Shown here piece after piece: positions 1 through 34,112 of a stretch of 34,112 nucleotides of DNA (position 1 is the first letter of the stretch; each line of letters starts with the position of its first letter). Where the stretch lies: contig JAKACA010000018.1 of assembly GCA_021796455.1 (NCBI GenBank), positions 1-34,112 of the forward strand, written 5' to 3'. The DNA comes from Actinomycetes bacterium (lineage in GTDB: Bacteria; Actinomycetota; Acidimicrobiia; Acidimicrobiales; Bog-793). A program made the position numbers and the translations under genes. The notes beneath the pieces are model-generated. The model searched no databases. It was given only the letters and a program-made list of their open reading frames with translations, and was not told the origin of the DNA.

Positions 1-1
1 C

Positions 2-1390
2 GAACTCAGCGGCAAAGGGGACGACCACGTCGTAGTTCTCGAAGCCTCCGCTCGTGCCGGCGGCAAAGTGCTGACGGGCAGCCTCGCCGCTTTGCGGATC
101 GACCTCGGGCCCGACCAGTTCCTTCGGCGGGATCCGAGCGCTGAACGGCTCTGCCGCCTCCTTGGTCTCGGCGAAGCCCTCGTCACACCGAGCGTCTCGA
201 ACGCGGCTGTGTTCTCCTACGATCGCGCGCGCCCACTTCCCGCTGGCCTGGTGCTCGGGATTCCAACGGATCTCCCGGCGCTGTCGTCGAGTGGCATCGT
301 CAGCAAAGCAGCTTGCCGGTTCGCGACGAGCGACTCGGATCGGCCCGGACCGGTGCTCGAGGCCGCAGATGTCGGACTGCACCTCGACGGCTCCGATACA
401 CCGTCAAGGGTCGAACGATCGGCTGGGGCTATCCTGCGCCCGCGCCTCGGCGACGAGATCGTCGACCGGCTCGTCGATCCTCTGATCGGCGGGATCAACG
501 CCGGCAGTATCGACGACCTGTCGCTCGGTACGGTCGCTCCCCAAATCGCCCGCGCCCTCATCGGTCACCACGACGTCATCGCTCCTCTGAGAAGCGCCCA
601 GCCCCCTCGTCGCTACGACTCGCCGTTCTTCGGCTTGGTCGGCGGACTCGGCCGCCTTGTCACAGCCGTCACAGAGGAGCTCTCCCACCTGGGCTGTGAC
701 GTGAAATATGGCTGCGCGGCTCTGCGGATCCGACTCGGAGAACCAGGCGCCAAGGCCCGGTACGTAGTCGACACCATCCGGGGCAGCTACCCCGCAGACG
801 GGGTGGTCGTAGCTCTGCCAGCCGGGCAAGCCGCCTCGGTGCTGAAAGACATCGCTCCAAAAGCTGCGGGACTGCTCGCAACAGTCGGCTACGGCTCCGT
901 CGCCGTCGTCACCTTCTCCTTCGATCGGGAACTGCCTCGCGCCCTTGAGGGGCTGAGCGGCGTCCTTGTGCCCCGCGTGGAAGGCACTTTGATGACCGCG
1001 CTGACGCTGCTCAGCCAGAAGTGGCCATGGACAACGGAGAAGACACCTCTGCACCCGCTCGTCCGTGTGTCGGCCGGCCGCCATCTCGACTCTCGCATCG
1101 ACACCCTGAGCGACGACCAGCTGTGCAGGTCCCTCGCCACTGAGCTCACTCAGCTGCTTGGTCTCGACGCCAAACCAACTGGGTGTCTCCTCCAGCGCTG
1201 GCCGCAAGCCTTCCCGCAGTACGTGCCGGGTCATTCGGCTCGCATCGGCCTCATCCTCCGAGCACTTGGAGACCAGCCAGGAATAGCTATGGCCGGAGCG
1301 ACTCTTGGTGGAGTGGGGGTGCCCGCCTGCATTTCGAGCGGAGAGCTGGCGGCTGATCAGGTGAGGCTGGTCGCACAAGAGCCGACATGA
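2..1390 (+). CDS. hemY: Protoporphyrinogen oxidase (HemY type), 5' partial
   Basis: This is a FAD-dependent enzyme that oxidises protoporphyrinogen (or coproporphyrinogen in the actinobacterial route) in heme synthesis. The reading frame is open from base 2, so the true start and the N-terminal dinucleotide-binding GxGxxG lie left of the window. The first visible residues include VVVLEASARAGGKV, the glutamate-containing strand that binds the FAD ribose, then the GPDQFL segment typical of the family. About 462 residues are visible, close to full length (about 470). The stop overlaps the next start as ATGA at 1387-1390, so the two genes are probably co-transcribed. Heme supply fits the cytochrome oxidase and ctaA/ctaB genes further right. 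The GTG at 68 is inside the FAD-binding region and cannot be the true start. Confidence 0.88.
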   Translation, partial: ELSGKGDDHVVVLEASARAGGKVLTGSLAALRIDLGPDQFLRRDPSAERLCRLLGLGEALVTPSVSNAAVFSYDRARPLPAGLVLGIPTDLPALSSSGIVSKAACRFATSDSDRPGPVLEAADVGLHLDGSDTPSRVERSAGAILRPRLGDEIVDRLVDPLIGGINAGSIDDLSLGTVAPQIARALIGHHDVIAPLRSAQPPRRYDSPFFGLVGGLGRLVTAVTEELSHLGCDVKYGCAALRIRLGEPGAKARYVVDTIRGSYPADGVVVALPAGQAASVLKDIAPKAAGLLATVGYGSVAVVTFSFDRELPRALEGLSGVLVPRVEGTLMTALTLLSQKWPWTTEKTPLHPLVRVSAGRHLDSRIDTLSDDQLCRSLATELTQLLGLDAKPTGCLLQRWPQAFPQYVPGHSARIGLILRALGDQPGIAMAGATLGGVGVPACISSGELAADQVRLVAQEPT

Positions 1391-2970
1391 TGGTGGCGGT
1401 GGCTCGGCTCCGCCCCCCCGCTGCCCTGGTCGGTGGTGCCCTCGTGGGCCTTTCGCTGCCACCGCTCGGCTCGTGGCCGATGGCCGTAGCCGGCGTCTGC
1501 CTGCTTGGCTGGTCTCTCGCCGACCGCCCGGCCCGATCGCGGATGGGACTTGGGATGCTGGCCGGCATCGGCCAGTTCTCGATCTCCCTCGCATGGGCAA
1601 TACAGTTCAACACTGCCGGCTATGTCGCCCTCCTGCTGGTCGAGGCGGGCTTTGTCGCTGTTGCCTGTGCTCTCGTCCCACCGACACGGGGACGGGTCCC
1701 CGGACTCGTCGGCGCGCTGGTGCTCGCGGAATTCGCACGCGAGAGCTGGCCGTTTGGGGGGCTTCCGCTCGGCGGCATCGCGCTCGGCCAGATGGACGGC
1801 CCGCTCGGCCTTACCGCGCGACTTGGCGGCCCCCTTCTCGTCGTCGGGGTCACCGTCCTGGCGGGCGCGTCCCTGGCGGCCCTGCTGCCTGGGATGCAGT
1901 ATCGAGAAGGCGAGCGGCCTCGGGACGGCGAGAAGACCACGACGGCGGACGCAGGCACGCCGCGGCGCGACCGGACACAACGCCCCAGCCAGCCAGCCGT
2001 AGCCGTAGCGGGCATCGCGGCCGTCTCGGCACTTGCGGTCATCGCTGCCGTGGCCCCCAACGGAACAGGCTCGCGCGGGGAAAAGGCGGCAGGGGCGCCC
2101 CGACCGATAGCCGTAGCCATCGTGCAGGGAGGCGGAGCCCGTGGCCTCGACCAGCTCGAGGTTCCCGCCTCGGTAGTTCTTGCTGCCGCCGTCAGGGAGA
2201 CACGACAGGTGCCAAGAGGAGTGCAGCTCATCCTTTGGCCCGAGGATGTGGTTGGACTGAGTGGCCCCTTCGTCGGCTCCGGCGCGGAAAGGCAGCTTGC
2301 CTCCATCGCGCGCTCGCACCATGCCACCCTTGTCGCCGGCGTGACCTATCCAGTGGGCGCCACGAGGTTCCGAAACGAGATAGTCGCTCTCTCGCCGGCA
2401 GGGCGCCTCGTGGCGACCTTCGAGAAGGTCCATCGGGTCCCCTTCGGTGAGTATGTGCCAGACAGGGGTTTCTTCGAGCACTTCGCCAACCTGTCGGACA
2501 TTCCCCGAGACGCCATCCCGGGGACGGGATCAGGCATGATCACCACGCCCGCGGGCCGCTTCGCCGTCCTTGTCTCCTACGAGGACTTCTTCTCCAACCG
2601 CGGCCTCTCCGGGGTCCGAGCCGGTGGGAAGATCCTGCTTGTTCCCACGAACACCTCGTCGTACTCGAGCTCCCAGGCACCTGCCCAGGAGTTGGCTGCC
2701 TCCAAGCTGCAGGCAATCGAAGAGGGCCGCTATCTCCTGCAGGCCTCACCGACGGGCTACAGCGCGATCATCGACAGCGACGGCAATGTCAGGTCGCGCA
2801 CTTCGCTCTCGGTGCCGGCCGTGATCCGCGCGACCGTCCCGTTGCTGAGCGCGAGGACCTGGTACGAAATGGTAGGCGACACCCCGGTTCTGCTCGCCGC
2901 AACAGTGCTCCTCGTCGGCGGGTGGGCGGCGGCCCTCAGCCGCCGTAGGCGCAACCGGGCCGAGCGATAG
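1387..2970 (+). CDS. lnt: Apolipoprotein N-acyltransferase-like protein (Lnt family) with altered nucleophile
   Basis: Lnt family members N-acylate the lipidated cysteine of lipoproteins in the membrane. This 527-residue protein has the family layout: several hydrophobic segments in residues 1-165, a variable stretch with another membrane segment near 200-220, a nitrilase-like domain at about 235-480, and a last membrane segment near 500. Two catalytic residues are visible: Glu286 in LWPEDV and Lys347 in FEKVHRVPFGEY. The third position, normally Cys in a CYE or CWE motif, is Ser397 in LVSYEDFF (codon TCC at 2575-2577). It may therefore be a serine variant, a non-acyltransferase member of the family, or inactive. 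The start is fixed by the ATGA overlap with hemY. Family membership is secure; activity is not. Confidence 0.82.
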   Translation: MMVAVARLRPPAALVGGALVGLSLPPLGSWPMAVAGVCLLGWSLADRPARSRMGLGMLAGIGQFSISLAWAIQFNTAGYVALLLVEAGFVAVACALVPPTRGRVPGLVGALVLAEFARESWPFGGLPLGGIALGQMDGPLGLTARLGGPLLVVGVTVLAGASLAALLPGMQYREGERPRDGEKTTTADAGTPRRDRTQRPSQPAVAVAGIAAVSALAVIAAVAPNGTGSRGEKAAGAPRPIAVAIVQGGGARGLDQLEVPASVVLAAAVRETRQVPRGVQLILWPEDVVGLSGPFVGSGAERQLASIARSHHATLVAGVTYPVGATRFRNEIVALSPAGRLVATFEKVHRVPFGEYVPDRGFFEHFANLSDIPRDAIPGTGSGMITTPAGRFAVLVSYEDFFSNRGLSGVRAGGKILLVPTNTSSYSSSQAPAQELAASKLQAIEEGRYLLQASPTGYSAIIDSDGNVRSRTSLSVPAVIRATVPLLSARTWYEMVGDTPVLLAATVLLVGGWAAALSRRRRNRAER

Positions 2971-3004
2971 GACCATCCCATCCCACGGGATCAGGGTTCC
3001 ATCT

Positions 3005-3589
3005 TTACCCCGGAGCAGAGCCAGGTGTCCTCGGGACGGCGCTGGCGCCGGTGGTGACAGCGACGGTGACGCCGCTAGCGCCGGCGGTGGCAACGCCGGC
3101 GGTGGCGCCGGCAACAGCCGGACCGGGGTGTTGTGTACCAGGTCCGAAGAGGAACCTGTTCAAGATCGCGTACCTCGCCACCCAGATGAGTCCGTAGGCG
3201 AACAGATTGGCCAGATGGACGATGACGTTGCGAAATTCGGCAGAGCTCGAGATACGGTCCGCGTTCGTAGCAGCGAGCCCTACGATCAAGGTAGAGAGCA
3301 CAAGACCGACAAACGCGAGAACCCAGAAGGGGACTACCTCTTTCCAAAGGTGTGACCTACCTCGCTTGCCCCATGTCCAGCGCCTGTTCAGATAGTAGGC
3401 CGGGATGGTCGAAATCGAAGTGGCGATCACGTTGCTACCCATCGCCGAGCCGACGATATGCGGGTAGAACGCGAACAGCAGGCTCTGCGAGACGACCGTC
3501 GACACGACCGACACCGCCGCGAACTTCCAGATCCTTACAAAATGCGGGCTGCCCCGAAAAGCACGGTACCTCCCGACCAGGGCCGACAT
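3005..3589 (-). CDS. GtrA-like membrane protein
   Basis: A 194-residue protein with four hydrophobic segments (roughly residues 20-45, 52-68, 85-108 and 122-145) and the family-typical stretch AYYLNRRWTWGK between segments two and three. GtrA-family proteins are thought to help move polyprenyl-phosphate-linked sugars across the membrane; the partner glycosyltransferase is not in this window. After about residue 150 the protein continues as an Ala/Gly/Thr/Val-rich tail of low complexity (ATAGVATAGASGV), encoded by GCC- and GGC-rich repetitive DNA and probably not part of the fold. The ATG at 3589 is only 23 bp from the divergent tesB start. Its 3' end converges with lnt across a 34-bp gap. Confidence 0.75.
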   Translation of the reverse strand: MSALVGRYRAFRGSPHFVRIWKFAAVSVVSTVVSQSLLFAFYPHIVGSAMGSNVIATSISTIPAYYLNRRWTWGKRGRSHLWKEVVPFWVLAFVGLVLSTLIVGLAATNADRISSSAEFRNVIVHLANLFAYGLIWVARYAILNRFLFGPGTQHPGPAVAGATAGVATAGASGVTVAVTTGASAVPRTPGSAPG

Positions 3590-3612
3590 ATAGCCAGTCT
3601 ATCGTCTGGAGA
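3590..3612. promoter_or_regulatory. Very short divergent promoter gap, gtrA-like / tesB
   Basis: Only 23 bp separate the two divergent start codons. On the plus strand TATCGT (3600-3605) ends seven bases before the tesB GTG. On the minus strand TAGACT ends six bases before the GtrA-like ATG. Neither gene has a well-spaced Shine-Dalgarno sequence. Both may be leaderless, with overlapping -10 elements. No clear -35 element is visible. Confidence 0.35.
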
Positions 3613-4473
3613 GTGACCGAGCCCCTCGACGACCTCGTATCGCTGCTCGATCTGGAGGTCATCGAACAAGATATATTCCGCGGATCTCATCTAGACGAGA
3701 CTCGGCAACGGGTCTTCGGCGGGCAGGTGGCGGCACAAGCCCTCGTTGCGGCCGGCAGGACAGTGGAACGCGGGACGGTGCACTCGCTCCACAGCTTCTT
3801 CCTCCGCCCCGGCGATCCCCAGATACCCATCCTCTATGAGGTAGACCGCATCCGAGACGGCAGGTCGTTCACGACCAGGCGGGTCGTCGCCATCCAACAC
3901 GGCAAGGCGATCTTCAACCTGCAGTGCTCCTTCCATGTCGAAGAGCTCGGGCTCGACCACGAGATCCCGATCCCGCTTGTACCCGACCCTGAGAGCCTCC
4001 CTACGGTGGAGGAGCGTTTGAAGGATGTCCGCGGGATCTGGGAGGGTTTCTTCGAGCGCCCGAGACCCATCGACCAGCGTTTCATCGGGGATCTGCCCTG
4101 GATCCACTCCGAAACAGCGGCGCCGGACACCCACCAGCAGCTCTGGTTCCGCGCGGACGGGGTCCTGCCCGACGACGCCCTTTTGCATGCTGCCGTTGTC
4201 ACCTACGCCTCTGACATGACCCTGTACGACTCAATCCTCAACCGCCACCGCATCTCATGGGACGACGGTCACGTCATGGGTGCGAGCCTGGATCACTGCA
4301 TGTGGTTCCATCGGCGTTTCCGGGCCGACAGCTGGCTGCTGTTCGATCAGGAGTCGCCGACGGCTTCGGGGGCGAGGGGACTCGCTAGAGGCCTCGTGTT
4401 CTCGCGCGAGGGTGACCTCGTCGCGAGCGTCGTGCAAGAGGGTCTTCTAAGGATCGGTGACCGCCCGAAATGA
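3613..4473 (+). CDS. tesB: Acyl-CoA thioesterase II (TesB)
   Basis: Hydrolyses acyl-CoA to free fatty acid and CoA; the family has a double hot-dog fold. Recognisable pieces are RVFGGQVAAQAL and TVHSLHSFFLRPGDP in the first hot-dog, then GRSFTTRRV, and in the second SLDHCMWFHRRF and ASVVQEGLLRI, which carries the conserved Gln of the catalytic site. From the GTG at 3613 the protein has 286 residues, the usual TesB length. The frame is open further upstream to 3352, but that part lies antisense to the GtrA-like gene and does not resemble TesB. A -10-like TATCGT lies seven bases before the GTG. A small membrane ORF overlaps its stop. Confidence 0.88.
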   Translation: MTEPLDDLVSLLDLEVIEQDIFRGSHLDETRQRVFGGQVAAQALVAAGRTVERGTVHSLHSFFLRPGDPQIPILYEVDRIRDGRSFTTRRVVAIQHGKAIFNLQCSFHVEELGLDHEIPIPLVPDPESLPTVEERLKDVRGIWEGFFERPRPIDQRFIGDLPWIHSETAAPDTHQQLWFRADGVLPDDALLHAAVVTYASDMTLYDSILNRHRISWDDGHVMGASLDHCMWFHRRFRADSWLLFDQESPTASGARGLARGLVFSREGDLVASVVQEGLLRIGDRPK

Positions 4474-4847
4474 TCTTCGCCGCGACAGACCGACACCTAG
4501 CAGCCTTCATCGCCGTCTTCGCGCTCTTTGTGGTGCTTTCGCTGGTCCTGATTGCGTTCGTGATCCGCTATGCCATCCACCTCGGGCGGCAGCGCGCTCA
4601 GACTGCCCCACCTCGGCGGCTCTCGCGAATCACGCCGAGCAGCGCCGCGAAGCCGAGCACGAAGCCGATCGGGGCGGTCCAGAGGCCGAACACAAGTGCG
4701 AGCCCGACTAACGCGGCTCCGACACCGAGCACAAAGGGCCAGACGCTCGTCGAGGGAAACGCAGCCACCACTCCCGCCCCATCCGCGCGGCTGGCCGACG
4801 GGTTGTCCTCCGGCCGCGGTTTCATCCGACGCGACCACCACAAGTAG
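4470..4847 (+). CDS. Possible small single-pass membrane protein, 3' half antisense to ctaF
   Basis: The ATG at 4470 overlaps the tesB stop (ATGA), an arrangement used repeatedly by real gene pairs in this window. The first 45 residues hold one hydrophobic segment (about residues 10-35, ending AIHLGRQR) and use GC-rich third positions like real genes here. The rest, from about 4600, lies antisense to ctaF, is rich in Ser, Thr and Pro, and looks like a shadow. Either the gene is real and overlaps ctaF tail to tail, or the first part is a remnant whose tail was lost. No family recognised. Confidence 0.35.
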   Translation: MIFAATDRHLAAFIAVFALFVVLSLVLIAFVIRYAIHLGRQRAQTAPPRRLSRITPSSAAKPSTKPIGAVQRPNTSASPTNAAPTPSTKGQTLVEGNAATTPAPSARLADGLSSGRGFIRRDHHK

Positions 4848-4990
4848 TAGGCGCCTGGCACGAAGCCGAGCAGGGTCGCTCCAAGGAGCATCATCGTGCC
4901 GCTTGTCTCGTTGCTGAGGAACCAGTAGATCGCACAGACAGCGCCCATGAACACACCGATGACGAGCAGGACTGTCCCTTCGACCTTCAT
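4598..4990 (-). CDS. ctaF: Cytochrome c oxidase subunit IV, actinobacterial (CtaF)
   Basis: A 130-residue membrane protein with two N-terminal hydrophobic segments (about residues 5-25 and 31-50, the second ending [17 protein letters not shown]) and two more near 82-100 and 104-118. This length and pattern match the small actinobacterial subunit IV of the aa3 oxidase. Its start overlaps the end of ctaD by four bases (4987-4990), so it is the third gene of a ctaC-ctaD-ctaF operon. It is a structural subunit with no redox centre. A possible plus-strand ORF overlaps its 3' part. Confidence 0.85.
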
Positions 4991-6753
4991 TGCGCAGTAC
5001 CTCCGCCGACATGCCCGCTACCACCGGCGCCGCCATCTGAGCTGCCCGGCGCGGCCAGCGATCCGACCGCCGCCGGCACTGGAGAAGGGACAGCGTGGCC
5101 GTTCGGGGTCGCGTGCTCGGGATGGTTGTAGTCCCACACCGGCCGCTCTGACCTGATCGGTGGGATCCAGTAGAAGTTGTGGTGCGGAGGCGGCGACGAG
5201 GTCGCCCATTCGAGGGTGTGGGCATCCCAAGGGTTGTCGCCGGCAGGAACTGGCCTTCGCCACGACACCCAGAAGTTGATGAGGGTTATCGCCACCGAGG
5301 CAAAGAGCAGGTACGCACCGGCAGTAGATACCTGGTTAAGGGACTGCCACCCCGTCGCGGCCCCGTACTCGGCTATGCGCCTCGGCATACCGTGCAGCCC
5401 GAGGATGTACTGAGGTACGAAGGTGACCCAGAACCCCACGAACATGACCCAGAAGCTCGCCTTGCCGAGGCCCTCTCTCGTCATGCGACCGGTGAACTTC
5501 GGGTACCAGAAGTACAGGCCGGCGAAGCCCCCGAACACCGCGCTGCCGAACAGGACCTCGTGGAAGTGCGCGACGACGAAGTAGGTGTCGTGCACGGCGA
5601 AGTCGATCGGCGGCGAGGCAAGGAGGATGCCGGTTACACCACCGAAGAGAAACACCACCAAGAAACCCACCGCATAGAGCATCGGGGTCTCGAAGGTGAG
5701 CGACCCTCGCCACATCGTCCCGATCCAGTTGAAGAACTTCACTCCGGTCGGCACGGCGATCATGTAGGTCATGAGGCTGAAGAAAGGCAGCAGCTCGGTA
5801 CCGGTGGTGTACATGTGATGGGCCCAGACGCTCGTGGAGAGGGCCGCGATCGAGATGGTTGCAAAAACCATCCCCTTGTAGCCGAAGACCGGCTTTCGGG
5901 AGAACGTCGCGAGGACGTCTGTCACGATGCCGAAGAAGGGGAGCGCGAGAATATAGACCTCCGGATGGCCGAAGAACCAGAAGAGGTTCTGCCACAGCAC
6001 CGGCGACCCGCCGCCTGAAACGGTAAAGATATGGGTGCCCAGATGTCGGTCGCACCAGAGCATGATCATCGCGGACGCGAGGACCGGGAACGCTATGAGG
6101 ATCAGGATCGCGGTAACCAACATGTTCCAGGTGAAGATCGGAAGGCGGAACATCGTAAGGCCCGGCGCCCGGAGGTAGAACACCGTCGCGACGATGTTGA
6201 CCCCCGTGAATATGGCCGAGAAGCCAGTCAGCAAGAGCGCCACGATCCACATGTCCGGTCCGGCACCTGGGGTGTTGGTCGCACTTGACAAGGGAGCGTA
6301 CGCGACCCAGCCGAAATCCGCCGCCCCGCCGACGGTGAGAAAGCCGCTCACCATGATCATGCCGCCACCGAGGTACAGCCAGTAGCTGAGAGCGTTGAGG
6401 CGGGGAAAAGCCATGTCCGGGGCGCCGACTTGCAGGGGCACGATGAAGTTGGCAAGCCCTCCGAAGGCAAACGGCCCGGCGAACAGGTAGAGCATCAAGC
6501 TGCCATGCATCGTGAACAGCTCGTTGTAGAGGTGCTGGCTCACAAGAGTGTTGTCAGGCGAGGTCAGCTGGGTCCGCATGACCATCGCCATCAGTCCGGC
6601 CATGCAGAAGAACACGAGAGACGTGATCGTGTAGCTCTTCCCGATCACCTTGTGGTCTGTGGAAGTGAGCCACTTGAGCATGCCCGTCGGGCCGTGCTCC
6701 TCCTCCAGAAGATCAGGAGACGGCGCGAGAGCCGGGCGGGCTGCGATCGTCAT
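4987..6753 (-). CDS. ctaD: Cytochrome c oxidase subunit I (CtaD)
   Basis: The catalytic subunit of the aa3-type oxidase, which reduces O2 to water and pumps protons; 588 residues, about twelve membrane segments. Visible ligands and channel residues: His83 (TMHGS, heme a), His263-Pro-Glu265-Val-Tyr267 (CuB, the proton-path Glu, and the cross-linked Tyr), His312-His313 (CuB), and His396 and His398 in [10 protein letters not shown] (heme a3 and heme a). Residue 399 is Glu, where the great majority of relatives have Tyr. The C-terminus is a Gly/Ser/Ala-rich extension (about 555-588). It overlaps ctaC and ctaF by four bases on each side, a tightly coupled operon. Heme A would come from ctaB/ctaA at 25593-27659. 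Confidence 0.97.
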
Positions 6754-7637
6754 GACCGGCTCACAAGGCTCTGGAGGCTTGCCTGAGTCTGCAACTTCTT
6801 CTCCTGTCCAGAGAACCAGGCTTGGAACTGGCTAGGGGTCTCGACCTTCACGCTGAACAGCATCTCGGAGTGGTAGAGCCCACAGTACTGCGTGCACTGC
6901 CCGGGAAATACTCCCGTGGAGGTGGGATGGATCTCGAAAGCGTTCGTGAGCGGCGGCTGCGCGTAGCGGCTGAAGTTGAACGCGTGGACGTAGAAGCCGT
7001 GGACCACGTCACGCGAGCGGAGGAAGAAACGGACCGTCTCGTTCACGGGCAGCACCAACTGGGGATATATCGGCGAGGTGTACGGCTGCGCGAGCGCCGA
7101 CGGAGCGGCGTTCGGCGCCGTCTCGACAGTGACGCAGTCCTTCGGAGCGAGCGTGCAGTTCACGTGAGGATCCGGTCCCGGCTTGGAGTACTGGAAGATC
7201 CAGCCCCATTGGTAGGCCGTGACGTTGACGATCACTTGGGGCGGGGTCAGCACGTTGTCGATGTTGTTCTCGACGACGAAGGTGAACCCGAAGATTACGA
7301 GCACCATTATGAGCGGGATGACCGTGTAGGCCACTTCCAAGCCGATGTGCTCGTGAAACTGCTTCGGTATCTTGTCGTCCTTCTTCCGGTAGCGGAAGAT
7401 CGCCCAGAAGATGAGCGCCCACACGAACACGGCGACCGCGATGCCGGCGACCATCAGCCAGAACCACAGTCGGAATTCGAGGTGCGACTGTGTCGTCACT
7501 CCCTTGGTAGCGCCAAAGTCCACGTTGCAACCGCCCAGCACCAACACGAGCAGGGCCAGCGCACCAAGACTCGCTACGCGACGGGAGCGGCGCTTGGTCG
7601 GTGTCGGGGCCGACGGGAGAAGGTTCCGGCGAGGCAC
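6750..7637 (-). CDS. ctaC: Cytochrome c oxidase subunit II (CtaC), predicted lipoprotein
   Basis: Accepts electrons from cytochrome c at the CuA centre and passes them to subunit I. The N-terminus is a basic stretch, a hydrophobic run and a lipobox LGGC with Cys37, so it is probably lipidated after cleavage. Two membrane segments follow (about 56-82 and 102-122). The CuA ligands are all present: His213 (VVHGFYV), Cys248 and Cys252 in [12 protein letters not shown], His256 and Met259. Length 295. The start is the GTG at 7637, six bases after a TAATGT hexamer with no Shine-Dalgarno sequence. First gene of the ctaCDF operon, overlapping ctaD by four bases. Confidence 0.95.
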
Positions 7638-7643
7638 GATGAG

Positions 7644-7649
7644 ACATTA
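7644..7649 (-). promoter_or_regulatory. Candidate -10 element of the ctaCDF operon
   Basis: Read on the minus strand this is TAATGT, followed by six bases and then the ctaC GTG. That spacing would place the transcription start at or next to the start codon, giving a leaderless mRNA. No good -35 match lies 16-18 bases further upstream. Confidence 0.35.
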
Positions 7650-7742
7650 GTCACCGGCGAAGCGAACTATCCAGACGGCGCCGTGGCCAGACGACACCGT
7701 GGAGCGTCCTGTGCGACTAGGGGCCAGGTGCCCACCAGGGAC

Positions 7743-7976
7743 TTAGTTGTTGCTGGCGTCCTTGGGAAGCGCTTGCGGCGTAGCCGGCGTGCTGGAAGAG
7801 CCACCGGCGGTAAGCCCACTGTCCTTGTCGCCCTCCTCCAGGCCCTTCTTGAACTCATGGGAGGCGCTTCCGAGCCCCCTCGCGAGCTTCGGCAGCTTCG
7901 TCCCGCCAAACAGGAGGACCACCACCACACACACGACCACGATAAGGCCGTCTACCCCAAATATCTCTGCGAGCAT
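7743..7976 (-). CDS. tatA: Sec-independent translocase subunit TatA/TatE
   Basis: Pore-forming component of the twin-arginine export system. From the ATG at 7976 the protein has 77 residues: a short N-terminus, one hydrophobic helix (about 9-24), then the family hinge and amphipathic helix LFGGTKLPKLARGLGSASHEFKKGLEEG, here noted only for its FGGTKLP and FKKGL parts, and a polar tail. The start at 7976 is chosen because GGAGG lies seven bases upstream; the in-frame start 33 bases earlier lacks this. tatB and tatC are not in the window. It sits between ctaC and an enoyl-CoA hydratase on the same strand but with gaps of about 90-105 bp, so it is probably its own unit. Confidence 0.88.
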   Translation of the reverse strand: MLAEIFGVDGLIVVVCVVVVLLFGGTKLPKLARGLGSASHEFKKGLEEGDKDSGLTAGGSSSTPATPQALPKDASNN

Positions 7977-8063
7977 CACCTGCCCTCCTTTCTGAGGACG
8001 ATCCAACAATAAAGGGTACCGCCTCGGCGTTGGTCGCGTGCCGGGAGGCCCGAAAGGACGGGA

Positions 8064-8861
8064 TCAGGTTCCGGTCCAGACGGGCGCACGCTTCTCGGCA
8101 AAGGCCGTCGCACCCTCGATGGCGTCACGCCCTGTGAGTATGGGGGCGATGAGCTCGGCATTCATCTCCCACGCGGCTTGCTCCGACAGCCCAACAGACC
8201 GTCGCATGATCTCCTTGGATGCACGCACGGCGAGGGGGGCGTTCTCACAGATCCTCTCGGCAAGGGACAGGGCCGCCTGCACGACCTCGCCTGAGGGAAC
8301 GACCTTGTTCACAAGTCCCAGCTCGGCGGCACGCCGAGCCGAGATCGTATCGCCGGTGAGGGCCAGCTCCAGGGCGATCGCATAGGGAATCCGCTGGTGA
8401 AGACGCAAAAGTCCTCCCCCCGCGGCCACGAGTCCGCGCTTTACCTCTGGGATCCCGAAGGCGGCGTGCTCGGCGGCGACGACGAGGTCACACGAGAGGA
8501 CTATCTCGCAACCGCCGGCAAGCGCGACACCGTTCACCGCGGCGATGAGCGGTTTGGCAAACCTCCGCCTGGCAATGTTGGCAAAGCCGTGCTCGGCTGA
8601 CATGATGTCGCCCGCCTGGCCCGACACGAATGCCTTCAAGTCCATGCCGGCGCTGAAAGCCTTGTCTCCGGTCCCGGTCAGCACGACGGCCCAGACTGTG
8701 TCATCAGCGGCGACGTCATCGAGTGCCGCCCCGAGCGCGATGCTCGTCGGCCCGTCGATGGCGTTGCGTGCGCGCTCCCTGTTGAGTCGGAGCAGCTCCA
8801 CCCGCCCGTGGCGCTCTCGAACAAGCGGCGGCTCCGACGTCGCCTCAGTCACAACTGACAT
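8064..8861 (-). CDS. Enoyl-CoA hydratase/isomerase family protein (crotonase fold)
   Basis: Adds water across the double bond of enoyl-CoA in fatty acid or branched-chain acyl-CoA breakdown. The 265-residue protein has the oxyanion-hole pieces AFSAGMDLK and NGVALAGGCE. Both acidic residues expected of a true hydratase are present: the Glu in GGCE and the Glu in FGIPEVKRG. This favours hydratase over isomerase or dehalogenase, but the exact acyl group cannot be read from sequence. The start at 8861 is chosen because GGGAG lies seven bases upstream and the protein MSVVTEATS begins there; the frame is open to 9239 but that stretch is Arg/Gly/Pro-rich non-protein-like sequence. It is divergent from the E1 gene. 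Confidence 0.85.
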   Translation of the reverse strand: MSVVTEATSEPPLVRERHGRVELLRLNRERARNAIDGPTSIALGAALDDVAADDTVWAVVLTGTGDKAFSAGMDLKAFVSGQAGDIMSAEHGFANIARRRFAKPLIAAVNGVALAGGCEIVLSCDLVVAAEHAAFGIPEVKRGLVAAGGGLLRLHQRIPYAIALELALTGDTISARRAAELGLVNKVVPSGEVVQAALSLAERICENAPLAVRASKEIMRRSVGLSEQAAWEMNAELIAPILTGRDAIEGATAFAEKRAPVWTGT

Positions 8862-9099
8862 GTCGCAGCTCCCTCTGCAAAATTTCCCCAGCAAGAACGG
8901 GCCCCGAAGAACCGCTGGCTGGAAGGTTACGGCACCGGCACGACCGCGCGCTCGGGTTCGCGCGCAGCCGGATCCCGGGCGCGCTCGGGGCACGCGCGCA
9001 CCGTAATCTCGACCGCGCGAACCTCTAAGCTGCGATCGGCCGCAACGAGGTTGCCGGGAAGTGTGGTGCCTCTCGATGAAGCCTCTCAAAGGAGCGGGA

Positions 9100-11358
9100 G
9101 TGACGGGAGTGGTGAGAGGCCGACAGAGGGACGGGGAGGACGAGTTCCAGCCTGCGCTCCCTGTGCTCGTCCCGCTGCCGGCCCCGGGCCCTGGCGAGGC
9201 GCTCGGCGTCGGCACCCCCGCCAGGGCGAGCGCGGCCATCGCGGGCCACCTCGGCTTCGACGCCGCTGAGCTGATCGAGGACTACCGCCTCGCATGCACG
9301 TCCCGGGCTCTCGACGACCGCGAGATCGTGTTGCAAAAGCAGTCGCGGGTGTTCTTCCAGATCTCCGGCGCAGGACACGAGATCCTCCTGCTGGCTCTCG
9401 CACGCTCTCTGCGGCCGGGCTACGACTGGTTCTTCCCCTACTACCGCGACCAGGCACTGTGCCTCGCCCTCGGGGTTACACCACGCGACATCCTGCTCCA
9501 GGCTGTCGGCTCGGCCGAGGATCCGAGCTCGGGTGGGCGCCAGATGCCATCTCACTGGGGCTCCAAGCGCCTCAACATCGTGTCGCAGACGAGCCCGACG
9601 GGCAGTCAGTGCCTCCCTGCCGTAGGGTGTGCGGAAGCAGCTCGCTATATAGCTCCTCGCCATCTTGTCGGATGTCACGCTCTCGGCGACGAGATCACCT
9701 ACGTGTCGCTCGGCGACGGGGCAACGTCGGAGGGGGAGTTCTGGGAGAGCCTCAACACCGCTTGCCGGCTGCACCTGCCTGTGCTCTTCTTGGTGGCGGA
9801 CAACGGCTATGCCGTATCGGTTCGCTCGGCCGATCAGGCCCCGGCTCCTATTTCCGAGCTGGTGAGCGGATTTCGCGGCCTAACTGTGACCAAGGTCGAC
9901 GGAACGGACTACTTCTCGAGCCGGCAGAAGGGCGCCGAAGCGATCGCCCGCGTGCGGGCCGCGGAGGGGCCAGGGCTCATACACGCCATGGTCACGCGCC
10001 CGTACTCCCACTCGTCGCAGGACACCCAAGCCAAGTACCGGCCGGCCGAGGAGTTGGTGGAAGAGGCCAGTCACGATCCGATCCTTCGTTTCGAGCAACA
10101 GCTGATCGACGCCGGGGTACTCTCAGCCCAGACGGCCGAGGAGATCCGCGAGGACGCGAGAAGGCGCGTCGCGGCCGTGGCCAAAGAGGCCCTCGCCTGC
10201 GCGCGGCCCGATCCGGCTACCGTCACCCACGGAGTCATCTGCATGCCGGATATCTCCGACCCCGACAAGGCCGCGCAGGGAGCTGGTGCCGCCGCCATCC
10301 ATCTGTCAGACCCTTTGAGCGAGAATGCAAGGCGGGGCGAGGCCATCGGCATGGGCGACGCGATCCGCCTCGCCCTAATCGAGCTGATGAGTCTCGACGA
10401 GAGGATCCGCGTCTTTGGTGAGGACGTGGCTGACGCTCCCGAGGACATGCTGCAGACCCTTGAGGGCAAGGGAGGCGTGTTCGGGACGACGCACGGACTG
10501 CAAAGGACCTTCGGAGTCGCTCGGTGCTACAACACTCCTCTCGCCGAGGCGAACATCGTCGGCAGGGGCATCGGCCAAGCGCTGCGTGGGCTCAAGCCCT
10601 GCGCCGAGATCCAGTTCTTCGACTACATCTGGCCTGCCATGCATCAGATACGCTCCGAAGCCGCCACGGCGCGGTGGAGATCCCAGGGGGACTTCACCGT
10701 CCCTCTGGTCATCCGCTGCGCCATAGGCGGGTACATCCACGGTGGCTCTCTCTGGCACTCACAGAGCGGCGAGTCGATCTTTGCCCACATACCGGGCCTC
10801 ATCGTCATGTTCCCGTCGCGAACCCGCGATGCGGTGGGGTTGCTGAGGGCCGCATTTCGCTGTGAGGATCCGGTCCTGTTCCTCGAGCACAAGCATCTCC
10901 TGCGCCAGAAGTACGCGATGGACCCCTATCCCGAGGCGGGTTTCGTGCTGCCGCCGGGAAAGGCGGCCCGTGTCCGAGATGGACGGGATCTCTCGATTGT
11001 CACCTGGGGAGCCACGGTGCAGAAGTCGCTCGAGGCAGCAGAGCGACTTTCTTCCGAGGGGACGTCCGTAGAGGTGATCGACCTGCGTACGATCGTCCCC
11101 TGGGACAAGGAGGCAGTGGCAGCAACGGTCGCCCGCACGGCAAAGTTGCTGGTGGTCCACGAGGACACCCTCACGGCCGGCTTCGGTGCCGAAGTGGCCG
11201 CGTGGGCCGCAGAGCACTGCTACGGGGACCTCGATGGCCCTGTGAGACGAGTCGCTGCGACAGACACATTCGTGGCCTACGAGCCCACGCTGGAGGAGGC
11301 GATCCTTCCCCAGGTCGGGGACATAGAGCGGGCGGCTCGCTCCCTCGCCGCCTTTTGA
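9100..11358 (+). CDS. Fused 2-oxoacid dehydrogenase E1 (alpha + beta), thiamine diphosphate-dependent
   Basis: E1 of a branched-chain-type 2-oxoacid dehydrogenase: decarboxylates the 2-oxo acid on thiamine diphosphate and passes the acyl group to a lipoyl E2. About residues 1-390 are the alpha part, with the cofactor motif starting GDGATSEGEFWE near residue 205 and ending in DNGYAVSV near 235. About residues 410-752 are the beta part, starting RGEAIGMGDAIRLAL and containing FGEDVAD, EIQFFDY and FLEHKHLLR. Alpha and beta are usually separate proteins, but fusions are known. The GTG at 9100 is preferred because AAAGGAG lies five bases upstream; ATG 9076 and GTG 9061 are alternatives. No E2 or E3 gene is in the window. 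Confidence 0.85.
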   Translation: MTGVVRGRQRDGEDEFQPALPVLVPLPAPGPGEALGVGTPARASAAIAGHLGFDAAELIEDYRLACTSRALDDREIVLQKQSRVFFQISGAGHEILLLALARSLRPGYDWFFPYYRDQALCLALGVTPRDILLQAVGSAEDPSSGGRQMPSHWGSKRLNIVSQTSPTGSQCLPAVGCAEAARYIAPRHLVGCHALGDEITYVSLGDGATSEGEFWESLNTACRLHLPVLFLVADNGYAVSVRSADQAPAPISELVSGFRGLTVTKVDGTDYFSSRQKGAEAIARVRAAEGPGLIHAMVTRPYSHSSQDTQAKYRPAEELVEEASHDPILRFEQQLIDAGVLSAQTAEEIREDARRRVAAVAKEALACARPDPATVTHGVICMPDISDPDKAAQGAGAAAIHLSDPLSENARRGEAIGMGDAIRLALIELMSLDERIRVFGEDVADAPEDMLQTLEGKGGVFGTTHGLQRTFGVARCYNTPLAEANIVGRGIGQALRGLKPCAEIQFFDYIWPAMHQIRSEAATARWRSQGDFTVPLVIRCAIGGYIHGGSLWHSQSGESIFAHIPGLIVMFPSRTRDAVGLLRAAFRCEDPVLFLEHKHLLRQKYAMDPYPEAGFVLPPGKAARVRDGRDLSIVTWGATVQKSLEAAERLSSEGTSVEVIDLRTIVPWDKEAVAATVARTAKLLVVHEDTLTAGFGAEVAAWAAEHCYGDLDGPVRRVAATDTFVAYEPTLEEAILPQVGDIERAARSLAAF

Positions 11359-11387
11359 GCAGCCAGCCGAAAGCCGGACCGCCCCCT

Positions 11388-11406
11388 GCTGCCACGTGCC
11401 GGCAGC
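11388..11406. terminator. Weak candidate hairpin between convergent E1 and putA
   Basis: GCTGCC, seven bases, then GGCAGC form a six-pair hairpin in the 55-bp gap where the E1 gene and putA converge. There is no T-tract on either strand, so termination activity is uncertain. Confidence 0.25.
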
Positions 11407-11413
11407 TCCGTGG

Positions 11414-14400
11414 CTACTCAAGTGGCGCAAAACCCTGCCGCATCGTGTTCTCGGTGACGACGCGCGGCTCGACAAACTGGTAGAGGTAGTCGGGACCGCC
11501 CGCCTTCTGCCCGTAGCCTGACATGCGATGGCCGCCGAAGGGCTGCCGCCCGACGACGGCACCGACGATCGGACGGTTGATGTAGATGTTTCCGGCATCC
11601 AGCTGCTCTGCTGCCTTCGCGATATGTGACGGGCTGCGGGAGACGACGCCGGCGGTCAGCCCGTAGCTGCTCATGTTGGCGATCTCGATCGCATGATCGA
11701 AATCGCTGGCCCGCAGGATTGCTACTACCGGACCGAATATCTCCTCGCGTGCAAGCGGAGAGCCCGGTTCGACGAAGTCCACCACCGTTGGACCGACGAA
11801 GTACCCTCGCGCCGGCAGATCCTCGCGTCGCAGCAGAACTCGGCCGTAGTCACTGGCATCTCCTTGCCACTTTCGTACTCGCCTCAGCGCATCCTCGTCG
11901 ATGAGCGGGCCCATCTCGGTACCCATGTTCATCGGCGGACCGATCCGCAGCGCCCGCACCGCTTCGACAAAGCGCTCGAGGAAACCTTCGGCGGTCGCTC
12001 CTGGGAGGACGATGCGGGAGGCTGCCGAGCACCGTTGGCCCGCGAAGCCGAAAGCAGACTGCAACGCAGCCGGCACCGCCACGTCCAGATCTGCGTCGGT
12101 GTCGATGATAAGGGCGTTCTTACCGCCCATCTCGGCGAACACGCGCCGGACCTCTCGCTGCTCAGGGTCAGTGATGGACGCGATCTCGACCAGGTGCAGG
12201 CCAACGGCGCGTGATCCGGTGAAGATGACCCCCACGACATCGCGATGGGTCACTAGACCATCTCCAATCTCTTCGCCGAGACCGGGTACGAACGACAGGA
12301 CGCCGGCGGGAAGCCCCGCGCACTCGAGGGCCTCGACGAGGATGCTCGCGGTTGCAGGGGTCTGCTCCGCTGGTTTGAATACGACACAGTTCCCCGTGAC
12401 GAGCGCCGCTGAGACCATACCGGTAGGAATGGCCAGGGGAAAGTTCCACGGGGCGATCACTGCGGTGACGCCACGACCCCGGTAAGAGAGCGTGTTCGTC
12501 TCGCCCGGGGCCGAGAGCACCCGACCGCCTTGTGCCATCACGAGCGCCTCACGGCCGTAGTACTCGAGATAGTCGATCGCCTCGCAAACGTCGCCGTCGG
12601 CGTCCGCCCAGGTCTTGCCTGCCTCGAACACCTCGAGCGCGGCGACTTCGAAGCGCCGCTCGCGTAGCCACTGAGCAGCCCGGAACAGCACGCCGGCGCG
12701 CTCGCTCGTCGGCCGGAGGGACCACGCCGGGAAGGCAGCCTGGCATGCTTCGACGGCGGCTGCCACCTCGTCGGGACCACAGCACGCCGAGGTGGCGACG
12801 ATCCGGTCGGGATCTGCTGGATCGAGCGAAGGGATCGTCCTGGCAGTGCTTACGGACCGGCCACCTATACGCGCGGGCACGCAGCGCTCGGCACCGAATG
12901 ACCAGCCCGATTCGAACAGCAGGCCATCCGCCCGGCCTCTTTGAGCCGAGGGGCCAGTGTCGTGCCCGGCGCGTGAGATCTTCCTGACTGCGCTACCCAT
13001 CTGCTCGGACACCTCGGATCGGAACCACTCGGCGAGTGGCTCTGGCCGGTAGTCATCCCGACTCGACGCAACCGATGGGCCATCTCCGCTCGTGCCCTTG
13101 GTTCGCAGGGCGCCCTTGGTTCGCAGGGCGCCCTTGGTTCGCGGGGCTGCCTTGGCCGGCTCTGCTGCCGAAAGGCTCTCGGCGCGGAGCCTCGGTCTCG
13201 CCACCAACTCCGGCAGCTCTTTGCCCTCGCCGAAACGGTTGCGGACAAAGCTCTCCTGGGAGGTGTTCTCGAGCAGACGCCTCACAAGGTATGCCATACC
13301 GGGAACGAGCTCACCCATGGGGGCGTACACGCGCAGCCTGAGGCCGAGACGGCGGATCGCCTCGTGCACGGGCTCCGCCATGCCGTAGAGGAGCTGCACC
13401 TCGTAGCCGTTGTCCGGGATACCCTCCTTGCGCGCCGCCTCGATCGCGTATGCGAGCGAGCGGAGGTTGTGCGAGGCAAAGGCCGCCCTCACCTCTTTGT
13501 GGTGGGCGTGGAGTATCCGGATGCAGTGCTCGTAGCAGAGATCTGTCTCAGCCTTGTAGCTGTACACAGGCACGGGCCAGCCAGCCGACCGGGCGACGAC
13601 CGTCTCGGTGTCGTAGTAGGCGCCCTTCACGAGACGGATAGCGATGGGAACCTCCCGGCCCCGTGAAAAAGCGATCAGGCGACCGAGATCTGCGACGCTG
13701 TCGCGCAGGTAGGCCTGCACGACTATCCCAGCGTGCAAATGCTCGAGGCCGGGCTCGCTGATCAGCTCTTGGAAGAGCCGGTAGGTGAGCTCCTTGGTCT
13801 CGTACCGCTCGAGATCGAACCAGACCTGGACGCCACGCCTGGCGGCATCGGCAAGGAGCGGTCGCAGGTGGCTCTTGGCAGTGCTCAGGCCGGCCTCGGC
13901 CGTAAGCGGCGCGAAATCAGGCGCGAGCGCGGTCGCCTTGATCGAGACTGCGACGCGCGGCAGTCGACCCAGGTCGTCGTTCTCGAGCAGATCACACACG
14001 GGCCAGCTCTCGCTTGCCAGCAGAAGAGCACCGAGAAGCCCGTCGAGACGCTCGGCATAGGCGGCCGCCTCGCGGTGCGAGACGGTGTGCTCCCCCAAAA
14101 GGTCGATGGTCGCCGCCGTGCCGCCCCTCCACAGCGTCCCCAGGACCTCCACCGCTTCTGCCGGTGTGGCACCGATGATGAACTGCCTTGCCATCTTGGA
14201 TATCTCGCGGCGCGCAATACGGGCAGCAGCTCGGGAGCCGCCGGGCACCACGGGTGCAGCGGCCGCCGCCTTGGCGAGCAGACCCGGCGTGGCGCCGCCT
14301 GCGAAGTACTGTGATAGGTGTCTCGCCGTGTCGGCGTCGTCGCGCATCGCGGGGAACACGTCGACGAACCTGAAGAGCTGGGTCTGGAATGCCGGCCTTG

Positions 14401-14503
14401 CCATTGCAAGACCCATAACGAGCCTCGCGACCGGCGAGGTGCTGTACGCGCGGACTTTGGTGTTGCCTCCGAGGGTCGCGATCGTGGTCGCCAATGCGAC
14501 CAC
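11414..14503 (-). CDS. putA: Bifunctional proline dehydrogenase / glutamate-semialdehyde (P5C) dehydrogenase
   Basis: Converts proline to glutamate in two steps, feeding electrons to the membrane quinone pool and NAD. The PRODH barrel (about residues 60-430) shows RFVDVFP, VSIKATAL, VQAYLRDS and RLVKGAYYDTE. The aldehyde dehydrogenase domain (about 550-1029) shows APWNFPLAIP, EMGGKNALIIDTDADLD and FAGQRCSAASR with catalytic Cys825. The linker carries a three-fold 18-bp repeat (RTKGAL units). The frame is open back to 15181 but that part is antisense to phoU. I chose the GTG at 14503 (GAGGG five bases upstream), giving 1029 residues; the ATG at 14416 also has GAGG upstream and would give 1000. 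No DNA-binding N-terminal domain is present, so it is not a self-regulating PutA. Confidence 0.9.
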   Translation of the reverse strand: MVALATTIATLGGNTKVRAYSTSPVARLVMGLAMARPAFQTQLFRFVDVFPAMRDDADTARHLSQYFAGGATPGLLAKAAAAAPVVPGGSRAAARIARREISKMARQFIIGATPAEAVEVLGTLWRGGTAATIDLLGEHTVSHREAAAYAERLDGLLGALLLASESWPVCDLLENDDLGRLPRVAVSIKATALAPDFAPLTAEAGLSTAKSHLRPLLADAARRGVQVWFDLERYETKELTYRLFQELISEPGLEHLHAGIVVQAYLRDSVADLGRLIAFSRGREVPIAIRLVKGAYYDTETVVARSAGWPVPVYSYKAETDLCYEHCIRILHAHHKEVRAAFASHNLRSLAYAIEAARKEGIPDNGYEVQLLYGMAEPVHEAIRRLGLRLRVYAPMGELVPGMAYLVRRLLENTSQESFVRNRFGEGKELPELVARPRLRAESLSAAEPAKAAPRTKGALRTKGALRTKGTSGDGPSVASSRDDYRPEPLAEWFRSEVSEQMGSAVRKISRAGHDTGPSAQRGRADGLLFESGWSFGAERCVPARIGGRSVSTARTIPSLDPADPDRIVATSACCGPDEVAAAVEACQAAFPAWSLRPTSERAGVLFRAAQWLRERRFEVAALEVFEAGKTWADADGDVCEAIDYLEYYGREALVMAQGGRVLSAPGETNTLSYRGRGVTAVIAPWNFPLAIPTGMVSAALVTGNCVVFKPAEQTPATASILVEALECAGLPAGVLSFVPGLGEEIGDGLVTHRDVVGVIFTGSRAVGLHLVEIASITDPEQREVRRVFAEMGGKNALIIDTDADLDVAVPAALQSAFGFAGQRCSAASRIVLPGATAEGFLERFVEAVRALRIGPPMNMGTEMGPLIDEDALRRVRKWQGDASDYGRVLLRREDLPARGYFVGPTVVDFVEPGSPLAREEIFGPVVAILRASDFDHAIEIANMSSYGLTAGVVSRSPSHIAKAAEQLDAGNIYINRPIVGAVVGRQPFGGHRMSGYGQKAGGPDYLYQFVEPRVVTENTMRQGFAPLE
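13095..13148 (-). repeat. Three tandem 18-bp units in the putA linker
   Basis: Plus-strand unit CCCTTGGTTCGCAGGGCG at 13095-13112 and 13113-13130, and a third copy with two changes at 13131-13148. It is in frame and encodes repeated RTKGAL between the two enzymatic domains. The length is a multiple of three, so copy number could vary without breaking the gene. Confidence 0.85.
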
Positions 14504-14643
14504 GCGGCCCTCGTCCGGCTCTGCCACCGCAGCTGGAGCGCGACGACGCGTTGCCACCTCAGCGAAGGCTAACGCGGCGAAAGCTGCTTTCTCCGCCACC
14601 CGAAATACCAAAAGGGCAGGAACCGTTTCCCGCCGGGGAGCAC

Positions 14644-14649
14644 TACGGT
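14644..14649 (+). promoter_or_regulatory. Candidate -10 element of phoU
   Basis: TACGGT followed by six bases and the phoU GTG at 14656. The nearest purine-rich sequence (GGGGAG near 14634) is too far upstream for a normal ribosome binding site. This fits a leaderless start, but no clear -35 is visible. The wider gap 14504-14655 between putA and phoU is otherwise unremarkable. Confidence 0.3.
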
Positions 14650-14655
14650 TGTCCC

Positions 14656-15480
14656 GTGCGCCGTCTCTTCTCTTCGATCGGGACCGGAAACCCCGAGCGC
14701 GATGACGTCGCAAGCCCGAGCGACTCGGCCGCGTCGGCGGAGTCGCCCGCCAACGAGGTCCCCTCGGTTGGTAGCAAGAAGCCGCGGGGACGCCCAGGCA
14801 ACGAGGCGGCCCCCGAGCCGCCGGCAGTAGCTTCCTCCCTGCTGAGCCACCAGCCCGATCTGGTTCAGCAGATCCATCGGCGGATGATCCAGATGTTCGC
14901 GATCGTCGAGGAGGCGATCGCCGGTGCCACCCACGCCCTCTTGACCGGCGACCGCGAGCGGGCCCGGGCTCTCGTCGCCAACGATGTGGCGCTCGACGAC
15001 CTCTACGTCGAGCTGCAGGAGCTTGTCCATGACCGCGTCGTGGCGGGCGGCCTCGCACCTGCCGAGACCACGTGGTTGCTCTCGGTGCTGTCGATGATTC
15101 CCGAGCTCGAGCGAAGCGGCGACCTTGCCGAGCACGTCGCGCAGCGCGCCACCCGGAACCTGCCGGCCGAGATACCCGCACGCATGCGCGGATACATCGA
15201 GCGCATGGGCGAGGTGGCCTGTGACATGTGGAAGATGGCCGCGGACGCCTACGCGGAGCACCTCGCCAGCACCGAGAGGATCGACCTCCTTGACGACGAG
15301 ATGGACGACCTCCACGTGCAGTTCATCGCCGAGATCGCGGAGGGATCTGTCCCGATACCAGTGGCAATCGAGCTCGCGTTGCTCGGTCGGTTCTATGAGC
15401 GACTAGGTGACCACGCCGTCAACCTGACCCGCCACGTGCCCCTGCGACTACGCCAGGGAGCAGCGGGCACGCTCACCTAA
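14656..15480 (+). CDS. phoU: Phosphate-signalling regulator PhoU
   Basis: PhoU links the Pst phosphate transporter to the phosphate-sensing kinase and dampens the phosphate-starvation response. From the GTG at 14656 the protein has 274 residues. About the first 60 are a polar, low-complexity extension (Ser/Ala/Pro/Glu-rich) not usual for PhoU. The rest is the helical PhoU fold, with two related three-helix halves: one around RRMIQMFAIVEEAI and DDLYVELQELVHDR, the second around MGEVACDMWKMAADAY and the metal-binding-type ending FYERLGDHAVNLTRHV. No pst genes are in the window. A SenX3/RegX3-type pair lies 6.3 kb downstream on the same strand, separated from phoU by the type IV secretion cluster. 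Confidence 0.88.
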   Translation: MRRLFSSIGTGNPERDDVASPSDSAASAESPANEVPSVGSKKPRGRPGNEAAPEPPAVASSLLSHQPDLVQQIHRRMIQMFAIVEEAIAGATHALLTGDRERARALVANDVALDDLYVELQELVHDRVVAGGLAPAETTWLLSVLSMIPELERSGDLAEHVAQRATRNLPAEIPARMRGYIERMGEVACDMWKMAADAYAEHLASTERIDLLDDEMDDLHVQFIAEIAEGSVPIPVAIELALLGRFYERLGDHAVNLTRHVPLRLRQGAAGTLT

Positions 15481-15549
15481 AGCGCGCTGTCGCTCCGCAA
15501 GGACGAGCTGGCCCAGCCCTTGTGCCCGGTCGTGGCGCGCTCTGCTGGC

Positions 15550-17211
15550 TCATCTCCTGCTCCTCGCGACTGCTCGCGACTGCTCATAGTAGGGGCGGAG
15601 CCGGACACGGGCAGGGGGCAGGGCTCCGTAGACGACCACCGCCTCACCAAGGCAGAGCTTGCGAAGAGCCGCCGTCGGCGCCACACGCCGGAGCGAAGCA
15701 GTCTGGGTGCTACTCCACCGCCCGTCGTCCCCGACAGTCGTCGACAAGTCGTGGCGCTCGTCCTCTCCGATGAGCGAGCTCATGTGATCGAGAGTCAAGG
15801 GGTCGGCGCTCCCAGGACACAGCACCTTGGCCCGGTGGTTGTTGACGATCGTGGGCCACCGTCTGCCAAAGCGGGCCTCGATCTGGGAGAAGTCCTGCCA
15901 GACAGTGAGGAGCTGGATGCCGTGACCGGCAGCCGTGGAGACGATCGTGTCCAGGTCGGCGATCGGAGCGATGTTGGCGGCTTCGTCGAGCACGACGAGC
16001 AGCGGCGGGTCGAGAGGGTGGCCGAGCCGGCCCGACTGCTCGAATGCGGCATCGATCACCTGCCGCAGGAGAGCCACGAACACGGGCCGGAGGCGCTCCT
16101 GCTCGCGCGCGGGCGCACAGCAGTAGAGCGTTCCGGCTCCGCCGTCCAAAAGGTCGGAGGGTTGGAGGCCCGCGCCCCTCGAGGAAGCTGCGACGGTCGG
16201 ATCACCGAAACCGGCGACGATCGTCTCCGCCGTCGCGAACACCGAGCTCCGCTGACGCTCCTCTCTCCCAAAGCTCGTCCGGGCAGCTCGAACCGCGTCT
16301 GGAACCCCCGCCAGCTCGAGAGCAAGCAGTGGCTCCCTCATCTCCTCCTCGTCGATCCAGCGTACGACATCGGTCATCTCGGCACCTGACGACCGAGCCG
16401 CCAAGAGGAGAGGCGCGAGCAGCTTCTCGGCCGACGCATACCAGAAAGCCGCGTCCTCCATGGCGCTGCCCGCATCTGCTCTGGCGACCGAGCAGAGCGC
16501 GGATGCCAGCCGCCTCGCGCCGGCCCAGGTGCCGGCAGCCGAGAGCGGCGACCAGCTGGTCGGCGTGAGCCCGGTCGCCTCGGTCGGATCGTACAGCTGC
16601 ACGCGGCCGCGGCCTTGTCGATCCTCGAGGGTCACGCGAACAAGGTCAGACTTCACGCTCGTCGCGACGACGGGGCCGGCCCACTCCCTGATCGCCGGGA
16701 TGGCCAGGCCGCTCGTCTTTCCCGACTGGGTCGGACCGACGACAAGGACCGACTGGCTCGCTTCTGCTGCGAGGAGCCTCCGACCATGGGCACCAAGCAC
16801 GATCCGGTTGCCGGGCGGGGCATCCACTTGCAAGTCCCTCACGTCGCTGCGGCTTGCCCAGCCCGGCTCCGGTGCCCTGCGCGCTCTCGTGGCTTGGACC
16901 GCGGAGCTGCCAGCGAGCCCCCTCGCGCTCGGGTGCATCCTGCGGCGACCAAGGACAAGGCCAATCGTGACGACGACCGCGACCACGACCACGACCGATG
17001 CCACGAGCGCGACCGTGCCCAGCAGATGCCCGCCCGCCCGCGCATCACTTTTCAGTCGGCGGATCTCGGCGGCGACGAGGACGACGAGAATTCCCAGGCC
17101 GGCCAGCAGATCGGGGAGCAAGCCGGAGGGCTTGGGCGCTCGTCCGGCCCCACCCGCCGGGGTCCCGCCCCCGCGGCGCCTAGGCGGTGATGCTTTGGCG
17201 GAAACGGGCAT
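15550..17211 (-). CDS. Type IV coupling protein, VirD4/TraG-like ATPase
   Basis: Coupling proteins bring DNA or protein substrates to a type IV secretion channel. From the ATG at 17211 the protein has 553 residues: a Gly/Pro/Arg-rich start, two membrane segments (about 33-49 and 63-88), then the motor domain with Walker A GPTQSGKT (about 159-166), KSDLVRVT, YDPTEATG and Walker B LLVVLDEAAN (about 404-413), then WQDFSQIEARFG and the C-terminal part containing LCPGSADPLT. These are VirD4-family features. It is the last gene of the cluster. The 5' end overlaps the VirB4-like gene by 32 bases; the frame is open upstream to 17298 but those residues are probably not used. Confidence 0.82.
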   Translation of the reverse strand: MPVSAKASPPRRRGGGTPAGGAGRAPKPSGLLPDLLAGLGILVVLVAAEIRRLKSDARAGGHLLGTVALVASVVVVVAVVVTIGLVLGRRRMHPSARGLAGSSAVQATRARRAPEPGWASRSDVRDLQVDAPPGNRIVLGAHGRRLLAAEASQSVLVVGPTQSGKTSGLAIPAIREWAGPVVATSVKSDLVRVTLEDRQGRGRVQLYDPTEATGLTPTSWSPLSAAGTWAGARRLASALCSVARADAGSAMEDAAFWYASAEKLLAPLLLAARSSGAEMTDVVRWIDEEEMREPLLALELAGVPDAVRAARTSFGREERQRSSVFATAETIVAGFGDPTVAASSRGAGLQPSDLLDGGAGTLYCCAPAREQERLRPVFVALLRQVIDAAFEQSGRLGHPLDPPLLVVLDEAANIAPIADLDTIVSTAAGHGIQLLTVWQDFSQIEARFGRRWPTIVNNHRAKVLCPGSADPLTLDHMSSLIGEDERHDLSTTVGDDGRWSSTQTASLRRVAPTAALRKLCLGEAVVVYGALPPARVRLRPYYEQSRAVARSRR

Positions 17212-18496
17212 CGGTGTCGACCATGACGCTCTCGTGCCTGGCAAGAAGGTGCTCGACGAGGTAGGACTGGCCCCCCACCCGCCAGAGAGCCACACCACGG
17301 GGAAGTCTCGGAAGAAACGCGAGATCGCTCACCTCACAGCCGAGCACCCCGGCCAACGGCTCCAGCTCCGAGGCGGGTTGCGCGTAGCAGATGACCGTTT
17401 CGGAGTCGGCCAGCAGGCCCTCGGCGAGGCGCGCCTCCTCGCTCCCGGCGGCGCCACTCGCGCTCAGGTCACTGGCTCGGTGACAGACGGCGATATTGGC
17501 GACGCCGCGAGCCCTCGCGAGCTTCCACGACGACCGGAGGAACCGACCGACTGCGACATCACTCAGGACTGCCCATGCCTCGTCGACGACGAGCAGGGTC
17601 TGAGTCTCTTCCAGGCCCGTCATGGACTGGAGCCACGCAGCCGCGCACACCATCAGGGCGGGCAGGGCTTCGGAGTGGTACACCTGCGAGAGGTCGACGA
17701 TGAGAGCCCTGGGGCCATCGTGCTGAGCTCGTGTCGAGCCAGATGCCAAAGACGGGGCACGTTCTTGGCCCTTGGTCGCGACTGTCGGGGTCGTCTCGCC
17801 GTCGAACATGCCCGCGAGATCGCCGCCGACGAGGCGACGCAGCTCCAGGCCGACGTCACGTCCATCGGTCACGAGAACTTCGGTCGTCACTCCGATTGGC
17901 AGTCCGGCGTCGGGATCGGGCCGGAGAACGGCGTCCACGACGGCGCTGAGCGTCGGTACCGAGCACCTCGCGGCAGCATGGTCGAGCCCGAGATCGAGGG
18001 CAAGATGCTCGCGGGGGGTGAGCCGGCGGTGCAGCGTGGCTTCCGCCAGAGAGCCGAGCAGTACGAGCCGGCGGTGGCGGACGTCCGCGGTGCCACCTCC
18101 TGCCAGGCCGGCGTCGTCGAGAGGATTGATCCGCACGCCCCCGCTCGGCGAGAGCACTATCGGCTCGACGCCGAGCGCCGCCGCGAGCCCGCCATACTCG
18201 CCCTTCGGGTCAAGAACTGCTATCTGCCGCCCAAATGCCGCCTGTCGGTAGAGATAGCTCTTCACAAGGGCGCTCTTGCCCCGCCCGATCTGACCGAGAA
18301 TCGCCACGTTCGGGTTCGTCAGAGCGCCGGAGGCGTAAAGCGCGAACGGGTCGTGCATGAACGGCCCGCCGGCGAGGTCACGACCGACGAACACGCGGCT
18401 GACGCCGAGCGGTCGCGACGCCACGAAGGGGTAGGCAGCACCGAGCTGTGCGGTCGTAGCCTCGTGCGCCGGGAGTCTCGACTTGATCACCTGCAT
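17180..18496 (-). CDS. VirB4/TraC-like conjugation ATPase
   Basis: Powers assembly or operation of the type IV channel. From the ATG at 18496 the protein has 438 residues: Walker A GQIGRGKS at about 68-75, AVLDPKGEYGGLA just after, RINPLDD near 125, and Walker B LLVVDEAWAVL at 301-311. This is the C-terminal motor half of VirB4; the N-terminal half that VirB4 has in proteobacteria is absent, which is usual for actinobacterial elements where an SCO6880-like protein precedes it, as here. The start overlaps the SCO6880-like gene by ten bases. A long open frame upstream of 18496 is a shadow of that gene. Confidence 0.82.
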   Translation of the reverse strand: MQVIKSRLPAHEATTAQLGAAYPFVASRPLGVSRVFVGRDLAGGPFMHDPFALYASGALTNPNVAILGQIGRGKSALVKSYLYRQAAFGRQIAVLDPKGEYGGLAAALGVEPIVLSPSGGVRINPLDDAGLAGGGTADVRHRRLVLLGSLAEATLHRRLTPREHLALDLGLDHAAARCSVPTLSAVVDAVLRPDPDAGLPIGVTTEVLVTDGRDVGLELRRLVGGDLAGMFDGETTPTVATKGQERAPSLASGSTRAQHDGPRALIVDLSQVYHSEALPALMVCAAAWLQSMTGLEETQTLLVVDEAWAVLSDVAVGRFLRSSWKLARARGVANIAVCHRASDLSASGAAGSEEARLAEGLLADSETVICYAQPASELEPLAGVLGCEVSDLAFLPRLPRGVALWRVGGQSYLVEHLLARHESVMVDTDARFRQSITA

Positions 18497-19989
18497 CCCC
18501 GCCCAATTGGCAACGTAGCGCAGAAGCCGTCCTCTTGGGCCCCGAAGAGTCGGTGGAGATCCAGCTGTGCGAGAGCTGCCGCCTGTTCGAGGCGCGCACA
18601 GGCACGCCCCAACTCCTCCGGATCGTCTGCTGTCACAGTGACGTAGCCCGAGTAGTAGTACCCGGCATGGCCCTCGGCCAGCTCCGCCTCGCGTTGCTGC
18701 CGGCTCTCCTGTTCGCGCACAGCCCTCGCCGTCACCGCGAAGCCGTGTCGGTGCCGCATCTCGACGTCCGCTGTGCCCTCCGTACGATCTCGCTCGGCTC
18801 TCCGGACCGCCTTTTGGGCCGCCACGGGCGCCATCGTCACCGACACGATGCGCCGTAGCCCCGGCTCGAGAAGCATCGGCAGCAAGAAACCCCCGCCCAC
18901 CTGCGAACGTGGCCACTCGGCGATCCAGTAGCTCGCATGCCATGAAGCGTCCGTACGAAGTCGCCACCACCCGTCGTCGACACTTACCGGCCACGGCCAA
19001 GCCGTGGGCAGGGTCGACGAGGTCACTGCAAAGCTCCGGCGGACTAGACCTGCAAGCAACCGGGGCGAGAGCGCTTGGCCCGGTGAGAGGCCTGCACTAC
19101 AAAGCCTTTCCTCCAGGCTCGACAGCTGCTCGCGCAGCATCGAGGCGGTGCCCTGCGAGCTGTTCCTCAGCGAGGCGTTGCGACGCAACGTCACAGCGAC
19201 GTAGACCTCGTGAGCCCATAGATGCGGCGACGCCTCCTCGATGAGCTGCGCGTAGTGATCTCCAGGTGGGCCCGTCCCGTCCGCAGCCAGGGTTCCGTCG
19301 AGCCACGCGGGATAGATGCTCGACAGCCACTGCAGCCGGTGCAGCCCGGATGTCTCTCTCGCCATTGCTGCGAGCACTCCTGACCATGCACCGATCCGTT
19401 CGCTTCTCTCGGCCTCCCCAAGAAGGGCAAACCCCGTGCCGCCGACAGGCATCACTGCAGTCCAGGTGGACGAGGAGCGGTCGTTGATCGCACCGATGCC
19501 GGCTGGCTCGCCTGCGGTGTCCGGTCCACCTCCACCTCGTGCCGAGTGGGAAGGGCCGGGCAGACCTCTCTTGGCAGAGCCGGGTGCAGGTGACGCCTTG
19601 CGATCTCGCGACTCGGCCAGCTCTACCAGCTCGAGCTGGCCGAGCGACCCCTTGGGGCGCCTCCCGGGCGGGGCAAGCGCGAGGTCGCGCCGCCCCACGC
19701 GGCCGCGCCGACCCGCGAGGCCGCGAAGGGCAAAGCGCGCCACGACCGGCGCCCACTGTTCGAGCGTTCGACCTCCAACGGGCCACGACGCGACGGCCAC
19801 ACCTGCCGCCACCGCGGAGAAGGCCAGAATCCCACCGGCGGCTCCGCCCAGTGACCGCAGCAGCCCGACAGCAATAATCAGCGCGGTTGCGACGCACGCG
19901 ATCTGCCCGGCTCGCCACCCGGCGATGAGGCCCCGGGTGCTACGCGGACCGAGACGGTACCGAGCGGCTGCCGAATCAGAGGGTGCCAT
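18487..19989 (-). CDS. SCO6880-like conjugation protein with PrgI-type membrane N-terminus
   Basis: A 500-residue protein. The N-terminus (YRLGPRSTRGLIAGWRAGQI) followed by two close membrane segments (about 30-48 and 50-68) matches the actinobacterial SCO6880 family, whose start resembles PrgI of Gram-positive type IV systems. The remainder is soluble and contains VDDGWWRTD-like text (here DGWWRLRTDASWHASYWI) and the conserved YYSGYVTVTADDPEEL near the end. It is thought to act with the VirB4-like ATPase, which follows with a ten-base overlap. The ATG at 19989 has AAAGGAG five bases upstream, the best ribosome binding site in the cluster. A region at about residues 105-150 is Gly/Arg/Pro-rich. 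Confidence 0.75.
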   Translation of the reverse strand: MAPSDSAAARYRLGPRSTRGLIAGWRAGQIACVATALIIAVGLLRSLGGAAGGILAFSAVAAGVAVASWPVGGRTLEQWAPVVARFALRGLAGRRGRVGRRDLALAPPGRRPKGSLGQLELVELAESRDRKASPAPGSAKRGLPGPSHSARGGGGPDTAGEPAGIGAINDRSSSTWTAVMPVGGTGFALLGEAERSERIGAWSGVLAAMARETSGLHRLQWLSSIYPAWLDGTLAADGTGPPGDHYAQLIEEASPHLWAHEVYVAVTLRRNASLRNSSQGTASMLREQLSSLEERLCSAGLSPGQALSPRLLAGLVRRSFAVTSSTLPTAWPWPVSVDDGWWRLRTDASWHASYWIAEWPRSQVGGGFLLPMLLEPGLRRIVSVTMAPVAAQKAVRRAERDRTEGTADVEMRHRHGFAVTARAVREQESRQQREAELAEGHAGYYYSGYVTVTADDPEELGRACARLEQAAALAQLDLHRLFGAQEDGFCATLPIGRGCR

Positions 19990-21247
19990 TGCTGCTCCTT
20001 TGTGATCTCTCGACGATGTAGCTCGCCCAACCGCTCTCCCCGCGCTTGGCCGAAGATCGGCCCTGTGGCGCGGCCGCTCCTGGACCGGCGCCTCCCGCAG
20101 CACCGGCGCCTCCGTTCCCTGCTGATGAACCGCCTGCGGTAGCTCCCGCCGAAGCGGCCGTCGCAGCAGCCCCCGCCGAAGCAGCAGCCCCCGCCGAAGC
20201 AGCCGTCGCAGCAGCCCCCGCCAGGAGGCCACCCACGTCCGCCGAGGTCGAGCCCGGCACAGCTCCCGGCTTCGAGCCGAGGACACCGTCACCGAGCGCT
20301 CGCGCGCCGTCCGAGGCCAGCGACCATGCCTGATGCCTTACGGCCTGTGCTGGGCGCACACCTTCGAGGTGGCTCACGGCCCCGCTCTCGAGCATCGGGA
20401 TGAGCCGGAAGAGGGCAAAGGGGGCAAAGGCTGTCAGACCGAGAAGAGCCACCCCTTCGACGATGCTCGATACACCGCCGGCACCGGCTGCCAGGGCCCC
20501 ACCGGCTAGGGCGAGCGCAGCTGCCATCACAAGCTTCATGAGCACGAGCCCTGCAAGAGTCTCACCGAGACGGCGTGCCCAATGCGACGTCGCAGGCCAG
20601 ACCAGCCCCGCAAGGGCGAGCGGGAGGAACATCGCCGCCACCGCCACCGCGGCAGATCTGACTGCGAGCTCGACCCAGAGCAGGAAGCTCACCAGCGCGA
20701 CCACTACGACAAGGATCAATTCTCCAAAGCCGTAGACGCCCGGAGCACCAGGCGCAAGGGCGGCTTCGATGTTGGCGAAAGCGTGAGCGGCTGAGCTTCC
20801 CCCGGCGCTTAAGAGCGCAACGCTCGCCTGATCGGTGAAGCTGAGACCGAGCGTCACGAGCTCGGTTACCACACCAGTCAAAAGGAGCGCCATCGGGAGG
20901 CGGAGCAAGGCAGTTCGCAAGAGCCCGCTCGGATCCTGGCGCGCAACCGACTGGATGACGCCGAGCGCGAGGAGCGGCAGGGCCACGGCTGCACCGATGA
21001 GGACCATGACCTGGTACTCGGCTGAGAAGGCACTGCCCGCCAGCACTGGCTCGCTCGTGGCTGACAGCGCTGCCCACGCCTCGTGGAGGAGCCAGACCGT
21101 ACCCTTTGCCACCCACTGCGAGAACGTCGAGAACGCGCCCGAGATCAAGTCCTCTGCAAGCTGCTTCAGCAATCCCGTCGGGCTGGGGAGCAGCGACGCG
21201 GGGGCGACCGGAGCGCCGCCCACGAGCGGGCCGACATAGAGCGTCAT
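19976..21247 (-). CDS. VirB6/TrbL-like polytopic membrane protein
   Basis: A 423-residue membrane protein with six or so hydrophobic segments between about residues 70 and 300 (for example VMVLIGAAVALPLLALGVI, ILVVVVALVSFLLWVEL, LVLMKLVMAAALALAGG), matching VirB6/TrbL channel proteins in size and pattern. The C-terminal 110 residues are soluble and Ala/Gly/Ser-rich, encoded by an in-frame repeat (20151-20222). The ATG at 21247 is chosen over the GTG nine bases upstream because GAGGGG then lies eight bases before it. It overlaps the SCO6880-like gene by 14 bases. The assignment rests on topology and neighbours more than on sequence motifs. Confidence 0.72.
   Translation of the reverse strand: MTLYVGPLVGGAPVAPASLLPSPTGLLKQLAEDLISGAFSTFSQWVAKGTVWLLHEAWAALSATSEPVLAGSAFSAEYQVMVLIGAAVALPLLALGVIQSVARQDPSGLLRTALLRLPMALLLTGVVTELVTLGLSFTDQASVALLSAGGSSAAHAFANIEAALAPGAPGVYGFGELILVVVVALVSFLLWVELAVRSAAVAVAAMFLPLALAGLVWPATSHWARRLGETLAGLVLMKLVMAAALALAGGALAAGAGGVSSIVEGVALLGLTAFAPFALFRLIPMLESGAVSHLEGVRPAQAVRHQAWSLASDGARALGDGVLGSKPGAVPGSTSADVGGLLAGAAATAASAGAAASAGAAATAASAGATAGGSSAGNGGAGAAGGAGPGAAAPQGRSSAKRGESGWASYIVERSQRSSNGTL
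20151..20222 (-). repeat. In-frame 27/18/27-bp repeat in the VirB6-like tail
   Basis: Plus-strand copies: a 27-bp unit at 20151-20177, an 18-bp shortened unit at 20178-20195 lacking the CCGTCGCAG core, and a nearly identical 27-bp unit at 20196-20222. They encode the GAAATAASA-type run. All units are multiples of three. Confidence 0.8.
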
Positions 21248-21299
21248 CGCTGCCACCCCTCGCCGACCACCGGAGCCATCGAGACAACCTGGGCGGCAC

Positions 21300-21611
21300 T
21301 CAGAAGAGCTTGCCCTGGCTGAAGAGGAAATTGATGACCGTAGGGGCTGCCCCGATCACGAGCGCTGCCATCGCTGACACGATCACTGCGCGTCGGCCAG
21401 CGCTCGAGTACTGGTAGTTGTTCGTGTGGCTCCCGAGCGCCCACGCAGCCGCGCCGAGCACGACGCCGACGAGGGCCGCCATGAGGGCCCACCAGCCGAT
21501 GCCGTTCGCGAGCGTCTCCAGAGGAGTCGTGCCAGGCACGGCGCTTGAAGTCGGGTCAAAGGGAACGATGGGGTTGCCCGACAGTAGCCAGTGGCTGATG
21601 AACCGGTCCAC
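21300..21611 (-). CDS. Small two-segment membrane protein, VirB2/TrbC-like (DUF6112 type)
   Basis: A 103-residue protein with two hydrophobic segments (about 38-58 and 77-95) and an N-terminal region of about 35 residues, first gene of the type IV cluster. Size, topology and position match the small VirB2/TrbC-like proteins (DUF6112 in my recollection) that open actinobacterial conjugation clusters; a pilin role is inferred, not shown. No classic signal peptidase site is obvious. The start is the GTG at 21611, with GGAGG six bases upstream. It ends 52 bases before the VirB6-like start. The promoter probably lies in the AT-richer gap shared with the sensor kinase. Confidence 0.65.
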   Translation of the reverse strand: MDRFISHWLLSGNPIVPFDPTSSAVPGTTPLETLANGIGWWALMAALVGVVLGAAAWALGSHTNNYQYSSAGRRAVIVSAMAALVIGAAPTVINFLFSQGKLF

Positions 21612-21673
21612 GACCGACCTCCGATGTTCGAGCGCTGAAGCGCATCAGGCGACAAAGGGCCGGGGAGGCCGAG

Positions 21674-21713
21674 ACTGTTTCCAACAGTACCATGATATGT
21701 CATTGTGTGACAA
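21674..21713. promoter_or_regulatory. Two inverted repeats in the type IV cluster / sensor kinase gap
   Basis: In the 160-bp divergent gap (21612-21771), ACTGTT-TCC-AACAGT (21674-21688) is a perfect six-base-arm inverted repeat, and TTGT-GTG-ACAA (21703-21713) is a second. They flank unusually AT-rich DNA (CATGATATGTCAT and, further right, CAGTATATATCAAAA). Candidate operators; no known regulator recognised. No repeated GTTCA-type phosphate boxes seen. Confidence 0.35.
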
Positions 21714-21771
21714 GTGTTTTCAGTATATATCAAAACGCAGACTTCTCCCAGCATGCTGACAAGCTGGAGTA

Positions 21772-23028
21772 GTGGCCACCGTGCTGCACGTGAGCGTGCC
21801 CGAAGTCGTGATCACAGCCGTGGCCGTCGCACTCGCGCTCTGGCTGGTCTTCATCATCGGCGACCGTCGCGGCACCCGAGCGCTGCGCCAGCGCATCGCG
21901 GCGCTGACTTCTCGCCTAGGAGCCGATCCGCCGGCTCGCGAGCCGAAGAGCGTCGAGGAGGGTCTCGCCTACCTGGAGCGGGCCACAGACAGCGCCGTCG
22001 AGGCCGTGCACGAGGCAAGCTCGGAGACGATCCGGATCCGGCGAGCGCTCGACGCCTTACCCCAAGCCGTGTTGATCCGCGACGAGCACGGAGAGACCGT
22101 GTTCTCCAATCAGAACGCGCTCGCGCTCATGAGCGGCCGCCACGGTGACGCCTTGGCGGCGCAAGCGGTCGAGGAGTTGCTCGAATCGACACCCATCGGC
22201 GCGACGGAGGAGCGGACTCTCGAGCTCTACGGTCCACCTCGGCGAACGCTCGTGGTGCGGACGGAGAGCATCGACAGCGGGTCGCGAGTGCTCGGGGTCA
22301 TGGCCGTCATAGATGACGTTTCGGAGCGACGGCGCCTCGAGGGCATCCGCCGGGACTTCGTCGCTAACGTCAGCCACGAGCTCAAGACACCGATGGGAGC
22401 GCTCGGGCTGCTCGCTGAGACTCTCCTGGCAGAGACCGAACCACAAGTGGCACAGCGGTTAGCTCAGCGCATCCACACCGAGGCCTTCCGCATCAGCAGG
22501 GTGATAGACGACCTTCTCGATCTCTCTAGGATCGAGAACGAGGAGTCCCCTCCCCGCGAGCCGGTGCTCGTAAACCTCGTGATGGCCGAAGCTGCCGAGC
22601 GCGTGCGGGCCCCGGCTGAGCAGCTCCATATCCAGGTCGTCCTGGACGAGCCCGATCCGCCGGTCGCGGTACTGGGCGATCGGCGCCAACTCACCTCGGC
22701 TATCTACAACCTGCTCGAGAACGCGGTGAAGTTCTCCAACATGGGCTCACAGGTGGTCTGCAGCGGGCGGGCCGAGAATGACGAGGTCCTCATCACTGTC
22801 ACCGACCGCGGAGCCGGCATCCCCACGCGAGATCTGGAGCGTATCTTCGAGCGCTTCTACCGTGTTGACCAGGGCCGCAGCCGTTCGACGGGCGGTACCG
22901 GCCTCGGCCTGGCTATCGTTCGCCACGTAGCGGCCAACCACCGAGGCAGCGTGCACGTGGAGTCACGCGAAGGCGAGGGCTCGACGTTTACGTTCCGCCT
23001 GCCCCTCCAGCCGAGGAGCGACGCTTGA
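21772..23028 (+). CDS. senX3: Sensor histidine kinase, SenX3/PhoR type
   Basis: Membrane sensor kinase of a two-component system, probably phosphate-related given phoU in the neighbourhood. The 418-residue protein has one N-terminal membrane segment (about 9-29), a coiled polar stretch, a PAS-like domain (about 90-185), the dimerisation/phosphoacceptor motif FVANVSHELKTPMGAL with His202, and the ATPase domain with NLLENAVKF, DRGAGI, IFERFYRVD and GTGLGLAIV. A single N-terminal membrane segment plus PAS is the SenX3-like layout. The start used is the GTG at 21772 with GGAG too close; GTG 21781 is possible. It overlaps the response regulator gene by four bases (TTGA). Confidence 0.85.
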   Translation: MATVLHVSVPEVVITAVAVALALWLVFIIGDRRGTRALRQRIAALTSRLGADPPAREPKSVEEGLAYLERATDSAVEAVHEASSETIRIRRALDALPQAVLIRDEHGETVFSNQNALALMSGRHGDALAAQAVEELLESTPIGATEERTLELYGPPRRTLVVRTESIDSGSRVLGVMAVIDDVSERRRLEGIRRDFVANVSHELKTPMGALGLLAETLLAETEPQVAQRLAQRIHTEAFRISRVIDDLLDLSRIENEESPPREPVLVNLVMAEAAERVRAPAEQLHIQVVLDEPDPPVAVLGDRRQLTSAIYNLLENAVKFSNMGSQVVCSGRAENDEVLITVTDRGAGIPTRDLERIFERFYRVDQGRSRSTGGTGLGLAIVRHVAANHRGSVHVESREGEGSTFTFRLPLQPRSDA

Positions 23029-23873
23029 CAGTCAGGACCGCAGCACCGACAAGAGTCCTCCTCGTCGAGGATGCAGAGTCGTTCGTGGACGCACTTGTGG
23101 TGGGATTGGAGAGAGAGGGCTTCGCGATAACCGTCGCTCGCGACGGGATCGAAGCGCTCGAGCTGTTCGACCCCGAGAGCACCGACCTCGTGCTTCTCGA
23201 CGTGATGCTGCCTCGAATGTCCGGGATCGACGTGTGCCGCATCATCCGTGCCCGATCGGACGTCCCGATCATCATGGTGACGGCCAAGTCGACCGAGCTC
23301 GACACGGTCGTCGGACTAGAGGTCGGTGCAGACGACTACGTGGCCAAGCCGTACCGGCTCCGTGAGCTCGTCTCACGTATGCGGGCCGTTCTCCGGCGAC
23401 AGTCCAAGCAGTCACCCAGCTCGGACCTCGCCGTCACAGGGACGACGAGATCGGAAGAAGGCACGGAAGCCGGCGAAGCCCAGAACCTGTACGCGACGAG
23501 CGACACCCGCTCGGCTCAACAGGTTCCGGTCGGACAGCGGCGCCCGCCAGTCGCCCACCTCGAGGAGATCCTCGAGGTGGGCGACGTGAGACTCGACCTC
23601 TCGCGCCACGAATGCATCGTGCGTGACCACGAGGTGAGGCTCCCGCTGAAGGAGTGGGAGCTCATCGAGATCCTCCTCGCGAATGCTGGCAGGGTGGTGA
23701 CTCGCGATTCCCTCATAGACCGCGTCTGGGGTCTCGACTACGTCGGCGACACCAAGACCCTCGACGTGCATATAAAGCGGCTCCGCTCGCGGATCGAGCT
23801 TGACCCCTCCCATCCCGTCCTCATAACGACTATCCGGGGCGTCGGTTACCGCTTCGAGTCGCCGCGGCGCTGA
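23025..23873 (+). CDS. regX3: OmpR/PhoB-family response regulator with long linker (RegX3 type)
   Basis: DNA-binding partner of the kinase. Receiver domain at residues 8-125 with acidic pocket Glu15-Asp16, phosphoacceptor Asp59 (LLDVMLP), Thr86 and Lys108. Winged-helix domain at about 186-280 with PLKEWELIEILLANAGRVVTR-type text and the ending VLITTIRGVGYRFE. The linker (about 127-185, nearly 60 residues) is far longer than the usual 10-20 and is Ser/Thr/Glu/Gln-rich. Its last part is encoded by a 36-bp inverted repeat. The start is TTG at 23025, overlapping the kinase stop, so translation is probably coupled. Target genes are not visible here. Confidence 0.86.
   Translation: MTVRTAAPTRVLLVEDAESFVDALVVGLEREGFAITVARDGIEALELFDPESTDLVLLDVMLPRMSGIDVCRIIRARSDVPIIMVTAKSTELDTVVGLEVGADDYVAKPYRLRELVSRMRAVLRRQSKQSPSSDLAVTGTTRSEEGTEAGEAQNLYATSDTRSAQQVPVGQRRPPVAHLEEILEVGDVRLDLSRHECIVRDHEVRLPLKEWELIEILLANAGRVVTRDSLIDRVWGLDYVGDTKTLDVHIKRLRSRIELDPSHPVLITTIRGVGYRFESPRR
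23550..23585. repeat. 36-bp inverted repeat inside the response regulator gene
   Basis: GTCGCCCACCTCGAGGA (23550-23566), two bases GA, then its exact reverse complement TCCTCGAGGTGGGCGAC (23569-23585). Seventeen paired bases with a two-base centre. It is in frame and encodes VAHLEEILEVGD at the end of the long linker. It could form a hairpin in mRNA or a cruciform in DNA. Confidence 0.95.
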
Positions 23874-23875
23874 AG

Positions 23876-24823
23876 ATGGGGGACAGCCGGACCAAGGGAC
23901 CGCCTACAGACGCGGCATTCGCCGTCGAGGTCAAGGACCTGCGTGTCACCTACGGAAAGCTCCTGGCGGTGGCGAATGTCTCGTTCACAGCAGCTGCGGG
24001 CGAGGTGCTTGCGATCCTCGGGCCGAACGGGGCCGGCAAGACATCCACCGTGGAGACATTGGAGGGCTACCGCCGGCCGAGCTCTGGAAGCGTTCGGGTG
24101 CTGGGTCTCGACCCACTCGCAGATCACAACTCGCTCGTTCGCCGCATGGGTGTCATGCTGCAGCAAGGCGGGCTCTACCCGATGATGAACGCCAAACGCG
24201 CTGCGCGTCTCTTTGCCTCGTACTACGACAAACCGCGAGACGGACGGGAGCTGATCGGCCTTCTCGGTCTGGCTGACGTCGCGACCACGCCATTCAAACG
24301 CCTCTCTGGCGGCGAGCAGCGCCGGCTCGCCCTTGCGCTCGCCCTTCTCGGCAGACCCGAGGTCGTCTTCCTCGACGAGCCCACCGCTGGAGTAGACCCT
24401 GCGGGTCGTCTCGCCGTGCGTTCCGTCATCGCCGCCGCTCGCGACGAAGGGGCATGTGTAGTGCTCACCAGCCACGAGCTGGACGAGGTGGAACGCCTCG
24501 CCGACAAGATAGTGATCATCAGCGGTGGCGAGGTTATAGCCGCCGGTGCCCCTCAGCAGATCGCCGAGGGCACCTCGCAGGTGCGGTTCTCGGCACCACC
24601 TGAGTTGGACGTCACCGGGCTGTCAGCGCGCCTTGGAGCGCCGGTGAGAGAGGGACCGGCTGGCGAGTACCTCGTCGGCGCGACTCTCAGCCCGGAGCTC
24701 CTGGCATCCCTCACCGCCTGGTTGGCGGAGCGGGGCGCGGCTCTCGGCAATCTCCGCGCCGGGCACGAGCGGCTCGAGGACGTCTTCCTCCGGCTCGTGG
24801 GCGAGCGGGATCGGACTGCTTGA
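23876..24823 (+). CDS. ABC transporter ATP-binding protein (ABC-2 / DrrA type)
   Basis: Energises an exporter with the permease that follows. The 315-residue protein has Walker A GPNGAGKT, Q-loop VMLQQGG, signature LSGGEQRR, Walker B VVFLDEPTAGVDP and switch His in LTSHELDEVE. The extra 90 residues after the ATPase core (about 225-315) match the C-terminal domain of drug- or polyketide-exporter ATPases. The substrate cannot be read from sequence. The ATG at 23876 lies two bases after the response regulator stop, so it is probably in the same transcript, which would place the exporter under the two-component system. It overlaps the permease frame at its stop. Confidence 0.88.
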   Translation: MGDSRTKGPPTDAAFAVEVKDLRVTYGKLLAVANVSFTAAAGEVLAILGPNGAGKTSTVETLEGYRRPSSGSVRVLGLDPLADHNSLVRRMGVMLQQGGLYPMMNAKRAARLFASYYDKPRDGRELIGLLGLADVATTPFKRLSGGEQRRLALALALLGRPEVVFLDEPTAGVDPAGRLAVRSVIAAARDEGACVVLTSHELDEVERLADKIVIISGGEVIAAGAPQQIAEGTSQVRFSAPPELDVTGLSARLGAPVREGPAGEYLVGATLSPELLASLTAWLAERGAALGNLRAGHERLEDVFLRLVGERDRTA

Positions 24824-24825
24824 GG

Positions 24826-25554
24826 ATGCGGGCACTTCGAGCCCAGATCGTCGCCGAGATGACGATGACGCTGCAGCGGGGAGAGACGCTCCTCGTCACG
24901 ATCGGGATACCGGCCTTCCTGCTCGTGTTCTTCTCCGAGGTTCACGTCCTTCCCACAGGTGCTCGCCGGCCGATCGACTTTCTCGCGCCAGGGATACTCG
25001 CACTGGCCGTCATGTCCACTGCGATGGTGAGCCTCGGGATCGCGACGGGTTTCGAGCGGAGCTACGGCGTGCTCAAGCGACTGGGAGCGACACCTCTCGG
25101 CCGGCAACGGCTTCTCTGCGCCAAGATCGTGTCGGTGGTCGCGGTGGAGGTGGTCCAAGTTGTCGTGCTCGTGTCCTTGGCGTACGGACTGGGTTGGCGC
25201 CCCCATGCCTCAGCTGGCCTCGCCGCTGCCGCCGAGCTGCTCGCGACCATCGCTTTTGCAGGGATCGGCCTCGCGATGGCCGGGAGCTTCCGAGCTGAGA
25301 CCAACCTCGCTCTGTCGAACGGACTCTATATCGTCCTTCTCCTGATCGGCGGGGTCGTCTTCCCCATAACCCGGCTGGGCAGCTTCGCCATCATCGCCAG
25401 AGCGCTGCCCGCTGCGGCCCTCTCTAGGGCGCTGCAAACAAGCCTGGGCGGCGCCGGCTCCTCGGGAGCCGTCCCGGTCGAGTGCTGGATCGTCCTTGCT
25501 CTCTGGGCAGTCGCTGCCCCTGCTCTCGCCGCGGCCACGTTTCGTTGGGAGTGA
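24826..25554 (+). CDS. ABC-2 type transporter permease
   Basis: Membrane partner of the preceding ATPase. About 242 residues with six hydrophobic segments (starting near FLLVFFSE and ending near VLALWAVAAPALAAATF) and the ABC-2 family text ATGFERSYGVLKRLGATPLGR between segments two and three. The family exports drugs, lipids or polysaccharide, and this pair is of the two-gene DrrA/DrrB kind. A TTG at 24820 that overlaps the ATPase stop would add two residues; the ATG at 24826 is preferred only because ATG is commoner. It converges with ctaB across a 38-bp gap. Confidence 0.82.
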   Translation: MRALRAQIVAEMTMTLQRGETLLVTIGIPAFLLVFFSEVHVLPTGARRPIDFLAPGILALAVMSTAMVSLGIATGFERSYGVLKRLGATPLGRQRLLCAKIVSVVAVEVVQVVVLVSLAYGLGWRPHASAGLAAAAELLATIAFAGIGLAMAGSFRAETNLALSNGLYIVLLLIGGVVFPITRLGSFAIIARALPAAALSRALQTSLGGAGSSGAVPVECWIVLALWAVAAPALAAATFRWE

Positions 25555-25592
25555 GGGAGCAGCTTCAGCAAGCAAGATCGACAGGAGCCCAC

Positions 25593-26513
25593 TTAGCGAC
25601 TGCGCACGAGCACGTCCACTGCCATCGCGACGAAGATCACGGTCAGGTACGTGATCGAGTACTTGAACAGCCGCATGGCGGATTTGACGGACCCGCCATC
25701 CCGACGAAGGCGCAGCGCGTCACCGACGTAGAAGCCACCGGCTACTAGGGCGACCGACCAGAAGACGACCCCCATGTGTGCCACTGCCGCAAAGAGCAGG
25801 GAAACCCCGACAAGAGCGACCGAGTAGGCGATGATCTCCCGCGACACCCGGTCGAAGGAAGCTACCGCCGGCAGCATCGGCACGTGGGCCGCGGCGTAGT
25901 CGTCCCGGTACTTGACCGCGAGCGCCCAGAAATGAGAAGGCGTCCAGATGACGATCAGAGCAAACAGCACGACCGGTGCCCAGGCGATCCGGCCTGTGAC
26001 CGCAGTCCATCCGACGAGCACGGGCACCGCTCCGGCGGCTCCGCCGATGACGATGTTTTGCGCGGAGCGCCTCTTCAACAGGATCGTGTACACAAACACG
26101 TAGAAAAGTGCCGCAGAGAGGGCGAGAACGGCAGATATGAGGTTGACGTACCTCCACAGCACGAGAAAGGCGGCTGCCTCGAGGACGCAGGCGAATGCGA
26201 TCGACTCAGCTGGAGTGACAACCCCGGTGACGAGTGGTCGCTTGCTGGTCCGCTTCATGATCGCGTCGATGTCCCGGTCGAGGAACATGTTGGTGGCATT
26301 GGCGCCACCAGCCGAGAGGGTGCCTCCGATCAAGGTCGCGAGAACCAGCCAGCCCGAAGGCAGGCCGCGATGCGCCACGACCATGGTGGGAAGCGTCGTG
26401 ACGAGCAGGAGCTCGATGATACGAGGCTTCGTGAGAGCTACGAAACCCCTGAGCTTACTGCCAAGGGTGCGGCTCCCACTTACGATCGGGACAGTCTGGG
26501 CCACTTGGGCCAT
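25593..26513 (-). CDS. ctaB: Protoheme IX farnesyltransferase (heme O synthase)
   Basis: Adds a farnesyl group to heme b to make heme O, the precursor of the heme A used by CtaD. From the ATG at 26513 the protein has 306 residues and about nine membrane segments. The prenyl-diphosphate motif NxxxDxxxD is present as Asn75, Asp79 and Asp83 in NMFLDRDIDAIMKRT; the second conserved loop is KYRDDYAAAHVPMLP. The frame is open upstream to 26756 but those residues are not membrane-protein-like. It is divergent from ctaA with a 66-bp gap, so both steps of heme A synthesis start from one control region. Confidence 0.93.
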   Translation of the reverse strand: MAQVAQTVPIVSGSRTLGSKLRGFVALTKPRIIELLLVTTLPTMVVAHRGLPSGWLVLATLIGGTLSAGGANATNMFLDRDIDAIMKRTSKRPLVTGVVTPAESIAFACVLEAAAFLVLWRYVNLISAVLALSAALFYVFVYTILLKRRSAQNIVIGGAAGAVPVLVGWTAVTGRIAWAPVVLFALIVIWTPSHFWALAVKYRDDYAAAHVPMLPAVASFDRVSREIIAYSVALVGVSLLFAAVAHMGVVFWSVALVAGGFYVGDALRLRRDGGSVKSAMRLFKYSITYLTVIFVAMAVDVLVRSR

Positions 26514-26542
26514 CCTAAGGCCGGGAGGTGAGCCGCGCCGAA

Positions 26543-26571
26543 TTCGACTGGCGCCACACATCGCGTACCAT
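26543..26571 (+). promoter_or_regulatory. Candidate ctaA promoter
   Basis: TTCGAC (26543-26548), a 17-base spacer and TACCAT (26566-26571) resemble -35 and -10 elements of the housekeeping sigma factor. The expected transcription start, seven to nine bases on, coincides with the ctaA GTG at 26580. No ribosome binding site precedes that GTG, so a leaderless mRNA is likely. Confidence 0.45.
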
Positions 26572-26579
26572 CGGTTCAG

Positions 26580-27659
26580 GTGCGACTCCCTCCGATCTCT
26601 CCATCTGCTGTCCGCAAGGTGGCCCTTGCCTCCGTGATCGGCTACGCCCTCTTGATGATCACGGGAGGGGCAGTGAGGCTCACAGGCTCCGGGCTCGGCT
26701 GTCCGGACTGGCCTTCGTGCTACCACCACCAGCTGACCGCGAACGTCTCGTTCCACCCACTTGTCGAGTTCGTCAACCGGCTCATCACGATCGTCATCAC
26801 GATCCTCTCAGGAGTCGCCCTCCTGGCGGCTCTGGCCCGCTCACCCCGGCGGCGCGACCTGTGCTGGCTCGGCGGCGGCCTTGTCGCCGGAGTTGGAGCC
26901 CAGATAGTGCTCGGCGGGATAGTCGTGCTCTCGAGGCTCAACCCCTACCTCGTTGCCTGCCATTTCCTGCTGACCATCGTCATCCTGGCCGACGCCGTCG
27001 TCTTCTACCACCGGAGCGGGGTCGATGCCGCTCACAGCGAGAGCGAGTCGGCGTCGCTCGTGCCATCGGATCTACGGTGGCTCGCTCGTGTCCTTGTGAC
27101 CACCCTGGGGGTCGTATGCAGCGTCGGCACCATCGTGGCCGGCGCGGGCCCCCACGCCGGATCCCCGAGCAGCCCGGGCCAGCCAATACAACGCATTCCG
27201 ATCGCGTTCCGGGATATTGCCGAAGCCCATGCCGACGTCGCCATCTTCTTGATCGGGCTATGTCTGGCCTCGCTGTACGCCTTCCGGCGGCCAGGGCTCC
27301 CAGCCGTGGTGCTCCGCCGTCTCTACTGGCTCTTCGAGCTACTCGTGCTGCAGGGCGTGCTCGGTTACCTGCAGTACTTCCTCCATGACAACGCCCTCGT
27401 CATCGAGTTCCACATCGCCGGCGTGGCGGCCTTGTGGATAGCAGCCGTTGCCTTCTACCTTTCCCTGCACGAGCACCTCCTCCGCTACGACACACCAGGG
27501 GTCGGGGACACCAGTGCCGGGAAGACGCGCGGCGATGGCGGCGGCAGCGGCCCGGGCGGCGGGGGCGGCGGCCGCGGCCCGGGCGGCGGGGGCGGGGGCA
27601 AGAGAGATTCCGTCCGCATCCCTGTTGGCACTCCGTCGGTTGTGACAGGGGCGACATGA
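26580..27659 (+). CDS. ctaA: Heme A synthase (COX15/CtaA)
   Basis: Oxidises the methyl group of heme O to give heme A. The 359-residue protein has eight hydrophobic segments in two similar halves. Family markers: [19 protein letters not shown] after the first segment, [10 protein letters not shown] with a conserved His and Glu, a His in VACHFLLT, and in the second half EAHADVAI and [11 protein letters not shown]. After about residue 305 it ends in a Gly-rich tail ([14 protein letters not shown]) encoded by a near-duplicated GC-only stretch, unlike typical CtaA. The start is GTG 26580. Its stop overlaps clpS as ATGA, a link between oxidase assembly and protein turnover genes that is probably only transcriptional. 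Confidence 0.9.
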
Positions 27660-27979
27660 CAGAGACCGGCTCTTCCGCCACAGCGCAGACGACGGCCCCA
27701 GTCGAGGTGGAGCGGCCGGCCTCCGATGAGACAATCGAGGTCGACCTGCCCTGGCTCGTCGTCGTATGGAACGACCCGATCAACTTGATGACCTACGTGA
27801 CCTTCGTGTTCCAGAAGCTGTTTGGCTACTCGCGAGCAAGGGCGCACAAGCTCATGCTGGACGTTCACTACAAAGGACGTGCCGTGGTGTCGAGCGGACC
27901 GAAGGAGAGGGCCGAGATGGACGTGAACCGGCTCCACCAGCACGGCCTCTGGGCCACGATGGAACGAAGCGGAACATGA
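27656..27979 (+). CDS. clpS: ATP-dependent Clp protease adaptor ClpS
   Basis: Delivers proteins with destabilising N-terminal residues to the ClpC/ClpA unfoldase. The 107-residue protein has a disordered N-terminus of about 28 residues, then the ClpS core: [14 protein letters not shown], whose Asn-Asp pair helps form the N-degron pocket, [13 protein letters not shown], and the ending [13 protein letters not shown]. The ATG at 27656 overlaps ctaA (ATGA), and the stop overlaps the DUF2017 gene (ATGA), so translation of the three is probably coupled. The frame is open upstream, but only as the ctaA shadow. Confidence 0.92.
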
Positions 27980-28659
27980 AAAAGCGGATCCTTGCCGACA
28001 AGAGCCAGCCTGGAGGCTGCGTGGTGCGCCTGAGCGCTCCTGAGCGCGCGCTGTTGCGGGAGCTCCCGCGGCAGATAGAAGCAATGCTGGCCACCATCGC
28101 CGCTGGCACCACTGGCGGCCCCGGCCAGGACAGCTCCGTCGTGATCGACGCTGCCGCAGAGATGGTAGGCCCTTACGGATCGCCAGAGGCTCCGATGACT
28201 GGGAGCGCCCCGGTAGTTCCGAGCGCACTCCGTCGACTGTTCCCACCCGCCTACACCCGAGACGACGAAGCGGAGCTCAACTACGTGCACATGGCGAGAC
28301 CAGGTTTGCTCGAGCACCACAGAGAGGCGCTTCAGACTCTTGCCGAGACGGCGAACGCCAAGAAGCTCGACCCCGTTCAGCTGCAGCGGTGGATGACAGC
28401 GCTGAACGATGTCCGACTCGTGCTCGGAACCGCCTTGGACGTTCGAGAGGACATGGACGCTTTCGGCGGGACGATGCCGGTCCAGATGCTCTACTACCAG
28501 TACCTGTCCGGACTCCAAAGTGAGCTCGTCGATTTCCTCTGCTCTGGTCTCCCCGAAGCAGTACCGGGTGCCGACGACCTCATCCCGGACGACCCGTGGG
28601 GCGAGCCCCTCGGGGGGCTCCGTTGGGACGGCACACCACAGCCCGGAGCTGGGCCTTGA
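27976..28659 (+). CDS. DUF2017 family protein
   Basis: A soluble protein of 227 residues of unknown function that in actinobacteria regularly follows clpS. Visible family text: [17 protein letters not shown] near the start, [18 protein letters not shown] in the middle, and [14 protein letters not shown] followed by [16 protein letters not shown] near the end. Overall it is predicted mostly helical. The ATG at 27976 overlaps clpS by four bases, and the frame upstream of it is a clpS shadow. Its conserved place next to clpS suggests a role in Clp-dependent proteolysis, but this is inference from context. The stop overlaps the next gene (TTGA at 28656-28659). Confidence 0.82.
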
Positions 28660-30092
28660 ACGAGGTCCCACCGGCATCACCTCCGCTTGGTTCCGGCCCT
28701 GACGGCGCTTCGGCGCCCCGCTTGCTGACGATCATGGGATCGGGAGAGACCGCGCCGACGATGGTGAAGGTGCACCGAGCGATGCTCGAGCGCCTGGGTC
28801 CTCCCCCGGTGCCGGCCGTGCTACTCGACACGCCCTTTGCCTTCCAGGAGAACGCCGCTGAGCTGTGCGAGCGCATACGGCGCTACTTCTCCGAGAGCCT
28901 GCAAGCAACGATCGACGTCTCCAGGCACTCGGCTACGGCTGCCGAGGCCGAGACCAACGTCGGGCTTTGGTCCGCGACCGCCGATGACCCATTCGCCGAC
29001 GAGCGCCTGCTGTCCGCCCTTCGTCGTGCCCGCTATGTCTTCGCCGGACCGGGCAGCCCTACCTACGCCCTGCGGAAATGGACCTCGACGGTAGTCCCAT
29101 CGGTGCTCACCGAGATCCTCACCCACGGCGGGGGCGTCACATTCTCGTCAGCCGCCGCCCTCACTCTCGGCGCGAGAGTCGTACCGGTCTACGAGATCTA
29201 CAAAGCTGGCGAGGACCCTTACTGGGTTGACGGTCTCGACCTCATCGCAACATTCGGGCTGCATGCGGCGGTGATCCCCCATTACAACAACGCCGAAGGC
29301 GGCACGCATGACACCCGTTTCTGTTACCTAGGCGAGCGGCGACTGGCCTTTCTGGAGAGCCAACTAGAGTCCGGTACGTTCGTCCTCGGAGTAGACGAGC
29401 ACACAGCCATCACCTTCGATCTCGCCAAGCGTTCCGGCACCGTCGCCGGCCTCGGAGTTGTGACTGTCAGGGCGTCAGGGCGGTCCCGCGCCTTTCCGGC
29501 CGGGTCAGTGATCGGGATCGACGAGATCCTCGAAACCGCGGAGCATCTCGCGCGCGACGTCGCTCACAACTCGACGGGCGGACAGGTCAAGAGCGCCACA
29601 TCGCTGGACATAAGTGTCGCGACGACCCGCGCGGACCGCTCCACCAACGACGGTCAGGTAGACCCAGGTCTGGAGGGGGCACCAGCGCCGGCCCACGCCG
29701 ACTCGCCGCTGATCGCTCTCGTGAGGGCGCGAGAAAGTGAGTTCGCAGAGGCGCTGGCTCGACGGGACATCGACGGTGCTGTCGGCCAGGTGCTCGAACT
29801 CGAAGCTCAGATAACGGCTTGGTCGACCGACATCCCTTTCGGTGACGCAATGGAGCGTGCACGTGCGAGCCTCCGGGCGCTAGTCGTCGACCTCGGGCGC
29901 GTCAGCCACAGCGGCCTGCGTGATCCGCGCGAGGTCATCGGACCCTTTGTCGAGGCGATGCTCGAGACTCGAAGGCAGGCCCGGACCGCGAGTCGCTTCG
30001 AGGAGGCTGACCGGATCCGAGATCAACTGGCCGGCCTTGGTGTCGAGATTCGAGACGGAGCCGAGGCAACGACGTGGCTGCTCCAACCGTGA
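28656..30092 (+). CDS. Peptidase S51-like domain fused to a CysRS-type C-terminal domain
   Basis: The first part (about residues 20-290) resembles the cyanophycinase/aspartyl-dipeptidase fold: LLTIMGSGETAPTM, YVFAGPGSPTYAL, then FSSAAAL with Ser164/Ser165 where the nucleophile would be, and AVIPHYNNAEGGTHDTRF. After a poorly ordered stretch (about 300-345) come helices like those closing cysteinyl-tRNA synthetase: RQARTASRFEEADRIRDQL then LGVEIRDG and TTW. The same C-terminal domain is found in other actinobacterial proteins outside CysRS. Substrate and activity are unknown. I start it at TTG 28656, overlapping the DUF2017 stop, because the first beta-strand (LLTIMGSGE) begins before the ATG at 28734. 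478 residues. Confidence 0.72.
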   Translation: MNEVPPASPPLGSGPDGASAPRLLTIMGSGETAPTMVKVHRAMLERLGPPPVPAVLLDTPFAFQENAAELCERIRRYFSESLQATIDVSRHSATAAEAETNVGLWSATADDPFADERLLSALRRARYVFAGPGSPTYALRKWTSTVVPSVLTEILTHGGGVTFSSAAALTLGARVVPVYEIYKAGEDPYWVDGLDLIATFGLHAAVIPHYNNAEGGTHDTRFCYLGERRLAFLESQLESGTFVLGVDEHTAITFDLAKRSGTVAGLGVVTVRASGRSRAFPAGSVIGIDEILETAEHLARDVAHNSTGGQVKSATSLDISVATTRADRSTNDGQVDPGLEGAPAPAHADSPLIALVRARESEFAEALARRDIDGAVGQVLELEAQITAWSTDIPFGDAMERARASLRALVVDLGRVSHSGLRDPREVIGPFVEAMLETRRQARTASRFEEADRIRDQLAGLGVEIRDGAEATTWLLQP

Positions 30093-30142
30093 GCTCGGCA
30101 CCGCGGCCGTTCAGTAGCGGCGAGATCGGTACTCACGCCGAT

Positions 30143-30170
30143 TTGAGCTGTACCGCCTCGCTGGTATCGT
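30143..30170 (+). promoter_or_regulatory. Candidate tRNA-Glu promoter
   Basis: TTGAGC (30143-30148), a 16-base spacer and TATCGT (30165-30170), about 35 bases before the tRNA. Just upstream, ATCGG and CCGAT flank eight bases, a weak five-pair hairpin that could end the preceding operon. Confidence 0.4.
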
Positions 30171-30205
30171 CAGTCACTCCTCGCGACCGCCATTCGGCGG
30201 CCCCC

Positions 30206-30278
30206 GCCCCCATCGTCTAGCGGCCTAGGACGCCACCCTTTCAAGGTGGTAGCACGGGTTCGAATCCCGTTGGGGGTG
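30206..30278 (+). tRNA. tRNA-Glu (anticodon TTC)
   Basis: Acceptor arm GCCCCCA pairs with TGGGGGT (first pair G-T, as is usual for actinobacterial tRNA-Glu), discriminator G at 30278. The anticodon loop CTTTCAA between CCACC and GGTGG gives anticodon TTC. The T arm is ACGGG TTCGAAT CCCGT. Length 73; CCA is not encoded. It forms the left edge of the arsenic region, and a degenerate copy of its 3' part lies at 33583-33627. Confidence 0.95.
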
Positions 30279-30407
30279 CTCGCATAAGTCCAGCTCACAT
30301 GGCACATTGGTTGCCAGCTTGGTGGCATGCCCGACCTCGGGCGACAATCCCGTCGACGCCCGCGTCGCCTGGTTGATTGGCTGGTTGATTGGCTGGTTGC
30401 TTTGGGG

Positions 30408-30534
30408 GCGGCAATCCACACGAGCCGCTCCGGGTGGTCCTGGGCCGCTCCGGGTGGTCCTGGGCCGCTCCGGGTGGTCCTGGGTGGCCCGGCGGGACAA
30501 ATACGACCCGTTCACCCACCCTTGGGCGGTGGGC
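30408..30534 (+). repeat. Compound direct repeat, left copy (A)
   Basis: Starts GCGGCAATCCAC, continues through three 20-bp units (30425-30484) and ends in a 50-bp core (30485-30534) that is 46/50 identical to 33260-33309. The core contains GGCGGGACAAATACGACCC and a hairpin CCCACC-7-GGTGGG (30515-30533). Together with 30279-30407, which also holds two TGGTTGATTGGC units near 30370-30393, it fills the 366 bp between the tRNA and arsR; I see no gene here. Confidence 0.85.
30425..30484 (+). repeat. Three exact tandem 20-bp units
   Basis: CCGCTCCGGGTGGTCCTGGG at 30425-30444, 30445-30464 and 30465-30484, identical in all three. The right-hand compound repeat carries a single unit (33240-33259, 18/20 identical). 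There are no spacers between units, so this is not a CRISPR array. Confidence 0.95.
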
Positions 30535-30644
30535 AGGCCGCGGGCGCCGCACCATCTACGAGACCGTGCCCCCCGACCGACAGGAGGCAGGCCCGCCTCG
30601 GCGGGACCTCCGAACCGCCCGTCGTCATCGGCCTGCCTCCCCGG

Positions 30645-30992
30645 TCACGCTCCGCCGAGCAGCCGCCGGAGGAGGGCGAGCCGATCAGGGACGACTGTCC
30701 ACCACATCCACTTGCCACGCCGCTCGCCGACGATGAGGCCCGCCTCGGCGAGCACCCGCGTGTGGTGGGAGATCGTTGGCTGGCTTTTCCCGAGGGGCTT
30801 TTCGAGGTGGCAACTGCAAATCTCGCCCCTCGCGGCGACGAGCGAGAGAAGGCGCAGGCGGACGGGGTCCCCGAGGGCGGCAAGGACGGGTGCCAACACC
30901 GCGGCCTCGGTCGGCGAGAGCGGAGCATCTGTGAGGGGGCTGCAGCACAGTTCGTCAAGGCGGTCCAATGGTTGAGCAAGCCGAGCGGGCAT
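30645..30992 (-). CDS. arsR: Arsenic-responsive ArsR-family repressor
   Basis: Winged-helix repressor that leaves DNA on binding As(III). From the ATG at 30992 it has 115 residues. Cys16-Cys17 (ELCCSPL) near the N-terminus and Cys59/Cys61 in GEICSCHLEKPLGKSQPTIS give the Cys set of the actinobacterial (Corynebacterium CgArsR-like) type, in which an N-terminal pair acts with a Cys in the DNA-binding region of the partner. The recognition helix is SQPTISHHTRVL. The start is chosen because GGAGAG lies five bases upstream; the frame is open to 31535, but that is antisense to the arsI-like gene. It is divergent from the arsI-like/acr3/arsC genes and probably represses both sides. Confidence 0.9.
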   Translation of the reverse strand: MPARLAQPLDRLDELCCSPLTDAPLSPTEAAVLAPVLAALGDPVRLRLLSLVAARGEICSCHLEKPLGKSQPTISHHTRVLAEAGLIVGERRGKWMWWTVVPDRLALLRRLLGGA

Positions 30993-31005
30993 TGAGACTC
31001 TCCGA

Positions 31006-31040
31006 TTGTCATGGGTCAATATGTGGATGATAGTCTCATC
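31006..31040 (+). promoter_or_regulatory. ars promoter with overlapping inverted repeat
   Basis: TTGTCA (31006-31011), 17 bases, GATAGT (31029-31034) form a plausible promoter for the arsI-like operon. GATGA-TAGTC-TCATC (31026-31040) is a perfect inverted repeat lying over the -10 element, a good place for an ArsR operator. The whole divergent gap is 30993-31068. Confidence 0.45.
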
Positions 31041-31068
31041 GACAGCCATCAATGTGCAGGAGCCACCA

Positions 31069-31440
31069 ATGACACGCGTGCATCTCGCCCTCAATGCCTC
31101 GGACCCGGGCACAGCGATCGTCCCGTACTGCAAGCTGTGCGCCGCCGAACCGGCGAAATTCCGTCCGGCACATGCCGACTTCGCCATCACCGAGCCATTC
31201 CTGAAGCTCGCGCTCATCGAGCACGAGTCCTCGACCCGGGGAGATGGCGTTCTCCGTGCCCTCAAACACCTCGGCCTCGAGGTCGAGACGACCCGGGAGG
31301 TTGGTTCTGCGACGAGGCGCCTCGCCGACGCCCCGGTCGTTGCCGGGCCTTGCGGCGACGGCCGGTGCCGTGAAGCCTCGTCCACCGAGGCAACAGACGA
31401 TAGCCCCGAAGCGTCGAGAACAACCGCCTCGTGCTGCTGA
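31069..31440 (+). CDS. ArsI/CadI-like (VOC family) protein lacking the second half, with Cys-rich tail
   Basis: ArsI-type enzymes cleave the C-As bond of trivalent organoarsenicals; CadI is a cadmium-induced relative. The N-terminal 85 residues match this family: RVHLALNASD, KLCAAEPAKFRP, DFAITEPFLKLALIE and HLGLEVETT with the conserved His67. The expected second module, with a TCC-type thiol pair and a DPDG-WEVY-type ending, is missing. Instead the protein runs into PCGDGRCREASS and ends TTASCC, like the Cys-rich tail of full-length relatives. At 123 residues it is shorter than the usual 140-180. The ATG at 31069 has GCAGGAG six bases upstream. It may be an internally deleted arsI, a metal-binding protein, or decaying. 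Confidence 0.7.
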   Translation: MTRVHLALNASDPGTAIVPYCKLCAAEPAKFRPAHADFAITEPFLKLALIEHESSTRGDGVLRALKHLGLEVETTREVGSATRRLADAPVVAGPCGDGRCREASSTEATDDSPEASRTTASCC

Positions 31441-31471
31441 CCGCTCAGCCAGCCCGCACCGGAGATGTGCC

Positions 31472-32593
31472 GTGAGCGACATCGTTTCCGAGCGCCCGCG
31501 GAGCGGGGAGACCCCGGACGCACCGGTGATCGCACGGCTGTCGTTCCTCGACCGGTTCCTGCCTGTGTGGATCATCCTGGCGATGGCCGTCGGCATCGGC
31601 CTCGGGCGGACCATCCCGAGCCTGAACAAGCACCTAAACGCCATCCAGGTGACCTCGGGGACACCGCTGCCGATCTTCATCGGTCTGCTGGTGATGATGT
31701 ACCCGGTGCTCGCGAAGGTTCGCTACGACCAGCTCGGCTCGGTCACCAAGGACCGACGGATGCTGGTCTCGTCTCTGGTGCTCAATTGGGTGGTCGGTCC
31801 CGCGGTCATGTTCACGCTGGCCTGGCTGTTGTTGCCCGACCTGCCCGCGTATCGGACCGGGCTCATCATCGTCGGCCTGGCCCGCTGCATAGCCATGGTG
31901 CTCATCTGGAACGACCTGTCGGGCGGAGACCGGGAGGCAGCCGCGGTGCTCGTGGCCATCAACTCGCTGTTCCAGGTGGTTGCCTTCGCGCTCCTCGGCT
32001 ACTTCTACCTCAAAGTGCTGCCTGGGTGGCTCGGTCTCAGCACGGTCGGCCTGCACCTGTCGGTCTGGCGGATCGCCGAGACCGTGGCCATCTTCCTCGG
32101 CGTCCCTCTTGTGGCCGGCTTCCTCACCCGCACCGTCGGCGAACGAACCCGGGGTCGGGAATGGTATGAGACCAAGCTGTTACCCCACCTCGGCCCGTTC
32201 GCCCTCTATGGGTTGCTCTATACGATCATCATCCTTTTTGCCCTCCAAGGCCACACCATCATCTCTCGGCCCGCCGACGTGGCCCGCATCACTCTGCCTC
32301 TGTTGGGGTACTTCGCCGTCATGTGGTTCGGGTCATTCGCTCTCGGCGAGGCAATCGGCCTTCCCTACAAGCGGACCGCGACCCTGGCGTTCACCGCTGC
32401 AGGCAACAACTTCGAGCTGGCTATTGCGGTTGCCATCGGCGTGTTCGGAGTCACGAGCGGTGAAGCTCTCGCGGGCGTCGTCGGCCCTCTCATCGAGGTT
32501 CCCGTCCTCGTCACTCTGGTGTATGTGTCCCTGTGGGCTCGAAGGCGCTACTACCCGTCGCCAGAGCACACCGGACGGGAAGGAACACCGTGA
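31472..32593 (+). CDS. acr3: ACR3-family arsenite efflux permease
   Basis: Membrane carrier that expels arsenite using the proton gradient. The 373-residue protein has ten hydrophobic segments. The family signature GLARCIAMVLIWNDLSGGD, with the Cys essential in characterised ACR3 proteins, and AAGNNFELAIAVAIGVFG are both present. The GTG at 31472 is chosen because CGGAG lies seven bases upstream and the protein then starts with a polar stretch before SFLDRFLPVW. It follows the arsI-like gene by 31 bases and overlaps arsC (GTGA at 32590-32593), so it is the middle gene of a three-gene operon facing arsR. Confidence 0.93.
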   Translation: MSDIVSERPRSGETPDAPVIARLSFLDRFLPVWIILAMAVGIGLGRTIPSLNKHLNAIQVTSGTPLPIFIGLLVMMYPVLAKVRYDQLGSVTKDRRMLVSSLVLNWVVGPAVMFTLAWLLLPDLPAYRTGLIIVGLARCIAMVLIWNDLSGGDREAAAVLVAINSLFQVVAFALLGYFYLKVLPGWLGLSTVGLHLSVWRIAETVAIFLGVPLVAGFLTRTVGERTRGREWYETKLLPHLGPFALYGLLYTIIILFALQGHTIISRPADVARITLPLLGYFAVMWFGSFALGEAIGLPYKRTATLAFTAAGNNFELAIAVAIGVFGVTSGEALAGVVGPLIEVPVLVTLVYVSLWARRRYYPSPEHTGREGTP

Positions 32594-33003
32594 CCGATAC
32601 CCCCGTCGTGTTGTTCCTCTGTGTCCACAACGCCGGTCGCAGCCTTGCCGCCCGAGTGCTGCTTGATCACTACGCACAAGGCCGGGTCGATGTCCGCTCA
32701 GCCGGGTCCGAACCCGCCGACCAGCTCGACCCGTCCGTCCTCGCCATCCTTCGCGAACGGGGCTTGGATCCGGCACAAGAGTTTCCCAAGCCCCTCACTG
32801 ACGAGGCGGCCAGAGCTGCCGACGTCATCGTCACCATGGGCTGCGGCGACGCGTGCCCTTACTATCCCGGCAAGCGCTACCTCGACTGGGACCTCGAAGA
32901 CCCCGCCGGCAAACCGGTCGACGCTGTCCGGCCCATCGTCGACGCGATCGACCGCCGAGTCCGCGCCTTACTCACTGAGCTCACCGATCCTGCGAAGCGG
33001 TGA
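32590..33003 (+). CDS. arsC: Arsenate reductase, low-molecular-weight phosphatase type
   Basis: Reduces arsenate to arsenite for export by ACR3. The 137-residue protein has the P-loop CVHNAGRS (CX5R) at about residues 11-18, the MGCGDACPYYPGKRYLDWDLEDP segment, here cited by its Cys-rich start MGCGDACP, and the catalytic Asp in DWDLEDP. In actinobacteria this subgroup commonly uses mycothiol and mycoredoxin; which reductant is used here is not readable. The GTG at 32590 overlaps the acr3 stop. Last gene of the arsenic operon. The right compound repeat begins 222 bases after its stop. Confidence 0.92.
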   Translation: MTDTPVVLFLCVHNAGRSLAARVLLDHYAQGRVDVRSAGSEPADQLDPSVLAILRERGLDPAQEFPKPLTDEAARAADVIVTMGCGDACPYYPGKRYLDWDLEDPAGKPVDAVRPIVDAIDRRVRALLTELTDPAKR

Positions 33004-33224
33004 TTGTCCACGTTGACGCCGACTTTGGGACGAGAATTCGAGCCAAGCAACGCGGCGGGTGCTCTCAGGATGACCCATGCCGGTACTTCGTGCTCGATGC
33101 CCTTTGCGGTGGCCCCGAACGTGCGAGTTCCGCAGCGTTCCGCCAACCGACTTACCGCTGCAAGCATTCGCCAGCGCTGCGCACGACCCGGCGATGTACC
33201 GAGAGCCCAGTTCAGAGCCCTGGA

Positions 33225-33309
33225 GCGGCGATCCACGGGCCGCTCCGGCTGGCCCTGGGTGGTCCGGCGGGACAAATACGACCCCTTCACCCACCCAGGG
33301 GCGGTGGGC
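33225..33309 (+). repeat. Compound direct repeat, right copy (B)
   Basis: Starts GCGGCGATCCAC, has one 20-bp unit (33240-33259, 18/20 identical to copy A units) and the 50-bp core (33260-33309, 46/50 identical to 30485-30534). The hairpin CCCACC-7-GGTGGG is kept (33290-33308) although the loop sequence differs. It has the same orientation as copy A. Confidence 0.85.
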
Positions 33310-33414
33310 GGGGGCCGCCGGGGTAGGCGGGGGCCGCCGAGGTGGGCGGACCACCGCCGCCGGGACCACCGCCGCCGGGGCCGGGACCACCGGCCGCCGG
33401 GACCACCGGCCGCC
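33307..33414 (+). repeat. GC-only low-complexity tandem tract
   Basis: Two GGCGGGGGCCGCCG-type units (about 33307-33339) are followed by repeated GGACCACCGCCGCC and GGACCACCGGCCGCC units (about 33348-33414). It directly follows copy B. No coding sense seen. Confidence 0.7.
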
Positions 33415-33582
33415 AAGAGCATTGTCCGCATGGCCGAAGCCTCGATCCGACCGGTGGCGTGACCAGAGCGTGACCCAACGACCGGTCACGAGGAGTATTT
33501 AGTCGTAACTGACGGTCAGACGACACGCCCTCTTCCCAGGGTGTTTGTCACTTACGCGCAGGTCCGCAAACAGTTTGGCTCG

Positions 33583-33627
33583 CCCTTTCATGCTGGTCGC
33601 ACGGACTCGAGCCCCGTTGGGAGGGCA
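33583..33627 (+). pseudogene. Degenerate copy of the tRNA-Glu 3' part (possible att remnant)
   Basis: Aligns without gaps to 30236-30280 of the tRNA-Glu region with 35 of 45 bases identical, from CCCTTTCA of the anticodon loop through GCACGG, TCGA and CCCGTTGGG of the T arm and acceptor. Upstream of 33583 the similarity fades. Same orientation as the tRNA. It cannot form a functional tRNA; the acceptor partner is absent. Confidence 0.7.
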
Positions 33628-33662
33628 ACGCAGACTCGTCCCGTAAGCCGGTGCCGCACGCT

Positions 33663-33776
33663 TCAAGTGGCAGGCGGCCGTCCCCGCTCCTCGGTGAACG
33701 GGGAGATCACATTGGCGTCGAGTCGGTCCATCGTGTCGTCTGAGAGGGTGGCCCTGACGAGAACCCAGTATCGGGT
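33663..33776 (-). pseudogene. Possible short coding remnant
   Basis: Minus-strand frame without an upstream start codon reads RYWVLVRATLSDDTMDRLDA and ends at a stop at 33663-33665. It looks more protein-like than other frames here, and the same frame is cut by a TGA at 33777-33779. It may be the tail of a broken gene. No family recognised. Confidence 0.2.
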
Positions 33777-33980
33777 TCAGTCATGGCAGATGGAGGGCCA
33801 AGAGGCCTCGAACGGGACTCGGAGGCTACCTGCGCGAACGTCGAGGAGATCGTCGCGGCGGAAGCGCCCGGATTGACCAAGCGGTGCGCCCGTCCCGGCA
33901 AGTGTGGGACCACTGCTGCACCAAGCGTCTCGGCCAGCCAGCGATCGACCACCTGAGTTCAGAACCCGCTCAACGCAATC

Positions 33981-34029
33981 GGACAGCGGTCCCACCGGGC
34001 GGCGCGAGCCGCCGGCGGGATCGCTGTCC
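33981..34029. repeat. Long GC-rich imperfect hairpin
   Basis: Left arm 33981-34003 begins GGACAGCG; loop GCGA; right arm 34008-34029 ends CGCTGTCC. The arms pair over 22-23 bases with two mismatches and one bulge. There is no T-tract. Confidence 0.8.
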
Positions 34030-34112
34030 CACAAATGGCTGGACGGAGAGCGCTCTACAAAGGTCGCCGGCCGTCCCGGTCAGGGTATTAGGGTGCCCGA
34101 AGATGCCACAGC

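Follow-up and report, generated by a model that had tools for sequence, protein, structure and literature searches.

The five-gene type IV secretion cluster that is flanked by phoU and by a phosphate-type two-component pair in this acidimicrobial genome is best read as conjugation derived, with the Streptomyces cmdABCDEF genes and the conjugative MPF and MOBF systems as its nearest known counterparts. Somewhat more specifically, the cluster (locus 1) is probably one part of a chromosome-fixed, vertically inherited DNA translocation machine encoded at two loci, for which we propose a use in transfer between sister cells; that the two loci act jointly, on which substrate, and in which direction are matters we infer. 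That the same two places are kept throughout a large group of bacteria from soils and acid waters suggests a system that is built in, not mobile, and a survey of titles and abstract openings in the open-license PMC literature found no description of such an arrangement.

The window analyzed, 34,112 nucleotides, is the entire contig C85 of a 3.57-Mb genome in 334 contigs. Open reading frames and profile matches bore out the preliminary description of a single minus-strand unit with VirD4, VirB4, SCO6880-family, VirB6-like, and VirB2-like genes. The VirD4-like coupling ATPase, D4-A (positions 15550 to 17211; about 553 amino acids; PF02534, 3e-28; PF12696, 7e-19), carries N-terminal hydrophobic helices, with an open reading frame that could start at 17298, and its Walker A lysine and Walker B motif are conserved in 39 of 39 aligned rows. 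The VirB4 gene (17180 to 18496; about 438 amino acids; AAA_10, 6.5e-08) encodes a C-terminal ATPase half with no transmembrane segment: its reading frame reaches 19000, homology begins only near 18496, VirB4 profiles align only from their middle onward, and the GKS and DEAW motifs are conserved in all 34 aligned rows. The cluster has two features of monoderm conjugation-type type IV systems, a VirB4 ATPase with Walker A and B motifs and a VirD4 coupling ATPase. Upstream are the SCO6880-family gene (18487 to 19989; NF042935, 218 bits against a cutoff of 60), a candidate VirB6/TrbL-like polytopic membrane protein recognized by hydrophobic segments and conserved position (19976 to 21256; TrbL_4 weak, E = 0.03), and a VirB2/pilin-like small protein of the DUF6112 type with two transmembrane segments (21300 to 21611; PF19607, 1e-07; T4SS_pilin, E = 0.14). 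Topology and position are consistent with the VirB6 and VirB2 assignments, for which family scores are weak. With refined starts (SCO6880 protein, 19989 to 18487; VirB4, about 18496 to 17180; VirD4, about 17211 to 15550), neighbors from VirB6 through SCO6880 and VirB4 to VirD4 overlap by about 10 to 32 bases, and VirB2 and VirB6 are separated by a 43-base gap. No relaxase, integrase, or hydrolase was recognized among the reading frames of the cluster, nor was a VirB8- or VirB1-type gene; the lack of the latter two counts against a DNA translocation machine.

Structure prediction offers a role for the SCO6880 protein. Its AlphaFold2 model (pLDDT, 82) matched residues 13 to 384 of R388 TrwK/VirB4 with Z scores of 24 to 25 and a root mean square deviation of 3.3 to 3.4 over 321 to 327 residues (Foldseek match, 9e-12), and the protein models as a VirB3-like transmembrane hairpin joined to a VirB4 N-terminal domain. 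VirB4 is therefore split over two genes, and a family until now named by gene number gains a concrete role, combining VirB3 with the first half of VirB4.

Housekeeping genes lie on both flanks, with phoU, the kinase, and the response regulator on the plus strand. On the left of the insertion point is phoU (14494 to 15480; PF01895, 2e-23); on the right, divergent from the cluster, is a SenX3/PhoR-type histidine kinase of the PhoR/PnpS type (21772 to 23028; HisKA and HATPase domains; 273 to 275 bits against PnpS and PhoR profiles, under their equivalog cutoffs), followed by an OmpR/PhoB-type response regulator (23025 to 23873; PF00072 and PF00486), with ABC genes also on that side. Among 118 related genomes, 36 (G065 included) have the cluster at this position, counting those with a readable junction, and the site is common to several families. 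The kinase adjoins VirB2 in 25 of 43 loci examined (14 of the other 18 end at a contig edge, 2 represent separate loci in this genome, and 2 have a flank that lacks the kinase), in all 6 additional loci picked because kinase or VirB4 matches had placed the cluster there, and in G114 as well. Numerous independent assemblies show this arrangement, among them G065 (a single contig of 2,158,157 bases), which we take to be cultured Acidimicrobium ferrooxidans, and this recurrence rules out a binning artifact. Of 9 genomes from sister lineages lacking the cluster, 7 have phoU and the kinase side by side in the same orientation, with phoU first. Neither integration genes nor a change of position was seen at either locus, and in place of the integrase, attachment sites, and variable location of integrative elements and plasmids there are a constant place and empty junctions in sister lineages. 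The genes are under purifying selection, with dN/dS values of 0.10 to 0.27, similar to those of housekeeping genes. The suggestion that this is a domesticated secretion system is upheld by these observations.

The divergent kinase-VirB2 spacer (21612 to 21771) may carry an operator, a TTTCA-N5-TATCA repeat with one mismatch to TTTCA-N5-TTTCA. This 10-base repeat was spotted by eye and shuffle tested afterwards (P = 0.010 in this spacer; 7 of 28 spacers reached P ≤ 0.01). A phosphate box, TTCA-N7-TTCA, was absent from 27 of 28 kinase-VirB2 spacers. PafBC regulators act in DNA damage control, and together with the neighboring two-component regulators they may control the system.

The preliminary description reported no relaxase, which holds within the window; a genome-wide search found one at a fixed locus with near-strict co-occurrence. 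This second locus, on contig C205 of the same genome, has pafBC, an FTR1-like reading frame, a TrwC/TraI-type (MOBF) relaxase, a convergent second VirD4-like ATPase (D4-B) that usually has no membrane anchor, and hup further along. The pafBC-relaxase-D4-B order is present at least in family f1 and other families among the pafBC matches listed, with a possible undercount among weak matches. The relaxase has the nicking domain fold and active site of TrwC (R388) and TraI (F), matching their PDB structures at 1e-54 with a Z score of 29 to TrwC, and its catalytic tyrosine and three histidines (Y14, H162, H164, and H166) are invariant in 29 sequences. Unlike TrwC and TraI, it sits at a fixed chromosomal locus beside a second VirD4, and the P-loop of its helicase half is absent in 35 of 35 locus 2 relaxase reading frames (34 plus that of G065); the P-loop is kept in 5 of 5 other MOBF relaxases of the order, hand-picked as long reading frames away from pafBC. 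A search of two spacers next to this genome's own relaxase turned up no oriT-like inverted repeat, which counts against DNA transfer; weak palindromes lie by the relaxase in two of three relatives searched.

The two loci occur together. With a loose definition of locus 1 (60 genomes), for which identity limits were set after matches were inspected, and with lists for this count and those for ComEC and DprA compiled by hand from match tables, 51 of 118 genomes have both loci, 9 only the first, 1 only the second, and 57 neither; by the criteria used, locus 2 is therefore absent from 9 of the 60 locus 1 genomes. It was found in 33 of the 36 genomes with a readable locus 1, and a 34th, G034, has a relaxase fragment beside D4-B. 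Distances of D4-B correlate with those of D4-A (r = 0.80; 28 genomes) and VirB4 (r = 0.82; 26 genomes) as highly as those of D4-A and VirB4 do with each other (r = 0.755; 34 genomes). Counting against the two-locus explanation, along with the nine genomes lacking locus 2, relaxase and BCKDH distances showed no correlation (r = 0.06; 10 genomes). Genus g16 provides a natural loss, retaining VirB2, VirB6, and VirB4 (the SCO6880 protein was matched in one of three genomes) with D4-A gone; the single VirD4 left adjoins the relaxase in G015 and G032. ComEC was found in none of the 36 genomes with a readable locus 1, whereas 47 of 58 genomes without the cluster have it, a split that is probably one event. 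Both the co-occurrence and the ComEC contrast follow what is in essence a single split in the kinase tree (built without the low-scoring row L070/G071), and phylogeny alone could therefore produce both.

In the mechanism we propose, the relaxase would nick a chromosomal site and remain on the 5' end via Tyr14. As its helicase half lacks a P-loop, D4-B is proposed to drive the strand or hand it over to a channel made of membrane-anchored D4-A, the split VirB3-B4N/VirB4C motor, VirB6, and VirB2. The likeliest use would be to pass single strands of chromosomal DNA from one sister cell to another, so that a lineage lacking ComEC would have an Hfr-like system of its own. A fuller picture, in which an inherited conjugation apparatus in this ComEC-less Acidimicrobiales clade passes chromosomal DNA without a mobile element while a helicase-dead relaxase nicks and D4-B pumps, is a tentative one. 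The P-loop loss could also mean that DNA transfer itself was lost, and the absence of DprA from 19 of 58 ComEC-less cluster genomes, including G065, counts against transfer, since DprA is expected if single strands arrive. Helicobacter-type uptake requires ComEC and is less likely because ComEC is absent. The Neisseria GGI, an acquired island, directs relaxase-led export of chromosomal DNA, the use proposed here. Its host is competent, according to the accessible part of PMC12857230, in contrast to this clade without ComEC.

Set beside conjugative monoderm MPF systems with SCO6880/CD1110-type VirB4 and VirD4, the cluster shares VirB4, VirD4, VirB6, and VirB2-like parts, with up to 43% identity over VirB4 in plasmid relatives; it differs in its vertical inheritance, in a VirB4 divided between two genes, and in having no adjoining relaxase, hydrolase, or integrase. 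Conjugative systems have a relaxase within the same genetic module, and here the partner is at a separate locus. Another fixed chromosomal cluster, cmdABCDEF (SCO4126-4131) of Streptomyces coelicolor, has a VirB4-like CmdB, an SCO6880-like CmdC, and an SCO6881-like CmdD, and homologous VirB4, SCO6880, and VirB6-type genes are found on Streptomyces-like chromosomes, 14 to 16 kb from pstB in 3 of 3 genomes. In the available portion of PMC2782261, which supplies these gene relations, SCO6878, SCO6880, and SCO6881 resemble CmdB, CmdC, and CmdD, and cmd deletion disturbs chromosome segregation while leaving SLP2 plasmid transfer unaffected. One possibility, unlikely in our estimate, is that the machine was domesticated to move or segregate the chromosome of its own cell, or to serve envelope or developmental functions, with the relaxase acting inside the cell; such roles are reported for cmdABCDEF in Streptomyces, which acts in segregation and sporulation. 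In addition, pafBC beside the relaxase, suggesting DNA damage control, would fit. However, the conserved nicking site and the second coupling ATPase point to single-strand processing, the Streptomyces proteins share no more than 24 to 35% identity with these, and cmd does not lie between phoU and the kinase and has no relaxase partner in that description (PMC2782261).

We regard as improbable a protein-secreting system for effectors or antibacterial toxins, in which the relaxase locus would be an unrelated domesticated remnant sharing only phylogeny. The missing P-loop would suit it, and the accessible text of PMC12102498 describes fixed, widely distributed, monoderm-type chromosomal systems in Patescibacteria, mostly without a relaxase in the genome, unlike here. 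Against it, the nicking residues are retained, g16 lost D4-A yet retains the relaxase-locus VirD4, and no effector-like gene conserved alongside the cluster was seen in the loci read with window genes as queries. Still harder to credit is a resident channel that would serve, in trans, incoming plasmids or integrative elements equipped with their own relaxases. MOBF relaxases with intact P-loops do occur in the order, and this genome has additional type IV clusters, but those clusters bring their own VirB4 and VirD4 genes, and the fixed second locus would be left unexplained. The preliminary description held that a strictly co-occurring relaxase elsewhere would make this an ordinary mobilization system; such a relaxase co-occurs almost strictly, yet that conclusion does not follow, because both loci stay in place and show no integration genes and the helicase half of the relaxase lacks a P-loop. 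The remaining suggestion, the core of a decayed integrative element stranded at the site, fits the compact five-gene set and missing integrase but is ruled out by synteny and selection, given the same site in many families, intact catalytic motifs, and housekeeping-like dN/dS.

If the two-locus DNA translocation machine is real, conjugation need not belong to mobile elements but can be a fixed trait of the cell, perhaps one that stands in where transformation is absent. A cultured organism with a complete genome, A. ferrooxidans, makes this question testable.

Profile searches of the open reading frames in the window place a minus-strand run of five genes (15550-21611; locus 1) next to phoU (14494-15480), with a kinase-regulator pair of the PhoR/SenX3 type (21772-23873) on its other side. 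These genes encode a VirD4 ATPase (D4-A; PF02534, 3e-28), the ATPase half of VirB4, an SCO6880 family protein (NF042935, 218 bits), a VirB6/TrbL-like membrane protein with a weak family score, and a VirB2/pilin-like protein (DUF6112). With refined starts, overlaps of about 10-32 bases occur among VirB6, SCO6880, VirB4, and VirD4. G+C content is 68-70% across the cluster (16001-21000) versus 61-69% in the remaining window, which is one entire contig of a 3.57-Mb genome in 334 contigs. At 30206-33500, ArsR-, ACR3-, and ArsC-like ORFs, named by eye, lie beside a tRNA-Glu gene; flanked by a 76-base direct repeat (30462-30537 and 33237-33312, 91% identical), this arsenic-type set is possibly a small island.

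The preliminary description reported no relaxase, which does not extend to the genome as a whole. On contig C205 (locus 2), a gene resembling pafBC and an FTR1-like ORF are followed by the gene for a 902-aa TrwC-type relaxase (PF08751, 186 bits), to which the gene of a 471-aa VirD4-like ATPase lacking transmembrane segments (D4-B) runs convergently. Family f1 shares the order pafBC-relaxase-D4-B with other families, and hup and PIG-L often come next; in the single-contig genome G065, taken to be Acidimicrobium ferrooxidans, the relaxase is present with pafBC about 8 kb and D4-B about 28 kb away. Among 118 related genomes, 51 carry both loci, nine only locus 1, one only locus 2, and 57 neither, and the kinase was likewise not found in the sole locus-2-only assembly (G012). 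Locus 2 accompanies locus 1 in 33 of the 36 genomes where the latter is readable beside the kinase or phoU/pstB; the other three assemblies have a completeness of 68-86%, and G034 among them has a relaxase fragment adjoining D4-B. Fisher p-values for this co-occurrence ignore phylogeny and are not taken as proof. Distances between the loci (D4-B with D4-A, 0.80, n=28; D4-B with VirB4, 0.82, n=26) correlate as strongly as those within locus 1 (0.755, n=34), and relaxase and BCKDH distances showed no correlation (0.06, n=10).

The genomic position of the cluster is fixed. The kinase adjoins VirB2 in 25 of 43 loci examined; 14 of the remaining 18 are ended by a contig edge, two are other loci of the source genome, and two (L053 and L066) have no kinase in the visible flank. 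Cluster and kinase are also adjacent in G114 and in 6/6 further loci, picked since kinase or VirB4 hits already placed the cluster there, and pstB-phoU is frequent on the opposite side. The cluster-free junction proposed earlier as a synteny check does exist: in seven of nine cluster-free genomes, phoU sits immediately before a kinase gene of the same orientation, with pstB in that position in G057 and a rearranged flank in G043. The kinase-regulator tree (41 rows) puts cluster genomes on one side and the nine empty ones on the other, except for G080, whose kinase has only 45% identity. Because the tree splits by cluster presence, a single gain (or single loss) followed by vertical inheritance is the simplest history. 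The proposed dN/dS comparison points to conservation: within genus g3, cluster genes have values of 0.10-0.23, BCKDH and CtaD 0.11-0.19, and phoU 0.24-0.35. Tandem TTTCA repeats with 10-base spacing reach p <= 0.01 in 7 of the 28 spacers compared (21612-21771 and its 27 homologues), pointing towards the kinase in each of the seven; spacers of genera g3, g4, g15, and g16 gave no such signal.

An AlphaFold2 model of SCO6880 (33 homologues, pLDDT 82) has a pair of hydrophobic helices at the N terminus and from residue 109 resembles residues 13-384 of R388 TrwK/VirB4 (Z 24-25, rmsd 3.3-3.4, 321-327 residues; Foldseek 9e-12). The next gene encodes only the C-terminal ATPase half of VirB4, and elsewhere in this genome, on contig C275, both halves are fused in a single 908-aa protein. 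VirB4 is therefore split in locus 1: as modeled, SCO6880 is half of VirB4 and carries an N-terminal hairpin that is called VirB3-like on the basis of its topology. The fusion lies in a further type IV cluster (C275, 4305-14925); the genome also has another SCO6880 copy, at the edge of contig C103, and on C274 a fragment of VirB4.

Nine relaxase residues are invariant among 29 aligned sequences (Y14, K90, S93, H153, R157, D160, H162, H164, and H166), all inside the nicking domain. Among 36 query-anchored rows, a few of which do not cover the Tyr, G006 has Gln in place of the first His in HLHTH, and G071 has YH instead of YY. Modeled residues 1-300 match TrwC (Z 29, rmsd 2.1), and the region beyond is similar to RecD-type helicases (Z 10-12) and can be aligned along TraI. 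A P-loop was found in none of 34 locus-2 relaxase ORFs, nor in that of A. ferrooxidans, and in 5/5 other MOBF ORFs of the order, taken as Acidimicrobiales; these five were picked for length. The Walker A lysine and Walker B acids are kept in every aligned row of D4-A, VirB4, and D4-B. Not counting segments within the ATPase region, an N-terminal transmembrane segment occurs in 9/10 D4-A relatives and 1/14 of D4-B, there ahead of the homology. Genus g16 has lost D4-A, with pstB directly after virB4 and no phoU seen at the site (L177, L178, and L179); its single remaining VirD4 is a neighbor of the relaxase gene in two genomes (G015 and G032), and in G026 it stands at the edge of a contig.

The simplest reading is that the two chromosomal loci form one conjugation-derived DNA translocator, vertically inherited. 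D4-B would drive the nick-bound strand, substituting for the lost helicase, and D4-A and the channel with the split VirB4 would then take the strand over; substrate, direction, and joint action of both loci are what we infer. The main rival is a segregation-like role, because Cmd in Streptomyces shows that a cluster of this kind can work for its own cell (PMC2782261) and the distance between cmd genes and pstB is 14-16 kb in 3/3 Streptomyces-like genomes. Given these cmd-like clusters (L146-L151), closeness to phosphate genes may predate the order.

ComEC (PF03772) was detected in 49/118 genomes and 10/14 controls, in none of the 36 genomes with a readable locus 1, and in 47 of the 58 without the cluster. 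It occurs in two of 60 genomes with a loosely defined locus 1 (G099 and G112), in neither of which cluster and kinase were shown to be neighbors. DprA is present in 39/58 ComEC-less cluster genomes and 47/49 ComEC genomes. As the split is probably one event, the absence of ComEC from the lineages that carry the fixed type IV locus is no more than suggestive.
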